Assembly: GCF_010915705.1 (NCBI RefSeq)
Contig: NZ_JAAIKE010000001.1
Coordinates: 124,001-188,000 of the forward strand
Origin: Pseudotabrizicola algicola
Lineage (GTDB): Bacteria; Pseudomonadota; Alphaproteobacteria; Rhodobacterales; Rhodobacteraceae
DNA length: 64,000 nt
Reading direction: 5' to 3'
Made by a program: the position numbers and the translations under genes. A model generated the notes under the pieces. It had not been told where the DNA came from, did no database searches, and saw nothing but the letters and a program-made list of their open reading frames with translations. Positions within the stretch are counted from its first letter, which is position 1. Every line of letters starts with the position of its first letter. This document shows positions 1 through 64,000 of the stretch, piece after piece.

Positions 1-876
1 ACCCCGCAGCCCCGCGCCATGCTGGAGCTGATCAAGCCGATCACATGGTTTCCGCCCATCTGGGCCTATCTGTGCGGAGCGGTTTCGGCGGGGGTCCCGC
101 TGGCCGGCAACTGGGCGATTGTCGTTCTGGGCATGGTGCTGGCAGGTCCGATCGTCTGCGGCATGTCGCAGGCGGCGAATGACTGGTGCGACCGGCATGT
201 CGACGCGGTGAACGAGCCAAACCGCCCGATCCCCTCCGGCCGCATTCCGGGTCGTTGGGGGCTTTACATCGCTCTGGCGATGACGGTGATTTCCTTGGCG
301 ATCGGGGCGCTGCTGGGGCCTTTGGGCTTTGGCGCGACGCTTGTCGGCGTGCTGGCCGCTTGGGCCTATTCGGCAGAACCGGTCCGGCTCAAGCGTTCGG
401 GCTGGTGGGGGCCGGGGCTTGTGGGTCTGTCATACGAGGGGCTGCCGTGGTTCACCGGCGCGGCGGTTCTGCTGTCCGCAGCGCCCCGTTTCGAGGTTGT
501 GATGATCGCCTGTCTCTATGCGCTTGGCGCGCATGGCATCATGACGCTCAATGATTTCAAGGCGCTCGAGGGGGATCGCCAGCATGGCGTCCGCTCGCTT
601 CCCGTGGTGCTGGGGCCAGAGGTCGCCGCGCGCATCGCCTGCACCACGATGGGCATGGCGCAGGCCATCGTCATCGCGCTCTTGCTGATCTGGGGCGCGC
701 CTTGGCACGGGCTTGCGGTCGCGCTCTTGCTCATGGCGCAGATCGTGGCCATGCGGCGGCTGTTCCGCGACCCCAAGAAACATGCGCCCTGGTATAACGG
801 CACCGGGGTGGTGTTCTATGTCTCGGGCATGATGATCGCCGCTTTTGCGCTGCGCAATCTGGGGGTGGCGGGATGA
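1..876 (+). CDS. bchG: Bacteriochlorophyll synthase (chlorophyllide esterifying prenyltransferase), 5' partial
   Basis: BchG is the UbiA-family membrane prenyltransferase that esterifies bacteriochlorophyllide a with geranylgeranyl/phytyl diphosphate. The product is multi-spanning and carries the family Asp-rich motif NDWCDRHVDAVNEPNRPIP at about residues 54-72 counted from the first visible Met (base 19), plus a second polar motif (NDFKALEGDR). The frame is open to base 1 and the six codons before that Met (TPQPRA) resemble the Rhodobacter BchG N-terminus, so the true start is probably upstream of the window and Met19 is internal. The stop overlaps the next gene by ATGA, implying coupled translation. 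Identity is near certain; only the 5' end is missing. Confidence 0.95.
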   Translation, partial: TPQPRAMLELIKPITWFPPIWAYLCGAVSAGVPLAGNWAIVVLGMVLAGPIVCGMSQAANDWCDRHVDAVNEPNRPIPSGRIPGRWGLYIALAMTVISLAIGALLGPLGFGATLVGVLAAWAYSAEPVRLKRSGWWGPGLVGLSYEGLPWFTGAAVLLSAAPRFEVVMIACLYALGAHGIMTLNDFKALEGDRQHGVRSLPVVLGPEVAARIACTTMGMAQAIVIALLLIWGAPWHGLAVALLLMAQIVAMRRLFRDPKKHAPWYNGTGVVFYVSGMMIAAFALRNLGVAG

Positions 877-2168
877 AACTCGGTTGGGTCCAGATCGCCC
901 GTCTTGGTCTGGTGCAGATGTGCCTCGGCGCGGTGGTGGTGCTGACCACAAGCACGCTCAACCGTCTGATGGTGGTGGAACTGGCGCTGCCTGCATTGGT
1001 GCCGGGGTTTCTGGTCGCGCTGCACTACGGCATCCAGATCACGCGGCCAAACTGGGGCTTTCGTTCGGACACGCGAGGGAACCGCACGACCTTTATCATC
1101 GGCGGGATGGCTGCTCTCTCGCTGGGCGCGTTTCTGGCCGCGCTTGGTGTCCTCATTATTCCGGAGCAACCGCAGGCGGGGCTGGCGTTGTCGGTCCTTG
1201 CCTATGCGCTCATCGGGGTCGGGGTGGGGGCATCAGGTACCTCGCTCCTCGCCCTGCTGGCAACGGCCACCGCGCCCCAGCGGCGTGCCGCAGCGGCGAC
1301 CATCACTTGGTTGATGATGATCTTCGGCATCGCTGTGACTGCGGGCACCGTGGGCCATCTGCTCAAGGACTACACTCCTGCGTTATTGCTGGAGATCGTG
1401 GGCAGCGTGACCTTGGGCGCGGTTGTGCTGACCGCTTTGGCGGTCTGGGGCATCGAGGCGCGGGTGATTGCCGAGCGTGAAGCCGATCCTGCGCCATTCC
1501 GTCAGGGCTTGGCGCAGATCTGGGCCGAGCCGCAGGCGCGTGCCTTCACGCTCTTCGTCTTTCTGTCGATGACCGCTTACTTCATGCAGGAACTCATCCT
1601 CGAGCCCTATGCCGGGCTTGTGTTCGGTTTTGGCGTCGGTCAAAGCACACAGCTTTCCGGCGCGCAGAATGGCGGGGTGTTTGTCGGCATGCTGGCGGTC
1701 GGGATCGCGGCAACCGGTCTGCGGTTTGGCACGCTGCGCCAATGGGTGGTTGCAGGCTGTGTCGGCTCTGCGCTCTCGCTGGCGGTGATCGCGGGGCTGG
1801 GTCAGGCCGAACTCGGTTTCCTGGTGCCGGCGGTGATCGCGCTTGGCGTGTTCAATGGCATGTTTGCCGTTGCCGCCATTGGCTCGATGATGGCCCTTGC
1901 GGGGCAGGGACGCGGCGCACGCGAAGGCACCCGCATGGGCCTGTGGGGCGCGGCGCAGGCGCTTGCCGCCGGGTTCGGTGGCCTGCTCGGGGCCGCTCTG
2001 GTTGATCTGCTGCGGCTGTGGCTGCCCACGCCTGCCGCCTTCGGTCTGGTTTTTCTGGCCGAAGCAGCCCTGTTTCTGACCGCAGCGGCCATCGCCCTTC
2101 GGGTGATCGACGCAACCCGTGGGGGGCGCGAGGCGCAGGCCCACGCCCTTGCCATTCCGGGAGAATGA
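873..2168 (+). CDS. PucC/LhaA-like BCD-family transporter (Orf428 type)
   Basis: A 431-residue, strongly hydrophobic protein with about 12 predicted membrane segments, of the bacteriochlorophyll-delivery (BCD) branch of the major facilitator superfamily, related to PucC and LhaA. Its position between bchG and bchP is that of orf428 in Rhodobacter capsulatus. The inferred role is handling of pigment at the membrane close to the terminal synthase; the precise function of this family member is not settled. The start codon overlaps the bchG stop by four bases, and bchP follows after 2 bases, so bchG-orf428-bchP-idi looks like one transcription unit. Confidence 0.88.
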   Translation: MKLGWVQIARLGLVQMCLGAVVVLTTSTLNRLMVVELALPALVPGFLVALHYGIQITRPNWGFRSDTRGNRTTFIIGGMAALSLGAFLAALGVLIIPEQPQAGLALSVLAYALIGVGVGASGTSLLALLATATAPQRRAAAATITWLMMIFGIAVTAGTVGHLLKDYTPALLLEIVGSVTLGAVVLTALAVWGIEARVIAEREADPAPFRQGLAQIWAEPQARAFTLFVFLSMTAYFMQELILEPYAGLVFGFGVGQSTQLSGAQNGGVFVGMLAVGIAATGLRFGTLRQWVVAGCVGSALSLAVIAGLGQAELGFLVPAVIALGVFNGMFAVAAIGSMMALAGQGRGAREGTRMGLWGAAQALAAGFGGLLGAALVDLLRLWLPTPAAFGLVFLAEAALFLTAAAIALRVIDATRGGREAQAHALAIPGE

Positions 2169-2170
2169 CC

Positions 2171-3364
2171 ATGCAATATGATGTTTTCGTGGTGGGCGGC
2201 GGCCCGTCGGGGGCAACCGCCGCCGAGGATCTCGCCCGCGCAGGATATCGGGTCGCCATGCTGGACCGTGCCGGGCGTATCAAGCCCTGCGGCGGTGCCA
2301 TCCCGCCGCGCGCGATCCGCGATTTCGACATTCCCGATCATATGCTGGTGGCAAAGATCAGCACCGCCCGCATGATCAGCCCCACAGGCCGCGTGGTCGA
2401 TATCCATATCGAAGGCGGCTTTGTCGGCATGGTCGACCGCGAGGATTTTGACGAGTTTCTGCGCGACCGCGCCGCCATGACCGGGGCCAACCGTCTGACA
2501 GGCACTTTCCTTCGGATCGAGCGGGATGCGGCAGGCACACATGTCATCTGGCGCGACAAAGCCAGCGGAGCAGAGCAGCGCAGCACGACGCAACTTGTCA
2601 TCGGGGCCGATGGCGCGCGCTCTGCGGTGGCGCGTGCCGAGGTGCCGGGGGGCGACAAGATCCCCTATGTCATCGCCTATCACGAGATCATCGCCGCCCC
2701 GACTGGCGGATTTGCCGCCAATGCCGATTATGACCCGATGCGCTGCGATGTGATCTATGATGGCCGGATCAGCCCCGATTTCTACGGCTGGGTGTTTCCG
2801 CATGGCAAACATGCCAGCGTCGGCATGGGGACCGAAGTGGACGGCGTCGATCTGAAGCAGGCGACCGCTTCCTTGCGCGCGATGGCAGGACTCGCGGCCT
2901 GCGAGACAATCCGCAAGGAAGGCGCGCCGATCCCTCTCAAGCCCTTGGACCGATGGGACAACGGGCGCGATGTGGTGCTGGCCGGGGATGCCGCCGGCGT
3001 GGTCGCACCCTCGTCTGGCGAAGGGATTTTCTATGCGATGGCCGGTGGCAGGGTGGCCGCGACCGCGGCGCAGGCGGCGTTGGCATCGGGCCGTGCCAAG
3101 GACCTGCGCATCGCCCGAAAGTTGTTCATGCGCGAACACGGCACCGTATTCCGGGTCTTGCGTTCCATGCAGGATGCCTATTATCGCAGCGACGACCGGC
3201 GCGAGCGTTTCGTAAGCCTGTGCCATGATCTTGATGTGCAAAAGCTGACATTCGAGGCCTATATGAACAAATCCCTCGTCAAGGCACGGCCTATGGCGCA
3301 TCTCAAGATCGGATTGAAGAACATGGCGCATCTGCTCGGTTTGGTATCGCCAAAGTGGTCATGA
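2171..3364 (+). CDS. bchP: Geranylgeranyl diphosphate/bacteriochlorophyll reductase
   Basis: BchP reduces the geranylgeranyl group of bacteriochlorophyll (or its diphosphate) to phytyl, using NADPH and FAD. The N-terminus has the dinucleotide fold GGGPSGATAAEDLARAG, and later GADGARSAVAR and GDAAG segments typical of the geranylgeranyl reductase family. The frame is open well upstream, but the ATG at 2171 has a GGGAG ribosome site 7 bases before it and gives 397 residues, close to the 391 of R. capsulatus BchP. An alternative ATG lies two codons upstream (2165). The stop overlaps the idi start (ATGA). Confidence 0.95.
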   Translation: MQYDVFVVGGGPSGATAAEDLARAGYRVAMLDRAGRIKPCGGAIPPRAIRDFDIPDHMLVAKISTARMISPTGRVVDIHIEGGFVGMVDREDFDEFLRDRAAMTGANRLTGTFLRIERDAAGTHVIWRDKASGAEQRSTTQLVIGADGARSAVARAEVPGGDKIPYVIAYHEIIAAPTGGFAANADYDPMRCDVIYDGRISPDFYGWVFPHGKHASVGMGTEVDGVDLKQATASLRAMAGLAACETIRKEGAPIPLKPLDRWDNGRDVVLAGDAAGVVAPSSGEGIFYAMAGGRVAATAAQAALASGRAKDLRIARKLFMREHGTVFRVLRSMQDAYYRSDDRRERFVSLCHDLDVQKLTFEAYMNKSLVKARPMAHLKIGLKNMAHLLGLVSPKWS

Positions 3365-3915
3365 ATACGCTTGTCGCCACCGAAGAGATGATTCCGGCTT
3401 GGGTCGATGGCCAGCTCACCCCCGTGGGCAAGCTGGAAGTGCATCAGCGCGGCCTGCGTCACAAGGCGGTGTCGGTTTTTGTGCTCGACAAGGGCCGCGT
3501 GCTGATCCAGCGCCGCGCCTTGGGGAAGTACCACACGCCGGGGCTTTGGGCCAACACCTGCTGCACCCATCCGCGTTGGGACGAAGATCCGGCAGCCTGC
3601 GCGGTGCGCCGTCTGCGGGAAGAGTTGGGCATAGTGAACCTGTTTCCGGCATTCACCGACCGGGTGGAATACCGCGCCGATGTGGGCAACGGCCTGATCG
3701 AGCATGAACTGGTGGATATCTTCGTGGCCGAGGCGGGGCCGGACCTGTCGGTATCGCCAGACCCCGAGGAGGTGATGGAGACGCGCTGGGTTGATCTATA
3801 CGATCTTGCCGCCGAAGTGCGGCGCGCGCCTGCCAAATTCACCCCGTGGCTGCACATCTACATGACAGAACATATGGCCCGCATCTTTGGCCAGACTGTC
3901 GGCGTCGGGCGCTAG
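3361..3915 (+). CDS. idi: Isopentenyl-diphosphate delta-isomerase, type 1
   Basis: Idi interconverts IPP and DMAPP for isoprenoid tails and carotenoids. The 184-residue product is a Nudix-fold protein; the catalytic cysteine motif NTCCTHP is at about residues 65-71 and the Nudix-like RRLREELGI follows at about 83-91 with the metal-binding/catalytic glutamates. A GTG two codons upstream is possible, but the ATG overlapping the bchP stop is favoured. Its placement directly after bchP matches R. capsulatus and R. sphaeroides. The gene ends in a small hairpin convergent with bchO. Confidence 0.94.
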   Translation: MNTLVATEEMIPAWVDGQLTPVGKLEVHQRGLRHKAVSVFVLDKGRVLIQRRALGKYHTPGLWANTCCTHPRWDEDPAACAVRRLREELGIVNLFPAFTDRVEYRADVGNGLIEHELVDIFVAEAGPDLSVSPDPEEVMETRWVDLYDLAAEVRRAPAKFTPWLHIYMTEHMARIFGQTVGVGR

Positions 3916-3922
3916 GCGCCCG
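3906..3922. other. Hairpin around the idi stop codon, convergent with bchO
   Basis: A 7-bp perfect inverted repeat (CGGGCGC/GCGCCCG) flanks the three bases TAG that are the idi stop codon. It lies 8 bases before the end of the oppositely oriented bchO. There is no T-run, so it may act as a weak bidirectional terminator or 3'-end stabiliser; the role is inferred. Confidence 0.4.
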
Positions 3923-3929
3923 CGCTGCT

Positions 3930-4793
3930 TCATATCCGTGCGTCAAGCCAAGGGAGCAGCACGTCTGCCACCAGACCAGCGGCCTCTTCGTGCACCAGAT
4001 GACCATAGCCCGCGATTTCGGCATAGACGGCGTTCGGCATATGGGCGACTGCGTCCCGCGATACCTTTGGCGGCACTGCCGTATCCCGGTCAGACCCGAT
4101 CAGCAGCACGGGCGTCGCCAGCGAGGGCAGGCGGGCCATCAACCCCTCAAGCCGCCATTGCGCCATCATGCCCAGCGTGCCGCTTACATGGGCGGCATCG
4201 CGCACCAGCGCCAGATATTGCGCCTGACCGGCGCTGTCGAGCGGTGAACCCGTTCCCGCAAGAAGGCGGTTCACCGTCGCCGGATTGCCCCAGAGTCGCG
4301 AGACGACCGAACCCACGAAAGGCGTCGCCGCCAAGGCCCGCGCCATCAGCGGAAACATCACCCCCGCTGCGCCGTCAAAGGTGCCAAGCGCCGCGTTGAT
4401 CCCCGCAATCGCCTTCAGGGGCACAAGATCCGCCATCCGCAGCGCAATAGCCGCCCCTGCGGAATGCCCGATCACCGCTTGCGGCGCGCATCCTGCCGAA
4501 AGGCACAGGCGCGTCACGTCCTCGGCCATCGCATCAAGCCCCAGGCGGCGCATGCCGCCGGCGCGGCTGCACCCTTGGCCCGGAAGGTCAGGCACAATCA
4601 CCCGGAACCTGTCGCACAAAAGCGGGATCAAGGCTCGGAAACTGTGGCCCGACCCGCCCGCTCCGTGCAAGAGCAGCAGCACAGGCGCATCGCGCGGTCC
4701 GGTGTCGATCACCCACCAGTCATGCGGGGTCACCCGCAGATGGCGGGCTTGCGCGCGATAGGGCCAATCGGCCGGCAGACGGGCGCTGTCCAT
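3930..4793 (-). CDS. bchO: Alpha/beta hydrolase BchO (putative magnesium-chelatase accessory protein)
   Basis: A 287-residue alpha/beta hydrolase-fold protein with an oxyanion-type HGAGGSGHS segment (about 43-51), a nucleophile elbow GHSAG (Ser near 111) and a C-terminal GHLVHEE with the likely catalytic His. BchO is conserved beside bchD and bchI in purple bacteria but its substrate is unproven; a role in magnesium insertion or protection of the chelatase has been suggested. It is the last gene of crtA-bchI-bchD-bchO and starts 3 bases after the bchD stop. Confidence 0.9.
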   Translation of the reverse strand: MDSARLPADWPYRAQARHLRVTPHDWWVIDTGPRDAPVLLLLHGAGGSGHSFRALIPLLCDRFRVIVPDLPGQGCSRAGGMRRLGLDAMAEDVTRLCLSAGCAPQAVIGHSAGAAIALRMADLVPLKAIAGINAALGTFDGAAGVMFPLMARALAATPFVGSVVSRLWGNPATVNRLLAGTGSPLDSAGQAQYLALVRDAAHVSGTLGMMAQWRLEGLMARLPSLATPVLLIGSDRDTAVPPKVSRDAVAHMPNAVYAEIAGYGHLVHEEAAGLVADVLLPWLDARI

Positions 4794-4796
4794 CCG

Positions 4797-6458
4797 TCAG
4801 GCCCCCAAGGCCGCGCCAAGAACACTCGACAGTTTGCGGGCGTCGGCGCGGGGGAGCGCCAGATAGGGTGCATCCATCGCGCGGGCCATCTGGGCAAGAC
4901 TGGCCTGCGGGCGGTTGGCGGTGTCGATCACGATGGCGGGAAAGCCGCCGGCCCGTATCGCGCGGGCAAGGCGCAGCGCGTCTTCCTCGGCCTGCGTGCG
5001 GCTTGCGCTGCCATCCAGCGCGATGTTGCCCCGCCCATCGGTCAATAGCGCGATGGTCGGCGTCAGTCCGCGGGCGCGTGCCATCGCGGCCGTTGCCATC
5101 GCGGCCTGCATCCCGGCCGCAAGAGGGGTGCCGCCGCCGCCCGGCAACCCCGCCAGACGCCGCTTTGTCTGCACAAGGCTGCGGGTGGGGGGCAAGACCA
5201 CCTCGGCTCCGGTGCCACGAAACGCCACGAGCGAGACATGGTCCCGCCGCGCATAGGCGGCGGCCAGAAGCAACTCCACGGCTCCCTTAGCCTCGGCCAG
5301 ACGTGCAAAGGCGGATGAGCCTGAGGCATCCACGGCAAAGATCAGGACCCTGTCCGAGGTTTCCTCAAACCGCTTCAGGCGGATATCGGCGGCGCGCACC
5401 AGCAGCACCGCATCCGATGCCGCAGCACGCCGTCGCAAGGGCTGCCACGGAGCTGCGGCGCGCAAGGTCGCCACCAGATCGATCCGCGCGCCAGACCCGA
5501 GTTTGCCCGGGCGCGAGGGCAGGGGGCGACCGCGCCGGTTGCCGGCGCGCGCCGACCCCGTGCCGCTGGCTCCTTTGGCGGCGCGGGCGGCGCGCCCCGC
5601 TGCCAGTTCCGCCAAAAGACCGGCGGGCAGCGCGGCGCGCGCGGCCTCGACCAGCAATTCCTCCGGAATGGTCTGGTCCTGACGCGTGTTGTCCTCTGCC
5701 CCCGGCTCTCCGGCATCGGGCGGCGGAGGGGAGGGTTGGTCTTGCGTCGCGGGCTCTGACTGTGGCAGGGCGCGGTGCGCGTATACGAGTTCCGCCGCGC
5801 GAAGCAGATCATCCTCGGCAACCCCGGTCCGGCCCGCCAGCGCGGCCAGCGCGCGCGCCGCCGCCATCGCCAGCAGCGGCGCGCGCAGCGAGGCGATGCC
5901 AAGTTCTGCCGCTGCCTGTGTCAGCGCTCGGGCGGCTTCGGCTGGCAGCACAACGGTGGGCAGGAGAGCGCGCGCTGCCGCCAGACTTCCGCTGTCCACA
6001 GCGATGTCTGTCGTATCCGACCATGCCAGCGCCTCGAGATCGACAAACAGCCCCAAGCGGTCGGTCAGCGTGGCGGGCAAGCCCTCACCCGCTTCGGCCG
6101 CCTCGTCCAGAGCGATCAGGCAGGTTCCTGAGGTATCCAGTGCATGGGCCAGCCGCGCCGACAGACCGGGCGGAACCCGCTCGGCCATCGTCAGGATCAG
6201 GCCCGCCGGACGCGCCAGAAGTCCGCGCGACATCACCGTGCGGCCGGTGGCGAGCGTGGCGGACAGATCAAGCCCGCCATAAAGCGCCTCATCGGACACC
6301 CCCGGATGCAGCCGCACCAAGGGCAGCGGCAACATCGCCAGTGCCGTTGTCACCCTGTCCCGCACCGCCCCGCAGCGCGCGCGCAGCCACAGACCCTTGA
6401 CCCCGGCAGGGTCGACAGCCAGCACCTGAAGCGCAAGAAGGATGCGGTCCCAGTCCAT
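4797..6458 (-). CDS. bchD: Magnesium chelatase subunit D
   Basis: BchD forms with BchI the ATP-dependent motor that lets BchH insert Mg2+ into protoporphyrin IX. The protein has an N-terminal AAA+-like half lacking a normal Walker A, an acidic/proline-rich linker in the middle (about residues 235-265), and a C-terminal integrin I/von Willebrand domain with the MIDAS motif DASGSS and a GGGGTPLAAG segment. The frame is open upstream, but the ATG at 6458, seven bases after the bchI stop, gives 553 residues (R. capsulatus BchD is 561) and begins with the family-like MDWDRILLALQ. Confidence 0.94.
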   Translation of the reverse strand: MDWDRILLALQVLAVDPAGVKGLWLRARCGAVRDRVTTALAMLPLPLVRLHPGVSDEALYGGLDLSATLATGRTVMSRGLLARPAGLILTMAERVPPGLSARLAHALDTSGTCLIALDEAAEAGEGLPATLTDRLGLFVDLEALAWSDTTDIAVDSGSLAAARALLPTVVLPAEAARALTQAAAELGIASLRAPLLAMAAARALAALAGRTGVAEDDLLRAAELVYAHRALPQSEPATQDQPSPPPPDAGEPGAEDNTRQDQTIPEELLVEAARAALPAGLLAELAAGRAARAAKGASGTGSARAGNRRGRPLPSRPGKLGSGARIDLVATLRAAAPWQPLRRRAAASDAVLLVRAADIRLKRFEETSDRVLIFAVDASGSSAFARLAEAKGAVELLLAAAYARRDHVSLVAFRGTGAEVVLPPTRSLVQTKRRLAGLPGGGGTPLAAGMQAAMATAAMARARGLTPTIALLTDGRGNIALDGSASRTQAEEDALRLARAIRAGGFPAIVIDTANRPQASLAQMARAMDAPYLALPRADARKLSSVLGAALGA

Positions 6459-6465
6459 CACAGGC

Positions 6466-7521
6466 CTATGGCAAGACGTCGTCCAGCATGCGCGCGACCC
6501 GCGCACCCGACCCTGCCTCGTCAAGCGGATCGCGGCGCAAGCGGTGCGACAGTGCCATCGCCGCCACCGCTTTCAGATGCGCGCGGCTCACACTCGCGGC
6601 TCCCTCGAAGGCCGCTTGCGCCCGCGCGGCGCGCAGCAGTGTCAATTCCCCGCGCAGGCCATCCGACCCCAGCGCAATGCACAAGGACGCGCAGTCATGC
6701 AGCACGGTCGCGGGGGTCTTCAGCGCGGGCAGGGCGGCACGCGCGGCAAGAATGCGCTCGCGCAGCGCGGCATCGGCGGCCTGCCAGTCGGGCATGAAGG
6801 CCTCGTAAGCGGTGTCATAGGCATCGCGGCGCAAGATCACCTCCACCCGCGTCTCGACATCTCCCGGGCTTGTCACTTCGACCGACAAGCCAAAGCGATC
6901 AAGGAGTTGCGGGCGCAGATCGCCCTCTTCGGGGTTGCCAGACCCTACCAGCACGAACCGCGCCGGATGACGGATCGACAAGCCTTCACGCTCGACCACA
7001 TTCTCGCCCGACTGGGCGACATCAAGCAGCAGATCGACGATGTGGTCTTCCAGCAGATTGACCTCGTCAATGTAGAGATACCCCCGGTTCGCCCGCGCGA
7101 GCAGCCCCGGCTCGAATGCCTTTTCCCCGCGCGTCAGCGCCCGTTCGATGTCAAGCGCCCCCACAACGCGGTCCTCGGTGACACCCAGCGGCAGATCGAC
7201 TACAGGGGTCGGTTTGCGGATGATCTGGGTCTGCGTCACCTGCGCCCAATCGGGGCAAAGCTCCAGCCGGGGTGAATTCACAGGGCATCCCTCGACCGCC
7301 TCGATCTCGGGCAACAGCGCGGCCAGCGCGCGCACCGCGGTCGATTTTCCGGTGCCGCGATCGCCAAACACCAGAACCCCGCCGATGGCCGGGTCGATCG
7401 CGGTCAGCAACATGGCCTGCTTCATCGCCTCCTGCCCGACGATGGCCGAGAAGGGAAACGGCTGGCGCGGCGCGGCGCGCGTGGGCAAGGCGTGAAGTTT
7501 CGGCGCGGTATCTGCGGGCAT
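6466..7521 (-). CDS. bchI: Magnesium chelatase ATPase subunit I
   Basis: BchI is the AAA+ ATPase of magnesium chelatase. The 351-residue length equals the family norm. Walker A (GDRGTGKST) is at about residues 53-61, Walker B (LYIDEVNLL) at about 149-157, followed by the arginine-rich C-terminal helical domain. The ATG shares one base with the crtA stop (TGATG), so translation is probably coupled to crtA. Confidence 0.96.
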   Translation of the reverse strand: MPADTAPKLHALPTRAAPRQPFPFSAIVGQEAMKQAMLLTAIDPAIGGVLVFGDRGTGKSTAVRALAALLPEIEAVEGCPVNSPRLELCPDWAQVTQTQIIRKPTPVVDLPLGVTEDRVVGALDIERALTRGEKAFEPGLLARANRGYLYIDEVNLLEDHIVDLLLDVAQSGENVVEREGLSIRHPARFVLVGSGNPEEGDLRPQLLDRFGLSVEVTSPGDVETRVEVILRRDAYDTAYEAFMPDWQAADAALRERILAARAALPALKTPATVLHDCASLCIALGSDGLRGELTLLRAARAQAAFEGAASVSRAHLKAVAAMALSHRLRRDPLDEAGSGARVARMLDDVLP

Positions 7522-8279
7522 CAGGCGGCGTCCTTTTCTGTCCTCAGCCGGGCCAGCGGATCACCGCCCTCCCAGCATCCCGCGCTGCCCAGCAGGGCAA
7601 AACGGGCGTAAAGCTCTTCGGCAAACCAGTTGCCATCGCGCACGGCCTTTATCGCACGGGCATGCGGGCCGTTGCCGCGCGCGAACTGTCCCATGCTGGC
7701 CGCATCGGGCCAGACCGAAAAGGTCACCTGATGGAACAAGGGCACTTCGCCAATGCCGATCTTGAAGACCACATTCGGGTCGGCCCCGATCACGGCGGAA
7801 ATGTCCGGCACACGGGTCCAGAACCGCAGCGCGCGCGCCGGCCGCACAGTGGCACGGGTCAACGCGACAATCGGGCCGGTGCCCGCGCGGTGATCGGCCG
7901 GGGCGAACGGATTGACGCCCGCCCATGATCCGCGCGCGGATGTGGGGGCCAGAAACGCCGTCCAGCTTTCCACCGCGCGGGCGCGCCAGCGGCCATAGAC
8001 CGCGCTTGTCGCCACTGCGTCGCGCGCCGTCGCCTCGTCAGGCCAGACCGCCAGCATCGCCCAGACGCCCCAGTTGGGTTTTGGCGTGAAGCCTTGTCCG
8101 GTGCCAGAGCCGCAAAGCTTCCAGAACTGCGCCCTCCGCTCTCGCCGCAAGCTGGCGCGGGCAAGCCCCATCTGGCCGATCACCCACAAGCGTGCGGCAA
8201 TTCCGTCAAATCGGAACAGGCTGAGCGTGGCAACGGGAATGGCGCTGTCTCCCTTGGGTGCGTAAACTAAGTCTGACAT
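7521..8279 (-). CDS. crtA: Spheroidene monooxygenase
   Basis: CrtA introduces the 2-keto group that converts spheroidene to spheroidenone when oxygen is present. The 252-residue soluble protein shows CrtA features including the conserved N-terminal SLFRFDG block, the GFTPKPNWGVWAML segment and FKIGIGEVP. It is first in a minus-strand operon with bchI, bchD and bchO, divergent from crtI. Putative PpsR boxes lie in and beyond its start. Confidence 0.94.
   Translation of the reverse strand: MSDLVYAPKGDSAIPVATLSLFRFDGIAARLWVIGQMGLARASLRRERRAQFWKLCGSGTGQGFTPKPNWGVWAMLAVWPDEATARDAVATSAVYGRWRARAVESWTAFLAPTSARGSWAGVNPFAPADHRAGTGPIVALTRATVRPARALRFWTRVPDISAVIGADPNVVFKIGIGEVPLFHQVTFSVWPDAASMGQFARGNGPHARAIKAVRDGNWFAEELYARFALLGSAGCWEGGDPLARLRTEKDAA
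8261..8278. promoter_or_regulatory. Near-consensus PpsR/CrtJ box overlapping the crtA start
   Basis: Reads CGT-N12-ACA, one base off the TGT-N12-ACA operator of the redox repressor PpsR/CrtJ, and overlaps the crtA start codon. A perfect box lies 75 bp away in the same crtA/crtI control region. Widely spaced pairs at this locus are known in R. capsulatus; binding here is inferred. Confidence 0.4.
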
Positions 8280-8335
8280 TATTTGGGCGCGAGAGGAAGC
8301 GGCAAATCAGCTTTCAGAGGGTTAAACCCTGTTGT

Positions 8336-8353
8336 TGTAAATTGAACTGGACA
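8336..8353. promoter_or_regulatory. PpsR/CrtJ box between crtA and crtI
   Basis: A perfect TGT-N12-ACA (TGT at 8336-8338, ACA at 8351-8353) 15 bases before the crtI start. This is the known aerobic-repressor site type of Rhodobacter photosynthesis genes. Its position would block transcription or early elongation into crtI. Confidence 0.7.
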
Positions 8354-8368
8354 GGTTATCATCCAAAC

Positions 8369-9943
8369 ATGACTCATGCATCCTCCCCCTCCGCTTCGCC
8401 CCCCGCTGCCGATCAAGCCATCGTCATCGGTGCGGGTATCGGCGGCCTGGCCTCTGCCATGCGACTTGGGGCCAAAGGGTATCAGGTCACGGTGATCGAC
8501 CGGCTTGATCGGGCGGGGGGGCGCGGCTCGTCCATCACGCAAGGCGGGCACCGATTCGACCTTGGCCCCACCATCGTGACCGTGCCGCAAGGGTTGCGTG
8601 ATCTGTGGGCGGCCTGCGGACGGAATTTCGACGCCGACGTGCGTCTGGTCCCGATGGACCCGTTTTACGAGATCCGCTTTGCCGATGGAGAGACCTTTAC
8701 CGCGCGGCAGGACGATGCTGCGATCAAGGCAGAGGTGGCGCGGATTTCTCCCTCCGATTCAAAGGGGTATCAAAGGTTCCTCAAGGATTCCGAAGCCCGC
8801 TATTGGTTCGGCTACGAGGATATGGGCCGCAAGCCGATGCACAAGCTTTGGGACACGCTGAAGGTCATCCCGAAATTTGCCCGCATGCGGGCAGACCGGT
8901 CGGTCTATGCCCATGCCGCGTCGCGGGTAAAGGACGAGCACCTGCGCTTCGCGCTGTCGTTCCATCCGCTGTTCATCGGGGGCGATCCCTTCAACGTGAC
9001 GTCGATGTATATCCTTGTCAGCCATCTGGAGAAGGCGTTTGGCGTGCATTACGCGATGGGCGGGGTGCAGGCGATCGCCGACGCGATGGTGCGGGTGATC
9101 GAAGCACAAGGCGGCTCGGTGGTGCAAGGCGCCGAGGTGGACGAGATCACCATCGCCGATGGCCGCGCCTCGGGCGTGCGACTGGCTTCCGGCGATGTGT
9201 TGCCCGCCGCGGTCGTGGTCTCGAATGCCGATGCGGGCCACACCTATGACCGGCTGCTGCGCAACGCGCCGAAAAAACGGTGGACGCCTGCACGGCTGAA
9301 ACGGGCACGCTGGTCGATGGGGCTTTATGTCTGGTATTTCGGGACCAAGGGCACGAAAGGGATGTGGGGCGATGTGGGCCATCACTCCATCGTGGTCGGC
9401 CCGCGCTACCGCGACCATATCAAGGACATCTTCATTCGCGGCAAACTGGCCGATGACATGAGCCTTTACGTCCACCGCCCCAGCGTAACCGACCCGTCTT
9501 GCGCCCCTGCCGGGGATGACACGTTTTATGTGCTCTCGCCCGTGCCCCATCTGGGCCATGACAACGCGGTGGACTGGACCGCCGAGGAAGAGCCTTACCG
9601 CGCCAAGATGCTGAAGGTGCTGGAAGATCGGCTCCTGCCGGGGGTGTCGGGGCGGATCGGCGAAAGCCTGACCTTCACCCCCGAAACCTTCCGCGACCGC
9701 TACCTGTCGCCCTTCGGGGCCGGATTCTCGATCGAGCCGCGCATCCTCCAGTCGGCGTGGTTCCGCCCCCACAACATCAGCGAAGAGTTGCCGGGCCTCT
9801 ATCTTGCAGGGGCGGGAACCCATCCGGGAGCGGGCCTTCCGGGTGTGGTCGGCACCGCCGAACTTCTGGGAAAGCTGGTGCCCGATGCACGGCGGCGGGC
9901 CGAAACCGCCGCCGAACATGCCTTGCGATTGGCCGCAGAATGA
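8369..9943 (+). CDS. crtI: Phytoene desaturase (neurosporene-forming)
   Basis: CrtI is the FAD-dependent, membrane-associated desaturase that in Rhodobacter removes hydrogens three times to make neurosporene. GAGIGG (about residues 21-26) is the dinucleotide fold, followed by DRLDRAGGRGSS; the C-terminal signature GLYLAGAGTHPGAGLPGV is present. The frame is open to 8258, but the ATG at 8369 gives 524 residues, matching the family (518-524), and puts the regulatory box upstream rather than inside the gene. No clear Shine-Dalgarno is seen. The stop overlaps the crtB start (ATGA). Confidence 0.95.
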   Translation: MTHASSPSASPPAADQAIVIGAGIGGLASAMRLGAKGYQVTVIDRLDRAGGRGSSITQGGHRFDLGPTIVTVPQGLRDLWAACGRNFDADVRLVPMDPFYEIRFADGETFTARQDDAAIKAEVARISPSDSKGYQRFLKDSEARYWFGYEDMGRKPMHKLWDTLKVIPKFARMRADRSVYAHAASRVKDEHLRFALSFHPLFIGGDPFNVTSMYILVSHLEKAFGVHYAMGGVQAIADAMVRVIEAQGGSVVQGAEVDEITIADGRASGVRLASGDVLPAAVVVSNADAGHTYDRLLRNAPKKRWTPARLKRARWSMGLYVWYFGTKGTKGMWGDVGHHSIVVGPRYRDHIKDIFIRGKLADDMSLYVHRPSVTDPSCAPAGDDTFYVLSPVPHLGHDNAVDWTAEEEPYRAKMLKVLEDRLLPGVSGRIGESLTFTPETFRDRYLSPFGAGFSIEPRILQSAWFRPHNISEELPGLYLAGAGTHPGAGLPGVVGTAELLGKLVPDARRRAETAAEHALRLAAE

Positions 9944-10944
9944 TCGCCCCCGCTGACATGGAGGCATGCCGCGCCGCGATCCGCACCGGCTCCTTGTCCT
10001 TTCACGCCGCCTCGCGGCTCTTGCCCGCGCGCGTGCGTGACCCGGCTCTGGCGCTCTATGCTTTCTGCCGCGTGGCCGATGACGAGGTGGACGAGGGGGC
10101 GGACAAGGCAGGCGCGGTTTTGCGGCTGCGCGACAGGCTGGACGGGGTCTATCAGGGCCGCCCGCGCGACGGCTTTGCCGACCGCGCTTTTGCCGCCGTG
10201 GTCGAAGATTTCGACATGCCCCGCGCCTTGCCCGAGGCGCTGCTGGAGGGGCTGGCCTGGGATGCGATGGGGCGGCGCTATCACACGCTGTCTGGGGTGC
10301 TCGACTATTCGGCGCGCGTGGCGGCGGCGGTGGGGGCGATGATGTGCGTCCTCATGCGGGTGCGCGACCCCGACGCGCTGGCCCGGGCCTGCGATCTGGG
10401 GCTTGCCATGCAGCTGACCAACATCAGCCGCGATGTGGGCGAGGATGCGCGGGCGGGGCGGGTGTTCCTGCCGCTGGACTGGCTCTGCGAGGAAGGGGTG
10501 GAGGTAGACCGCTTTCTGGCCGCGCCCGCCGCGAGCCGGGGGGTGCGCCGGGCAACGGCGCGGCTTCTGGCGGCGGCGGACCAGCTTTACCTGCGGGCCG
10601 AGGCGGGGGTGGCGGCCCTGCCGCTCGCTTGCCGTCCGGGCATCTTCGCGGCCCGGCATATCTATGCCGGCATCGGCAGACAGGTGGCCCGGCAGGGGCA
10701 TGACGCGGTGACCGTGCGGGCACGGACGGGGAAGGGGCAGAAGCTGGGCTGGCTGATGCTGGCAGGGCTCAGGGCGGGGCTCTCGCCGCTCCTGCCCCAC
10801 TCGGCGGTGCTGCACGCCCGCCCGGCGCCCGAGGTGGCCTTTCTGGTCGAGGCGGCGGCGCGCAAGGATCTGGCCCGGGGCCGGTCGGAGGCGCTGTTCG
10901 AGGTGCTCAGCCAGCTGGAGGCCCGGTCTCGCGGGATGGCCTGA
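9940..10944 (+). CDS. crtB: Phytoene synthase
   Basis: CrtB condenses two geranylgeranyl diphosphates to phytoene. The 334-residue product has the two Asp-rich motifs of squalene/phytoene synthases: VADDEVDEG (about 46-53) and NISRDVGEDARAGR (about 161-174). The start overlaps the crtI stop, so crtI and crtB are translationally coupled. Length fits R. capsulatus CrtB (339). Confidence 0.95.
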   Translation: MIAPADMEACRAAIRTGSLSFHAASRLLPARVRDPALALYAFCRVADDEVDEGADKAGAVLRLRDRLDGVYQGRPRDGFADRAFAAVVEDFDMPRALPEALLEGLAWDAMGRRYHTLSGVLDYSARVAAAVGAMMCVLMRVRDPDALARACDLGLAMQLTNISRDVGEDARAGRVFLPLDWLCEEGVEVDRFLAAPAASRGVRRATARLLAAADQLYLRAEAGVAALPLACRPGIFAARHIYAGIGRQVARQGHDAVTVRARTGKGQKLGWLMLAGLRAGLSPLLPHSAVLHARPAPEVAFLVEAAARKDLARGRSEALFEVLSQLEARSRGMA

Positions 10945-11001
10945 CCGGGGGCTGCCCACCTCTGCCGCTCCCTGTGTTACGGAGGGCGGGGCTTTGTGAA
11001 A

Positions 11002-11038
11002 TCAAGCGCTTGACCTTGCCGCCTTCAGAAAATCTTAA
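11002..11038 (+). promoter_or_regulatory. Candidate tspO promoter with overlapping palindrome
   Basis: A perfect 12-bp palindrome TCAAGCGCTTGA (11002-11013) overlaps a -35-like TTGACC (11010-11015), which is followed after 17 bases by TCTTAA (11033-11038), a weak -10. It sits in the 224-bp crtB-tspO gap, 131 bases before tspO. The palindrome looks like a repressor operator; the regulator is unknown. Confidence 0.35.
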
Positions 11039-11168
11039 CGATTGACCCGACGGGCCGCGCCGGCGGCGGGGGGCGGGTTTGCGCGCTGCTGCCGGAACCG
11101 GCGGGCGCTTTGCCTTGCGCTCTGGCCCCTGTGGTCTAGATAGGTCTGGCAACCAGAGGGGCAGGCTG

Positions 11169-11648
11169 ATGGATTTTTCCTTGTTTTTCACCTATCTCGC
11201 CGCCTGCGGAGCGGCGGCGGCGACGGGGGCGATGTTTCAGCCGGGCGATTGGTACAAGGCGCTCGACAAGCCGTGGTGGACCCCGAAGGACTGGATGTTC
11301 CCCGTGGCATGGACGACCCTTTACATCTGCATGTCCCTCGCGGCGATGAGGATCGCCATGCAGGCCGGGGCCGAGCCGGGGGTGGGGCAGGCGTTGGGCT
11401 TCTGGGCGCTCCAGATCGCGCTGAACACGCTGTGGACGCCGGTGTTCTTCGGGCTGAAGCGGATGAAGGCAGGACTGGTGGTCTTGTCCCTGCTGTGGCT
11501 GGCGGTCGCGGCCACGCTGGTGGCCTTCTGGCGCATTGATCCGGTCGCGGGGATGCTGTTTGCGCCCTATCTTCTGTGGGTCAGCATCGCGGGGGCGCTG
11601 AACGCCTCGGTCTTGCGGCGCAATCCTGCCGCGGCGCGCGCGGGCTGA
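11169..11648 (+). CDS. tspO: Tryptophan-rich sensory protein TspO (outer-membrane TSPO/MBR homologue)
   Basis: A 159-residue, five-helix membrane protein rich in Trp (for example WYKALDKPWWTPKDWMFP). In R. sphaeroides TspO binds porphyrins and damps photosynthesis gene expression when oxygen rises. The ATG at 11169 has GAGGGG 7 bases upstream and gives the usual length (158 in R. sphaeroides); an upstream in-frame extension adds a charged stretch with no counterpart. It lies between crtB and the convergent crtC, as in R. capsulatus. Confidence 0.95.
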   Translation: MDFSLFFTYLAACGAAAATGAMFQPGDWYKALDKPWWTPKDWMFPVAWTTLYICMSLAAMRIAMQAGAEPGVGQALGFWALQIALNTLWTPVFFGLKRMKAGLVVLSLLWLAVAATLVAFWRIDPVAGMLFAPYLLWVSIAGALNASVLRRNPAAARAG

Positions 11649-11763
11649 CCCTGCCGCCGCTTCGCGCGGGCGCCTTTCAAAATGCAAGCGGCAGGCCTGT
11701 CGATGTTCGGCACGCGCATGAACGTGCCGGATCAAAAGCCTGGCACCTTCTTCGATTTGCTGC

Positions 11764-11842
11764 TTTCCAAATACTCTCGGGGTTGCTCAGAGGTTTCGCC
11801 ATCGGTTCAAGAAACCGCTGAGCTGGGGGGCAGACAGCCCCC
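11764..11842. repeat. tspO/crtC convergent gap with repeat-like block and hairpins
   Basis: The 221-bp gap between the ends of tspO and crtC holds a TTTCCAAATACTCTCGG block (11764-11780), similar to a copy in reverse orientation near 26740, and a 6-bp hairpin GGGGGC-AGACA-GCCCCC (11826-11842). It probably marks the 3' ends of the two convergent units. No gene is seen. Confidence 0.4.
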
Positions 11843-11869
11843 GGGGGGTGGCGAAGGCCGCTGCGCGGG

Positions 11870-12712
11870 TCAATCCGGGAAGGTCCAGCCCCGCCGGCGC
11901 GGGACGCGGACCGCGAGCATGGGTTTCAGGAGCGGCTGGCGGAAGCGGGTGAGGTCGAGCGCCTCGTGCACACCGGTGGTCGCCTCGCCGTTCAGACGGG
12001 TTTCCACGAGGCTGCGGCTGTAGAAGGGCGCATCGAGCATGTTGAGCCTTTGGCGCGGCATCACCCCGGCATCGGCGCGGGTTTCGCGCCTGACCTGCCA
12101 GAGGCTGCGGGCAAAGCGGGTGCGGGGCGGGGCGGTGACCTCGCGCACCGCGCCCCCCGCATCAATGGCCACCGCCAGATCGAGGCTGCTGCCGTCGCGG
12201 CGGGTGGCGTCATAGATGCACAGCGCGCCGTCCCGCATCGGAAAGCGGCCCCATGTCCAGAAGTCGAAATCATCTTCCAGCGCGCGGCTGCCAAAATTGG
12301 CGTCGAAATAGCCGTGGCCTTCCCAGACATGGCCTTGCGTCAGGTTGACCGAGATATGCGCCGTGGGGGCGAAGGGGCGCCAGATATGGGCGGCGTCGGG
12401 GGTGAGCGCGACCTCGGCCGAGGTCACCGCCTGCGGGGTCAGGATGATCTGGCCGCGCACGGGGGTAACCATCGGCGGCGCGCCCCATTCGTCGATGTCG
12501 ATGACAAGCTGGCGGCCCGTCCAATGCATGCGGCTGGGGCCGACTTCGAAGGTATCGGCGCTGCGGCGCAGGGCGGGGCGGCCCCTGTCTGTCATGGTGA
12601 AGCGGCTGCCCGGGCCATAGGTGGCCACGTTGATGCAGCAGTGGTTTTCCGGATCGCGCCGGCCTGACCAGCGATACCACGGCGAGAACACCGAGCCGAT
12701 GAAGCCGATCAC
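11870..12712 (-). CDS. crtC: Hydroxyneurosporene synthase (carotenoid 1,2-hydratase)
   Basis: CrtC adds water to the psi end group of neurosporene. Recognisable segments are IGFIGSVFSPWYRWSGRR near the start, NHCCINVATYGPG and FDANFGSRALEDDFDFWTWG. The GTG at 12712 overlaps the crtD stop (GTGA) and gives 280 residues, equal to the 281 recalled for R. capsulatus. However, sequence typical of the family N-terminus (GYAWWYVDGVSTDG) continues upstream in the same frame inside the 3' end of crtD, with no ATG/GTG/TTG close by, so the true start may be upstream and non-standard. Confidence 0.9.
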   Translation of the reverse strand: MIGFIGSVFSPWYRWSGRRDPENHCCINVATYGPGSRFTMTDRGRPALRRSADTFEVGPSRMHWTGRQLVIDIDEWGAPPMVTPVRGQIILTPQAVTSAEVALTPDAAHIWRPFAPTAHISVNLTQGHVWEGHGYFDANFGSRALEDDFDFWTWGRFPMRDGALCIYDATRRDGSSLDLAVAIDAGGAVREVTAPPRTRFARSLWQVRRETRADAGVMPRQRLNMLDAPFYSRSLVETRLNGEATTGVHEALDLTRFRQPLLKPMLAVRVPRRRGWTFPD

Positions 12713-14259
12713 CGAGACGGCGCGCGTCCCGTCGGTGCTGACCCCGTCGACATACCACCAGGCATAGCCGTCCGGGCCGACGGTGACGCGGAAGTCAGGT
12801 CCCGCCTGATCGCCTCGGCCGTGTGCCGTGCGGAGAGGGCTGCCATCGGCACCCCCGCCCCCGGATGTGCCCCGCCCCCCGCCAGGGTGAGGCCCGGCAG
12901 GCGGGTTTGCGCCAGCGGGCGCTGGAAGGCTGCCATCAGCCCCTCGGGCGAGCGGCCGTAGATCGCCCCCTGCGAGCCCGGATAGAGCCGCGCCAGATCG
13001 GCCGGTGTGGTCAGCGCCGAGGGCGGCGGATCGGGGGTGAAGGTCAGGCCGAACTCCTTCAGCCGGGGGAAGGTGCGCTGGCGGCATTGGGGTTCCTCGT
13101 CTGGATGGGCGGGCAGGCCGGCGGGGGCGTTCAGGATGATCTCGAACCGTTCCGGGCCGGGGGGCGCGGCGGGGCTGCGGTCTTGCGCGCAGAGGTAGAG
13201 CGTGGGCTTTTCAGGGGGGCGGCCTTGGCCGATGGGGCCGAATTCGGCCTGCGGGTCATCGGTGAAGAAGACATTGTGATGCGCGAGGTCGACCCCCTGC
13301 GGGGTGGCGGCAAAGGCCCAGACATGGGCCGAGAGGCTGCGCGGTGTGGTTTTCGCGGCGGGGATCGCGGCTTGCGCCTCGGGGCCGAGGAGGCCCGTGG
13401 CAAGCGCGGCGGGATCGCCGTTGAAGACGCAGTGGCGGCAGGGATAGAGGTGGCCGCCTTCGGTTTCCACCGCGCTGACACGTCCTTGGGCGGTGAGGAT
13501 GCGGCGGGCGCGTGTGGCGTAGTGGAAGCGTACGCCGATGGCGGTGGCAAGGCGGGCGAGGCTGGCGGCGAGGCTGTGCATGCCGCCCTGCACCGCCCAG
13601 ACGCCCTGCGCCTCGGCCCGCCAGATCAGCGCCAGCACGCCGGGCGCATGGCGCGGGCGGCCCCCGACATAGGTGGCGTAGCGGGCGAAGAGCTGGACCA
13701 GCCGCGGGTCGCGGAAATGCTGTTTCAGGAGGCGTTCGAGCGACACCCCCGGCAGGAGCGCGGGCCAGAGCCGGGGCCGCAGGGCGGCGCCGAGCGCGAT
13801 GCGGGCAAGCCCGGGTCTGGCCGCGCGCATCACCGGCGCGTCGAAGGTGGCGAGCAGGCCTTGGGCGAGGCGGTCAAACCGCGCGAAGGCGGCGGCTTCG
13901 CGCGGGCCCGCGAAGCTGCGGATGGCCTCGATATTGGCGCCGGTTTCGGGAAAGAGGTCGAGCGGGGGGCTGCCGTTCCAGAAGTGGCGGGCGAGGACGG
14001 GCAGGGGGGTGAGCTGCAGGTGATCGTCGAGCCGCTGGCCGGCGAGGGCGAAGAGCGCATCGAACTCGCCGCGCATCGTAAGGACGGTGGGGCCGGTGTC
14101 GACGGGGCCTGCGGGCGAGGGAATCGCGCGGGCCTTGCCGCCGGGGGTGTCGGCGGCCTCGAGGACGGTGACCTTGAGGCCGAGGGCGGCCAGCCGGATG
14201 GCGGCGGCGAGGCCCCCCATTCCGGCACCGATGATGACTGCGGTTTCGCGGCTTTGCAT
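12709..14259 (-). CDS. crtD: Hydroxyneurosporene/methoxyneurosporene desaturase
   Basis: CrtD is the CrtI-like FAD desaturase that acts at C-3,4 after hydration and methylation. GAGMGG (about residues 11-16) and EAADTPGGKA mark the dinucleotide fold and the C-terminus has LAGGGAHPGAGVPMA. At 516 residues it is about 20 longer than R. capsulatus CrtD (494): the last ~30 residues are low-complexity and lie in the region that reads as CrtC N-terminus in another frame. It is divergent from crtE across a region with PpsR-type boxes. Confidence 0.93.
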   Translation of the reverse strand: MQSRETAVIIGAGMGGLAAAIRLAALGLKVTVLEAADTPGGKARAIPSPAGPVDTGPTVLTMRGEFDALFALAGQRLDDHLQLTPLPVLARHFWNGSPPLDLFPETGANIEAIRSFAGPREAAAFARFDRLAQGLLATFDAPVMRAARPGLARIALGAALRPRLWPALLPGVSLERLLKQHFRDPRLVQLFARYATYVGGRPRHAPGVLALIWRAEAQGVWAVQGGMHSLAASLARLATAIGVRFHYATRARRILTAQGRVSAVETEGGHLYPCRHCVFNGDPAALATGLLGPEAQAAIPAAKTTPRSLSAHVWAFAATPQGVDLAHHNVFFTDDPQAEFGPIGQGRPPEKPTLYLCAQDRSPAAPPGPERFEIILNAPAGLPAHPDEEPQCRQRTFPRLKEFGLTFTPDPPPSALTTPADLARLYPGSQGAIYGRSPEGLMAAFQRPLAQTRLPGLTLAGGGAHPGAGVPMAALSARHTAEAIRRDLTSASPSARTAMPGGMSTGSAPTGRAPSR

Positions 14260-14287
14260 CGGGGTATGATGGCGCAGTGGCGCATAT

Positions 14288-14329
14288 TGTCTAGAGAGAA
14301 TGACGCACCTGTGTAAGTTTTAGTTTACA
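14288..14329. promoter_or_regulatory. Tandem PpsR/CrtJ boxes between crtD and crtE
   Basis: Box 1 at 14288-14305 reads TGT-N12-ACG (one mismatch) and box 2 at 14312-14329 is a perfect TGT-N12-ACA. The start-to-start distance is 24 bp, about two helical turns plus, as expected for cooperative binding of a PpsR tetramer. They would repress the divergent crtD-C and crtE-F units under oxygen and light. Confidence 0.65.
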
Positions 14330-14382
14330 CCCGGTCCCGGCGCTGCCACGATGGGGCGGCAAACGTCAGAAAAGGGCGGCAC

Positions 14383-15252
14383 ATGGCACTGGACGGGCGG
14401 GTAGAGGCGGCGATGCTGCGGGCGATGGCTTTGGTGCAGTCGGAGGCGGCCCCGCCGAGGCTGGGGGCGGCGCTGCCCTACGGTGTGTTTCCGGGGGGCG
14501 CGCGGATCAGGCCGACGATCCTGATGTCGGTGGCGCTGGCCTGCGGCGATGACCGGCCTGCGCTGACCGATGCGGCGGCGGCGGCGCTGGAGCTGATCCA
14601 TTGCGCCAGTCTGGTGCATGACGATCTGCCCGCCTTTGACGATGCCGACATCCGGCGAGGCAAGGCCACGGTGCACCGCGCCTTTGACGAGCCGCTGGCG
14701 GTGCTGACGGGGGATTCGCTGATCGTGCTGGCCTTCGAGGTGCTGGCGCGGGCGGGGGCGGAGGCGCCGGAGCGCGCGCTGCATCTGGTGCGGCATCTGG
14801 CGCAGCGCACGGGGATGCCCTTTGGCATCTGCGCGGGTCAGGGCTGGGAGAGCGAGTCGCAGATCGATCTGGCGGCCTATCACCGCGCCAAGACGGGCGC
14901 TTTGTTCATGGCCGCCACCCAGATGGGCGCGATTGCGGCGGGGCAGGATGCCGAGCCTTGGGAAGAACTGGGCGCACGGATCGGGGCGGCGTTTCAGGTG
15001 GCGGATGACCTGAAGGACGCGGTGCTGGGTGCCGAGGATATGGGCAAGCCTGCGGGGCAGGATGTGGCGCATGGGCGGCCCTCGGCGGTGACGGAACTGG
15101 GCGTTGCGGGCGCGGTGGCGCATCTGCGCGACATTCTGGGCGGGGCGATTGCCTCGATCCCCGCCTGTCCGGGCGAGGCGATGCTGGCGCAGATGGTGCG
15201 CGCCTATGCCGAGAAGATGACGCCCGCGCGGCTGACCGCCGCCAAGGGCTGA
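14383..15252 (+). CDS. crtE: Geranylgeranyl diphosphate synthase
   Basis: CrtE makes the C20 diphosphate used by CrtB and BchG. The 289-residue product equals the R. capsulatus length. The first Asp-rich motif is DDLPAFDD (about 80-87) and the second FQVADDLKD (about 204-212). It is first in crtE-crtF, and crtF begins 4 bases after its stop. Confidence 0.95.
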   Translation: MALDGRVEAAMLRAMALVQSEAAPPRLGAALPYGVFPGGARIRPTILMSVALACGDDRPALTDAAAAALELIHCASLVHDDLPAFDDADIRRGKATVHRAFDEPLAVLTGDSLIVLAFEVLARAGAEAPERALHLVRHLAQRTGMPFGICAGQGWESESQIDLAAYHRAKTGALFMAATQMGAIAAGQDAEPWEELGARIGAAFQVADDLKDAVLGAEDMGKPAGQDVAHGRPSAVTELGVAGAVAHLRDILGGAIASIPACPGEAMLAQMVRAYAEKMTPARLTAAKG

Positions 15253-15256
15253 GCCG

Positions 15257-16381
15257 ATGGCCGATCTGTCGCTGGACCCGCAGCGCCCGTCGCCGCGCCT
15301 CCTTGCAAAGCGCGGGCCGGGCTGGCTGACGCGGGTGGCGATGTCGCCGCGTTTCCATGCGATGGTCGAGCGCATTCCGGGCCTGCGCCTGAAATCGCGG
15401 GCCGAGGGACGGGCGCTGTTCGACGTGGTGTCGGGATTTGTGCAATCGCAGGCGCTGCTGGCGCTGGTCGAATTGCGGGTGCTGCACCGTCTGGCCGAGG
15501 GCGCGGCAGACCTGCCTGCGCTGGCGCAGATGACAGGCGTGCCGGAGCCGCGCCTGCACATTCTGCTGCAGGCCGGCGCGGCGCTGAAGCTGCTGCGGCA
15601 GGCGCGCGGCGCGTGGCATCTGACCCCGCGCGGCGGGGCCTTCCTGACCGTGCCGGGGCTGGAGGCGATGGTGCGCCACCATGATGTGCTTTACCGCGAT
15701 CTGGCCGATCCGGTGGCGTTCTTCCGTGGCCAGACCCAGCCCGAACTGGCCGGATTCTGGCCCTATGTCTTTGGTGCGGGCGGGGCGGCAGACCCTGCGC
15801 TGGCCGCGCGTTACAGCCGGTTGATGGCGGACAGTCAGGCGCTGGTGGCCGCCGATACGCTGCGGCTGGTGAGCCTGAAGGGGGCCGCGCATCTGATGGA
15901 TGTGGGCGGCGGCACCGGAGCCTTCCTGCGGGCGGTGGCGGCAGAGTATCCGGCCCTGCGGCTGACGCTGTTCGATCTGCCCGCCGTGGTCGCGGGGGCG
16001 GCGGCGCTGCCCAACCTGACCGTGCATCCGGGCAGTTTCCGCGATGACCCGCTGCCCAAAGGCGCGGACTGGATCAGCCTGATCCGCGTGCTTTATGACC
16101 ATGCCGATTCCACGGTGGCGGCCCTGCTGGACGCGGTCTTTGCCGCATTGCCAGCCGGAGGGCATCTGCTGGTTTCCGAGCCGATGTCGGGCGGCGCCCG
16201 CCCCGATCCGGCCACGGATGTCTATTTCGCGGTCTACACCTTGGCGATGCAAACGGGGCGGACACGGTCTGCCGCCGAGATTGCCGCCCTGTTGCGCACC
16301 GCCGGATTTGCGGGAATCCGGCTGCTGCCCGGGCCGCGGCCCTATGTGACCTCGGCTTTGACAGCGCAAAAACCGCTCTGA
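15257..16381 (+). CDS. crtF: Hydroxyneurosporene O-methyltransferase
   Basis: CrtF uses S-adenosylmethionine to methylate the C-1 hydroxyl added by CrtC. The 374-residue protein has an N-terminal winged-helix dimerisation half and a C-terminal methyltransferase half with the SAM motif LMDVGGGTGAFL (about 213-224). The ATG at 15257 follows the crtE stop directly. A bchC promoter lies in the downstream gap. Confidence 0.94.
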   Translation: MADLSLDPQRPSPRLLAKRGPGWLTRVAMSPRFHAMVERIPGLRLKSRAEGRALFDVVSGFVQSQALLALVELRVLHRLAEGAADLPALAQMTGVPEPRLHILLQAGAALKLLRQARGAWHLTPRGGAFLTVPGLEAMVRHHDVLYRDLADPVAFFRGQTQPELAGFWPYVFGAGGAADPALAARYSRLMADSQALVAADTLRLVSLKGAAHLMDVGGGTGAFLRAVAAEYPALRLTLFDLPAVVAGAAALPNLTVHPGSFRDDPLPKGADWISLIRVLYDHADSTVAALLDAVFAALPAGGHLLVSEPMSGGARPDPATDVYFAVYTLAMQTGRTRSAAEIAALLRTAGFAGIRLLPGPRPYVTSALTAQKPL

Positions 16382-16444
16382 GCTTTGTCGGCTCGACCGG
16401 AGTGCAATGTTTTAGGGCCAAAGCACAGCGAAGTGCCGAAAACC

Positions 16445-16488
16445 TGTCCAATTAAATTGACAGTTGCGAATGTAAGTCTAAACTTACA
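16445..16488 (+). promoter_or_regulatory. bchC promoter with two perfect PpsR/CrtJ boxes
   Basis: Two perfect TGT-N12-ACA boxes lie at 16445-16462 and 16471-16488, 26 bp apart. A consensus -35 TTGACA (16457-16462) is inside the first, and a -10-like TAAACT (16479-16484, 16-base spacer) is inside the second, so bound repressor would cover the whole core promoter. The predicted transcript starts near 16490, leaving about 60 bases of leader before bchC. Confidence 0.75.
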
Positions 16489-16550
16489 CATAGCGAAAAG
16501 GTTCCGTCTGATCGCGACTCTGTGATCAGCGGAAAAAGGAGACCGCCCAA

Positions 16551-17495
16551 GTGAGAACTTCTGCCGTCATATTGTCAGGCCCGCGCGATCTGGGGCTGGA
16601 GGCATTGGGCCTCGTGGCCCCGGCAGCCGGTGATCTGGTGGTCGAGGTTTCGCATTCCGGCATTTCGACCGGCACGGAAAAGCTGTTCTGGTCTGGCACG
16701 ATGCCGCCGTTTCCGGGCATGGGCTATCCGCTGGTGCCCGGATACGAATCCTTTGGCGAGGTGGTGGAGGCTGCGCCCGAAAGCGGCTTTCGCGTCGGCG
16801 AGCATGTGTTCGTGCCGGGGGCCAATTGCTTTGCGGGCAACGTGCGCGGGCTGTTCGGCGGCGCCTCGCGCCATCTGGTGACGCCCGCCGCGCGCGTTGC
16901 GCGCATGGACCGCAGCATGGGGGCCGAGGGCGCGCTGCTGGCGCTGGCGGCAACGGCGCGGCATGCGCTGGCCGGATTCAACACCGCGTTGCCCGATCTG
17001 ATTGTCGGACATGGCACGCTGGGGCGGCTGCTGGCGCGGCTGACGCTGGCGGCGGGTGCGCCTGCGCCCACGGTGTGGGAGATCAACCCCGCACGGCGCG
17101 AGGGTGCCGAAGGCTATGCGGTGATTGATCCCGCCGAGGATACGCGCCGCGACTATCGCGCGATCTATGATGCCAGCGGGGCCAAGGGCCTGCTGGACCA
17201 GTTGGTGATGCGGCTGGCCAAGGGTGGCGAGGTGGTGCTGGCGGGCTTCTACACCGAGCCGGTGAGTTTTGCCTTTCCGCCCGCCTTCATGAAGGAGGCA
17301 CGGATCCGCATTGCCAGCGAATGGACCGCCGATGACCTGGTGGCCACGCGGGCGCTGATCGAAAGCGGTGCCTTGTCGCTTTCGGGCCTGATTACCCACA
17401 CCCGCCCTGCTGCGGATGCGACCGAGGCCTATGCACAGGCCTTCGAGGACGCGTCCTGCCTTAAAATGATCTTGGACTGGAGCGGCCACGCATGA
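16551..17495 (+). CDS. bchC: Bacteriochlorophyllide a dehydrogenase
   Basis: BchC oxidises the 3-hydroxyethyl group to the 3-acetyl group of bacteriochlorophyllide a. The 314-residue product is a medium-chain dehydrogenase-like protein with the family block [17 protein letters not shown] (about 36-52). The GTG start is preceded by a strong AGGAGA ribosome site 8 bases upstream, and no ATG fits. It heads bchC-X-Y-Z-puf; its stop overlaps the bchX start. Confidence 0.94.
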
Positions 17496-18496
17496 CCCTG
17501 GATATTCCGAACCTCAAGGATTTTGACACCCGTCTGCGCGAGGAAGCGCATGAGGAGCCGACGCTTGAGGTGCCGCAAGGCGAGCCGACCAGCAAGACGC
17601 AGATCATCGCGATCTATGGCAAGGGCGGGATCGGCAAGTCGTTCACGCTGGCGAACCTGAGCCACATGATGGCCGAGATGGGCAAGCGCGTGCTGCTGAT
17701 CGGCTGCGATCCGAAATCGGACACGACGAGCCTGCTGTTCGGCGGCAAGGCCTGCCCGACGATCATCGAAACCTCGACCCGCAAGAAGCTGGCGGGCGAG
17801 GAGGTGAAGATCGGCGACGTCTGCTTCAAGCGCGGCGGTGTCTTCGCGATGGAGTTGGGCGGGCCGGAGGTGGGGCGCGGCTGCGGCGGGCGCGGGATCA
17901 TCCACGGGTTCGAATTGCTGGAAAAGCTGGGGTTCCATGACTGGGACTTCGACTATGTGCTGCTGGATTTCCTTGGCGATGTGGTCTGCGGCGGCTTCGG
18001 CCTGCCGATCGCGCGGGACATGGCGCAGAAGGTGATCCTTGTCGCCTCGAACGATCTGCAATCGCTCTATGTGGCCAACAACGTGTGCTCGGCGGTGGAG
18101 TATTTCCGGCGTCTGGGCGGCAATGTGGGCGTGGCGGGGCTGGTCATCAACAAGGATGACGGCACCGGAGAGGCGGCGGCCTTTGCCGAGGCGGTGAAGA
18201 TTCCGGTGCTGGCCGCGATTCCGCAGGACGACGACCTGCGCAAGAAATCGGCCAATTACCAGATTGTCGGCAGCTACGAGAGCCAGTGGGGGCCGCTGTT
18301 TGCCGATCTGGCCTCGGCGGTGGGGCTGGCCCCGCCGGTGCGTCCGGTGCCGCTGACGCAGGACGGTTTGCTGGCGCTGTTCAGCGCCGAACATACGGGG
18401 GCCGATTTCGTGCTGACGCCCGCAAGCGATGCCGACATGCGCGGCAAGTTCGCGGGGGCGAAACCTTCGCTGGAAGTGGTGTATGACGATGTTTGA
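17492..18496 (+). CDS. bchX: Chlorophyllide reductase iron protein subunit X
   Basis: BchX is the NifH/BchL-like ATPase that passes electrons to BchYZ to reduce ring B of chlorophyllide. The P-loop GKGGIGKS is at about residues 43-50. The two [4Fe-4S] cysteines shared by the dimer are seen in GRGCGGRG (Cys131) and VVCGGFG (Cys166). The 334-residue length matches R. capsulatus (333). The ATG overlaps the bchC stop. Confidence 0.96.
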
Positions 18497-18563
18497 TCTC
18501 GACACCCTGTCCCGGCTGGAAGAGGCGCTGCGCGCGATGCAGCGCAAGGGGGGCGCGCAATGA
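18483..18563 (+). CDS. Possible 26-codon coupling ORF between bchX and bchY
   Basis: A small reading frame starts at an ATG inside the last codons of bchX and ends with a TGA that shares bases with the bchY ATG (ATGA). The predicted peptide ([20 protein letters not shown], then RKGGAQ) would form an amphipathic helix. A second ATG lies two codons in. It bridges the otherwise untranslated 63 bases between bchX and bchY with back-to-back overlaps, so it may couple translation. I do not recognise the peptide and it could be chance. Confidence 0.35.
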   Translation: MTMFDLDTLSRLEEALRAMQRKGGAQ

Positions 18564-20083
18564 GCGGCCTGCGCCATGTGGTGCCCGAAGCGGCTGTGCC
18601 ATCGGTGGATGGTCTGGGATGCCATGCCGGTGCGGACCAGATGGCGGCGGCGGCGCGGGCGGCGGGCAATTCCGAACTCTTGAACCGTTACGCGAAGGAT
18701 TACCCGCAAGGCCCTCATGATAAACCACAATCCATGTGCCCCGCTTTCGGCTCGCTGCGCGTGGGCCTGCGGATGCGGCGGGTGGCGACGGTGTTGTCGG
18801 GGTCGGCCTGCTGTGTCTATGGCCTGACCTTTGTTTCCCACTTTTATGGTGCCCGCCGGTCGGTTGGTTATGTGCCCTTCAACTCGGAGACGCTGGTGAC
18901 CGGCAAGCTCTTCGAGGACATCCGCGACGCCGTGCATGAACTGGCGGACCCCGACCGCTATGACGCGGTGGTGGTGACAAACCTCTGTGTGCCGACCGCA
19001 AGCGGGGTGCCGCTGCGGCTGCTGCCCAATGAAATCAACGGGGTGCGCATCGTCGGCATCGACGTGCCCGGCTTTGGCGTGCCGACCCATGCCGAGGCCA
19101 AGGATGTGCTGGCGGGGGCGATGCTGGCCTATGCGCGGGCCGAGATCATGGCGGGGCCGGTGGCGGCGCCCGCAACGGGGCGGTCTGACCGGCCCACGGT
19201 GGCGCTTCTTGGCGAGATGTTCCCCGCCGATCCGATGATGATCGGCGCGATGCTGGCCCCGATGGGGCTGGCGGCAGGGCCGGTGGTGCCGTGCCGCGAA
19301 TGGCGCGAGCTCTATGCCGCGCTCGATTGCAAGGTGGTGGCGGCCATCCACCCCTTCTACACGGCGGCGGTGCGCGAGTTCGAAGCCGCGGGCCGCAGCG
19401 TGGTAGGCTCGGCCCCGGTGGGGTATGACGGCACGATGGACTGGCTGAAGAACATCGGCCAAGCCTATGATGTCACAGCCGAAAAGATTACCGCCGCACA
19501 GAATGCCTTTGGCGCCGCCATCAAGGCCGCGCTGGCGGCCAACCCGATCCGCGGGCGCATCACGCTGTCGGGCTATGAGGGATCGGAACTGCTGGTCGCA
19601 CGGCTGCTGATCGAGAGCGGCGCGGATGTGAAATATGTCGGCACCGCCTGCGCGCGCAGCGCGTGGAGCGAGGCGGACAGGGTCTGGCTGGCCGACAGGG
19701 GCGTTGCGGTCAAGTTCCGCGCCAGCCTCGAAGATGATTGCGCCGCGATGGCGGGCTTCGAGCCTGACCTCGCCATCGGCACCACGCCGGTGGTGCAGAA
19801 GGCAAAAGAGCTCGGGATTCCCGCGCTTTACTTCACCAACCTGATCTCGGCCCGCCCCCTGATGGGGCCTGCGGGCGCCGGATCGCTGGCGCAGGTCATC
19901 AATGCGGCGATGGGCAACAAGGCCCGGATGAGCGGGATGAAAGCGTTCTTCGAGGGCGTCGGCAAGGACGACACCGCGGGCATCTGGGAGGGCGCGCCGA
20001 ACCTGCGCCCCGATTTCCGCGCGGCGCATCAGAAGAAACTCGACAAGATGGCGAAAGCCGCCAAGGCGGAGGAGATGATATGA
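18560..20083 (+). CDS. bchY: Chlorophyllide reductase subunit Y
   Basis: BchY is one half of the NifDK-like catalytic component of chlorophyllide reductase, converting chlorophyllide a to the bacteriochlorin. The characteristic blocks SMCPAFGSLRVGLRM, SGSACCVYGL and TNLCVPTASG carry the cysteines for the [4Fe-4S] cluster shared with BchZ. The 507 residues slightly exceed R. capsulatus BchY, mainly in a variable N-terminus. A repeat-containing 112-bp gap separates it from bchZ, which is unusual within this operon. Confidence 0.95.
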   Translation: MSGLRHVVPEAAVPSVDGLGCHAGADQMAAAARAAGNSELLNRYAKDYPQGPHDKPQSMCPAFGSLRVGLRMRRVATVLSGSACCVYGLTFVSHFYGARRSVGYVPFNSETLVTGKLFEDIRDAVHELADPDRYDAVVVTNLCVPTASGVPLRLLPNEINGVRIVGIDVPGFGVPTHAEAKDVLAGAMLAYARAEIMAGPVAAPATGRSDRPTVALLGEMFPADPMMIGAMLAPMGLAAGPVVPCREWRELYAALDCKVVAAIHPFYTAAVREFEAAGRSVVGSAPVGYDGTMDWLKNIGQAYDVTAEKITAAQNAFGAAIKAALAANPIRGRITLSGYEGSELLVARLLIESGADVKYVGTACARSAWSEADRVWLADRGVAVKFRASLEDDCAAMAGFEPDLAIGTTPVVQKAKELGIPALYFTNLISARPLMGPAGAGSLAQVINAAMGNKARMSGMKAFFEGVGKDDTAGIWEGAPNLRPDFRAAHQKKLDKMAKAAKAEEMI

Positions 20084-20093
20084 CCCTCCTGCC

Positions 20094-20168
20094 ATTTTCT
20101 GTCCTCAAATATCCCACGGGGGAAGCGGCATTGCCCTGCAATGACGCGCGGGGGTGTGAAACCCCCGC
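20094..20168 (+). repeat. Dispersed intergenic repeat, copy 1, between bchY and bchZ
   Basis: Begins ATTTTCTGTCCTCAAATATC, then CC-A-CGGGGG, and ends with a hairpin of 8 bp (GCGGGGGT/ACCCCCGC, 20148-20168, 5-base loop). Related copies are at 49630, 56368 (reverse) and 61708. It fills most of the bchY-bchZ gap and could act as an mRNA stabiliser or partial terminator inside the operon. Confidence 0.65.
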
Positions 20169-20195
20169 TGCCGACCTCTGGGCCGGGAGGTCCGC

Positions 20196-21683
20196 ATGCT
20201 GATTCAGGACCATGACCGGGCAGGCGGCTATTGGGGGGCGATCTATGCCTTCTGCGCCGTCAAGGGGTTGCAGGTGGTGATCGACGGGCCGGTGGGCTGC
20301 GAGAACCTGCCCGTGACCTCGGTCCTGCATTACACCGATGCGCTGCCGCCGCATGAATTGCCCATCGTCGTCACCGGACTGGGCGAGGACGAGATGTCGT
20401 CGGGCACCGAATCCTCGATGGCTCGGGCGTGGAAGGTGCTTGATCCGGCGCTGCCTGCGGTGGTGGTCACAGGCTCCATCGCCGAAATGATCGGCGGCGG
20501 GGTGACGCCTGCCGGCACCAACATCCAGCGTTTCCTGCCGCGCACCATCGACGAGGATCAGTGGCAATGCGCCGACCGCGCGATGACATGGATCTTCACC
20601 GAATTCGGCATGACCAAGGGCCGGATGCCGCTGGAGAAAAAGCGCGCCGAGGGGGACGCCCCGCGCGTCAACATCCTTGGCCCGATGTATGGCACTTTCA
20701 ACATGGCGTCGGATCTTGCCGAGATACGGCGTCTGGTGACCGGCATCGGGGCCGAGGTCAATATGGTGATGCCGCTTGGCGCCCATCTGGCCGAGATGCG
20801 CAATCTGGTGAATGCCGATGTGAACATCGTCATGTACCGCGAATTCGGGCGCGGTCTGGCGGAAGTGCTTGGCAAGCCGTATTTGCAAGCGCCCTTCGGC
20901 CTTGAATCGACGACGAAATTCCTGCGCAGTCTGGGCGAGTTGCTGGGGCTGGACCCCGAGCCCTTCATCGAGCGGGAAAAGCATTCGACGCTGAAGCCGG
21001 TCTGGGATCTGTGGCGGTCGGTCACGCAAGATTTCTTTGCCACCGCCAGTTTCGCGATCGTGGCGAATGACACCTATACGCGCGGCGTGCGCAATTACCT
21101 CGAGAACGATCTGGGCCTGCCTTGCGCCTTTGCGGTTTCCCGCGTGGCAGGGGCCAAGACCAACAACGAGGCAGTGCGCGCGCTGATGAAACAGCACCGC
21201 CCGCTGGTGGTGATGGGGTCGATCAACGAGAAGATGTATATGGCCGAGATGAAGGGGGGGCATGGACCGGCCCCCAGTTTCATCGCCGCCAGCTTCCCCG
21301 GCGCTGCGATCCGCCGCCATACCGGCACGCCCTTTATGGGCTATGCGGGGGCTGTCTGGATCTTGCAGGAAGTGTGCAACGGGCTGTTCGAGGCGCTGTT
21401 CCACATCCTGCCCCTGGGGTCCGAGATGGACAGTGCGGCGGCCACGCCGACCACGCTGCGCCGCGATTTTCCGTGGGATCTGGATGCGCAGGCCGCCCTT
21501 GATCGCATTGTTTCCGAACATCCGGTGCTGACCCGGATTTCCGCCGCCAAGTCCCTGCGGGATGCGGCGGAGAAAGCCGCGCTCGACCAAGGGGCCGAGC
21601 GGGTGATTGTCGAATTTGTCGAAGGATTGCGGGGGGATGCCCGCGCGGTCCAAGCGAAACCCAAGGGAGGCTCCCATGAGTGA
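20196..21683 (+). CDS. bchZ: Chlorophyllide reductase subunit Z
   Basis: BchZ pairs with BchY as the catalytic component of chlorophyllide reductase. The N-terminus has the cluster-ligand block [12 protein letters not shown] (Cys about 35), and the C-terminal DPRP-like extension is present. The 495-residue length fits R. capsulatus (490). A GGGAGG ribosome site precedes the ATG. Its last 8 bases overlap the pufQ start, tying pigment reduction to antenna and reaction-centre expression. Confidence 0.95.
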
Positions 21684-21885
21684 CCAGAGCGCAGGCCATG
21701 CACATCGCACGCCCAAAGCCGAGTTCTACGTTTATTTTGTGCTGATCTTCCTTGTGGCGGTTCCCTTGTCGCTGCTGGCATGGGCCGGATCGGTCCTGCG
21801 CCACCAGCGCCTGCCGGTGCATGGGCCGCTGGCCCGCGCCTGGCTGGAGGCCAAGGCGATCACGCCCGCGATTTTCCGGCCCTGA
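21676..21885 (+). CDS. pufQ: PufQ, bacteriochlorophyll/puf regulatory protein
   Basis: A 69-residue protein with one hydrophobic helix ([20 protein letters not shown]), the size and layout of R. capsulatus PufQ (74). PufQ is needed for normal bacteriochlorophyll synthesis in Rhodobacter; its mechanism is unresolved. The ATG at 21676 has GGGAGG 5 bases upstream and lies within the end of bchZ. It is the first gene of puf QBALMX. Confidence 0.9.
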
Positions 21886-21969
21886 GGGGCCAACGCAATT
21901 CCCTTCCGCCGCGCCCGTCGGAAGCCATCGCTTCGTTCTTCCGCAGACCATCGCGGGGGATCGGAAAAC

Positions 21970-22021
21970 ACGGATTCGGCACTCCGCCGATCCGTGACCC
22001 CCGCCGCAGGGTATGCGGCGG
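21970..22021 (+). promoter_or_regulatory. Two tandem hairpins upstream of pufB
   Basis: Hairpin A (21970-21995) pairs ACGGATTCGGC with GCCGATCCGT, one bulged T. Hairpin B (22001-22021) pairs CCGCCGCA with TGCGGCGG around a GGGTA loop and ends 14 bases before the pufB ribosome site. Structures at this 5' end of the pufBA message are known in Rhodobacter to influence processing and stability; the role here is inferred. Confidence 0.55.
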
Positions 22022-22053
22022 CAGTCTCCAAATCCGGAGGATACTATGGCTGA
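21994..22053 (+). CDS. Possible PufK-like 19-codon ORF overlapping pufB
   Basis: A GTG-started frame ([19 protein letters not shown]) runs through hairpin B and ends with TGA over the second and third pufB codons. R. sphaeroides has a roughly 20-codon pufK just before pufB that affects pufBA translation. No ribosome site is seen before this GTG and the sequence resemblance is not established, so this is a weak candidate. Confidence 0.2.
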
Positions 22054-22195
22054 TAGAACTGACCTGAGTTTCACGGGTCTTACCGACGAACAGGCGCAAG
22101 AACTGCACTCTGTGTACATGAGCGGGCTCTGGCTCTTCACGGCGATTGCCGTGGTTGCCCATCTTGCCGTGTACATCTGGCGCCCCTGGTTCTGA
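22046..22195 (+). CDS. pufB: Light-harvesting 1 beta polypeptide
   Basis: The 49-residue LH1 beta chain has one membrane helix ending in [12 protein letters not shown]; His39 is the bacteriochlorophyll ligand and a second conserved His (21) precedes the helix. The ATG at 22046 follows GGAGG by 5 bases, so an in-frame ATG 11 codons upstream is not used. Length equals R. capsulatus PufB. pufA follows 13 bases later. Confidence 0.97.
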
Positions 22196-22208
22196 GGAGG
22201 ATCACACA

Positions 22209-22382
22209 ATGTCGAAATTCTACAAAATCTGGCTGATCTTCGATCCCCGTCGCGTCTTCGTGGCACAGGGCGTGTTCCTGTTCCTCCTGGCGGCGATGAT
22301 CCACCTCGTTCTGCTGTCGACCCCGTCCTACAACTGGTTCGACATCGCAGCAGCGAAATACAACCGCGTGGCTGCGGAGTAA
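22209..22382 (+). CDS. pufA: Light-harvesting 1 alpha polypeptide
   Basis: The 57-residue LH1 alpha chain has the typical N-terminus [20 protein letters not shown], a helix with the bacteriochlorophyll-binding His32 ([10 protein letters not shown]), and a short periplasmic tail. A GAGGAGG ribosome site just after pufB precedes the ATG. A stable hairpin follows in the gap to pufL. Confidence 0.97.
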
Positions 22383-22397
22383 TCCGTGCCGCCTTCG

Positions 22398-22424
22398 CGG
22401 GCGATCTGCCGGTCAGGTCGCCCG
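22398..22424 (+). promoter_or_regulatory. Intercistronic hairpin between pufA and pufL
   Basis: An 11-bp stem (CGGGCGATCTG with CAGGTCGCCCG, one G-U pair) and a CCGGT loop lie 15 bases after the pufA stop. In R. capsulatus, hairpins here protect the pufBA segment from 3' decay and set the excess of LH1 over reaction-centre subunits; the same role is inferred. Confidence 0.75.
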
Positions 22425-22510
22425 TGAAAAACACATCGAATTTCAAGTCGGCCCCGCATGGTGCATCCCGCCCATGATGGGACCGCCTCCATAACCGCGG
22501 AGAGGGAAGC

Positions 22511-23359
22511 ATGGCACTGCTCAGCTTCGAACGAAAATACCGCGTGCCGGGTGGCACGCTTGTCGGCGGGAACCTGTTCGACTTCTGGGTCGGGCCTTTC
22601 TACGTCGGCTTCTTTGGAGTCGTGGGCTTTTTCTTTGCGGCCCTCGGCACGATCCTGATATTCTACGGCGCGACCTTGCAGGGGACATGGAACCCCTGGC
22701 TGATCTCGATCGCGCCGCCGCCGGTGGAAATGGGACTTGCCGCAGCGCCCTTGCGCGAGGGCGGGTTGTGGCAGGTGATCACCATCTGCGCGACGGGGGC
22801 CTTCGTGGCCTGGGCGCTGCGCGAGGTGGAGATCTGCCGCAAGCTGGGCATGGGCTATCATGTGCCTTTTGCCTTTGGCGTCGCCATTTTTGCCTATCTC
22901 ACGCTGGTCGTGATCCGGCCGGTGCTGATGGGGGCCTGGGGCTATGCCTTTCCCTATGGCATCTGGACGCATCTCGACTGGGTGTCGAACACCGGCTACC
23001 AATACGGCAACTTCCATTACAACCCGGCGCATATGATCGCGGTGAGCTTCTTCTTCACCACGGCGCTGGCGTTGTCCTTGCATGGCGCGCTGATCCTGTC
23101 GGCGGCCAACCCCGAAAAGGGCAAGGAGATGCGCACCCCCGATCACGAGGATACCTATTTCCGCGACCTGATCGGCTATTCGGTGGGGACCTTGGGCATT
23201 CACCGGGTGGGGCTGCTTCTGGCGCTGAACGCGGGCTTCTGGTCGGCGGTCTGTATCGTGATTTCGGGCACCATCTGGTTCGACCAGTGGGTTGTCTGGT
23301 GGGACTGGTGGCTGAACCTGCCGTGGTGGGCGGGGATTGCAGGAGGCGTAAATGGCTGA
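22511..23359 (+). CDS. pufL: Reaction centre L subunit
   Basis: The 282-residue L chain has five transmembrane helices and the histidines that bind the special pair, accessory bacteriochlorophyll and non-haem iron, visible in [29 protein letters not shown] and [21 protein letters not shown] precedes the ATG. The end overlaps pufM by 8 bases, as in other Rhodobacter species. Confidence 0.98.
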
Positions 23360-24275
23360 GTATCAAAACATTTTCACGCAGGTCCAGGTCAGGGCCGAGC
23401 CTGAAATGGGCATGGTCGAGGGCGTCGAGCTTTCCAACCGCACCAAATCGGCCAGCTTTTCCAACCTGATGGGCTGGATCGGCAACGCGCAGCTTGGTCC
23501 GGTCTACCTTGGCACGATGGGCGTCATCTCGCTGGCGGCGGGGGCGGTCTGGTTCTTCATCGTCGGTGCCTGGTTCTGGCATCAGGCGGGGTTGAACCCG
23601 GCGGTGTTCCTGCGCGATCTGTTCTGGTTCAGCCTCGAGCCGCCGGCAGAGGAATACGGGCTTGGCTTTGCGCCGCTGGCCGAAGGCGGCCTGTGGATCA
23701 TCGCCAGCTTCTTCCTGCTGGTCAGCGTCTGCGCGTGGTGGGTGCGCACCTATCTGCGCGCACAGGCGCTCGGCATGGGCAAGCATGTGGCCTGGGCCTT
23801 TGCCAGCGCCATCTGGCTGTTCCTTGTGCTGGGCCTGTTCCGGCCGATCCTGATGGGATCATGGAGCCATGCCGTTCCTTATGGCATCTTCAGCCATCTG
23901 GACTGGACCAACCTGTTCAGCCTGACCTATGGCAACCTGTTCTATAACCCGTTCCACGCGCTTTCGATCGCGTTCCTCTATGGCTCGGCCCTGCTGTTTG
24001 CGATGCATGGCGCGACCATTCTGGCGGTGAGCCGTTTTGGCGGCGACCGCGAGCTGGAGCAGATCGTGGACCGTGGCACGGCCAGCGAACGGGCGGCGCT
24101 GTTCTGGCGCTGGACCATGGGCTTCAACGCCACGATGGAAGGGATTCACCGCTGGGCCTGGTGGTTTGCCGTGCTGGTCACGCTGACCGGCGGGATCGGC
24201 ATTCTGTTGACCGGGACTGTGGTGGACAACTGGTATGTCTGGGCGCAGGAGCACGGCTACGCGCCGTTGAATTGA
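23352..24275 (+). CDS. pufM: Reaction centre M subunit
   Basis: The 307-residue M chain has five transmembrane helices, with pigment and iron ligands in [31 protein letters not shown] and EGIHRWAWW, and the Glu-containing [10 protein letters not shown] segment that completes the iron site. It starts inside the end of pufL (coupled) and is followed 10 bases later by pufX. Confidence 0.98.
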
Positions 24276-24285
24276 GGAGTGCACC

Positions 24286-24528
24286 ATGTCTGACCATCCC
24301 TTCTATCAGAACGAAAGCCCGACCACCCGCATGCGCACCTGGATTTTCGGCCAGATGATGTGGGGGGCCTTTCTGGCCGGGGCGTTCCTGCTGGCGATCG
24401 GGCTGTTTCTGGGCCTGATCTATCTGGTGGGGCTGCTTTTGCCCGAAGAAAGCCGCCAGACCCCTGATCCGATGCCCAGATCGAGCCTCGAGCAGCCCTT
24501 GGCTGTGGCCGGTCACGATCTGGCCTGA
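24286..24528 (+). CDS. pufX: PufX, reaction centre-LH1 core complex polypeptide
   Basis: An 80-residue single-helix protein (FGQMMWGAFLAGAFLLAIGL) in the exact pufX position after pufM. PufX opens the LH1 ring for quinone exchange and organises core complexes. Residues FGQMM resemble the FQMM of R. sphaeroides PufX, while the helix has its own small-residue pattern (GAFLAGAF). PufX sequences diverge strongly between species. Its presence is diagnostic for the Rhodobacter group. Confidence 0.92.
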   Translation: MSDHPFYQNESPTTRMRTWIFGQMMWGAFLAGAFLLAIGLFLGLIYLVGLLLPEESRQTPDPMPRSSLEQPLAVAGHDLA

Positions 24529-24537
24529 TCCCTTGCG

Positions 24538-24681
24538 GGGGCGGCGGCACCCTGTCGCCCCTGCCACCATATTCGGGCCATAAAGCCGGCCCGGATCCGG
24601 GGCGCAACCACAGCCCGGTTCCCTTCCTGTTGGCGACAGGGACCTGGTGCCGTGTGGAGCTTATCCATACGGCACTTTTTT
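24538..24681 (+). terminator. puf 3' region with intrinsic terminator
   Basis: The terminator proper is at 24647-24681: a 12-bp stem (GTGCCGTGTGGA with TCCATACGGCAC, one G-U pair), a GCTTA loop and a TTTTTT run. An 8-bp hairpin (24538-24561) lies just after pufX. The structured 3' untranslated region of about 150 bases is where R. sphaeroides makes the sRNA PcrX by RNase E cleavage. Confidence 0.88.
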
Positions 24682-24779
24682 GCTTTTGATGCGGCCGGAT
24701 CAGCCCGCCTTGATCTGGCCGGATCAGTCCTGCCCTTGGTCCTTGCGGATCGGGGCCCATCGCTTTGGAGGACGCACCC

Positions 24780-26705
24780 ATGAGCGCACACGGTATTCAC
24801 ACCCCGACCCTGGACAGGGTGTCCGGCCCCGCCGATCTGAAGGCGCTGAGCGATGCGGAACTGACCGCGCTGGCCGACGAGTTGCGGCGCGAAACCATCG
24901 AGGTGGTCAGCCGGACGGGTGGGCACCTTGGCTCGTCCCTTGGTGTGGTCGAATTGACGGTGGCCATCCATGCGGTGTTCAACACGCCTCTGGACAAGCT
25001 GATCTGGGATGTCGGCCACCAGTGCTATCCGCACAAGATATTGACCGGGCGGCGGGACAGGATGCTGACCTTGCGGCAGGCGGGGGGGCTTTCGGGCTTT
25101 ACCAAGCGGGCGGAGTCGGAGTTTGACCCGTTCGGCGCGGCGCATTCCAGCACCTCGATCAGTGCGGCGCTTGGCTTTGCCGTGGGGCGCGAGATGGGGA
25201 TGCCGGTCGGCGATACCATTGCGGTGATCGGCGATGGCGCGATCACGGCGGGCATGGCCTATGAGGCGATGAACCATGCAGGCCACCTGAAAAGCCGGAT
25301 GTTCGTCATCCTCAACGACAATGACATGAGCATTGCGCCGCCTGTGGGCGCGCTGCAGCGGTACCTCAACGACATTGCCGCCAAGGGGCCGCTGGCCACG
25401 CTGAAGGCGGTGGCCGAAGGGGTGGAGGCGCATCTGCCGGGGCCGATGCGTGAAGGTGCGCGGCGGGCGCGGCAGATGGTGACGGGGATGCCGGGGGGCG
25501 GCACCCTGTTCGAGGAGTTCGGCTTTACCTACATCGGTCCGGTGGACGGGCATGACGTGCCGCAACTGCTGGCGACCTTGCGCGCGGCGCGGGCGCGGGC
25601 GACGGGGCCGGTGCTGATCCATGCGGTGACGGTGAAGGGCAAGGGCTATGCCCCCGCCGAGGGGGCGGATGACAAGTATCACGGGGTGGCGAAGTTCGAC
25701 GTGGCGACCGGCGCGCAGGTGAAGGCCAAGTCGAACGCGCCGAGTTATACGAGCGTGTTCGGCCAGCGGCTGACCGAAGAGGCCGCGCGCGATCCGCGTA
25801 TCGTGGGGATCACCGCCGCGATGCCGGGGGGCACGGGGCTTGACGTGATGGCGCGGCGCTTTCCGGCGCGGGTCTTCGATGTGGGCATCGCCGAGCAGCA
25901 CGGGGTGACCTTTGCCGCTGGCCTTGCCGCCAGCGGGATGCGGCCGTTCTGCGCGATCTATTCCAGTTTCCTGCAGCGCGGCTATGACCAGATCGTGCAT
26001 GATGTGGCCTTGCAGAACCTGCCGGTGCGCTTTGCCATCGACCGCGCGGGGCTGGTCGGGCAGGACGGGGCGACCCATGCGGGGGCCTTCGATGTGGCCT
26101 TTCTGGCGAACCTGCCCAACATGACCGTGATGGCGGCGGGGGACGAGGCCGAGTTGTGCCACATGATCGCCACCGCCGCCCAGCATGACGCGGGGCCGAT
26201 TGCCTTCCGCTATCCGCGCGGCGAGGGGTTGGGGGTGGAGATGCCCGAGCGCGGGCAGGTGCTGGAGATCGGCAAGGGCCGCGTGCTGCGGCAGGGGCGC
26301 GAGGTGGCGCTGCTGTCTTTCGGGGCGCACTTGGGCGAGGTGCAGGCGGCGGCCGATCTGCTGGAGGCGGAGGGCCTTTCGGTGACGGTGGCGGATGCCC
26401 GCTTTGCCAAACCGCTGGATCATGCGCTGATCGACGCGCTGGTCGAGGGGCATCAGGCGATCATCACGGTGGAGCAGGGCAGCACGGGGGGCTTTGGTGC
26501 CTTGGTGTTGCATTATTTGGCGGGGGCGGGTCTGCTGGAGCGGGGCCGCGCGATCCGCACCATGGTGCTGCCGGACCGCTTCATCGATCAGGCATCGCCT
26601 GCGCAGATGTATGAGTGGGCGGGGCTGCAGGCGGCGGACATCGCCGGCATGGCGCGGCGGGCGCTTCGGCGCGAGGCGGAACCGCGGGGGCTGCGGCTGG
26701 TCTGA
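24780..26705 (+). CDS. dxs: 1-deoxy-D-xylulose-5-phosphate synthase
   Basis: Dxs condenses pyruvate and glyceraldehyde-3-phosphate, the first step of the MEP isoprenoid pathway that feeds carotenoids and phytyl chains. The 641-residue thiamine-diphosphate enzyme shows [18 protein letters not shown] for cofactor binding and the [20 protein letters not shown] block. The ATG at 24780 has GGAGG 8 bases before it. Placement after puf is as in R. capsulatus and R. sphaeroides, but the terminator upstream suggests its own promoter. Confidence 0.96.
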
Positions 26706-26731
26706 CCCTTGCGCTGCTGCCGGTGGCGGAT

Positions 26732-26760
26732 GCCTCGGGCGGGAGTATCCGGAAAAGGTG
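26732..26760 (-). repeat. Short repeat-like block after dxs
   Basis: In reverse orientation this reads TTTTCCGGATACTCCCGCCC, resembling the TTTCC-RRATACTCYCG block at 11764. It may be a second family of short intergenic repeats or a degraded 3'-end element. Two copies are too few to be sure. Confidence 0.3.
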
Positions 26761-26856
26761 CAGGCGGCAGCGCGGCGCGATTTGCGCGGGGTTGTCGAAT
26801 CTGTGGCGGGGCCGCAGTCTGGCGGCGAATGCGTGCGTGGGGTCGGGGCCGAGCAG

Positions 26857-27576
26857 ATGTGGAACGGGGCGATTGGGCGGAGCGGCTTGGGCCTCTTGGG
26901 CTTTAGGCTGGGCGGCGCGGTGTTTGCCGCGCTGGCGCTGCTGGCGGTGGCGGCAGAGGCCGAGCCGGTGAAACTGCGCGTGACGGCTGCCGCGTCGGAG
27001 GACGGCACGGCGGCGGGGCCGGTTTCGTGGTCGGCGGTGCCGCTGGACCTGCCCGAGGATGCGGATGTGTTCGACGCGATGGTGATGACGCAGGAACCGG
27101 TGGAGGGTGCCTGGGAGGTGCTGCTGGAGCCGGGGCGCTATCTGCTGTCGGGCTTTACCGAGGCGGAACTCTATGAAGCCGAGGTGGAGGTGAGCGCCCG
27201 GATGGCCGAGGTGGTGGTGCCGGTGCTGGTGATCGAGGGCGGGGTCGCCCTGCGCTGCGCCGAGGCGGAATGTGCCTATTCCGATCCGCAGACCGGTCTG
27301 GTCGCCACGGTGCCGCAGGGCTGGGCGGTGGAGGTGCCTTATTTTGCCGATCTGGGCGATGGCACGCTGGCGAGCGAAATCTCCACGGTGTTTTTCGAGG
27401 ATCTCGAGGGGGATGGCGGCGCGGTCTGGTTCCTGAACCCGCTGGACTGGATCGACGGGGACACCGGACCCTGCCGTGCGGTGGCGCTGGGATCGCTGTG
27501 CACATTCGAGCTTTCCGAGGCGGCGGAGGCCGGGTTTGCGGTGATTGCGCCTTCGTTGCAACGGGTTGCGCCCTGA
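26857..27576 (+). CDS. Secreted protein of unknown function
   Basis: I do not recognise this protein. The 239 residues from the ATG at 26857 begin with a signal-peptide-like segment (GGAVFAALALLAVAAEAEP, cleavage likely after AEA near residue 36). The mature part is acidic and Val/Glu-rich, with a beta-strand-like pattern, the phrase LLEPGRYLLSGFTEAELYEAEV and four cysteines (ALRCAEAECAY, GPCRAVALGSLCTF) that could form two disulfides. The frame is open far upstream over the 3' end of dxs; the start is chosen from the signal peptide. No neighbour indicates a role. Confidence 0.6.
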   Translation: MWNGAIGRSGLGLLGFRLGGAVFAALALLAVAAEAEPVKLRVTAAASEDGTAAGPVSWSAVPLDLPEDADVFDAMVMTQEPVEGAWEVLLEPGRYLLSGFTEAELYEAEVEVSARMAEVVVPVLVIEGGVALRCAEAECAYSDPQTGLVATVPQGWAVEVPYFADLGDGTLASEISTVFFEDLEGDGGAVWFLNPLDWIDGDTGPCRAVALGSLCTFELSEAAEAGFAVIAPSLQRVAP

Positions 27577-27722
27577 GACGCTGCGCGCGATTGCGGCGCA
27601 AGGGACGCAGCGCGCGAAAAATCGGAGGCCGGGGCGAAGCGCCGCCCGTCTGTCCCGTTGCCCCCGCCGGGGAGATGTGGCAAGAGGATAGGGCAGCCTA
27701 TCTAGACCCGTGAGTTCAGCCG

Positions 27723-28376
27723 ATGACCGATTTCTCTGCCCGCCGCGTGATGATGGTTGACACCCAGGTGCGACCTTCGGATGTGACCAAGTTCCCCATC
27801 ATCGATGCGATGCTGACCGTGCCGCGGGAAACCTTCGTTCCGCGCGAGTTGCGCGAGGCGGCCTATATGGGCGAAAACCTGGTGCTGCGGGCGGACCGCA
27901 CCGTTCTGGAGCCGCGCACCCTGGCCAAGATGCTGGATGCGCTGGATATACAGCCGGGGGAGATGGTGCTGGATCTGGGATGCGGGCTTGGATATTCGGC
28001 CGCCGTTCTGGCACGGCTGGCCGATGCGGTGGTCGCGGTCGAGGAGGACGAGGCGCTGGCGGCAGAGGCGCAGAGCCTGCTTTCGCAAGCTTCGGTCGAC
28101 AATGCGGCGGTGATCGTGGCCCCCTTGGCGGTGGGCGCGCCCAAGCATGGCCCCTATGATGTGATTACGGTGCAAGGCGGTGTGGAAGAGATTCCGCAGG
28201 CCCTGATTGACCAGTTGAAAGATGGCGGGCGCATTGCCGCCATTTTTGTGGAAGGGGCCTTGGGCATTGTGCGCGTTGGCTTCAAATCGGGCGGGCAGGT
28301 GAGCTGGCGCTTTGTTTTCAATGCCTCGGCACCGGTATTGCCGGGGTTCGCCAAGGCGCGCGCTTTCTCACTCTGA
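27723..28376 (+). CDS. Protein-L-isoaspartate O-methyltransferase family protein
   Basis: The 217-residue protein has a SAM-binding motif VLDLGCGLGYSAAVLARL (about 80-97) and the PCMT-type N-terminus in which the substrate-site region reads FVPRELREAAYMGENLVL. The Pcm family methylates isoaspartyl residues for protein repair. Many alphaproteobacteria carry such a short paralogue directly upstream of tolC, as here, where tolC follows after 73 bases; whether this copy is a true repair enzyme is uncertain. Confidence 0.85.
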   Translation: MTDFSARRVMMVDTQVRPSDVTKFPIIDAMLTVPRETFVPRELREAAYMGENLVLRADRTVLEPRTLAKMLDALDIQPGEMVLDLGCGLGYSAAVLARLADAVVAVEEDEALAAEAQSLLSQASVDNAAVIVAPLAVGAPKHGPYDVITVQGGVEEIPQALIDQLKDGGRIAAIFVEGALGIVRVGFKSGGQVSWRFVFNASAPVLPGFAKARAFSL

Positions 28377-28449
28377 TTGCGTCTGCCCGGCGACAAATAA
28401 ACAGATCCCGCGCGTATAAGCCGGGAAATCGGATTGGAGCAGTCAGGGT

Positions 28450-29811
28450 ATGCGTGGATTTTTTGCAGCAGCGGCGGTGGCGGTCAGTGTTCTGGCGGCC
28501 CCGATGGCACAGGCCGAGACGCTGACCGATGCCTTTATCGCGGCCTATCGCAATTCGAACCTGCTGGACAAGCAGGCGGCGACCCTGCGGGCGGCGGATG
28601 AGGATGTGGCGCAGGCGATGGCCACGTTGCGGCCCATCGTGGATTTCGCGATCAACAGCGGCTATTCGCGCAGCCAGCAAACCGCGAGCGGCCGTTTCAC
28701 CGACGGAATCCGCACGACCTTTGACCTTTCGGCGCAGTTGACGCTGCTTGACTTCGGGCGGCGGGCGATCCGGATCGAGATTGCCAAGGAAAGCGTGCTG
28801 GCCACCCGCGAATTGCTGCGCAGCGTGGAACAGGATGTGCTGTTCGCGGCGGTCGAGGCCTATGTCGATGTGCAGGTGAACCAGCAATTGCTGGCCTTGC
28901 GCGAGTCGAACGTGCGGCTGGTGACGCAGGAATTGCGCGCCGCGCAGGACAGGTTCGAAGTGGGCGAGATCACCCGCACCGATGTGTCGATCGCCGAGGC
29001 GCGTCTGGCGGCGGCGCGGGCGGGTCTGGCCGCAGCCGAGGGCAACCTGATGGTCGCGCGCGAAGCCTACAAGGCCGCGACCGGGGCCTATCCGCGCACT
29101 CTGGCGCGGCTGCCTGCCTCGCCCAGCCTGCCTGCCTCGATGGAGGCTGCGCGCACGGTGGCGCTGCGCACGCATCCTGCGATCCTGGGCGCGCAGCGGC
29201 GGGTGACGATCAACGAACTGGGCGTCGAGTTGCAGAAGGCCGGTTTCAAGCCGACGGTTTCGGCGCGGGCCGGCGTGGGGATCAATGACGCGGGGGCGGA
29301 AAGCCAGAGCTTTGGCCTGTCGCTGAACCAGCGGGTCTATTCGGGCGGCGCGCAGGCATCGCTCTTGCGCCAGTCGATTGCGCAGCGTGACGGGGCGCGA
29401 GCCGATCTGGCGCAGGCCGGGGTGCAGATTGCCGAAGGTGTGGGCAATGCATGGGCCGGGCTGACGATTGCCAATGCGCAGGTGCAGGCGGGCGACCGCC
29501 AGATCCGCGCGGCGCAGACCGCGTTTGACGGGGTGCGGGAAGAGGCCAATCTGGGCGCGCGCACCACGCTGGACGTGCTGAACGCCGAGCAGGAACTGCT
29601 GGATGCGCGGGTGACGCGGATCCAGGCCGAGGCGCAGCGCTATCTGGGGGTTTACCGCGTGTTGGCCACGATGGGCCTGCTGTCGGTCGAGCATCTGAAG
29701 CTGGGCATCCCGACCTATGATCCGGCGGCCTATTACAATGCCGTGAAATCCGCGCCGGTCCATTCCGCGCAGGGCAAGAAGCTTGACCGGATTCTGGAAA
29801 AGCTGAAATAG
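28450..29811 (+). CDS. tolC: TolC-family outer membrane efflux protein
   Basis: The 453-residue protein has a signal peptide (VLAAPMAQA, cleavage near residue 24) and two repeats of the outer-membrane efflux domain with long coiled-coil segments rich in Ala, Arg and Glu, including TTLDVLNAEQELLDARV near the C-terminus. TolC forms the trimeric outer-membrane duct for type I secretion and RND/ABC efflux. It follows the Pcm-like gene, and a PopZ-like gene follows. Confidence 0.92.
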   Translation: MRGFFAAAAVAVSVLAAPMAQAETLTDAFIAAYRNSNLLDKQAATLRAADEDVAQAMATLRPIVDFAINSGYSRSQQTASGRFTDGIRTTFDLSAQLTLLDFGRRAIRIEIAKESVLATRELLRSVEQDVLFAAVEAYVDVQVNQQLLALRESNVRLVTQELRAAQDRFEVGEITRTDVSIAEARLAAARAGLAAAEGNLMVAREAYKAATGAYPRTLARLPASPSLPASMEAARTVALRTHPAILGAQRRVTINELGVELQKAGFKPTVSARAGVGINDAGAESQSFGLSLNQRVYSGGAQASLLRQSIAQRDGARADLAQAGVQIAEGVGNAWAGLTIANAQVQAGDRQIRAAQTAFDGVREEANLGARTTLDVLNAEQELLDARVTRIQAEAQRYLGVYRVLATMGLLSVEHLKLGIPTYDPAAYYNAVKSAPVHSAQGKKLDRILEKLK

Positions 29812-29975
29812 GCGCGGTTTTCGGGCCATTTGTGCAAAAGCGCTGGCGCTGCCCGTGCCAATTTCTTGTGCTGCGGCCCTTGCGGGTTTACACTGTCTGT
29901 TGAACCGGCAGGCGGCGCAGGGAATGGCGCGGCACGGCAAGCCGGAAGAGCGGCAGGATTACGGGCAGGAGTGTC

Positions 29976-30680
29976 ATGTCGGAACCGATGAGCAATCATG
30001 AGATCGAGGATGTTCTGTCGTCGATCCGGCGTCTGGTGTCGGAGGATCTTCGGCCTGCGCGCGCGGCCGAGGCGGCGGTGGCCGCTGCTGTGACGGCGGA
30101 GCAGGAGGCGGCGGGCAAGCTGCTTTTGACGCCCGCGCTGCGGGTGGTCGCGCCGCCAGAGGGCGAGGGGGCCGCTCCCGTGGCCGCCGGGGCGGGCGCG
30201 GCGGAGCAACACGGGGCGGCGCCCGTGATGCAGGCGGAGTGGCCGGTGGAGGATGTGGTCGCCCGGCTTGGCGCGGCTGTGGCCGAGGAAGAATGGGAAT
30301 CTCCCTTTGGCGATCCGCAGGTCTGGCCGGTAGAGGCGGAGCCTGCTGTGGCCCGTCCGGTTGCGGCGGGGCAGGGCATTGCCGCCGCCCCGAAAGATGC
30401 GCCGATGGATGACGGCGCCTGGGCAGATGCCGCCGAGGCAGCGGTGCGCGCCGATCTTGCGCAGGACGCCGAGGAAGATGTGATTGCCAGCCTTTACGCC
30501 GCCGAGGCGGCGGGTGACGGCGCGGGCCTGCGGTTTGACGAAGAGGTGCTCCGCGATCTGGTGCGTGACCTGATCCGCGAGGAGTTGTCGGGCACTTTGG
30601 GCGAGCGGATTACCCGCAATGTGCGCAAACTGGTGCGGGCGGAAATTGCGCGGGCGCTGGCCTTGCGCGAGTTCGAATAG
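29976..30680 (+). CDS. PopZ-like/DUF2497 cell-pole protein
   Basis: The N-terminus (MSNHEIEDVLSSIRRLVSED) matches the EEILASIRRIISED motif of the polar organiser PopZ. A roughly 145-residue Ala/Glu/Pro-rich acidic disordered linker follows, then a C-terminal helical block (LRDLVRDLIREELSGTLGER and onward) like the PopZ oligomerisation region. PopZ forms polar scaffolds that anchor chromosome and signalling proteins in alphaproteobacteria. AGGAG 5 bases before the ATG supports the start; Met5 is an alternative. Function in this genome is inferred. Confidence 0.75.
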   Translation: MSEPMSNHEIEDVLSSIRRLVSEDLRPARAAEAAVAAAVTAEQEAAGKLLLTPALRVVAPPEGEGAAPVAAGAGAAEQHGAAPVMQAEWPVEDVVARLGAAVAEEEWESPFGDPQVWPVEAEPAVARPVAAGQGIAAAPKDAPMDDGAWADAAEAAVRADLAQDAEEDVIASLYAAEAAGDGAGLRFDEEVLRDLVRDLIREELSGTLGERITRNVRKLVRAEIARALALREFE

Positions 30681-30705
30681 GCCGCGCGAAGAGGTCGGCA
30701 AAAAC

Positions 30706-30733
30706 AAAACGCGCCCCGTTTGGGGCGCGTTTT
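30706..30733. terminator. Intrinsic terminator, bidirectional
   Basis: A perfect 12-bp inverted repeat (AAAACGCGCCCC/GGGGCGCGTTTT) with a GTTT loop, flanked by A- and T-rich runs on both sides. It sits between the convergent PopZ-like gene and the minus-strand small gene, so it can end both transcripts. Confidence 0.9.
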
Positions 30734-30769
30734 GTTTTGCGCTCGGGCAAGCCCCCGCGCGGGGAAGGA

Positions 30770-31096
30770 TCAGGCGGCTTCGCCCATTTCCGATTCCAGC
30801 GCGTTGCGGCGTTCGGATTCTTCGCGGCTGAGCGCGACCGAGGTGCGCACGCCTTTGGAGACGAATTCCATCAGTCCTTTGACAACGCGTTCGTTGGGGT
30901 CGATTCCGGCGCAAGACAGAACCTCGCGCCCGTCGCGCGAGCGTGCCCAGCGGGCGATCTGTTCGGGGCCGTTGCCGTATTTTTTGTCATCTGCGATGGC
31001 ATCGTCCAGCGCAGCAAGCACAACGGCCGCAAAAAGCTTGCGTGCGCGCTGACCTTGTTCGTAATTGAAAGCGGTGCTGTCAACGAAACCTGTCAT
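30770..31096 (-). CDS. Conserved small protein of unknown function (possibly DUF6280)
   Basis: A 108-residue soluble protein (MTGFVDSTAFNYEQGQRARK at the start) with mostly helical character and motifs DDKKYGNGPEQIARWARSRD and GIDPNERVVKGLMEFVSKG. From memory this resembles a short protein family widespread in Rhodobacteraceae (DUF6280), of unknown role. It has no signal peptide or membrane segment. It is divergent from efp. Confidence 0.7.
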   Translation of the reverse strand: MTGFVDSTAFNYEQGQRARKLFAAVVLAALDDAIADDKKYGNGPEQIARWARSRDGREVLSCAGIDPNERVVKGLMEFVSKGVRTSVALSREESERRNALESEMGEAA

Positions 31097-31197
31097 GATG
31101 GCAGTCCTTATTCTTGCTCTTGTCTTTTCTGACGTCGGGCGAACCTAAACGTTTCAAAGCGATTCGGCATCACCCGTTTTGCAATCCTGTCATGCAT

Positions 31198-31226
31198 TTG
31201 GCGCATGGCTGACGCAGGGGTATACT
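31198..31226 (+). promoter_or_regulatory. Predicted efp promoter
   Basis: TTGGCG (31198-31203), a 17-base spacer and TATACT (31221-31226) form a good sigma-70-type promoter 87 bases before the efp start. Inferred from pattern only. Confidence 0.5.
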
Positions 31227-31312
31227 GTATTTAGTCGGCTTGCCCGCGTGGGACTGCCCAGATATAGGTGGTGCCCTTCCGACTTCAACCTTTTGTCAAG
31301 GTTTTGCCACAA

Positions 31313-31876
31313 ATGCCGAAAATCAATGGAAACGAGATCAAGCCGGGAATGGTGCTGGAACATGACGGCGGGCTCTGGGCCGCGGTGAAGGCAAACCATG
31401 TAAAGCCCGGCAAGGGCGGCGCTTTTGCGCAGGTGGAGCTGAAGAACCTGCGTGACGGGCGCAAGCTGAACGAGCGGTTCCGCTCGGAAGACAAGGTCGA
31501 GGAGGTGCGGCTGGAGAACAAGGACCAGCAGTTCCTGTATGAAACCGACGGGCGGCTGGTGTTCATGGATTCGGAAACCTATGAGAAGATCGAGCTGGAT
31601 GCCGACCTGCTGGGCGACCGGCGGCCGTTCCTGCAGGACGGGATGACGGCGACGATCCGGTATTACGGCGACGAGGCGCTGGCGGTGACTCTGCCGCAGA
31701 AGGTGAAATGCCGCGTGGTGGAGACGGAGCCGGTGGTGAAGGGCCAGACGGCGGCCAACAGCTTCAAGCCCGCGATCCTTGACAATGGCGTGCGCATCAT
31801 GATCCCGCCCTTTGTCGCGCAGGATGAAGAGATCATCGTGCATACCGAATTCATGGAATATTCCGAACGCGCCTGA
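31313..31876 (+). CDS. efp: Translation elongation factor P
   Basis: EF-P relieves ribosome stalling at polyproline. The 187-residue, three-domain length is standard. The tip loop of domain I reads [16 protein letters not shown], where the lysine after PG is the residue modified by beta-lysylation in organisms with EpmA/EpmB. The ATG at 31313 starts the family-like [14 protein letters not shown]; an upstream GTG adds an unconserved extension. Convergent with ygfZ. Confidence 0.96.
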
Positions 31877-32006
31877 GCGGGGCGAGTTTCCTGCGAATAT
31901 TCGGCTGCAGCTTTGGAGCAATGGTCGGCAGCGCGGGTTCCGTGCGCCGCCGAACTTGCGCGGGAAGGATCGCGCCGGTCATACTAGGAGCAGCAGGTCC
32001 GCGGTA

Positions 32007-32804
32007 TCAGCTGAGCGGCGAGAGCCGCGCCGTGCCTGCCGTCATGTCTTGCATGCGGTCAAAGCGCAGATAGGCGATCGCCTTGCCGCCCGCCTGGGTA
32101 AAGAGGGTGCCGGCCTCTTTCTCGCCTGACAGGATCGGCGTGCCGACGGGGGCGGCCCCGTCGATGGCCAATGTGACCAGACCCTTTTTCAGCTCGGTCT
32201 TGTGTTTCATGCGGGCGGTGACCTCTTGGCCCACATAGCAGCCCTTGCGGAAATCGACGCCGTTCAGCCGCTCGAAGCCCGATTCCAGCAGGTAGCTTTC
32301 GTTCGGGACCAGTTCGATGCCGCTTTCGGGAATGCAATGGGCGACGCGGATGCTGTCCCAGTCGATCGGCTGGGCGGGGGGCATGGTTTGCGGCAGGCCA
32401 TAGGCACGCCAGCCCAAGGCGGGGTGGCGCGGATCGGCAAAGGCACCCGATGGCGCGGTGCCAAGGCCGCGCGCCACCGCCACGGGTGCCTCGGTGATCT
32501 GCGCATCGGCGCGCAGGCGATACATCATCAGGCGGCGGGCGGTGTCGGCGGCGAGGGCCGAGGAGATGTCGAGCAGCAGACGCTCTTCCCCTTGCGCGCG
32601 GATCACGAAGAAGTCGGACAGGTATTTGCCCTGCGCGGTCAGCAGCGCCGCCCAGAGGATGCCCGGCGCGCGCTCCAGCGGCAGGATGTCATTGCTGATG
32701 AGCCCTTGCAAAAAGCTGAAGCGGTCGGCCCCCGTGACCTGCAGGATATGGCGATCTGCGGCGGGTTCGCCGGCGTGGGGCGCCTGAGGATGCGGGCTGG
32801 TCAT
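32007..32804 (-). CDS. ygfZ: YgfZ/GcvT-fold folate-binding protein
   Basis: YgfZ acts with folate in the repair or maintenance of certain iron-sulfur enzymes. The 265-residue protein has the signature KGCYVGQEV with the functional cysteine, and an N-terminal GcvT-like domain (VTGADRFSFLQGLISND). It overlaps the upstream ABC transporter gene by ATGA, so the two are co-translated. Confidence 0.93.
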   Translation of the reverse strand: MTSPHPQAPHAGEPAADRHILQVTGADRFSFLQGLISNDILPLERAPGILWAALLTAQGKYLSDFFVIRAQGEERLLLDISSALAADTARRLMMYRLRADAQITEAPVAVARGLGTAPSGAFADPRHPALGWRAYGLPQTMPPAQPIDWDSIRVAHCIPESGIELVPNESYLLESGFERLNGVDFRKGCYVGQEVTARMKHKTELKKGLVTLAIDGAAPVGTPILSGEKEAGTLFTQAGGKAIAYLRFDRMQDMTAGTARLSPLS

Positions 32805-34606
32805 GGCGTCTTGTCCTGATCCTTGAATTGCAGGGCATGCAGGCTGGCATAAAGCCCGCCTTGGGCCAGCAGTTCGTCATGGGTGCCGGTTTCGACCGCG
32901 CGGCCCTGGTCCATCACGATGATGCGGTGGGCGTGGCGCACGGTGGCGAGGCGGTGGGCGATCACGACCGTCGTGCGTCCGGCGGCGGCGGCGTTCATCG
33001 CGGTGGCAAGCGCGGATTCGGAGGCGGCGTCGAGTGCCGAGGTTGCCTCGTCGAGCAGGAGCACAGGCGTGTCGCGCAGCAGCGCCCGCGCGATGGCGAT
33101 GCGCTGGCGTTGCCCGCCCGAGAGGTTGGAGCCGCGCGGACCTGCGGCGGTGTCGATCCCGTTTGGCAGCGCCGCGACAAAGGTGCTGGCCTGTGCCGTG
33201 GCGAGCGCGCGCGTCATCTGCGCCTCGTCAATGCCCGTCTGGCCCAAGGCCAGATTGTCGCGCAGGCTTTCATCGAACAGCGCCGCATCTTGCGAGACGG
33301 CGGAGAACAGGGCGCGCTGGTCGGGCAGCGTCATGTCGGTGGTGGCGATCCCGTCTATCTCGATCTGGCCCCGCGCCGGATCGGAGAGGCCGGTGAGCAG
33401 GTGGAACACGGTGGATTTGCCCGCCCCCGAAGGCCCAACAAGGGCGGTGAGTTGCCCTGCCTCGGCGGTGAAGGAGAGCCCTTGCAGAACGGGCTGGTCG
33501 CCATAGCCGAAATGCACATCCTCGAAGCGGAGCCGGGGGGGCAGATTGGTCGGGCGCAAGCCGCTGGCCGGACGTCTGTGCGAGGGTGACATCGCAAAGA
33601 GGTTTGCGATGCGTTGCAGGCTGGCCGCACCGATCTGCCACAGGCCCGCCATGTCGCCGAGGCGCCGGATCGGCTGGAAGGTCAGCACCATTGCGGAAAA
33701 GAAGGCCATGAATTCGCCGGTGGTGCGGGTGCCGGCAGCCACCTCGCGCCCGCCCAGCACCAGCACGGCCAGAAAGCCGAGGCCGGTGATCACATCGACC
33801 AGCGAGGGCAGCACCGCGCGGCCGAAGGCGGCCTTGGTCTCGGCGGTGACGATGCGCGACAGGATGGCATCGAAACGGGCGCTTTGATGCGCCTCCATCC
33901 GGTTGAGTTTCACGGCCTGTATGCCGTGGAAGATCTCGTCGAGGCGGGTCGCGCGCAATCCGGCCTGATCGCGCAGCATGATCGCCTTGCGGCGCAGATA
34001 GCGGCGCAGGATGGCGGCGGGCAGGATCAGGAGCGGGGTTCCGATGATGGCGGCGAGCGTCCACCACGGATCGATGCTGAGGGCGACGGCAAAGAGGCCG
34101 ATGAGCGCCACCACATCGCGCCCGATGCCCGCCACGAGCGAGATCCAGATGCCTTGCACGGCCATGGTGTCGCCCTGCACCCGCTCGATCAGCGCGCCGG
34201 GGGAATTGTCCTGAAAAAAGCGCATGTCGAGCCGCAGGAGATGGGCGAGCAACTGGCTTTGCATGGTCGCGGCGACGCGCTGCGAGATGCTGGCGAGCAG
34301 GGTCTTGGAGGCGAGAGAGGTGATCGCCCGCAGCGCGAAGAGGCCGAAGATGGCCGCGCCAACAAGCCAGAGCCCGCTGCTGCTGCCGCTGCCGAAGACG
34401 CGGTCGAACAGCGGTTGTAGCATATAGGAGAGCGCGCCGAGGGTGCTGCCTTCGATCACCATGATGCCGAAGGCGGTCAGCAGACGCCCGCTCTGGCCGC
34501 GCAGGTAGCTGTGCCAGAACCAGCGGGCGAGCGCCCCGTCTCCGGCGGCGGGTGCGGGCGGGGGCGGGTTGGGTGAGGGCGGCGACTGTGGGTCTTGCGC
34601 TGTCAT
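32801..34606 (-). CDS. MsbA-like ABC exporter, fused permease and ATPase
   Basis: A 601-residue half-transporter: an N-terminal six-helix type-1 exporter domain (about residues 35-320) and a C-terminal ATPase with Walker A GPSGAGKST, the LSGGQ signature and Walker B VLLLDEATSALD. A Pro-rich N-terminal tail precedes the first helix. The frame is open upstream, but ATG 34606 is the first sensible start. Such proteins export lipid A precursors, lipids or peptides; the substrate cannot be told. It is upstream of ygfZ in one unit. Confidence 0.88.
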   Translation of the reverse strand: MTAQDPQSPPSPNPPPPAPAAGDGALARWFWHSYLRGQSGRLLTAFGIMVIEGSTLGALSYMLQPLFDRVFGSGSSSGLWLVGAAIFGLFALRAITSLASKTLLASISQRVAATMQSQLLAHLLRLDMRFFQDNSPGALIERVQGDTMAVQGIWISLVAGIGRDVVALIGLFAVALSIDPWWTLAAIIGTPLLILPAAILRRYLRRKAIMLRDQAGLRATRLDEIFHGIQAVKLNRMEAHQSARFDAILSRIVTAETKAAFGRAVLPSLVDVITGLGFLAVLVLGGREVAAGTRTTGEFMAFFSAMVLTFQPIRRLGDMAGLWQIGAASLQRIANLFAMSPSHRRPASGLRPTNLPPRLRFEDVHFGYGDQPVLQGLSFTAEAGQLTALVGPSGAGKSTVFHLLTGLSDPARGQIEIDGIATTDMTLPDQRALFSAVSQDAALFDESLRDNLALGQTGIDEAQMTRALATAQASTFVAALPNGIDTAAGPRGSNLSGGQRQRIAIARALLRDTPVLLLDEATSALDAASESALATAMNAAAAGRTTVVIAHRLATVRHAHRIIVMDQGRAVETGTHDELLAQGGLYASLHALQFKDQDKTP

Positions 34607-34731
34607 GAGCGTGATGTAATGCCAAACCCCCCGCCGCCGCAATGGCACCCCGCAAATGAGCGCGCAGGCGATTGACCTTGCGCCTGCGCGGGCCTAGCCA
34701 TGTGCCGAATGCTTTATCGAGAAGGCGCCTG

Positions 34732-35997
34732 ATGATGGATGTGAAGTCCTTTGGTTCGACCCGGCCACAGCCTGACGCGCGGCCTGCAGCCGTGCGGCCC
34801 GACCTGTCGCGCGGTCGCGGCTATCTTGCGATTCCGGGGCCATCGGTGATGCCGGACCGGGTGCTGAATGCGATGCACCGCGCGGCCCCCAATATCTATG
34901 CGGGTGATCTGACCGAGATGGTGGTGGAGATGTGGCCCGATCTGCGCGCGGTGGCGGGCACCACGCAGCATGTCGCGGCCTATATCGGCAATGGCCATGC
35001 CGCGTGGGAGGCGGCGAATGCCAATCTGTTCAGCAGGGGCGATCTGGCGCTGGTGCTGGCCACGGGGCGCTTTGGCCTTGGCTGGGCGGAAAGCGCGCGG
35101 GCGATGGGTGTCGAGGTGGAGGTGATGGACTTCGGCACCTCGGCCCCGGTCGATATGGCGCGGGTGGAGGCGCGGCTCCGGGCCGACGGGGCGGGCCGGA
35201 TCAAGGCGGTGCTGACGACGCATGTCGACACGTCAAGCTCGGTGCGCACCGATATTGCCGCCTTGCGCGCGGCGATCGATGCGGCGGGGCATCCGGCGCT
35301 GCTCTGTGTGGATTGCATCGCCTCGCTGGGATGTGATGAATACCGCATGGATGACTGGGGCGTCGATCTGACCGTCGCGGCGAGCCAGAAGGGTCTGATG
35401 ACCCCGCCGGGCATGAGCTTTGTCTGGTTTTCGGAAAAGGCGCGGGCGGTGGGGGCGCAGGCCGATCTGCGCACGCCCTATTGGGATTGGCGCAAGCGGG
35501 CCGAGCCGGAGGAGTTCTGGCAGTATTGGGCCGGAACCGCGCCGACGCATCACCTTTACGGTTTGCGCGAGGCGCTGAACATGTTGCATGAAGAGGGCAT
35601 GGCGCAGGTCTGGGCGCGCCACGAGGTGCTGGCCCGCACGGTCTGGGCCGCCTTCGAGGCATGGGGCGCGGGGCATCCGCGGATCGGGCTGAATGTGGCC
35701 GACCCCGCGCATCGCTCGCGCGCGGTGACAGCGGCGCGTCTGGGCGCGCCGGATGCCACGCGCCTGCGCCAGTGGACCGAGGCGCAGGCGGGGGTGACGC
35801 TCGGCATCGGGCTCGGGATGGCTCCGCCCGGCGATCCGGAATGGCACGGCTTTTTGCGGGTGGCGCATATGGGGCATGTCAATGCGCATATGACGCTGGG
35901 CGCGCTGGCGGTGATGGAGGCGGGGCTGATCGCGCTGGACATTCCGCACGGGGCGGGGGCGCTGGACGCGGCGGCGAAGGTGATCGCCGCAGGCTGA
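34732..35997 (+). CDS. Class V pyridoxal-phosphate aminotransferase, alanine/serine-glyoxylate type
   Basis: The 421-residue protein has the PLP lysine in AASQKGLMTPPG (Lys about 220), the AIPGPSVMP motif near residue 33, and the CVDCIASLGCDEYRMDDWGVD block typical of alanine-glyoxylate and serine-glyoxylate aminotransferases and pyridoxamine-pyruvate transaminase. GAAGG precedes two adjacent ATGs (34732 and 34735). Specific substrates cannot be assigned. It is transcribed alone, divergent from the ABC transporter. Confidence 0.85.
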   Translation: MMDVKSFGSTRPQPDARPAAVRPDLSRGRGYLAIPGPSVMPDRVLNAMHRAAPNIYAGDLTEMVVEMWPDLRAVAGTTQHVAAYIGNGHAAWEAANANLFSRGDLALVLATGRFGLGWAESARAMGVEVEVMDFGTSAPVDMARVEARLRADGAGRIKAVLTTHVDTSSSVRTDIAALRAAIDAAGHPALLCVDCIASLGCDEYRMDDWGVDLTVAASQKGLMTPPGMSFVWFSEKARAVGAQADLRTPYWDWRKRAEPEEFWQYWAGTAPTHHLYGLREALNMLHEEGMAQVWARHEVLARTVWAAFEAWGAGHPRIGLNVADPAHRSRAVTAARLGAPDATRLRQWTEAQAGVTLGIGLGMAPPGDPEWHGFLRVAHMGHVNAHMTLGALAVMEAGLIALDIPHGAGALDAAAKVIAAG

Positions 35998-36189
35998 GGC
36001 AGACGATTTTTCTGCGAACAACCGTCGCTTGACGCTCTGGGCGGCGGGCATTCTGCCTTGCGCGGGTGCGGCGCTGCCTGTTTTTTGCGCCGGTGGCGCT
36101 GCGCCTCGTCTGTGCGCGGGTGCGGACTTGGCCCGCGCGGTCTTTGTGCCTATTCTGGGGGCATGCAAAATGACTGTGGTGGCTTGTCC

Positions 36190-36981
36190 ATGTCCCATCC
36201 CTCTGTGCGCCGCCCTGTGGTCGGCATCATCGGCAACATGAGCCTGCTCAACGAGAGCTATCCCGTGCATGCCGGTGGCACGATGAATTCCGAAGCGGTG
36301 GCCGAGGTTGCGGGCTGCCTGCCGCTGATCATCCCGTCCGATCCGCGCCTTGTGTCGGTAGCCGAACTGCTGGAGCTTTGCGATGCCTTCCTGCTGACGG
36401 GCGGGCGGCCCAATGTCCACCCGAGCGAATATGGCGAGGACGAGACGCCCGCGCATGGCAGCTTTGACCGTTGCCGCGATGCGATCACCCTGCCGCTGGT
36501 GCGCGCATGCATCGAACGCGGGCAACCGATCTTGGGGATTTGCCGCGGCTTTCAGGAGGTGAATGTGGCGATGGGGGGAACGCTTTTCCCCGAAATCCGC
36601 GATCTGCCGGGGCGGATGAACCACCGCATGCCGCCCGATGGCACGCTGGAGGAGAAGTTTGCCCTGCGCCATCCGGTGCGCTTTACCCCCGGCGGGGTGT
36701 TCCATCATCTGATGGGGGCCGAGGAGGTGATGACCAATACCCTGCACGGGCAGGGCATCAACCGCCCCGGTGCGCGCATCGTGATCGACGGCACCGCGCC
36801 GGATGGCACCCCCGAGGCGATCTATGTGCAGGGCGCGCCGGGGTTCACGCTTTCGGTGCAGTGGCACCCCGAATGGAACGCGGCGGGCGATCCGGTGTCG
36901 CGCCCCCTGTTCACCGCCTTTGGCCGCGCGGCGGCGGAATGGGCGGCGGGGCGGCGGCCCGCGCTGGCGCGCAGCGCCTGA
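36190..36981 (+). CDS. Peptidase C26/gamma-glutamyl-GABA hydrolase-like class I amidotransferase
   Basis: The 263-residue protein has the class I glutamine amidotransferase triad: nucleophile in LGICRGFQEVNV (Cys about 118) and QWHPEWN near the C-terminus. It resembles PuuD-type gamma-glutamyl-gamma-aminobutyrate hydrolases of polyamine catabolism. ATG 36190 gives the family-like MSHPSVRRPVVGIIGNM; an ATG nine codons upstream (36163) is possible. No putrescine genes are adjacent, so the substrate is inferred from family only. Confidence 0.85.
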   Translation: MSHPSVRRPVVGIIGNMSLLNESYPVHAGGTMNSEAVAEVAGCLPLIIPSDPRLVSVAELLELCDAFLLTGGRPNVHPSEYGEDETPAHGSFDRCRDAITLPLVRACIERGQPILGICRGFQEVNVAMGGTLFPEIRDLPGRMNHRMPPDGTLEEKFALRHPVRFTPGGVFHHLMGAEEVMTNTLHGQGINRPGARIVIDGTAPDGTPEAIYVQGAPGFTLSVQWHPEWNAAGDPVSRPLFTAFGRAAAEWAAGRRPALARSA

Positions 36982-37039
36982 GCGCTTGTTTGCGCTAACG
37001 GGGGCGGTATACTCGCCGCCAGAGCCCGAGGAGGATGCC

Positions 37040-37750
37040 GTGACCCAACCGACCCCCCATTCCATGACGCGCAGCCGGATCAACGAGATCATGGCGGCGG
37101 CGGACGAGATGATCCGCCAGTATGGCTTTGTGCTGCCGCCCTTTGCCTATTGGACGCCCGAGCAGTTCCGCGCGCAGAAGGCGCAGGCGGGGCGCATCAT
37201 CGGATCGCGCATGGGATGGGACATCACCGATTACGGGCAGGGCCGGTTTGACGAGATGGGGCTGTTCCTGTTCACCTTGCGCAATGGCGATCTGGCGGAC
37301 CTCCAGCGCGGGGGCGGCATGTGCTATGCCGAAAAGCTGCTGATTTCGCGTCAGGACCAGCTTTCGCCGATGCATACCCATGTCATCAAGGCCGAGGATA
37401 TCATCAACCGCGGCGGGGCCACGCTGGTGATCGAGCTTTACGGCAGCGACGATCAGGGCCGTTTTGCCCGCGACCGTGGCGGCGTGGTGCGGTGCGACGG
37501 GATCGAGCGCGCCTATGGCCCCGGCGACAAGCTGAAGCTGGCACCCGGCGAGAGCGTGACGTTGATGCCGGGCGACTGGCATGCGTTCTGGGGCGAGGGC
37601 GGCGATGTGCTGATCGGCGAAGTCTCCACGGTGAATGACGATCTGACCGACAATATCTTCGTGGAGCCGATCGGGCGCTTTGCCGAGATCGAGGAAGACG
37701 TGGCGCCGACGCATCTTCTGGTCAGCGATTATGACCGCTGGTTGGCCTGA
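37040..37750 (+). CDS. D-lyxose ketol-isomerase-like cupin protein
   Basis: The protein matches the D-lyxose/D-mannose isomerase family: RSRINEIM near the start, LPPFAYWTPEQF, KLGWD-like RMGWDITDYG, the metal-binding MHTHVIKAEDIINRGG (HxH plus Glu) and HAFWGEGGDVLIGEVSTVND. These manganese-dependent cupins interconvert D-lyxose and D-xylulose. The GTG at 37040 has GAGGAGGA directly upstream and gives 236 residues; an ATG at 37064 (228 residues) is closer to the E. coli homologue (227). A strong terminator follows. Confidence 0.85.
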   Translation: MTQPTPHSMTRSRINEIMAAADEMIRQYGFVLPPFAYWTPEQFRAQKAQAGRIIGSRMGWDITDYGQGRFDEMGLFLFTLRNGDLADLQRGGGMCYAEKLLISRQDQLSPMHTHVIKAEDIINRGGATLVIELYGSDDQGRFARDRGGVVRCDGIERAYGPGDKLKLAPGESVTLMPGDWHAFWGEGGDVLIGEVSTVNDDLTDNIFVEPIGRFAEIEEDVAPTHLLVSDYDRWLA

Positions 37751-37769
37751 CCTTCCCTTCCGGTAAAGG

Positions 37770-37802
37770 AAAACGCGCGCATCGGGGGATGCGCGCGTTT
37801 TT
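37770..37802. terminator. Intrinsic terminator, bidirectional
   Basis: A perfect 13-14-bp inverted repeat (AAACGCGCGCATC/GATGCGCGCGTTT) with a GGGG loop and T-run on the plus strand; the minus strand also has a T-rich flank. It separates the lyxose isomerase-like gene from the convergent transpeptidase gene. Confidence 0.9.
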
Positions 37803-37856
37803 GTTGGGCGAAGGTCCCGATCAGGCCGGCAAGGCTGCGGGCCTGGTTTTGCGGGC

Positions 37857-39017
37857 CTAATTCTGCGGGCAGAGCCCGTTGACCAGCGGCACGGCGCAGG
37901 ATGCAGGAGCGGCGGGGGGTGTTGCCGCGGGCGGCGTGGCCGTCGTGGGCGGTGTGACGCCCGTCGTTGCGGTGGTCGGCGCGGTGGCGCCGGGGGTCAC
38001 AGCGGTGGGCGTTGTGGCCGGCGGTGTCGGCAGCGTCGGGGCGGTGACGGCGGGCGCAAGCGGCGTGGTCAGGGCCGGTGTCGTGCCGGGTGTCACGCTC
38101 GGCGCGGTCGGGGTGGCCGAGGGCGTAACGGGGGGCGTCAGCGGTGCGACGACCGGAGTGGGCTGCGCTGTGCCGGTGGTGGTGTCTGCCGGTGCGGTCG
38201 ACATCGGGCCGGCCAGCGGCGCGGTATCAGCGGCGGGGGCGGGAAGCGTTGCGGCATCGGCGGCGCTGGCGACCGCAGGGGCAGGCGCTTCGGCCGGTTT
38301 TTTCTTCTTGGGAGCAGGCGGCGGCAGTTTCAGGCCCTGTGGCATCTCGCCCTTGGCGGTCAGCACGATGACCTTGGCCCCGTCCGGCACGCGGTTGTAG
38401 AGGTCCATCACGTCCTGATTGATCATGCGGATACAGCCGGAGGAGGCGTTCTTGCCGATCGACCACCAGTCAGGCGTGCCGTGGATGCGGTAGCCGTAAT
38501 CGACACCATTCGTCGTCAGATAGAGCGCGCGCGCGCCAAGCGGGTTGGTCGGCCCGCCGGGCTGGCCCTTTTCCCATTTCGCAAGCTCGGGCTTACGTTC
38601 GATCATTTCTTTCGGCGGGGTCCATGTGGGCCATTGGCGGCGGTTGGTGACAAGCGCCTGACCGGACCATTCAAAGCCTGCCGCGCCGACGGAAATACCG
38701 TAGCGGATCGCCTTGTTGTTGCCGGTGATGAAATAGAGATGCTTGGTCGCCGGATTGATGATGACGGTGCCGGGCGCTTCGGTAGAGGGGAAATCCACGA
38801 TCTGGCGCTGGAATTGCGCGGGCACCTTGGCGGTGTCGATGGCCGGAATGGCGATGCCATTGTCGGAGGTGGCCAGATAGATGCCTTCTTGCGGCACCGA
38901 TGCCGGGGCAGGTGTTGCCGTGGTGGAGGCCGTCGAGGTGGTCGTGGTCGGCACACAGGCCGCCAGACCCGCCGAGACGGTGAAGGCGAGCAAGGCCCGG
39001 AGTGCAAAAGCTGACAT
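37857..39017 (-). CDS. L,D-transpeptidase (YkuD) lipoprotein with long Pro/Thr/Ala tail
   Basis: From ATG 39017 the 386-residue protein starts with a lipoprotein signal (lipobox LAAC, Cys21), a Thr-rich spacer, then a YkuD L,D-transpeptidase domain (about 85-220) with His179 in YRIHGTPDWW and catalytic Cys195 in SSGCIRM. Such enzymes make 3-3 cross-links in peptidoglycan or anchor lipoproteins. After KKKK (about 237-240) comes a 145-residue tail almost wholly of Pro, Thr, Ala, Val and Gly, ending with SCAVPLVNGLCPQN, where two cysteines could form a loop. Confidence 0.9.
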   Translation of the reverse strand: MSAFALRALLAFTVSAGLAACVPTTTTSTASTTATPAPASVPQEGIYLATSDNGIAIPAIDTAKVPAQFQRQIVDFPSTEAPGTVIINPATKHLYFITGNNKAIRYGISVGAAGFEWSGQALVTNRRQWPTWTPPKEMIERKPELAKWEKGQPGGPTNPLGARALYLTTNGVDYGYRIHGTPDWWSIGKNASSGCIRMINQDVMDLYNRVPDGAKVIVLTAKGEMPQGLKLPPPAPKKKKPAEAPAPAVASAADAATLPAPAADTAPLAGPMSTAPADTTTGTAQPTPVVAPLTPPVTPSATPTAPSVTPGTTPALTTPLAPAVTAPTLPTPPATTPTAVTPGATAPTTATTGVTPPTTATPPAATPPAAPASCAVPLVNGLCPQN

Positions 39018-39192
39018 TTGGAATTCCCGTTGACTGTAGAAGCAGAGGCCCGAAAACCCCGTGCGCCGTGTGATCGAGCCTAGCCGAGGTGGCAAGAGAC
39101 GTCAAAGCCCCTGCGCAAAGACTTGCCCAATCACGCCCCGCCTCGCGCAAGCGTGATTTGGTCGCGAAGGGGGCGGGAATCGGCAGCTCGGG

Positions 39193-40389
39193 TCAGGTCA
39201 CCTTGGCGCGGGCCTTGAATTCGGGCCGGTCCCAGCTGCCGCTGGCCATGATCTTGGCAAGGATGGCGACCGCCCCCTCGACATCGGCATCGGAGGTGTA
39301 GAGCGGGGTGAAGCCGAAGCGCAGGATGTCGGGCGCGCGGAAGTCGCCGATCACACCTTGGGCGATCAGCGCCTGCATGATGGCATAGCCTTCGGGGTGG
39401 CGGAAGCTGACCTGACTGCCGCGCTGCGTGGCATCGCGGGGGGAGGCGAGGGCCAGATCGGGGCAGGTGGCCTCGACCCCGGCGATGAAGGCCTCGCAAA
39501 GCGCGACGGAACGCGCGCGCAGGGCCTGCATGTCGACGGTGTCCCAGATGTCGAGACTGGCCTCGAGCGCGGCCAGTTGCAGGATGGGCGGCGTGCCGAC
39601 GCGCATCCGCTCGACCCCTGCGCCGGGGCGGTAGGCCAGATCGAAGGCGAAGGGCGCGGCATGGCCGAGCCAGCCCGACAGCGCGGGCAGCGCCCTGTCC
39701 TGATGGCGGGGAGCGACATAGATGAAGGCCGGACCGCCGGGGCCGGAGTTGAGGTATTTGTAGGTGCAGCCCACCGCAAAGTCGGCCTTGCATCCGGCAA
39801 GTTCCACCGGCAGCGCGCCTGCCGAATGGGCCAGATCCCAGACCGCGATGGCACCTTTTTCGTGGGCAAGCGCGGTGAGTGCCGCCATGTCGTGCATGCG
39901 GCCCGTGCGGTAATCCACCTGCGTCAGCATCAGCACCGCAACCTCGTCGGTGATCGCCCCCGCCACGTCTTCGGGGGCGACGGTGACAAGGCGGTAGTCG
40001 GGGCCGAGGGTGCGGCACAGCCCTTCGGCCATGTAGAGATCGGAGGGGAAGTTGCCGGTGTCGGAGAGGATGACCTTGCGGCCCGGCACCATGTCGAGGG
40101 CGGCGGCAAGGGCCTGATAGACCTTGATCGACAGGGTATCGCCAAGGACGACCGAGTCCGGCTCTGCCCCGATCAGACGGGCGATGCGGTTGCCCTGCTT
40201 CATCGGCTGGTCCATCCAGCCGGCAGCGTTCCAGCCGCGGATGAGCATCTCTCCCCATTCCTTGGTCACGCAATCCGCGACACGGGCGGCGGCGCTGCGC
40301 GGCAGGGGGCCGAGCGAATTGCCGTCAAGGTAGATCACTCCCTCGGGCAGGTGGAACAGGGCGCGGGTGGCTGCAAAATCGGTGGTCAT
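39193..40389 (-). CDS. kynU: Kynureninase
   Basis: KynU cleaves kynurenine to anthranilate and alanine in tryptophan degradation. The 398-residue PLP enzyme has the family N-terminus YLDGNSLGPLP, the RGWNAAGWMD block and the PLP lysine in GCTYKYLNSGPG (Lys about 211). ATG 40389 is preferred over an open upstream extension. No other kynurenine-pathway gene is next to it. It is divergent from pntA. Confidence 0.94.
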   Translation of the reverse strand: MTTDFAATRALFHLPEGVIYLDGNSLGPLPRSAAARVADCVTKEWGEMLIRGWNAAGWMDQPMKQGNRIARLIGAEPDSVVLGDTLSIKVYQALAAALDMVPGRKVILSDTGNFPSDLYMAEGLCRTLGPDYRLVTVAPEDVAGAITDEVAVLMLTQVDYRTGRMHDMAALTALAHEKGAIAVWDLAHSAGALPVELAGCKADFAVGCTYKYLNSGPGGPAFIYVAPRHQDRALPALSGWLGHAAPFAFDLAYRPGAGVERMRVGTPPILQLAALEASLDIWDTVDMQALRARSVALCEAFIAGVEATCPDLALASPRDATQRGSQVSFRHPEGYAIMQALIAQGVIGDFRAPDILRFGFTPLYTSDADVEGAVAILAKIMASGSWDRPEFKARAKVT

Positions 40390-40674
40390 CGGCTGGCCTT
40401 GTGCTGTTTGCAGGCACTTTGGCGAAACTGTCGCGGCGCGCAAGCGACCAGCGCCGCTTTGGCTGTTGCATTTGCAATAAATTTGCCGCTAGCCCATAGC
40501 GAAGGGCGCGGTGCGGGTTGCCTGCTTTGGCCGCGGATGTCGCGATCTGCGATAGAAATGCCGCAAATGTGGAGAAGTGTGTGAAATAATCTTGCGCGGT
40601 GCTAATTGGGTCGCAATAGAGGGCCGGACCTTTGCGGGAACGCAGGGACGGAGCTGAACATCGGGGGAGATACT

Positions 40675-42246
40675 GTGAAGATCGGGGCACCGAAAGAGAT
40701 ATTCGAGGGCGAGAATCGCGTTGCGATGACGCCCGAGTCGGCGGTTCAGCTGATCAAGCTGGGCCATGCCTGTGTGATCGAGACGGGCGCAGGCGCGAAG
40801 GCGGGATTTTCCGATGCGGTCTATCAGGCCGCCGGGGTCGAAGTGGTGCCAAGTGCCGCCGCGCTCTACGAGACCGCCGATGTGGTGGTCAAGGTGCGCG
40901 GACCCGAGGCCGATGAAGCGCGCCTGCTGCGCAGCGGTCAGACGCTGATTTCCTTCTTCTGGCCTGCCCAGAACCCGGATCTGCTGGCGCAGGTGGCGGC
41001 GCAGGGCGCGACCGTGGTGGCGATGGACATGGTGCCGCGCATCAGCCGCGCGCAGAAGATGGATGCGCTGTCCTCGATGGCCAATATCGCGGGCTATCGC
41101 GCGGTGATCGAGGCGGGCAACAACTTTGGCCGCTTTTTCACCGGTCAGGTGACAGCCGCGGGCAAGGTGCCGCCGGCCAAGGTGCTGATCGTGGGGGCGG
41201 GTGTGGCCGGTCTTGCCGCCATCGGCACCAGCGTGAGCCTTGGCGCCATCGTGAATGCCTTTGACGTGCGCCCCGAAGTGGCCGAGCAGATCGAATCGAT
41301 GGGGGCGAGTTTCGTGTTCCTCGAGTTCGAGGAAAAGCAGGACGGCGCCGCAACCGGCGGCTATGCCGCGCCCTCTTCCCCCGAGTTCCGCGAGAAGCAG
41401 CTTGCCAAGTTCCGCGAGCTTGCGCCCGAGATGGATATCGTCATCACCACCGCCCTGATCCCCGGACGGCCCGCGCCGAAGCTGTGGACCGAGGACATGG
41501 TGGCGATGATGAAGCCCGGTTCGGTCATCGTGGACCTTGCCGCCGAACGGGGCGGCAACTGCGACCTGACGGTGCCGGACCAGAAGATCGTGACCGAAAA
41601 CGGCGTGACCGTTGTCGGTTATACCGATTTCCCGAGCCGGATGGCGGCGCAGGCATCGACGCTTTATTCCAACAATATCCGTCACATGCTGGCCGATCTT
41701 ACACCGAAGAAAGATGGTGTGATCGCCCATAACATGGAAGATGACGTGATCCGCGGTGCGACCGTGGCTCATGCGGGCGCGGTGACCTATCCGCCGCCGC
41801 CGCCCAAGGTTGCGGCCATCGCTGCCGCCAAGCCCAAGGAAAAGGTCAAGGAACTGACGCCGGAGGAGCGCCGCGCGCAGGAAACGGCGGCCTTCAAGGC
41901 GCAGACCAAGCAGCAGGTCACGCTTCTGGCGATCGGCGGGGCGCTGATCCTTGCCGCCGGTCTGGTGACGCCGCCGAGCTTCATGCAGCATTTCATCGTG
42001 TTCGTGCTGTCGGTCTTCATCGGGTTCCAGGTGATCTGGAATGTCTCGCACAGCCTGCACACGCCGCTGATGGCGGTGACCAATGCGATCTCGTCCATCG
42101 TGATCCTCGGCGCGCTGATCCAGATCGGGTCGTCGAGCCTGCTCATCACGCTTCTGGCCGCGCTGGGCGTGCTGATGTGTGCCGTCAACATCTTCGGCGG
42201 CTTCCTTGTGACACGGCGCATGCTCGCCATGTTCCAGAAATCGTAA
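40675..42246 (+). CDS. pntA: NAD(P) transhydrogenase subunit alpha
   Basis: PntA holds the NAD(H)-binding domain I plus part of the membrane domain of proton-translocating transhydrogenase. Domain I is about residues 1-380, with [17 protein letters not shown] as the Rossmann motif; a Pro/Lys linker then leads to about four membrane helices. The GTG start ([20 protein letters not shown]) has GGGGGAGA 5 bases upstream and agrees with R. capsulatus PntA; 523 residues. pntB follows 13 bases later. Confidence 0.96.
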
Positions 42247-42259
42247 GGAGACGGGACAG

Positions 42260-43762
42260 ATGGATTACGGTTTCACATTCGCCGCCTATGCGGTTGCGGC
42301 GGTCCTGTTCATCCTGAGCCTTGGCGGGCTGTCGGGGCAGGAGAGCGCCAAGCGCGCGGTCTGGTACGGCATTGCGGGCATGGCGCTTGCGATTGTCGCC
42401 ACGCTGATGGGTCCGGGGCAGGGGTTGTGGGCGGTCAGCCTGATCCTGATCGCCCTTGGCGGGATCGTGGGGTATCAGCTGGCCACCAAGGTGCAGATGA
42501 CCCAGATGCCCGAGCTGGTCGCCATCATGCACAGCCTTGTGGGCCTTGCGGCGGTGTTTGTCGGCTTCAACGCCGATCTGCAGATCAGCGCCGTGACCGG
42601 AATGCTGGCGGGCGCGGGCATCGACCGCTGCGATCCGGTGTTCAGCGCGATCACTTGCGCCGAGAAGTTCGGGCAGGCGGGATTGTTCGATGGCATTTCC
42701 AGCTTTGGCGCGTTGATTGCCAAGAAAACCGCGGTGGAGATCACCATCCTGCGCATCGAATTGGTGCTGGGGATCTGGATCGGCGCGGTGACCTTCACCG
42801 GATCGGTGATTGCCTATGGCAAGCTTGCGGGCAAGGTGAACTCGGCGGCCAAGCAGCTTCCGGGCGGGCATATGCTGAACGCGGCGGCGGCCATCGGGTC
42901 GGTGGTGCTGGCGGCGATGTATCTGAACGACGCGGGAAGCTGGACGCTGATCCTGCTGGCGGTGCTGGCGCTGTTCATCGGCTATCACCTGATCATGGGG
43001 ATCGGCGGGGCCGACATGCCGGTGGTGGTGTCGATGCTGAACAGCTATTCCGGCTGGGCGGCGGCGGCCATCGGCTTCAGCCTTGGCAATGACCTGCTGA
43101 TCGTGGTGGGCGCGCTTGTCGGCTCGTCCGGCGCGATCCTGAGCTACATCATGTGCAAGGCGATGAACCGCAGCTTCATCAGCGTGATCCTTGGCGGCTT
43201 CGGCGGCACTTCGGGGCCGCAGATGGAGGTCACGGGCGAGCAGATTGCGATTGATACCGAAGGTGTGGCGGCGGCGCTGAACGAGGCGGACAGCATCATC
43301 ATCATTCCGGGTTACGGCATGGCGGTGGCGCAGGCGCAGCAATCGGTCAGCGAGTTGACGCGCAAGCTGCGCGCCAAGGGCAAGACGGTGCGCTTTGCCA
43401 TCCATCCCGTCGCGGGGCGTCTGCCGGGGCATATGAACGTGCTTCTGGCCGAGGCGAAGGTGCCCTATGACATCGTGCTGGAGATGGACGAGATCAACGA
43501 GGATTTCCCCTCGACCGATGTGGCCATCGTGATCGGCTCGAACGACATCGTGAACCCGGCGGCGCAGGAAGACCCGAACAGCCCGATTGCCGGGATGCCG
43601 GTGCTGGAGTGCTGGAAGGCCAAGCAGGTGTTTGTCAGCAAGCGCGGGCAGGGAACGGGGTATTCGGGGATCGAGAACCCGCTGTTCTACAAGGACAACA
43701 CGCGGATGTTCTATGGCGATGCCAAGAAGTCGCTGGATGCGCTGTTGCCGTTGATCGACTGA
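42260..43762 (+). CDS. pntB: NAD(P) transhydrogenase subunit beta
   Basis: PntB contributes about nine membrane helices (residues 1-265) and the NADP(H)-binding domain III, with [16 protein letters not shown] and the terminal [11 protein letters not shown]. With PntA it uses the proton gradient to make NADPH, needed for the reductive steps of pigment and carbon fixation. AAGGAGA precedes the ATG. A 13-bp stem hairpin follows. Confidence 0.97.
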
Positions 43763-43791
43763 CCTGCACGGTTATTCTGCGAAAACTCCCC

Positions 43792-43821
43792 CGAAGGCCC
43801 CGGCGTTTGCCGGGGCCTTCG
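43792..43821 (+). terminator. Hairpin terminator after pntB
   Basis: A perfect 13-bp stem (CGAAGGCCCCGGC/GCCGGGGCCTTCG) with GTTT loop lies 29 bases after the pntB stop. There is no T-run, so termination may be partial or factor-assisted. Confidence 0.7.
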
Positions 43822-43842
43822 ACATTCGCGCAACAGCGGCAC

Positions 43843-43860
43843 GGCATACTGGCGTATGCC
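43843..43860. promoter_or_regulatory. Inverted repeat upstream of the DUF3422 gene
   Basis: GGCATAC-TGGC-GTATGCC is a perfect 7-bp inverted repeat, 86 bases before the start at 43947 and close after the pntB hairpin. It could be an operator; nothing else supports this. Confidence 0.3.
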
Positions 43861-43946
43861 TGCAATTCGCTTTTCCACGCGCCGGTCTGCGGCCTAAGTC
43901 TTGGCAGGGGCGGAACGGCCGCCCTGTTGACCGCCGAGTTTGATCC

Positions 43947-45230
43947 ATGCCCAGCTTTGCCGACCATCCCCAGCGCTATGCCATCGTGAACGAGTTGCAC
44001 GCGCGCCCCTTTCCGGCCATCGAGGTGCCGGGGACGGCGGTGTATCTGGCGATCAAGGAGCCGGAGGATGCTGCCAACCGCGACCGCAAGCGGGACCGCG
44101 CGCATCTGCTGGACCTGCTGGACCGCAACGGCAGCGCCCATCCGCAGCCCGAGGCGACGCATTTCTTTGGCGAGATCGGTCGCCACCAGTTGAAATGGGA
44201 GAGCCATACCGAGTTCGTGACCTATTCGGTGTTCGGCAAGGGCGTGTCGGCGCGGGCCTTCGATCCGACCGAGGCGGGGGTGTTTCCCGAGGACTGGCTG
44301 GCGCGGGCGCCGGGCAAGCGGCTGTGTTCGGTGCTGATCCGTATCGAGCATATGCCCGAGGACGAGGCAGAGGCCCTGGCCCGGCTGGAGGACTGGTTTG
44401 TCGGCGAAAGCCTTGCCGTGTCGAAGGTGGTCGACGGGGCGGCGATCGTGGCGGGGGATTTCCGCATCGATCCGGCGGGGCATATGCGCTTTGCCGTGTT
44501 CGTGCGGCCCGGCACCTCGCCGCGCCGGGTGGGGCGGATCGTGCAGCGGTTGTGCGAGGTAGAGACATATCGCGCGATGTCGATGCTGGGTCTGGTGCGG
44601 GTGCGGCATCTGAACGGGCGGCTGAACGCGCTGGACCCGCGGCTTTCGGCGCTGGTGACGGCGCTGGATGGCAACGAGCGCAGCGCCGAGGCGATGCTGC
44701 ATGACCTGCTGGCCATCTCGGCGGAGCTGGAAAGCCTGTCGGTGAAATACACCTTCCGCTTCGGGGCGACGGCGGCCTATGAGGCCATCGTGAACCAGCG
44801 GATCGAGGTGATGCGCGAGGCGCGGATCAACGGGCGCCAGACCTTTGCCGAGTTCATGATGCGCCGCTATGATCCTGCGATGCGCACGGTGAAATCGGCC
44901 GAAAGCCGGTTGCGCAGCATGGCGGAGCGGGCGGCACGGGCGGCGGAACTGCTCAGCACGCGGGTGGATGTGGACCGCTCCGCGCAGAACCAGAAGCTGC
45001 TGGAAAGCATGGACCGCCGCGCGGATGTGCAGCTGCGCTTACAGCGCACGGTGGAAGGGCTGTCGACGGTGGCGATCAGCTATTACGCGATCAACCTTGC
45101 CAGCTATGCGATCTATCCGGTGACCGAGGCCTGGGGCATCTCGAAGGGGATGGGCACGGCGGTGCTGACGCCGGTTGTGCTGCTGGCGGTCTGGCTGATG
45201 GTGCGGCGTATCCGGCATCATCTGGATTGA
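43947..45230 (+). CDS. DUF3422-family membrane-anchored protein
   Basis: A 427-residue protein recognised as DUF3422: N-terminus ELHARPFPAIEVP, a WESHTEFVTYSVF block, a long helical middle with Arg-rich coiled-coil-like segments (about 290-370), and two C-terminal membrane helices (SYYAINLASYAIYPVTEAWG and TAVLTPVVLLAVWLMV). The soluble part probably faces the cytoplasm. The family is common in proteobacteria and has no established function. It is transcribed alone ahead of ccmF. Confidence 0.85.
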   Translation: MPSFADHPQRYAIVNELHARPFPAIEVPGTAVYLAIKEPEDAANRDRKRDRAHLLDLLDRNGSAHPQPEATHFFGEIGRHQLKWESHTEFVTYSVFGKGVSARAFDPTEAGVFPEDWLARAPGKRLCSVLIRIEHMPEDEAEALARLEDWFVGESLAVSKVVDGAAIVAGDFRIDPAGHMRFAVFVRPGTSPRRVGRIVQRLCEVETYRAMSMLGLVRVRHLNGRLNALDPRLSALVTALDGNERSAEAMLHDLLAISAELESLSVKYTFRFGATAAYEAIVNQRIEVMREARINGRQTFAEFMMRRYDPAMRTVKSAESRLRSMAERAARAAELLSTRVDVDRSAQNQKLLESMDRRADVQLRLQRTVEGLSTVAISYYAINLASYAIYPVTEAWGISKGMGTAVLTPVVLLAVWLMVRRIRHHLD

Positions 45231-45339
45231 ACCGGCCCCGCGCGGCCCTGCAAAACTGTGACCGCGACACGGGCGCGCATCCCATAGCGCCGGATGCGGT
45301 TTGGGCCTATGATCTGCACAGCAGCTTGGGAGAGATCGC

Positions 45340-47310
45340 ATGATCGTCGAGTTTGGTCATTTTGCCTTGGTTCTGGCGTTGGCGGTTGCCCTGGTGCAGA
45401 CCGTGGTGCCGATGTGGGGAGCCTACCGCCGCGATCCCGCCCTGATGGCGGTGGCGGAGCCTGCGGCAATGATCCAGTTCGTTCTTGTCCTGGCAAGCTT
45501 TGCGGCGCTGACCTATGCCTTTGTGATGTCGGACTTTTCGCTGAGTCTGGTGGTGCAGAATTCGCACACTCTCAAGCCCATGCTCTACAAGGTGTCGGGT
45601 GTCTGGGGCAACCATGAGGGGTCTTTGCTGCTCTGGGTGGTGATCCTTGCGCTGTTCGGGGCCTGCGCGGCGTGGTTTGGCGGCAATCTGCCGCCGACGC
45701 TGCGCGCGCGGGTGATTGCGGTGCAGGGGTCCATCGGCGTGGCTTTTCTTCTGTTCATGCTGTTTACCTCGAATCCGTTCCTGCGGCTGGCGGTGCCGCC
45801 CTTGGACGGGATGGACCTGAACCCGCTGCTGCAAGACCCCGGCTTGGCCTTTCACCCGCCGTTCCTCTATCTGGGCTATGTCGGGCTGAGCATGGCGTTT
45901 TCCTTTGCGGTCGCCGCGCTGATCGAGGGGCGGGTGGATGCCGCATGGGGTCGCTGGGTGCGTCCGTGGACGCTGGCGGCATGGGTGTTCCTGACCATCG
46001 GCATCGCGCTAGGGTCCTGGTGGGCCTATTACGAGCTTGGCTGGGGCGGGTTCTGGTTCTGGGACCCGGTGGAGAACGCGTCCTTCATGCCGTGGCTGCT
46101 GGCGGCGGCGCTGCTGCATTCCGCCATCGTGGTCGAAAAGCGCGAGAGCCTGAAGGCGTGGACGATCCTGCTGGCGATCATGGCTTTTGGCTTTTCGCTG
46201 ATCGGCACCTTCATCGTGCGGTCAGGGGTGATCACATCTGTGCATTCCTTCGCCAATGACCCCGAGCGCGGGGTGTTCATTCTGATGATCCTCGGCGTGT
46301 TCATGGGCGGCGCGCTGACGCTGTTCGCCTTCCGTGCGGGGGCGATGGAGGCCAAGGGCATCTTTGCGATGGTCAGCCGCGAGTCGGCGCTGGTGGCGAA
46401 CAACCTGCTGCTCTCGGTGGCGGCCTTTGTGGTGTTCATCGGCACCATCTGGCCGCTGCTCGCCGAGCTGTTCTTTGACCGCAAGCTGAGCGTGGGCGAG
46501 CCGTTCTTCAACGCGGCGTTTTCGCCCTTTGCGGTGGCGCTGGCGCTGATCCTGCCGGTGGGTGCGATGATGCCGTGGAAGCGAGGCGAGATCCTGCGCG
46601 CCTTTCGCCCCCTGATGCCGGTGGCAGTTCTGGCCTTTGCGCTGGCCGCCCTTGTCTGGTCGATGCAGACAGGACGCACGGCGCTCGGGCCGGTGGGCGT
46701 GGGCCTCGGGATCTGGGTGGTGCTGGGCGCGGTGGTCGATCTGTGGAGCCGCACGGGGCGCGGGCCGCTGGCGGGACGTCTGGCCCGTCTCGGGCGCCTG
46801 CCGCGCGCCGACTGGGGCAAGGGGACAGCGCATATCGGCCTTGGCATCACGGTGTTTGCGGTCTGCGCCATGCTGGCGTGGAAGACCGAGGATATCCGCA
46901 TCGTGCAAGAGGGTGGCAGCTATCCCCTGGGGCCTTACGAGGTGACACTCGATTCCGTCGATGAGGTGCAGGGGCCGAATTACATCAGCACCATGGCCAC
47001 GATGACGGTGCGGCGTGACGGCGCCGTGGTGGCCCGGCTGACCCCCGAGAAGCGCGTCTATCCGGTGCAGAACATGCCCACCACAGAGGCGGCGATCGAT
47101 TACGGTTTCCTGCGCGACATCTATCTGGTGATTGGCGATCCGCAGGCCAATGGCGGCTATGCGGTGCGCTCCTATATCGAGCCCTTTGCCAATTGGCTTT
47201 GGGCGGGCTGCCTGATCATGTCCTTGGGCGGGCTGCTGAGCCTGACCGACCGGCGCTACCGCGTGGCGGCGGGGGCGAGCCGCCGCACCGCTGCGGTTCC
47301 GGCGGAGTGA
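45340..47310 (+). CDS. ccmF: Cytochrome c haem lyase subunit CcmF
   Basis: CcmF is the large membrane subunit that attaches haem to apocytochrome c in system I. The 656-residue protein has about 15 membrane helices, the Trp-rich WWD-like segment WGGFWFWDPVENASFMPW (about 232-249) and conserved periplasmic histidines. GGGAGAG precedes the ATG. ccmH follows 4 bases later. Cytochrome c maturation is central to photosynthetic electron flow (cytochromes c2 and bc1). Confidence 0.96.
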   Translation: MIVEFGHFALVLALAVALVQTVVPMWGAYRRDPALMAVAEPAAMIQFVLVLASFAALTYAFVMSDFSLSLVVQNSHTLKPMLYKVSGVWGNHEGSLLLWVVILALFGACAAWFGGNLPPTLRARVIAVQGSIGVAFLLFMLFTSNPFLRLAVPPLDGMDLNPLLQDPGLAFHPPFLYLGYVGLSMAFSFAVAALIEGRVDAAWGRWVRPWTLAAWVFLTIGIALGSWWAYYELGWGGFWFWDPVENASFMPWLLAAALLHSAIVVEKRESLKAWTILLAIMAFGFSLIGTFIVRSGVITSVHSFANDPERGVFILMILGVFMGGALTLFAFRAGAMEAKGIFAMVSRESALVANNLLLSVAAFVVFIGTIWPLLAELFFDRKLSVGEPFFNAAFSPFAVALALILPVGAMMPWKRGEILRAFRPLMPVAVLAFALAALVWSMQTGRTALGPVGVGLGIWVVLGAVVDLWSRTGRGPLAGRLARLGRLPRADWGKGTAHIGLGITVFAVCAMLAWKTEDIRIVQEGGSYPLGPYEVTLDSVDEVQGPNYISTMATMTVRRDGAVVARLTPEKRVYPVQNMPTTEAAIDYGFLRDIYLVIGDPQANGGYAVRSYIEPFANWLWAGCLIMSLGGLLSLTDRRYRVAAGASRRTAAVPAE

Positions 47311-47314
47311 GGGG

Positions 47315-47776
47315 ATGAAACACCTCCTCCTTGCCGCGCTCATGGCCTTTGTGCCGCTGTCCCCTGTCTTTGCGGTGCAGCCCGACGAGGTGCTGGCCGA
47401 CCCGGCGCTGGAGGCGCGGGCGCGCGCCATCAGCCGCGATCTGCGCTGCCCTGTCTGTCAGGGGGAATCGATTGACGATTCCAATGCCCCGATCAGCCGC
47501 GACCTGCGGCTTGTGGTGCGCGAGCGGATCATGGCCGGAGACAGCGACGCCGAGGTGATCGATTTCGTCGTCAGCCGTTACGGCGAATTCGTGCTGTTCA
47601 ACCCGCGCGCCGAAGGGGCCAACCTGATCCTTTGGCTGGCAGGGCCGGCGGTTCTGCTGCTGGGGGGCATCGGTGCCTTTGGCTATATCCGGCGGCGCGG
47701 GCAGGCCGGCGGCGCGGCGGCGGTGCCGCTCAGCCCCGAAGAACAGGCGCGACTGCGCGATCTTATGGGCAAGTGA
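47315..47776 (+). CDS. ccmH: Cytochrome c maturation protein CcmH (CcmH/Ccl2 thioredoxin-like)
   Basis: The 153-residue protein has a cleavable signal peptide (about 1-20), the redox motif LRCPVCQG (Cys45, Cys48) that reduces apocytochrome c thiols, and a C-terminal membrane helix (LILWLAGPAVLLLGGIGAFG). It partners CcmF and is translated directly after it. This is the short CcmH form, without the TPR domain of E. coli CcmH. Confidence 0.95.
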   Translation: MKHLLLAALMAFVPLSPVFAVQPDEVLADPALEARARAISRDLRCPVCQGESIDDSNAPISRDLRLVVRERIMAGDSDAEVIDFVVSRYGEFVLFNPRAEGANLILWLAGPAVLLLGGIGAFGYIRRRGQAGGAAAVPLSPEEQARLRDLMGK

Positions 47777-47844
47777 CGCGGCGTTTGGCCTTTTCTTGCC
47801 ATCCGGTGCGGATAGTCTGACGCGCAGGCGTTGAGGGGGACCCG

Positions 47845-48621
47845 ATGGACTATCAGACGATCAGCGTGACCGAAGCCGGTGGGGTGGCAACACTGACCCT
47901 CGACCGGCCCGAGGTGATGAATGCACTTTCCAGCCAGATGCGTGCCGAACTGCTTGACGCGCTGCGCCATGCAGGGCGATCGGCCCGCGTGATCGTGCTG
48001 ACGGGGGCAGGGCGCGCCTTTTGCTCGGGCCAGGATCTGGGCGACCGCGCCAAGATTGCCGAGATCGACTTGGAGCGCACGCTGCGCGACGAGTATGAGC
48101 CGCTCTTGCGCGCGATCATGGATTGCCCGGTGCCAACCATCGCGGCGGTGAACGGGGCGGCGGCAGGGGCGGGGGCCAATCTGGCGCTGGCCTGCGATGT
48201 GGTGATCGCGGCGCAAAGCGCCAGCTTCATCCAGGCCTTCACCCGCATCGGGCTGATGCCGGATGCGGGCGGCACCTATTGGCTGCCGCGTCAGGTCGGT
48301 TTTGCCCGCGCGATGGGGGCGATGCTGTTTGCCGACAAGATCACGGCGGCGCAGGCGGCGGACTGGGGGATGATCTGGGAGGCGGTGCCGGACGAGGCCT
48401 TCGCCGACCATATCGCGGCCCGCGCCGGGGCCTTGGCCAAGGGGCCGACGGTGGCCTATCGCGGGGTCAAGCAGGCGCTGCGGCAAAGCTATGCCAATGA
48501 TCTGGAGGCGCAACTGGCGCTAGAGGCGCGCCTGCAGGGGGCCTGCGGGCGGACGCGCGATTTCATGGAGGGCGTGGTGGCCTTCCTCGACAAGCGCCCG
48601 GCCGCGTTCGAAGGACGCTGA
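47845..48621 (+). CDS. Enoyl-CoA hydratase/isomerase family protein (PaaG-like)
   Basis: A 258-residue crotonase-fold protein. The oxyanion-hole regions GRAFCSGQDLGDR (about 55-67) and NGAAAGAGANLALACD are present, and FTRIGLMPDAGGTYWLPR resembles PaaG (epoxyphenylacetyl-CoA isomerase), which has Asp at the catalytic position. No other phenylacetate gene is near, so a general fatty-acid role is equally possible. It is 68 bases after ccmH; a terminator hairpin follows. Confidence 0.88.
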   Translation: MDYQTISVTEAGGVATLTLDRPEVMNALSSQMRAELLDALRHAGRSARVIVLTGAGRAFCSGQDLGDRAKIAEIDLERTLRDEYEPLLRAIMDCPVPTIAAVNGAAAGAGANLALACDVVIAAQSASFIQAFTRIGLMPDAGGTYWLPRQVGFARAMGAMLFADKITAAQAADWGMIWEAVPDEAFADHIAARAGALAKGPTVAYRGVKQALRQSYANDLEAQLALEARLQGACGRTRDFMEGVVAFLDKRPAAFEGR

Positions 48622-48626
48622 AAGGC

Positions 48627-48656
48627 AGCCCCCGGCGCGGCGGACGCGCGGGGGCT
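48627..48656. terminator. Hairpin terminator between convergent genes
   Basis: A stem of about 12 bp with one bulged G (AGCCCCCGGCGCG against CGCGCGGGGGCT) and a short loop, lying between the ends of the crotonase gene and the minus-strand ilv operon. No strong T-run; likely shared by both directions. Confidence 0.65.
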
Positions 48657-48665
48657 TCCTTCGGG

Positions 48666-49055
48666 TCAGCCGCCGTTGCCCTGCGGCTGCGGTGCGGGGC
48701 AGGGTTGCAGCAGACGGATGCCGCGTTCGGTCATGATGACCACGACCTCGGACGCTTCCTCGCCCTCCACCCCCAGCAGGGGCGCGCGGGCGGCCAGAAC
48801 CCGCCCAACGGGTTCGGACATGCCCTCTTCGGTCATGGTGCCTTCAAACAGCAGCACATTCAGGCCGCGCACGCTCTGCGGATCGTCAAGGCGGATCGCC
48901 CCACCTTCGCCGCCCGGAAAGTAGCTTTCGCGGTCATAGCGTGCTTCGGCATATGCGCCGCATTGCTCGGGCTTGCCGTAATCGGCATAGGGCTGCGCGA
49001 CAAGCGGCGTGGCGCAGAGGGCGGCGGCGGCGGCCGAGAGGACCAGCGCCCGCAT
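48666..49055 (-). CDS. Small secreted protein of unknown function, coupled to ilvN
   Basis: I do not recognise this 129-residue protein. It has a clear signal peptide (MRALVLSAAAAALCATPLVA, cleavage near residue 21) and an acidic mature part with two cysteines (EQCGAYAEARYD and LLQPCPAP). Its ATG shares one base with the ilvN stop (TGATG), and a GTG one codon upstream is also possible. That coupling places it in the ilvB-ilvN operon, though a periplasmic protein has no obvious part in branched-chain amino acid synthesis. Confidence 0.7.
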   Translation of the reverse strand: MRALVLSAAAAALCATPLVAQPYADYGKPEQCGAYAEARYDRESYFPGGEGGAIRLDDPQSVRGLNVLLFEGTMTEEGMSEPVGRVLAARAPLLGVEGEEASEVVVIMTERGIRLLQPCPAPQPQGNGG

Positions 49056-49615
49056 CACGCGCCCCGCGCCAGCGCGGCGACGCCGGTGCGCGCAATCTCG
49101 CGCAGGCCCAAGGGGCGCATCAATTCGGCAAAGCTGTCGATCTTCTCGGGCGTGCCGGTCATCTCGAACACAAAGGATTCCAGCGTGCTGTCCACCACAT
49201 GCGCGCGGAAGATCTCGGCCAGCCGCAGCGCCTCGATCCGGTGTTCGCCCTTGCCCGCCACCTTGAACAGCGCCAGTTCGCGCTGCACCGAAGGGCCTTC
49301 CTCGGTCAGGTCATGCACCTCGTGCACCGGCACGATGCGCGCCAGTTGCGCCTTGATCTGCGCGATGATCTGCGGCGTGCCGCGCGTCACGATGGTGATG
49401 CGGCTCAGATGGCCGGTGTGATCGGTCTCGGCGACGGTCAGGCTTTCGATGTTATAGCCGCGTCCCGAGAACAGCCCGATCACCCGCGCCAGAACCCCCG
49501 GCTCGTTGTCGACGATCACGGCCAGCGTGTGGCTCTCGATCACCTCGGCATAGGGATCGCGCAGGTCATAGGCGGAATGGCTGGTCGAGCCGGTTTTGAT
49601 ATTGAGCGGCGACAT
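49055..49615 (-). CDS. ilvN: Acetolactate synthase small (regulatory) subunit
   Basis: The 186-residue subunit starts with an ACT domain (HTLAVIVDNEPGVLARVIGL, GYNIESLTVAETD) that binds valine for feedback control and activates the large subunit, followed by the C-terminal regulatory domain. The length is that of IlvH/IlvN of alphaproteobacteria. It follows ilvB across a gap that holds a dispersed repeat. Confidence 0.95.
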   Translation of the reverse strand: MSPLNIKTGSTSHSAYDLRDPYAEVIESHTLAVIVDNEPGVLARVIGLFSGRGYNIESLTVAETDHTGHLSRITIVTRGTPQIIAQIKAQLARIVPVHEVHDLTEEGPSVQRELALFKVAGKGEHRIEALRLAEIFRAHVVDSTLESFVFEMTGTPEKIDSFAELMRPLGLREIARTGVAALARGA

Positions 49616-49629
49616 GGGCCTGCCCTTTC

Positions 49630-49674
49630 ATCTGTTCATAAATATCCTGGGGGTCCGGGGGCAAAGCCCCCGGG
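49630..49674. repeat. Dispersed intergenic repeat, copy 2, between ilvB and ilvN
   Basis: Contains ATAAATATCCTGGGGG and a hairpin CCGGGGGC-AAA-GCCCCCGG (49655-49673), the same layout as the copies at 20094, 56368 and 61708. It lies in the 87-bp gap between two co-transcribed subunit genes, opposite in orientation to the operon. Confidence 0.65.
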
Positions 49675-49702
49675 AGTTCAGCAAAAGATCACGCGGCAGG
49701 CT

Positions 49703-51457
49703 TCACACCAACACCGCGCCCTTCGCCCCGATCACGCCTTGCGTATCGGCATCGCCGAGCAGCATCTCGTTGTGCGGCTTGCCTGACGGGATCATCGGGA
49801 AGCAGTTCTCGTGCTTTTCAACCAGGCAATCAAAGATCACCGGACCGTCATAGCGGATCATCTCCATGATCGCATCGTCGAGGTCTTTTGGATCATCGAC
49901 CTTGATGCCCTTGCAGCCGAAGGCCTCGGCCAGTTTCACGAAATCGGGCAGGGATTCCGACCAGCTTTGGCTATACCGCTCGCCATGCAGCAATTCCTGC
50001 CACTGGCGCACCATGCCGAGGCGTTCGTTGTTCAGGATGAACTGCTTCACCGGCGCGCGGAACTGCATGGCGGTGCCCATTTCCTGCATGTTCATCAGCC
50101 AGCTTGCCTCGCCCGCCACGTTGATCACCAGCGCGTCGGGATGGGCGATCTGCACGCCGATGGAGGCGGGCAGGCCATAGCCCATGGTGCCGAGCCCGCC
50201 CGAGGTCATCCAGCGGTTCGGGTCCTCGAACCCGAGGAACTGCGCCGCCCACATCTGGTGCTGGCCCACTTCGGTGGTGATGTAGCGGTCCATGCCCTTG
50301 GTCAGCGCCTCGAGCCGTTCCAGCGCGTATTGCGGTTTGATGATGCTGGTCGAGTTCTTGTAGGTCAGGCATTTCACCGCCCGCCATTCGTTGATCTGCG
50401 TCCACCATTTGGCCAGACCGGCCTTGTTCACCTTGCGCCCGCGCGATTTCCAGATGCGCAGCAGGTCTTCCAGCACATGGCCCACATCGCCGAGGATCGG
50501 CACGTCGACACGCACCACCTTGTTGATGGAGGAGGCGTCGATGTCGATATGCGCCTTGCGCGAATTGGGGCTGAAATCCTTGATGCGGCCGGTGATGCGG
50601 TCGTCAAAGCGGGCGCCGATGTTGATCATCAGATCGCAGCCGTGCATGGCAAGGTTGGCTTCATAGAGCCCGTGCATCCCCAGCATGCCCAGCCAGTTCT
50701 TTCCGCTTGCCGGATAGGCGCCGAGCCCCATCAGGGTGGAGGTGACGGGAAAGCCGGTGGCCTCGGCCAGTTCGCGCAGGAGCTGGCTGGCGGCGGGGCC
50801 GGAGTTGATGACGCCGCCCCCCGTATAGAGGATCGGGCGTTCCGCGGTCTCGATCATCTCGACCAGACGGGTGATCTGGTCGATGTCGCCCTTCAGCTTG
50901 GGCTGGTAATGGCTGGTCTTGATCTTTTCCTTCACCGTGTAATCGGCGGTGGCGAATTGCACGTCCTTGGGAATGTCGATCAGCACCGGGCCGGGGCGGC
51001 CCGAGCGCGCGACGTGGAAGGCCTGATGGATAGTGGCCGAGAGGTTGGCGGTGTCTTTCACCAGCCAGTTCATCTTGGTGCAGGGGCGGGTGATGCCCAC
51101 CGTGTCGGCCTCCTGGAAGCCGTCGGTGCCGATCATGAAGGTGGGCACCTGACCCGTCAGCACCACAAGCGGGATGGAATCCATCAGCGCGTCGACCAGG
51201 CCGGTCACGGCGTTGGTGGCACCGGGGCCGGAGGTCACCAGCGCCACGCCCACCTTGCCGGTGGACCGCGCATAGCCTTCGGCCATGTGGATGGCGCCCT
51301 GTTCGTGGCGGACAAGGATGTGGCGGATGTCGTTTTGCTGAAAGATCTCGTCGTAGATCGGCAGGACCGCGCCGCCGGGATAGCCAAAGACCACTTCAAC
51401 GCCTTGATCCTTCAGCGCCTGCACCACCATCCGGGCACCCGTCATCGCCTGTGTCAT
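49703..51457 (-). CDS. ilvB: Acetolactate synthase large subunit
   Basis: The 584-residue catalytic subunit makes acetolactate or acetohydroxybutyrate for valine, leucine and isoleucine. It shows GYPGGAVLPIYDEI and HEQGAIHMAEGYAR at the N-terminal thiamine domain, the FAD region in the middle, and the C-terminal thiamine-diphosphate site VAGEASWLMNMQEM followed by NNERLGMVRQWQ. Expression is probably set by the attenuator and leader peptide upstream. Confidence 0.96.
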   Translation of the reverse strand: MTQAMTGARMVVQALKDQGVEVVFGYPGGAVLPIYDEIFQQNDIRHILVRHEQGAIHMAEGYARSTGKVGVALVTSGPGATNAVTGLVDALMDSIPLVVLTGQVPTFMIGTDGFQEADTVGITRPCTKMNWLVKDTANLSATIHQAFHVARSGRPGPVLIDIPKDVQFATADYTVKEKIKTSHYQPKLKGDIDQITRLVEMIETAERPILYTGGGVINSGPAASQLLRELAEATGFPVTSTLMGLGAYPASGKNWLGMLGMHGLYEANLAMHGCDLMINIGARFDDRITGRIKDFSPNSRKAHIDIDASSINKVVRVDVPILGDVGHVLEDLLRIWKSRGRKVNKAGLAKWWTQINEWRAVKCLTYKNSTSIIKPQYALERLEALTKGMDRYITTEVGQHQMWAAQFLGFEDPNRWMTSGGLGTMGYGLPASIGVQIAHPDALVINVAGEASWLMNMQEMGTAMQFRAPVKQFILNNERLGMVRQWQELLHGERYSQSWSESLPDFVKLAEAFGCKGIKVDDPKDLDDAIMEMIRYDGPVIFDCLVEKHENCFPMIPSGKPHNEMLLGDADTQGVIGAKGAVLV

Positions 51458-51506
51458 CGTCCGTTTCTCCGCCTGTGCCAGTCTTGCCTAATCTGTCTGT
51501 CGCAAC

Positions 51507-51575
51507 AAAAAGCCCCCGGGGTTTCCGGGGGCGCATGGGAACCTGTTATGGTCAACCGTTACCGGCCCATGCGCC
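51507..51575 (-). promoter_or_regulatory. ilvBN transcription attenuator (terminator/antiterminator)
   Basis: On the minus strand, 50 bases before ilvB, GCCCCCGG/CCGGGGGC... forms an 8-bp terminator stem (51512-51532) followed by TTTTT (51511-51507). The 5' flank of that stem, CCCATGCGCC (51539-51530), is perfectly complementary to GGCGCATGGG (51575-51566) inside the leader peptide, giving a competing 10-bp antiterminator. A ribosome completing the leader would cover the upstream arm and let the terminator form; one stalled at Leu/Ile/Val codons would leave it free. Confidence 0.85.
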
Positions 51576-51606
51576 AAAAACCCCCAAGTACGAGAATGTG
51601 CAGCAT
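51559..51606 (-). CDS. ilv leader peptide (15 residues)
   Basis: ATG at 51606, preceded 5 bases upstream by GGAGGGGG, encodes MLHILVLGGFWRMGR and stops at TAA (51561-51559). Residues 2-7 are Leu-His-Ile-Leu-Val-Leu, i.e. five of six are branched-chain residues, the end products of the ilvBN pathway. The last codons overlap the upstream arm of the antiterminator. This is the classical layout of an amino-acid-sensing attenuator. Confidence 0.85.
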   Translation of the reverse strand: MLHILVLGGFWRMGR

Positions 51607-51635
51607 CGCCGCCCCCTCCAAACCTTCCGCTGGGC

Positions 51636-51664
51636 AAACTATGGCGGCATCTGGGGGGCGTCAA
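51636..51664 (-). promoter_or_regulatory. Predicted ilv promoter
   Basis: Minus-strand TTGACG (51664-51659) and, after 17 bases, TAGTTT (51641-51636); CATAGT at 15-base spacing is an alternative -10. Transcription from near 51630 would include the leader peptide ribosome site. Pattern-based. Confidence 0.45.
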
Positions 51665-51794
51665 CCGCAAAAAACTGAATAATCTGTCGCAAGGGGTGGC
51701 TATTTTTGATTTTTTCTTACGTTTGCGTGATAGTCGCGGCAACTTATGAAAAAGAACGCTGCGTTTTGGCCTCTGCCGCGCAAAGGTGAGTCGC

Positions 51795-51819
51795 AAGGAA
51801 AGCCCCGCCGGTGCGGGGC
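51795..51819 (-). terminator. Intrinsic terminator of the cation antiporter gene
   Basis: On the minus strand GCCCCGC-ACCG-GCGGGGC (7-bp stem) is followed by TTTCCTT. It lies 43 bases after the antiporter stop and separates it from the ilv promoter. Confidence 0.75.
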
Positions 51820-51861
51820 ACGGGCGGGGCGAGGGGGGCTTGGGTGGCGCTGCGCGTTCGG

Positions 51862-52776
51862 TCAGGCCATGATGAGGGCGACATAGCCTGCGTAGATCGC
51901 GAGGAGCGCCACACCGGCAAGGCGGGGGATGCCCTTGAGCAGCACCGCGAAAAGCACCAGCAGCAGGGCGGTTCCCGCCACCCAGGGCATGTCAGCGCTG
52001 GCAAAGCGCGGATCGGCGGGGATGGGCAGGATCAGCGCGGTGATGCCGAGGATCGAGAAGATGTTGAAGATGTTCGAGCCGATCACGTTGCCGACCGCGA
52101 TCTCGGTCTGTTTGCGGAAGGCGGCGATCACGCTTGTCGCCAGTTCGGGCAGGCTGGTGCCGACTGCGACGACCGTCAGGCCGATCACCGCCTCGGAGAC
52201 GCCGAAGGTGCGGGCGATCTCGGTGGCGCTGTCGACCAGAAGCCGCGCGCCGATCACCAGAACGATAAGCCCGCCGATCGTCTGCGCGATGGAGATGGGC
52301 ATCGAGGACGGCGGTTCGGCATCAAGATCGGGTTCCTCCTTGCCGAGGAAAAAGGCCATGCCCATGAACACGGCCAGACCGGCCAGCAGGATCACCCCGT
52401 CAAGGCGCGAGATTGACCCGTCGAGCAGCATGATCCAGAGCGCGGCGGTGGCGACCACCATCACCCCCAGATCGCGCCAGACCTTGCGCAAGGGGATCAT
52501 CAGCGCGGCGATGGCTGCCGAGGTGCCGAGGATCAAGAGGATATTGGCGACGTTCGATCCCAGCACATTGCCGATGGCGATGGCGGGCTGGCCGGCCATT
52601 GCGGCCTGTATGGACACCAGAAGCTCGGGCGCCGAGGTGCCGAAGCCCACGATGGTCAGGCCGATGACCATGGGGGAAAGGTTGAAGTGACGCGCAATGT
52701 TCGATGCGCCGCGCACCAGATATTCGCCGCCGAGGAACAGGGCGACGAGCCCGATGCAAAACAGAAGATAGGTCAA
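51862..52776 (-). CDS. Calcium/sodium (CaCA-family) antiporter, YrbG-like
   Basis: A membrane protein with about ten helices in two inverted halves. Both halves carry the ion-binding alpha-repeat motifs: GFGTSAPELLVSI followed by GNVLGSNVANILLILG, and AVGTSLPELATSV followed by GNVIGSNIFNIFSILG. This is diagnostic for CaCA exchangers. No ATG fits the start; the TTG at 52776 has GGGGA 7 bases upstream and begins just before the first helix (304 residues). A longer open frame upstream reads as non-membrane sequence. The transported ion is not certain. Confidence 0.92.
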   Translation of the reverse strand: MTYLLFCIGLVALFLGGEYLVRGASNIARHFNLSPMVIGLTIVGFGTSAPELLVSIQAAMAGQPAIAIGNVLGSNVANILLILGTSAAIAALMIPLRKVWRDLGVMVVATAALWIMLLDGSISRLDGVILLAGLAVFMGMAFFLGKEEPDLDAEPPSSMPISIAQTIGGLIVLVIGARLLVDSATEIARTFGVSEAVIGLTVVAVGTSLPELATSVIAAFRKQTEIAVGNVIGSNIFNIFSILGITALILPIPADPRFASADMPWVAGTALLLVLFAVLLKGIPRLAGVALLAIYAGYVALIMA

Positions 52777-52963
52777 GGTTATGTCCCCGTTGGAGGCTGT
52801 CAGCCGCAATGTGATCCTGGCATGACTTTGGTGCGCCTGCCCGAAATGCAAGGGGCGGGCGGGGAAACATGCGCGCGAAATCCAGATTTAACGGGCGGTG
52901 TGGCCGGAAGGGCAAAGGCAGGAGAGGCGCCCTCGCGGGCGGGGGGCGGCGCTTGCGGCCCGG

Positions 52964-53614
52964 TCAGCGGCCATGCCCGGTGCCTTGCAGCACGCCATGT
53001 TCCATCGCATAGCGCGTCAGCCCCGCGGTGGAGGCGATGCCGAGCTTGCGCTTTATGTTCTTGCGATGCGTCTCCACGGTGCGCACCGAGATGTCGAGGG
53101 TCAGCGCGACCTCTTTGTTGGACTGGCCGCGCGCGAGTTCGAGGAGGATGGTCTGCTCGCGGCTGGTCAGCGGCTCGCGCGCGCCGTCCGGCACGGGTTT
53201 GAGGCTTTTGCTGGCCCCCGTGCACAGATAGCGGCGCCCCTGCATCACGGTATCTATCGCGTGCTTCACCTCTTCGGTCGGCACGTCCTTGAGCAGATAG
53301 CCCATCGCGCCGTGGCTGAGGGCGGTGGAGATGTATTCGCGGCTGTCATGCATCGACAGGATCAGGATGCGGGTGTCGGGACGGCTTTCGAGGATGATCT
53401 CTGTCGCGGTCAGCCCGCCGACCTGCGGCATGTTGAGATCGAGAAGGATGACATCGGGGTCAAGCTCGGCCACGCGGTCGATGGCCTGACGCCCGTTGCA
53501 CAGCGTGCCGACGACAAGGATGTCATCATAGGTTTCCAGAATAGCACGTATGCCTGCGGCCACCATCGGGTGATCGTCCACGATCAGGACGCGGGTCTGG
53601 CTGGGTTCGGTCAT
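52964..53614 (-). CDS. NarL/LuxR-type response regulator
   Basis: A 216-residue regulator: receiver domain (residues 1-125) with acidic pair Asp13-Asp14 in IVDDHP, phospho-acceptor Asp59 in VILLDLNMP and a conserved Lys in YLLKDV; then a LuxR-type helix-turn-helix (LTSREQTILLELARGQSNKE, onward to VRTVETHRKNIKRKLG). The start overlaps the kinase stop by ATGA, so the pair is one two-component system. Divergence from the TRAP operon suggests that operon is its target. Confidence 0.93.
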   Translation of the reverse strand: MTEPSQTRVLIVDDHPMVAAGIRAILETYDDILVVGTLCNGRQAIDRVAELDPDVILLDLNMPQVGGLTATEIILESRPDTRILILSMHDSREYISTALSHGAMGYLLKDVPTEEVKHAIDTVMQGRRYLCTGASKSLKPVPDGAREPLTSREQTILLELARGQSNKEVALTLDISVRTVETHRKNIKRKLGIASTAGLTRYAMEHGVLQGTGHGR

Positions 53615-55011
53615 CCTTGCGCCTCTGCGGTTTCGGTGGGGGGGAGCATGTGGGAGAGCGGCACCTGCGCTTCGATCAGGGTGCCGGTGCGGGTTGACAG
53701 GATGCGCAGCGTGCCGTCAAGCCGCTCCATCCGTTCGGCCATGTTGCGCAGCCCCAGCCCCTCGCGGCGGGTGGCGGGCATGCCGTGGCCGTTGTCCTCG
53801 ATGCGCACGACAGCGCCGGTCTTGGTGCCGCGCACCAGCATCTTGACGCGGGTTGCACCCGAGTGGCGCTCGATATTGGTCAGCGCCTCTTGGGCGATGC
53901 GGTAGAGGGCGATCTTGGCCTCGGAATCAAGGCGGTTGCGGAAGGGGTTGGTGACATAATCCACCGTGATGCCCGTGCGCCCGCCAAATTCTTCGGCGAG
54001 CGATTGCAGGGCGGGGCCAAGGCCCAGATCGTCGAGCACGCCGGGGCGCAGGTCGCGGCTGATCCGGCGCACCTCCTGGATGGCCCCGTTCAGGTTGTCG
54101 ATGCCCTGGTCGATGCTTTCCCCCGCGCGGGCATCGCCGATCGAGAGGCGGCGGCGCGCGAGTTCTAGGGTGTAGCGCACGCCGACCAGAATCTGGCTGA
54201 TGCTGTCATGCAGTTCGCGGGCAACGCGGCCGCGTTCTTCCTCTTGCGTGTCGAAGATGCGCTGGGTGAGCGCCTTGAGCTTCTGGTCGGCCAGACGCCG
54301 CTCGCGCAGGTTCAGGAACAGACCCGAGAGGAACACGGCCAGAACGGCGGCGGCGGTGATGGCGCCGATGTAGACGAAGGTGCGGGAGACGCGGGCCTCG
54401 GTTTCGGCGCGGGCGGCGGCAACAGAAGTGAGCACATCGTCGATGAACACGCCGGTGCCGATGGCCCAGCGCCAGTCTTGCAGGCCGATCACATAGGTGA
54501 TCATGCGCCCTTCGGTGCCGGTCGACGGTTTTGGCCAGACATAGCTGTGAAATCCGGCGCCCTGACGCGCGAGTTCGATCAGGCGGTCGACCACGGGGGT
54601 GCCTTCCGAATCGTGCAGGCCCGCCCAGCCCCGTTCGATCAGCCATGTCTGGCGGGGGCTGACGATGTTGCGTCCGTCATAATCGTAGACGAAGAAGAAC
54701 CCTTCGGTGCCATAGGTCATCGCCGCAAGGATCTGGGCGACGCGGGTCTTGGCGTCTTCGTCATCGGGCAGCGCATTGCCGTAGATCGGGCCAAAGGCGG
54801 TGCGGGCGATCGAGAGGTAATTCTTGAGTTCGGCGCGTTTGGTGGCGACAAGCTGAGCCTCGAGCATGGCGATCTCGCGCTCGGACATCTCGCGTGCTTC
54901 GCGCGATACCAGAAACGACAGCATGGCCATGGCCAGCACCAGCGGAAGCGTGGCCAGCAGAAAGACCTTTTGCCCATAGCTGAGTCTGAATCTGCGGGCG
55001 GGGTCGTTCAT
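53611..55011 (-). CDS. Sensor histidine kinase with single Cache domain (HisKA_3)
   Basis: From ATG 55011 the 466-residue kinase has a first membrane helix (about 15-34), a periplasmic Cache domain (about 50-205; GTEGFFFVYDYDGRN and LQDWRWAIGTGVFIDDV are typical of single-Cache sensors of small carboxylates), a second helix (about 212-233), a coiled linker, the phosphorylation site RVARELHDS (His268) and a C-terminal ATPase domain (EDNGHGMP). It probably senses a ligand carried by the adjacent TRAP transporter. Confidence 0.92.
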   Translation of the reverse strand: MNDPARRFRLSYGQKVFLLATLPLVLAMAMLSFLVSREAREMSEREIAMLEAQLVATKRAELKNYLSIARTAFGPIYGNALPDDEDAKTRVAQILAAMTYGTEGFFFVYDYDGRNIVSPRQTWLIERGWAGLHDSEGTPVVDRLIELARQGAGFHSYVWPKPSTGTEGRMITYVIGLQDWRWAIGTGVFIDDVLTSVAAARAETEARVSRTFVYIGAITAAAVLAVFLSGLFLNLRERRLADQKLKALTQRIFDTQEEERGRVARELHDSISQILVGVRYTLELARRRLSIGDARAGESIDQGIDNLNGAIQEVRRISRDLRPGVLDDLGLGPALQSLAEEFGGRTGITVDYVTNPFRNRLDSEAKIALYRIAQEALTNIERHSGATRVKMLVRGTKTGAVVRIEDNGHGMPATRREGLGLRNMAERMERLDGTLRILSTRTGTLIEAQVPLSHMLPPTETAEAQG

Positions 55012-55159
55012 GCCGGTTCTCGCTTGCCTGCGGGCCAGAGTGCGGGCGGATCGCGCCGCGGTCAATCGCGGCGGTGCAGCACACGGGCCCGTGAGGTGAA
55101 AATTTTGCGGCTGACGCAGGGGCAAATGCGTATTTGTCGGTATTTTCGCGCTTTCGATG

Positions 55160-55173
55160 TCACGCTAACGTGA
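55160..55173. promoter_or_regulatory. Inverted repeat between the two-component system and TRAP operon
   Basis: TCACG-CTAA-CGTGA is a perfect 5-bp inverted repeat in the 220-bp region between the divergent kinase and binding-protein genes, 59 bases before the latter. It is a candidate site for the NarL-type regulator; unproven. Confidence 0.35.
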
Positions 55174-55231
55174 GCCCGTGAGGATGGGTGAGGCCATCCG
55201 AAGCCAATCAACCACTGGGAGGAGAGTGCCG

Positions 55232-56317
55232 ATGGATCGTCGTTCCTTTTTGACGAAAGCTGCGCTGGGGGGCGCGACTGCCGCTGCCGCGACCACGCTG
55301 GCCGCGCCGATGTATGCGCAGGGCAACCGCACGCTGACGCTGGTCACCACATGGGGTCGCGGATTGGCCGGGGTGCATGACAGCGCCCAGCGCTGCGCCG
55401 ACATGATCACCGCGCTGACCGACGGGCAGCTGACGGTGGACCTGAAGGCGGCGGGCGAACTGGTGGGCGCGTTCGAGGTGTTCGATGCCGTGACCTCGGG
55501 TCAGGCCGACATGTATCATGGCGCGGACTATTATTTCGTGGGCCAGCATCCGGCCTATGCATTCTTCACCGCCGTGCCTTTCGGCATGACCGCGCAGGAA
55601 CTGGCGAACTGGTATTACCACAATGGCGGCATGGAGCTGCATGACGAGCTGGGCCAGATCTTCGGCATCAAGTCCTTCCTTGCGGGCAATACGGGCGCGC
55701 AGGGGGGCGGCTGGTTCCGCAAGGAGATCAACGGTCCCGAGGATTTCCAGGGGCTGAAGTTCCGCATGCCAGGTCTGGGCGGGCTGGCGCTGGGCAAGAT
55801 GGGCGCGAGCGTGCAGAACATTCCGGGCTCGGAAGTCTATCAGGCGCTGTCCTCGGGGGCGATCGACGGCACCGAATGGATCGGGCCTTGGGCGGACGAG
55901 AAGCTGGGCCTGCAGGAGATCACCAAGATCTATTACCCCGCAGGCTTCCACGAACCGGGCGCGGGCCTGTCGCTGGCCACCAACCGCGATGTCTATGAGA
56001 GCCTGACGCCGACGCAGCAGAAGATCATCGAGATTGTCGCGGGCGACGGGCACCAGTGGAACCTGGCGCAGTTCCTGACGCAGAACGGCGCGGCGCTGGC
56101 CCGGTTGCAGGCAGCCGGCGTGCGCACGATGGAATTCCCCGACTCGGTCTGGGATGCCTTCGGTGCTGCCAGCCAGGCGGTGCATGACGAGAACATGGGC
56201 GACGAGATTTACAAGAAGGTCTACGACAGCGCGATGGCCTCGATGCGCGCGTCGTCGTCCTGGCTGAAGATCTCGGACGGGACCTATACCGCGCAGCGCG
56301 ACCGCGTGCTGGGTTGA
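55232..56317 (+). CDS. TRAP transporter substrate-binding protein (DctP family, 2-oxoacid/monocarboxylate type)
   Basis: The 361-residue periplasmic protein has a twin-arginine signal (MDRRSFLTKAALGG, cleavage after AAPMYAQ) and the DctP-fold blocks GAFEVFDAVTSGQADMYHGA, FRMPGLGGLALGKMGASVQN and GSEVYQALSSGAIDGTEWIGP, the last being the carboxylate-pinning region. The subgroup that includes R. sphaeroides TakP (2-oxoacids) and so-called mannitol/chloroaromatic proteins has these features. GGGAGGAGAG precedes the ATG. The membrane subunits follow. Confidence 0.92.
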   Translation: MDRRSFLTKAALGGATAAAATTLAAPMYAQGNRTLTLVTTWGRGLAGVHDSAQRCADMITALTDGQLTVDLKAAGELVGAFEVFDAVTSGQADMYHGADYYFVGQHPAYAFFTAVPFGMTAQELANWYYHNGGMELHDELGQIFGIKSFLAGNTGAQGGGWFRKEINGPEDFQGLKFRMPGLGGLALGKMGASVQNIPGSEVYQALSSGAIDGTEWIGPWADEKLGLQEITKIYYPAGFHEPGAGLSLATNRDVYESLTPTQQKIIEIVAGDGHQWNLAQFLTQNGAALARLQAAGVRTMEFPDSVWDAFGAASQAVHDENMGDEIYKKVYDSAMASMRASSSWLKISDGTYTAQRDRVLG

Positions 56318-56367
56318 GCGCGGGCGCTGGCGGGAGACATCCTGCCGGCGCTGTGCTTTGTGGCTGA

Positions 56368-56421
56368 CCCCGGGGGGATCCTCCCCCCGGACCCCTCTGG
56401 GATATTTTCAGACAGAAAATG
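56368..56421 (-). repeat. Dispersed intergenic repeat, copy 3 (reverse), within the TRAP operon
   Basis: In reverse orientation it begins ATTTTCTGTCTGAAAATATC, then CCAGAGGGGTCC, and ends in a hairpin CCGGGGGG-loop-CCCCCCGG (56370-56390). It fills the gap between the binding-protein and small-permease genes and reaches into the first ATG of the latter, arguing for a start further in. Confidence 0.65.
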
Positions 56422-56433
56422 AGGGGGGTGGAT

Positions 56434-57366
56434 GTGACGGGGGGCGACGTGCTGGACGCAATCGGTTGGGTGATCGGCAATATTGGCATGGCCTTTGTCA
56501 ACTTCGGGGTGGCGCTGGCCAATCCGGGGATGTGGCTGAACTGGTCGGACCGCGAGGCGCTGGCGCGGTTCATCTATTACGGGGCCTCGGTCGAGTTTTT
56601 CTTTGTGGTGTTCACCGCATTTCTGGTGCTGACCGTAATCGGTATGGCAGTGCGGCCGTTTTTGTGGGGCATGGTGCGCGGGCTGGAGGCGATGGCCAAC
56701 GGGATCGGGCGCTTTGTGGCATGGTTCGGGCTGCTTATGGTGCTCCAGCAGATCGTCATCATCTTCTTGCAGCGCATTTTCCGCGTGGCGGTGCTGGAGT
56801 TCGGGCCGTTCGCGCCTTTCGGCTATCCGCTGTTGCCCGGCCCGTCCTTCGCGCGCGATCTGTCGTGGTGGTCGGAAGAATTGAAGCTGTATAACGCGAT
56901 GATCGTCTGCCTGTGCGTGACCTATACCTTTGTGCAGGGTGGTCATGTGCGCGTCGATCTTTTCTATTCCAGTGTGCGCTTTCGCACCAAACGCCTGATC
57001 GATATGGCGGGCTGCCTGTTGTTCATGATGCCTGCGGCGGTGCTGACGTGGCTCTACTCGTGGTTTTTCATGTGGCGCTCGCTGGTCACGCCGAAGGTGT
57101 CGGCCAGTGACAAGCTGGACTCCTTGCTGGCCAAGGCGCGCATCTTCAAATGGAATGTCGAGACCATCGCGTTTTCACCAAACGGGTTCGACGCGTATTT
57201 CCTGTTCAAGCTGCTGATGATCGCCTTTTGCGCGCTGGTGTTCCTGCATGCCTGGGCCTTCTTGTGGCGATCTTGGCTCGAGTTCGTGGAAGGGCCTGCC
57301 GCAGAGGGGCGCTATCTGGACAGGGATGCGCCGGGCAGCAGCACTGACGATCTGCAAACGCGATAA
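56434..57366 (+). CDS. TRAP transporter small membrane subunit (DctQ family, large form)
   Basis: About 310 residues with four main membrane helices of the DctQ type (one in FVAWFGLLMVLQQIVIIFLQ; later MIVCLCVTYTFVQGGHVRVD is the conserved DctQ block) and extra hydrophobic segments at the N-terminus; typical DctQ proteins have 160-190 residues. GTG 56434 has GAGGGGGG just upstream; the ATG at 56419 lies in the repeat end and lacks a ribosome site, but is possible. It is followed after 15 bases by the large subunit. Confidence 0.85.
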   Translation: MTGGDVLDAIGWVIGNIGMAFVNFGVALANPGMWLNWSDREALARFIYYGASVEFFFVVFTAFLVLTVIGMAVRPFLWGMVRGLEAMANGIGRFVAWFGLLMVLQQIVIIFLQRIFRVAVLEFGPFAPFGYPLLPGPSFARDLSWWSEELKLYNAMIVCLCVTYTFVQGGHVRVDLFYSSVRFRTKRLIDMAGCLLFMMPAAVLTWLYSWFFMWRSLVTPKVSASDKLDSLLAKARIFKWNVETIAFSPNGFDAYFLFKLLMIAFCALVFLHAWAFLWRSWLEFVEGPAAEGRYLDRDAPGSSTDDLQTR

Positions 57367-57381
57367 GGGACGGGGATTGCC

Positions 57382-59733
57382 ATGCTTTTTGGTCTGGACG
57401 GCGTCGAAGTCGGTCTGATTATCGTGTTCCTGTGCCTGTTTGGCGGGATCATTTCCGGCTTTCCGGTGGCCTTTGCGATCGGTGGGGCCGGGATCATCGG
57501 CTTTGGCATCATCGCGGCGCTCGATTCGGCTGGGGTGCTGGTGCATCAGGCCATCGACACGGGATCGGAGGCCTATCGGGCGCTGGTGGCGCAGGGGGTG
57601 GCGGCCATCGACATCACTACCTTCCGCTATCCGGATCTGCCACGGGTGGAGGTGGCGCTGTTTCCGGGCGGCTGGGAACTGGCGATGGACCGCAACCTGT
57701 CTTTCATCGTCAACCGGATGAACGAGCGGGTCATCGCGGGGGCGTCCATCGAGACGTTGCTGGCGGTGCTGATGTTCGTGATGATGGGCATCGTGCTGGA
57801 GCGGTCGAAGATTGCCAATGACCTGCTGACGACGATGGCGCGGGTGTTCGGGCCGTTGCCGGGGGGGCTGGCGGTTTCGGTCGTGGTGGTGGGCGCGTTT
57901 CTGGCGGCTTCGACCGGCATCGTGGGCGCCACGGTGGTGACGATGGGGCTTTTGAGCCTGCCCACCATGCTGCGGGCGGGGTATAGCCCGCAACTGGCGA
58001 CGGGGGTGATCGCGGCAAGCGGCACCCTGGGCCAGATCATTCCGCCGTCGATCGTGATCGTGCTTCTGGGCACGATGGCGGGGGATCTTTATGCCTCGGG
58101 TCAGGAGGTGCGGGCGCAGGCGGCGGGGTGCACGGATGCGCTGACCTATCTGGGCAAGGCTGCCGTGGTGTCGGTCGGCACGCTGTTTCAGGCGGCGATC
58201 CTGCCGGGGCTGATGCTGGCGTTTCTGTATGCGGCCTATGCCTTCGGCTTTGCGGTGGCCAATCCGTCAAAAGCGCCTGCCATTCAGGTCAGCCACGGCG
58301 GCGGCCAGATCATCACCCGGCGCGAGGCGACCACATGGTTTCTGATGGTGCCGGCGGCGCTGATCGGCGGGTTCCTGATGCTGGCGCAGGTCAACCTGAT
58401 CGGCTCGCAGGACATGACGGTGGACAGTTTCAGCGAGGCCGGGCAGGCCGCATCCTTGCGCACCAATGTGAGCGAGCAGTGCCGCGCCAGCATGATCGCG
58501 CTGCACGGGCAGGAGCGGTGGGATGCGGCGGTGGCCGAGCAGGCGGCGATTGCCGAGGCGGGCGGGGCCGTGCAGGCGCGCGCCCTGACCCCCGAGGAGC
58601 GGGCGGCGGCGCGGATCGAGCGCGAGGCCAGCCGCGCGCCGGTTGGCTCGGGCGTGGCGGTGTTGCTGCTGCTGGCGGCGCTGACGCTGACCACGGCGCG
58701 CGGTCTGGCGCCGATGGCAGACCATCGCCCGGTGTGGGTGGGTCTGGGCGGGGTGGCGCTGGCCCTCGTGGTGGATGCGCTGTTCATCGGGCCGCTGATG
58801 TCGCCGGGGATAAGCCTGCTGTGGCTGGCGCTGCCCTTTGCGCTGGTGATCTGGGGCATATGGGCGGCGCTGCCGATGCTGCTGCAAAGCGATATCGTGC
58901 GGGTGGTGTTCCCGCCTCTGGTGCTGGTGGTGGCCGTGCTTGGCTCGATCCTCGGCGGGATCACCAACCCCACTCCGGCTGCGGCACTGGGCGCGGGCGG
59001 GGCGCTGCTGCTGGCGGCCTATCGGCGGCTGAAGGACAGCGGGCGCAGTCCGAAAATAATCACGGGGGCATCCTTTGCACTGGTCATCATGCTGCTTGTG
59101 GGGGTGAACTTTGATCTGCGGCTGGGTCTTGGCACCACCACGACCGAGCAGGTGATTGCCTTCTGGGTGGCGATGGCGGCCTATAGCTTTACGATGTTCG
59201 GTATCCTTTACGCCTGCTGGGTGCTGTGGCGCGGGGCGGTGCTGACCTCGGTGGTGCGGGAGACCGCGAAGATCACCAGCATGGTCTTTGCCATCCTGAT
59301 CGGCAGCCAGATTCTGAACCTTGTTCTGATCAGCTTTGGCGGCGAGCATTACATCCAGAGCTTTTTGCGCAGCTTCGACAATGAGTTGACGGCGTTCCTG
59401 ATCGTGATGCTGGTGCTGTTCATCCTCGGCTTCGTGCTCGATTTCCTCGAGATCATCTATATCGTGGTGCCGATTGTCGGGCCGGTGATCTATGGCGGCA
59501 CGTTTGACCCGAGCTGGGTGACCATCATGATCACGGTGAACCTGCAGACCAGCTTCCTCACACCGCCCTTCGGTTTCGCGCTGTTCTATCTGCGCGGGGT
59601 TGCGCCCAAGGAGGTGACGACGCGCCACATCTATACGGGGGTGATCCCGTTTGTGCTGATCCAGATGGGGGCGCTGTTACTGCTGTATTTCGCGCCGTGG
59701 ATCGTGACGATCGTGCCGAACCTGCTCGGCTGA
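57382..59733 (+). CDS. TRAP transporter large permease (DctM family) with large internal insertion
   Basis: DctM-family blocks are present at the N-terminus (LFGGIISGFPVAFAIGGAGI), mid-first half (TGVIAASGTLGQIIPPSIVI) and in the second half (NPTPAAALGAGGALLLAAYR; NLQTSFLTPPFGFALFYLRG). At 783 residues it is nearly twice the usual 425-450. The extra sequence is a roughly 60-residue soluble stretch after the first helix (about 53-115) and about 200 residues between the halves (about 310-515), holding several helices and a charged loop (LTPEERAAARIEREASRAPV). Confidence 0.9.
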   Translation: MLFGLDGVEVGLIIVFLCLFGGIISGFPVAFAIGGAGIIGFGIIAALDSAGVLVHQAIDTGSEAYRALVAQGVAAIDITTFRYPDLPRVEVALFPGGWELAMDRNLSFIVNRMNERVIAGASIETLLAVLMFVMMGIVLERSKIANDLLTTMARVFGPLPGGLAVSVVVVGAFLAASTGIVGATVVTMGLLSLPTMLRAGYSPQLATGVIAASGTLGQIIPPSIVIVLLGTMAGDLYASGQEVRAQAAGCTDALTYLGKAAVVSVGTLFQAAILPGLMLAFLYAAYAFGFAVANPSKAPAIQVSHGGGQIITRREATTWFLMVPAALIGGFLMLAQVNLIGSQDMTVDSFSEAGQAASLRTNVSEQCRASMIALHGQERWDAAVAEQAAIAEAGGAVQARALTPEERAAARIEREASRAPVGSGVAVLLLLAALTLTTARGLAPMADHRPVWVGLGGVALALVVDALFIGPLMSPGISLLWLALPFALVIWGIWAALPMLLQSDIVRVVFPPLVLVVAVLGSILGGITNPTPAAALGAGGALLLAAYRRLKDSGRSPKIITGASFALVIMLLVGVNFDLRLGLGTTTTEQVIAFWVAMAAYSFTMFGILYACWVLWRGAVLTSVVRETAKITSMVFAILIGSQILNLVLISFGGEHYIQSFLRSFDNELTAFLIVMLVLFILGFVLDFLEIIYIVVPIVGPVIYGGTFDPSWVTIMITVNLQTSFLTPPFGFALFYLRGVAPKEVTTRHIYTGVIPFVLIQMGALLLLYFAPWIVTIVPNLLG

Positions 59734-59812
59734 CTTCGGCGCGGCGGAAAGCTGCGGCGGCTGATTGTCGCCTTGCGCTTTGGCATGTGGCCTTCCCCGT
59801 GCGGATCACTCT

Positions 59813-59828
59813 GCCAAAGCGCTTTGGC
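59813..59828. promoter_or_regulatory. LacI-type operator palindrome upstream of thuA
   Basis: GCCAAAGC|GCTTTGGC is a perfect 16-bp palindrome with a central CG, the form of LacI-family operators, 46 bases before thuA. A second half-site GCGCTTTGGC lies at 59775-59784, 37 bp upstream. thuAB is regulated by the LacI-type ThuR in rhizobia; the regulator gene is not in this window. Confidence 0.6.
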
Positions 59829-59873
59829 TTGTGTTAGGCAGCATCCGTTAGCGCAATCAAGGAGGGAATCGCC

Positions 59874-60659
59874 ATGGCGATCCGGGTGACGGTGTGGGGC
59901 GAGAACGTCCATGAGCGGAAGAACAAGGTCGTGGCCGATATTTACCCTGCGGGCATGCATACGGCGATTGCCGATGCCTTGAACCGCGATGCGGGCATTC
60001 GCGCCTCGACCGTGACGCTGCAAGACCCCGAGCACGGGATGACCGCAGAAAAGCTGGCCGAAACCGATGTGCTGATCTGGTGGGGCCATGCGGCGCATGG
60101 GGATGTGGCCGACGAGGTGGTGGAACGCGTTTGCAATGCCGTCTGGTCGGGCATGGGGGCGATCTTCCTGCATTCGGCGCATTTCGCCAAGCCGTTCAAG
60201 CGGCTGATGGGCGCGCCCTGCAACCTGACATGGCGTGAGGCGGGCGAGCGCGAGCGGATCTGGCTGACCAGCCGCAGCCACCCGATTGCAGCCGGGCTGC
60301 CCGATCATTTCGAGCTTGAGAACGAAGAAATGTATGGCGAGCCCTTTGGCGTGCCCGAACCGATGGAGACGGTGTTCGTTTCGTGGTTCCAGGGCGGCGA
60401 GGTGTTCCGCTCGGGCCTGACCTACAAGCGGGGGGCGGGGTCGGTCTTCTATTTCCGTCCGGGGCATGAAACCTATCCGACCTATCACGACGCCAATGTG
60501 CAGCGCGTGATCCTGAATGCGGTGAAATGGGCGCATAACCCTGCGGCGCGACTGGCCGATGCCTCGGCTGCGCCGAATGTGCCGGTGGATCAGGCGCTGG
60601 AGCCGATCACCGAGCGCGGCCCGCGGCTGCACCATGACGGCGAGGAGGGGTTCCGGTGA
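59874..60659 (+). CDS. thuA: ThuA-family trehalose/disaccharide utilisation protein
   Basis: The 261-residue protein is a ThuA domain (glutamine amidotransferase-like fold): VTVWGENVHERKN, DVLIWWGHAAHGDVADEVVE, IFLHSAHFAKPFK and GSVFYFRPGHETYPTYHD are typical. ThuA acts with ThuB in catabolism of trehalose, maltitol and similar sugars, now thought to proceed through 3-keto sugars. GGAGGGAA precedes the ATG. The stop overlaps thuB (GTGA). No sugar transporter is adjacent. Confidence 0.9.
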   Translation: MAIRVTVWGENVHERKNKVVADIYPAGMHTAIADALNRDAGIRASTVTLQDPEHGMTAEKLAETDVLIWWGHAAHGDVADEVVERVCNAVWSGMGAIFLHSAHFAKPFKRLMGAPCNLTWREAGERERIWLTSRSHPIAAGLPDHFELENEEMYGEPFGVPEPMETVFVSWFQGGEVFRSGLTYKRGAGSVFYFRPGHETYPTYHDANVQRVILNAVKWAHNPAARLADASAAPNVPVDQALEPITERGPRLHHDGEEGFR

Positions 60660-61708
60660 CGATACGGCTTCTTATCCTTGGCACCGGGGGCATGGCGGCG
60701 AACCATGCCGAGGGCTTTTCGGCAATAGTTGGCGTCGAGCTGGTGGCGGGGGTCGATACCCGTCCGGCGCAGCTTGCCGCGTTTTGCGAGACGCATGGTA
60801 TCGCGCAGGGCTTTGCTTCGGTGGCCGATGCCATCGCATGGGGGCAATTCGATGCGGTCACCAATGTGACACCGGATGCGGCGCATTTCGCCACCACCAT
60901 GCCGATGCTGGCGGCGGGCAAGCATGTCTTGTGCGAAAAGCCGCTGGCAACCAATGCTGCCGATGCCGAGGCGATGGCCGCGGCGGCGGCGGGGGCGGGC
61001 GTCGTGAATATGGTGAACCTGAGCTATCGCAACGGTGCCGCGCTGCAAAAGGCGGCCCAGATGGTGGCGGAGGGGGCGATCGGCCGCGTGCGGCACTTCG
61101 AGGCGTCTTACCTGCAAAGCTGGCTGACGCAGCCGGCTTGGGGCCAATGGTCGGAGCAGCCGCAATGGCTGTGGCGGCTGTCCACCGCGCATGGATCGAA
61201 GGGCGTGCTGGGGGATGTGGGCATCCATATCCTCGATTTCGCCACCTTCATCGCCGGAGAGGCGGCGGTGGATGTCTCGGCGCGGCTGGCGACCTTTGAC
61301 AAGGCGCCGGGCGGGCAGATCGGCGAATACACGCTGGATGCCAATGACAGTGCCACGATGCAGATCCGCCTCGCGGGCGGGGCTTTGGGGGTGGTGCATG
61401 CCACGCGCTTTGCCACCGGCCATCTGAACGATCTGCGCTTGCGGATCTATGGCGATCTGGGCGGGCTGGAGGTCGGTTTTGAAAACAAGGTCAGCCATTT
61501 GCGCGCCTGTATCGGTGCCGACCGTCTGACGGCGACTTGGGCCGATGTCGACTGCCCCGAGACGCCCTCGGTTTACGAGCGTTTCATCGCGGCCATTCGG
61601 GGCGAGGCTCCGGCGATTCCGGACTTTGCGCGCGGGGCCATGTTGCAGCGTCTGCTGGACCGCGCCGAGGAAAGCGCGCAGCGCGGTGGGCTGGTGCTGA
61701 CGGTCTGA
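60656..61708 (+). CDS. thuB: ThuB-like Gfo/Idh/MocA oxidoreductase
   Basis: A 350-residue NAD(P)-dependent dehydrogenase: N-terminal Rossmann motif LILGTGGMAANHAEGF (about 5-20), the HVLCEKPLATN signature of the Gfo/Idh/MocA family (about 90-100), and a C-terminal catalytic domain with HGSKGVLGDVGIHILD. The GTG start overlaps the thuA stop, so the two are coupled. Adjacency to thuA makes sugar (3-keto-disaccharide) metabolism the best guess; the substrate is inferred. Confidence 0.87.
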   Translation: MTIRLLILGTGGMAANHAEGFSAIVGVELVAGVDTRPAQLAAFCETHGIAQGFASVADAIAWGQFDAVTNVTPDAAHFATTMPMLAAGKHVLCEKPLATNAADAEAMAAAAAGAGVVNMVNLSYRNGAALQKAAQMVAEGAIGRVRHFEASYLQSWLTQPAWGQWSEQPQWLWRLSTAHGSKGVLGDVGIHILDFATFIAGEAAVDVSARLATFDKAPGGQIGEYTLDANDSATMQIRLAGGALGVVHATRFATGHLNDLRLRIYGDLGGLEVGFENKVSHLRACIGADRLTATWADVDCPETPSVYERFIAAIRGEAPAIPDFARGAMLQRLLDRAEESAQRGGLVLTV

Positions 61709-61755
61709 TATTTTCTGTCTTCAGATATCCCGGGGGGCGGGGGGCTGGCCCCCCG
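61708..61755 (+). repeat. Dispersed intergenic repeat, copy 4, between thuB and fabF
   Basis: Begins ATATTTTCTGTCTTCAGATA, then TCCCGGGGGG, and ends with a hairpin CGGGGGGC/GCCCCCCG (61738-61755). It overlaps the last base of the thuB stop and probably forms the 3' end of the thuAB message. Confidence 0.7.
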
Positions 61756-61855
61756 TTTTCCGCCGCCGTGCCCCATGTGACCGCCCCGGCGGTTGCGCTG
61801 AACCTGACCCGCGTGTATCACGCGGCAAAGCCTTATCGTGCCGAGGAGACAACAT

Positions 61856-63115
61856 ATGCGTCGGGTCGTTGTGACGGGTCTGGGGATGGTGACACCGCTT
61901 GCCTGCGGGGTCGAAGAGACCTGGAGCCGGTTGTTGGCCGGGCAGTCCGGCGCGGGGCCGATTACCCGCTTTGATCCCGTGAATGTGGTCACGCAATATG
62001 CCTGCGAGATCCCGCTGGGCGATGGCAGCAATGGCACCTTCAACCCCGATGACTGGATGGAGCCGAAAGACCGCCGCAAGGTGGATGATTTCATCCTTTA
62101 TGGCATGGCCGCCGCAACGCAAGCGGTTCGCGATTCCGGCTGGGTGCCTGCCACCGAGGATGAGCGCGAGCGGACGGGCGTGATGATCGGCTCGGGCATC
62201 GGCGGCTTGTCGTCGATTGCTGAAACGGCTGTTCTTATCAAGGAGAAGGGGCCGAAGCGTGTCTCGCCCTTCTTCATTCCCGGTGCGCTGATCAACCTTG
62301 TTTCGGGGCAGGTCAGCATCCGTTTCGGTTTCAAGGGGCCGAACCATGCGGTGGTGACGGCCTGTTCCACGGGCGCGCATGCCATTGGCGATGCGGCGCG
62401 GCTTATCATGCTGGGGGATGCCGATGTGATGGTGGCAGGCGGGGCGGAAAGCCCGATCAGCGAGATCGGGATTGCAGGGTTCAACGCCTGCAAGGCGCTG
62501 TCGACCAAGCGGGCCGATGATCCGGCCAAGGCCAGCCGCCCCTATGACGCCGACCGCGACGGGTTCGTGATGGGCGAAGGCGCGGGCGTGGTGGTGCTGG
62601 AAGAATACGAGCATGCCAAGGCGCGCGGCGCAAAGATCTATGCCGAAGTGCTTGGCTATGGTCTGTCGGGCGATGCCTATCACATCACCGCCCCGTCCGA
62701 GGATGGCGATGGCGGCTATCGCAGCATGGCGGCGGCGCTGAAGCGGGCGGGGCTGACGCCCGCGGATATCGATTACATCAACGCGCATGGCACCAGCACC
62801 ATGGCCGACACGATCGAGCTTGGCGCGGTCGAGCGGCTGATGGGCGATGCGGCGGCGGGGGCCACGATGTCTTCGACCAAGTCGAGCATCGGGCATCTTC
62901 TGGGCGCGGCGGGCGCGGTCGAGGCGATTTTCTGCATTCTGGCGATCCGCGATCAGGTGGCACCGCCGACGATCAATCTGGACAATCCGGCGGTGACGCC
63001 AAAGCTGGACCTTGCGCCGAATGTCGCGCGGCATCGCAAGATCGATGTGGCCTTGTCAAATTCCTTCGGCTTTGGCGGCACCAATGCCAGCCTCGTTGTC
63101 GGCAAGGTGCGCTGA
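61856..63115 (+). CDS. fabF: Beta-ketoacyl-[acyl-carrier-protein] synthase II
   Basis: FabF elongates acyl-ACP in fatty acid synthesis. The 419-residue thiolase-fold protein has the catalytic Cys in VVTACSTGAHAIGD, the two His in NAHGTSTMADTIE and KSSIGHLLGAAGAVEA, and the GGTNAS C-terminus. GAGGAGA is 8 bases before ATG 61856; an ATG-less extension upstream is open but unlikely. mltG starts 3 bases after the stop, a pairing common in alphaproteobacteria. Confidence 0.96.
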   Translation: MRRVVVTGLGMVTPLACGVEETWSRLLAGQSGAGPITRFDPVNVVTQYACEIPLGDGSNGTFNPDDWMEPKDRRKVDDFILYGMAAATQAVRDSGWVPATEDERERTGVMIGSGIGGLSSIAETAVLIKEKGPKRVSPFFIPGALINLVSGQVSIRFGFKGPNHAVVTACSTGAHAIGDAARLIMLGDADVMVAGGAESPISEIGIAGFNACKALSTKRADDPAKASRPYDADRDGFVMGEGAGVVVLEEYEHAKARGAKIYAEVLGYGLSGDAYHITAPSEDGDGGYRSMAAALKRAGLTPADIDYINAHGTSTMADTIELGAVERLMGDAAAGATMSSTKSSIGHLLGAAGAVEAIFCILAIRDQVAPPTINLDNPAVTPKLDLAPNVARHRKIDVALSNSFGFGGTNASLVVGKVR

Positions 63116-63118
63116 GAT

Positions 63119-64000
63119 ATGTGGCGCTCTATCGCCTCCAACGCGCTGACCTTGTTCATTGTGCTGCTGGTGATGGCGGCGGGGCTTCTGGCTTGGGGGC
63201 GCGAAGCCTATCGCGGGCCGGGGCCATTGACCGAGGCCATCTGTTTCCGGGTGGAGCGCGGGGCGTCGCTGAGTTCGGTGAGCAGGGCGCTGGAGGCGCA
63301 GGGGGCGGTTTCGGATGCGCGGATTTTCAGGATCGGCGCGGATTATTCCGACAAGGCGCAGCTTTTGAAGTTCGGCAGCTATCTGATCCCTCCGGGGGCG
63401 TCGATGGTGGATGTGCTCAATTCGCTGACAGTCGGGGGGCAATCGACCTGCGGGCGCGAGGTGAACTTCCGCATCGGGGTGAACAGCGCCGATGTGGTGC
63501 TGCGCGAGCTGGATGCCGCCAGCAACCGCTATGTCGAGGTGGCCAAGTTCGACCCTGCGGTGGAGGCGAAGCCGCAGGCCTATGTCGATGTGATCGAGGA
63601 GTCGGACCTGCGTTTCCGCGTGACGCTGGCGGAGGGCGTGACAAGCTGGCAGGTGGTCGAAGCGCTCAAACGCGCGGATTTCCTGACCGGCGAGATTGCC
63701 GCGGTGCCGCCCGAGGGAAGCCTTGCGCCCGACAGCTATGAGGTGGACAAGGGCTCTGACCGGGGGGCCTTGCTGGCCCGCATGGCGGCGGCGCAGCAGC
63801 AGATTCTGGCCGCGCTCTGGGCCAGCCGTGCCGATGGTCTGCCCTATGCCTCGCCCGAGGAGGCGTTGATCATGGCCTCCATCGTCGAGAAGGAAACGGG
63901 CGTCGCGGAAGAGCGCCGGCAGGTGGCGAGTGTTTTCGTGAACCGGCTGGAGCGGGGCATGCGGCTGCAGACCGACCCGACGGTGATCTATGGCATCACG
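63119..64000 (+). CDS. mltG: Endolytic transglycosylase MltG (YceG-like), 3' partial
   Basis: The frame from ATG 63119 stays open to the window edge (294 codons). It has an N-terminal membrane anchor (SNALTLFIVLLVMAAGLLAW), a LysM-like region, and the MltG block EEALIMASIVEKETGVAEER followed by RLERGMRLQTDPTVIYGIT; the Glu in VEKE is the catalytic residue in the family. MltG cuts nascent peptidoglycan strands and limits their length. The C-terminal third lies outside the window. Confidence 0.93.
   Translation, partial: MWRSIASNALTLFIVLLVMAAGLLAWGREAYRGPGPLTEAICFRVERGASLSSVSRALEAQGAVSDARIFRIGADYSDKAQLLKFGSYLIPPGASMVDVLNSLTVGGQSTCGREVNFRIGVNSADVVLRELDAASNRYVEVAKFDPAVEAKPQAYVDVIEESDLRFRVTLAEGVTSWQVVEALKRADFLTGEIAAVPPEGSLAPDSYEVDKGSDRGALLARMAAAQQQILAALWASRADGLPYASPEEALIMASIVEKETGVAEERRQVASVFVNRLERGMRLQTDPTVIYGIT

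Follow-up and report, generated by a model that had tools for sequence, protein, structure and literature searches.

In the classical enteric attenuators (trp, his, leu, ilv) the control codons lie in a short leader, a terminator stands before the first gene, and a stalled ribosome frees an antiterminator that holds much of the terminator 5' arm. Leader control codons and a terminator before the first gene are likewise present upstream of ilvBN in the stretch of Pseudotabrizicola algicola DNA analysed here (64,000 nucleotides, hereafter the window). For the alpha-proteobacteria, an ilvB leader peptide is named as already described by Corbino et al. 2005 (PMC1273637), citing Vitreschak et al. 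2004; its placement upstream of ilvB, as mentioned in PMC1273637, is the same as in the window. In Caulobacter, an attenuator of ilvBN / ilvIH is reported to combine tandem Ile and Val codons, a terminator and ribosome pausing (Tarleton et al. 1994, as described in PMC4117421), and by this description it concerns the same operon and class as the window.

The initial annotation had placed a branched-chain amino acid attenuator upstream of ilvBN, an interpretation supported by our analysis: the downstream genes encode, according to NCBIfam equivalog models, the large and then the small subunit of acetolactate synthase, and the leader of the operon is very probably a ribosome-mediated transcription attenuator for branched-chain amino acids. 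Direct support comes from the anatomy, conservation, covariation, promoter sequence, codon bias and spacing; it is on these comparisons that the regulatory reading stands, the physical switch being a tentative part of it. When the minus strand was read directly from 51800 to 51350, all the parts lay where the annotation had put them, i.e. the ribosome site, the 15-codon frame, the segment GGCGCATGGG, its complement CCCATGCGCC and the terminator with TTTTT (Table 1). The five branched-chain residues claimed early in the leader MLHILVLGGFWRMGR correspond to CTG, ATT, CTC, GTA and CTT, five Leu/Ile/Val codons among codons 2-7, and the gap of 50 bases given between the terminator and ilvB was measured as 49 nt from the T run to the ilvB ATG (51457). 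The terminator (stem 51532-51525 / 51519-51512, TTTTT 51511-51507) reaches -19.5 kcal/mol folded alone. Moreover, the minus-strand RNA 51640-51494 folds at -68.2 kcal/mol, versus -54.96 +/- 3.89 for 200 shuffles (z = -3.4, 0/200 as good). The overlap that had been described between the two stems exists, but it amounts to just 3 nt (51532-51530), weaker than written. The gene upstream of the leader, on the same strand, encodes a Na/Ca exchanger and has its own terminator-like hairpin at 51819-51802.

Table 1. Coordinates of the ilvBN leader elements and of the genes that follow, in window positions.
Feature	Position	Strand	Details
Promoter-like site	51636..51664	minus	TTGACG 51664-51659, TAGTTT 51641-51636, 17 nt spacing
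Leader ribosome site GGAGGGGG	51612..51619	minus	direct reading in the window; 5 nt 5' of ATG
Leader peptide frame MLHILVLGGFWRMGR + TAA, 15 codons	51559..51606	minus	direct reading; ATG at 51606, TAA 51561-51559
P1 5' arm GGCGCATGGG	51566..51575	minus	overlies leader codons 11-14
P1 3' arm CCCATGCGCC	51530..51539	minus	perfect complement of GGCGCATGGG; final 3 nt (51532-51530) common to terminator stem
P2 hairpin CCG-GTAA-CGG	51556..51565	minus	stop TAA = final three bases of GNRA-type loop
P3 small hairpin, GACC with GGTT	51540..51553	minus	predicted from window fold alone
Intrinsic terminator GCCCCCGG-AAACC-CCGGGGGC then TTTTT	51507..51532	minus	direct reading and terminator scan
ilvB, biosynthetic acetolactate synthase large subunit, 584 aa	49703..51457	minus	NCBIfam NF006581 1134 bits (cut-off 974), TIGR00118 782 bits
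ilvN/ilvH, acetolactate synthase small subunit, 186 aa	49055..49615	minus	NCBIfam TIGR00119 176 bits (cut-off 57), ACT domain

IlvB was detected in all of the 149 genomes sampled from the family Rhodobacteraceae, giving 149 ilvB upstream regions (G017, whose ilvB match has no 5' end, was dropped and G024 gives two). A mechanical test was applied to these regions, requiring a strong terminator plus a frame of 10-20 codons with at least 4 Ile/Leu/Val in 6 codons. Since 129 of the 149 regions passed, against 0/149 reverse complements and 0/745 dinucleotide shuffles, the observation is more than chance, and the conservation of the leader codons in relatives, which the initial annotation had put forward as a check, is borne out; 102/149 passed a stricter leader test (at least 5 Ile/Leu/Val in 6 codons). 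Among the 20 regions that failed, some are variants which still have a leader (e.g. G012, G074, G124) and others are without any (e.g. G023, G033, G136). Genome G024 contains two ilvB genes (L095, L115), each with its own attenuator. Family leader statistics were computed on 136 leaders, five of 141 being skipped: 108 are 15 codons long and 96 include RMGR, the general form being MxxLVVIVGxxRMGR. A covariance model of the ilvB leaders (R1) gave matches in 141 of the 149 genomes sampled from the order, those listed all belonging to Rhodobacteraceae; at least three of these 141 are marginal and may be terminators (G418, G428, G431; E 2.6e-4 to 8.6e-4). In genus g24 (G023, G352, G373, G379, G413, G431) five of the six genomes had no R1 match and the sixth a marginal one, likely reflecting loss of the attenuator in this genus.

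For the analysis of the stems we used an alignment (A1) of 125 of the 136 leaders, 10 diverged leaders and one near-copy being left out. Stems P1 and P2 together show 93.1% of cells paired in the 125 aligned leaders, and 10 of their 13 pairs have changes on both sides, compared with 4-6 such pairs in slid controls; cells changed on both sides number 27, versus 3.2 in shuffles (0/500 as high) and 7-12 in slid controls, and none of 500 shuffles reached any of the five covariation measures. The terminator displays 98.7% of cells paired in the same leaders, with both-side changes in 4/7 pairs versus 0-2 in slid controls, so that the covariation of both stems in relatives, also proposed as a check by the annotation, was found. 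The pair that lies outermost in the window's P1 (columns 62 and 124) is missing in 55/125 aligned leaders. When all columns were scanned for covariation, the top pair was an extra terminator pair, and P2 and P1 pairs were within the top 40, beside many non-pairing columns.

P1 was also evaluated by exchanging partners between leaders, in 33 of the 35 non-core leaders including the 10 diverged ones absent from A1. With their own partners the P1 arms reach -23.3 kcal/mol versus -18.5 +/- 0.6 when swapped (0/500), the pairing being weak or misplaced in three of these leaders (G001, G061, G120); in several genera (e.g. G008, G054, G093, G122) the P1 sequence is wholly changed and the pairing kept. 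Identity of the P1 arms in the 125 aligned leaders, where the 10 diverged ones are omitted, is 96-97%, a level that exceeds the apparent needs of base pairing. At the P2 loop, one base plus the stop codon reads GTAA or GTGA, GNRA-like, in 90/106 core leaders, TAG as leader stop being rare (8/106).

Upstream of the leader, TTGAC is present in 105/106 core leaders; in 101 of these it lies 51-61 nt from the leader start (0.08 expected by chance per region). Within the -10 box, conservation of the T, A and T columns is 0.90, 0.91 and 0.86; the promoter scan of the window found no sigma-70-like site. Transcription would start near 51630. The annotation had named transcription of ilvB from downstream of 51507, or lack of conservation of the stems or leader codons, as findings against it; instead, leader codons, both stems and the upstream promoter sequence are kept across the family, and this promoter sequence, conserved upstream in 105/106 core leaders, speaks against a start downstream of the terminator.

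Five Ile/Leu/Val codons precede P1 in 68/106 core leaders and six to seven in 25 more, i.e. at least five in 93/106. Their choice is strongly biased: of 284 Val codons in core leaders 54% are GTA, versus 1.2% of 1307 in window genes, and of 152 Leu codons 34% are CTA, versus 0.4% of 1783, a comparison that sets mechanically chosen window genes of one genome against leaders from many genera. Rare codons and selective tRNA charging are discussed as causes of leader codon bias in PMC1183508. The Gly codon before P1 is GGA in 63 of the 98 counted versus 5.6% in window genes; leader codons 8-9 in relatives read GTAGGA before GCGCATGGG, placing AGGA about 9 nt upstream of an AUG in P1 that is in frame and could serve as an internal start.

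In 84/106 core leaders, P1 is preceded at a distance of 11 nt by the start of the last Ile/Leu/Val codon. If the ribosome is assumed to cover 13 nt, counted from the first A-site base, then P1 is entirely accessible while the ribosome stands on the earlier control codons and loses just its basal end once the last control codon is reached; at the stop, the 5' arm is covered. The distance from the leader stop to the terminator is 23-29 nt in 136/141 leaders. According to PMC4824070, hairpin formation requires that 10-15 nt of RNA, counted from the A site, be free, and termination in the system described there is maximal beyond 27 nt; the distance found here is near those above 27 nt that give full termination in that system.

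We propose that, once RNA polymerase has started near 51630, the 15-codon leader would be loaded with a ribosome. A shortage of charged Leu-, Ile- or Val-tRNA would make this ribosome halt at codons 2-7, short of codons 11-14, so that the P1 5' arm stays available; P1 could then fold as a three-way stem directly against the terminator and take its basal bases, and polymerase would read into ilvB. With plentiful amino acids the ribosome would instead reach the stop and cover the P1 5' arm, the terminator would form and transcription would end. We infer the stalling, the direction of the response and the way in which P1 disables the terminator.

This last step was explored by folding. The overlap between the P1 core and the terminator is exactly 2 nt in 105/106 core leaders (104/105 without the window), and it is 3 nt in the window when the tenth P1 pair is counted; in 10 of the 33 non-core leaders the two have no nucleotide in common, the best P1 stopping 0-3 nt short of the terminator. 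At equilibrium, with the 13 nt cover assumed, the family mean for the terminator basal pairs is 0.63-0.69 with the ribosome on the earlier control codons and 0.98 both on the last control codon, where the shared end of P1 is covered, and at the stop; the inner stem of the terminator stays at 0.90-1.00 across the family with the ribosome on control codons. Thus, with so small an overlap, folding alone predicts partial exclusion, which vanishes when the ribosome reaches the last control codon. For the window, the basal pairs are at 0.00 for codon 2, 0.05 for codon 4, 0.78-0.82 for codons 5-7 and 0.997 from codon 8 through the stop, the low values at codons 2 and 4 being due to a longer pairing of GGGGGTTTTT with the terminator loop. 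This extended antiterminator, striking in the window, was not above swapped partners in the 106 core leaders (p 0.54) and was rejected as window-specific. A 1:2 protector hairpin was not detected either by energy, leader and P1 5' arm pairing at -10.83 kcal/mol versus -10.85 when the leaders were shuffled (29/50 as good, 106 core leaders), or by covariation among the 40 top pairs of all column pairs.

The pairings had been called mutually exclusive in the initial annotation. P1 and the terminator do overlap in the window, and P1 is conserved and coevolving, yet the two share just 2-3 nt and the exclusion of the terminator is partial at equilibrium. Either the loss of these two to three basal pairs beside the U run may suffice to disable the terminator, or P1 may act as a bulky stem at the polymerase mouth, blocking closure of the hairpin.

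Outside the family, R1 was run on a class sample of 190 genomes, of which 17 matched (three Rhodobacteraceae and 14 others). In the 14 outside genomes the best four matches (43-80 bits) precede an MFS transporter and not ilvB; the other ten (25-33 bits) resemble ordinary terminators by eye. A candidate second copy in the window's own genome (G000:C1:387039, 27 bits) was rejected, as it resembles the ordinary kind of terminator that closes a gene. Two R1 matches were also obtained in eleven further genomes of the order sample; in the ten examined (G361 omitted), four second matches are pump leaders of Rhodobacteraceae (G448, G425, G357, G437; loci L277, L268, L269, L270), these genomes also carrying the usual leader before ilvB, and six resemble ordinary terminators.

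A second model (R2), built from 8 pump and 4 ilvB leaders, was searched against a class sample of 385 genomes at E 1e-4 and matched 16, five of them Rhodobacteraceae (G000, G170, G055 and G075, before ilvB, plus G337). In all of the 11 matched genomes outside the family, representing ten families, the module lies before an MFS transporter; seven of them were held out of the model (loci L375, L377-L382), among these held-out pump leaders that of G647, whose frame has no ATG and GTG starts only. TIGR00710 (Bcr/CflA efflux) was the best family for all of the 18 pump proteins studied (10 from R2 matches, six from Atu_C8 loci and two queries), 16 scoring above the cut-off of 200.9 and two just below (195.7, 199.9). 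The pump does not carry the module as a rule: among 52 loci of its relatives (two being the same gene), visual inspection identified the module in 8, and R2 at E 0.01 picked out those same 8, with L306 borderline; seven of the eight had been in the R2 alignment. The window genome has a 43% identical relative without the module. Repeated on 20 pump leaders, the partner exchange did not separate own from swapped partners (235/500 as good), because the arms are nearly identical in sequence; the P1 pairing of the pump leaders is conserved, without covariation support.

A search of window positions 46000-57000 against Rfam (E up to 1) gave one weak match, over the leader region, to RF02502 Atu_C8, typed as a Rhizobiales small RNA, with 22.8 bits versus a cut-off of 50, and the P. 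algicola genome had no Atu_C8 match at E 0.001. Among 36 genomes of one family seven matched Atu_C8, six above the cut-off (L234, L361-L365); these six have a Val/Ile-rich leader frame at the start and lie close upstream of a Bcr/CflA-type MFS gene, unlike the seventh, weak match. Atu_C8 resembles the ilvB leader in its GCGCATGGG / CCCATGCGC arms, in a Val-rich frame with RMG or RVG, and in the terminator; it differs from the window, which falls below the cut-off, in that the six strong matches precede a pump gene and have several nt between P1 and the terminator.

These likenesses suggest that the amino-acid attenuator and the pump switch share one origin, and that the Rfam small-RNA family could be re-read as a translated leader. 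We regard as evenly balanced the proposition that one module, inherited from a common ancestor, serves ilvBN in Rhodobacteraceae and, in ten or more further families and the four sampled Rhodobacteraceae genomes that have both leaders, Bcr/CflA-type MFS pumps; Atu_C8 would then be one of its branches and would function as a translated leader instead of, or in addition to, a free sRNA, and P1 would act by abutting the terminator and not by sequestering its arm. The signal sensed by the pump leaders may be branched-chain amino acids or general translation stress. The pump-linked branch was not found in the literature searched (open library), where CflA with leader peptide and attenuation gave no match; the papers matching CflA and leader peptide did not concern it by title or abstract start, and the name Atu_C8 was absent from the papers matched for Atu_C8, Agrobacterium or sRNA.

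Three other explanations of the ilvBN leader were weighed. A plain terminator with a chance small frame, in which the hairpin ends leaky upstream transcription and the frame is untranslated, would suit a compact genome with many terminators, and the weaker model matches do resemble ordinary gene ends; nevertheless, the leader, P1 and the spacing are conserved with 0/745 shuffles passing, and a conserved promoter sequence stands between the upstream gene and the leader, from which an unrelieved terminator would shut the operon off, so that we consider this explanation extremely improbable. It is only slightly less improbable that the leader senses slowed translation in general (e.g. by a ribosome-targeting drug) and not branched-chain amino acids. 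The place of the module before Bcr/CflA-type pump genes in the 11/11 R2-matched genomes outside the family, where an amino-acid signal is not obvious, would agree with such a role, as would two of the 20 counted pump leaders with just 2-3 Ile/Leu/Val codons; against it, before ilvB 68/106 core leaders have five such codons ahead of P1 and 25 have six to seven, with a strong bias to codons rare in window genes.

Somewhat more credible, and still unlikely, is that a protein binds the conserved P1 arms, or that the terminated leader is a trans-acting small RNA, attenuation being secondary. Arms 96-97% identical in the 125 aligned leaders, above what pairing seems to require, point in this direction, and in S. 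meliloti the RNA of the trp leader is a dual-function sRNA according to PMC10117765; however, the diverged genera exchange the P1 sequence and keep its pairing. An attenuator responding to branched-chain amino acids is the reading that we favor before ilvB.

Regarding ilvB in other families, four of 27 upstream regions gave a relaxed terminator-plus-leader call, one more region being too short. By eye, L337 (G285) and L350 (G218) are plausible among these calls; L342 looked plausible and failed the test. L350 and L337 have different Leu/Ile/Val leaders with terminators before ilvB, and from these unlike leaders it follows that ilvB attenuation may occur in unlike forms across the class.

Within the same order as the window, the uORFC-8-2 motif found upstream of cysS in Rhodobacterales is also a candidate for ribosome-mediated attenuation according to PMC8632094, where it is described with cysteine codons and a tRNA-synthetase gene, in both of which it differs from the ilvB leader. 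Compared with the classical four-segment attenuator, the window has no detected 1:2 protector hairpin and its P1 shares 2-3 nt with the terminator. The ilvBN element fits known biology, as a clean family-wide case with a very compact antiterminator whose effect is partly explained by folding energies; it joins the known class of attenuators, the unexpected features being the minimal overlap of its stems and a module shared with efflux genes.
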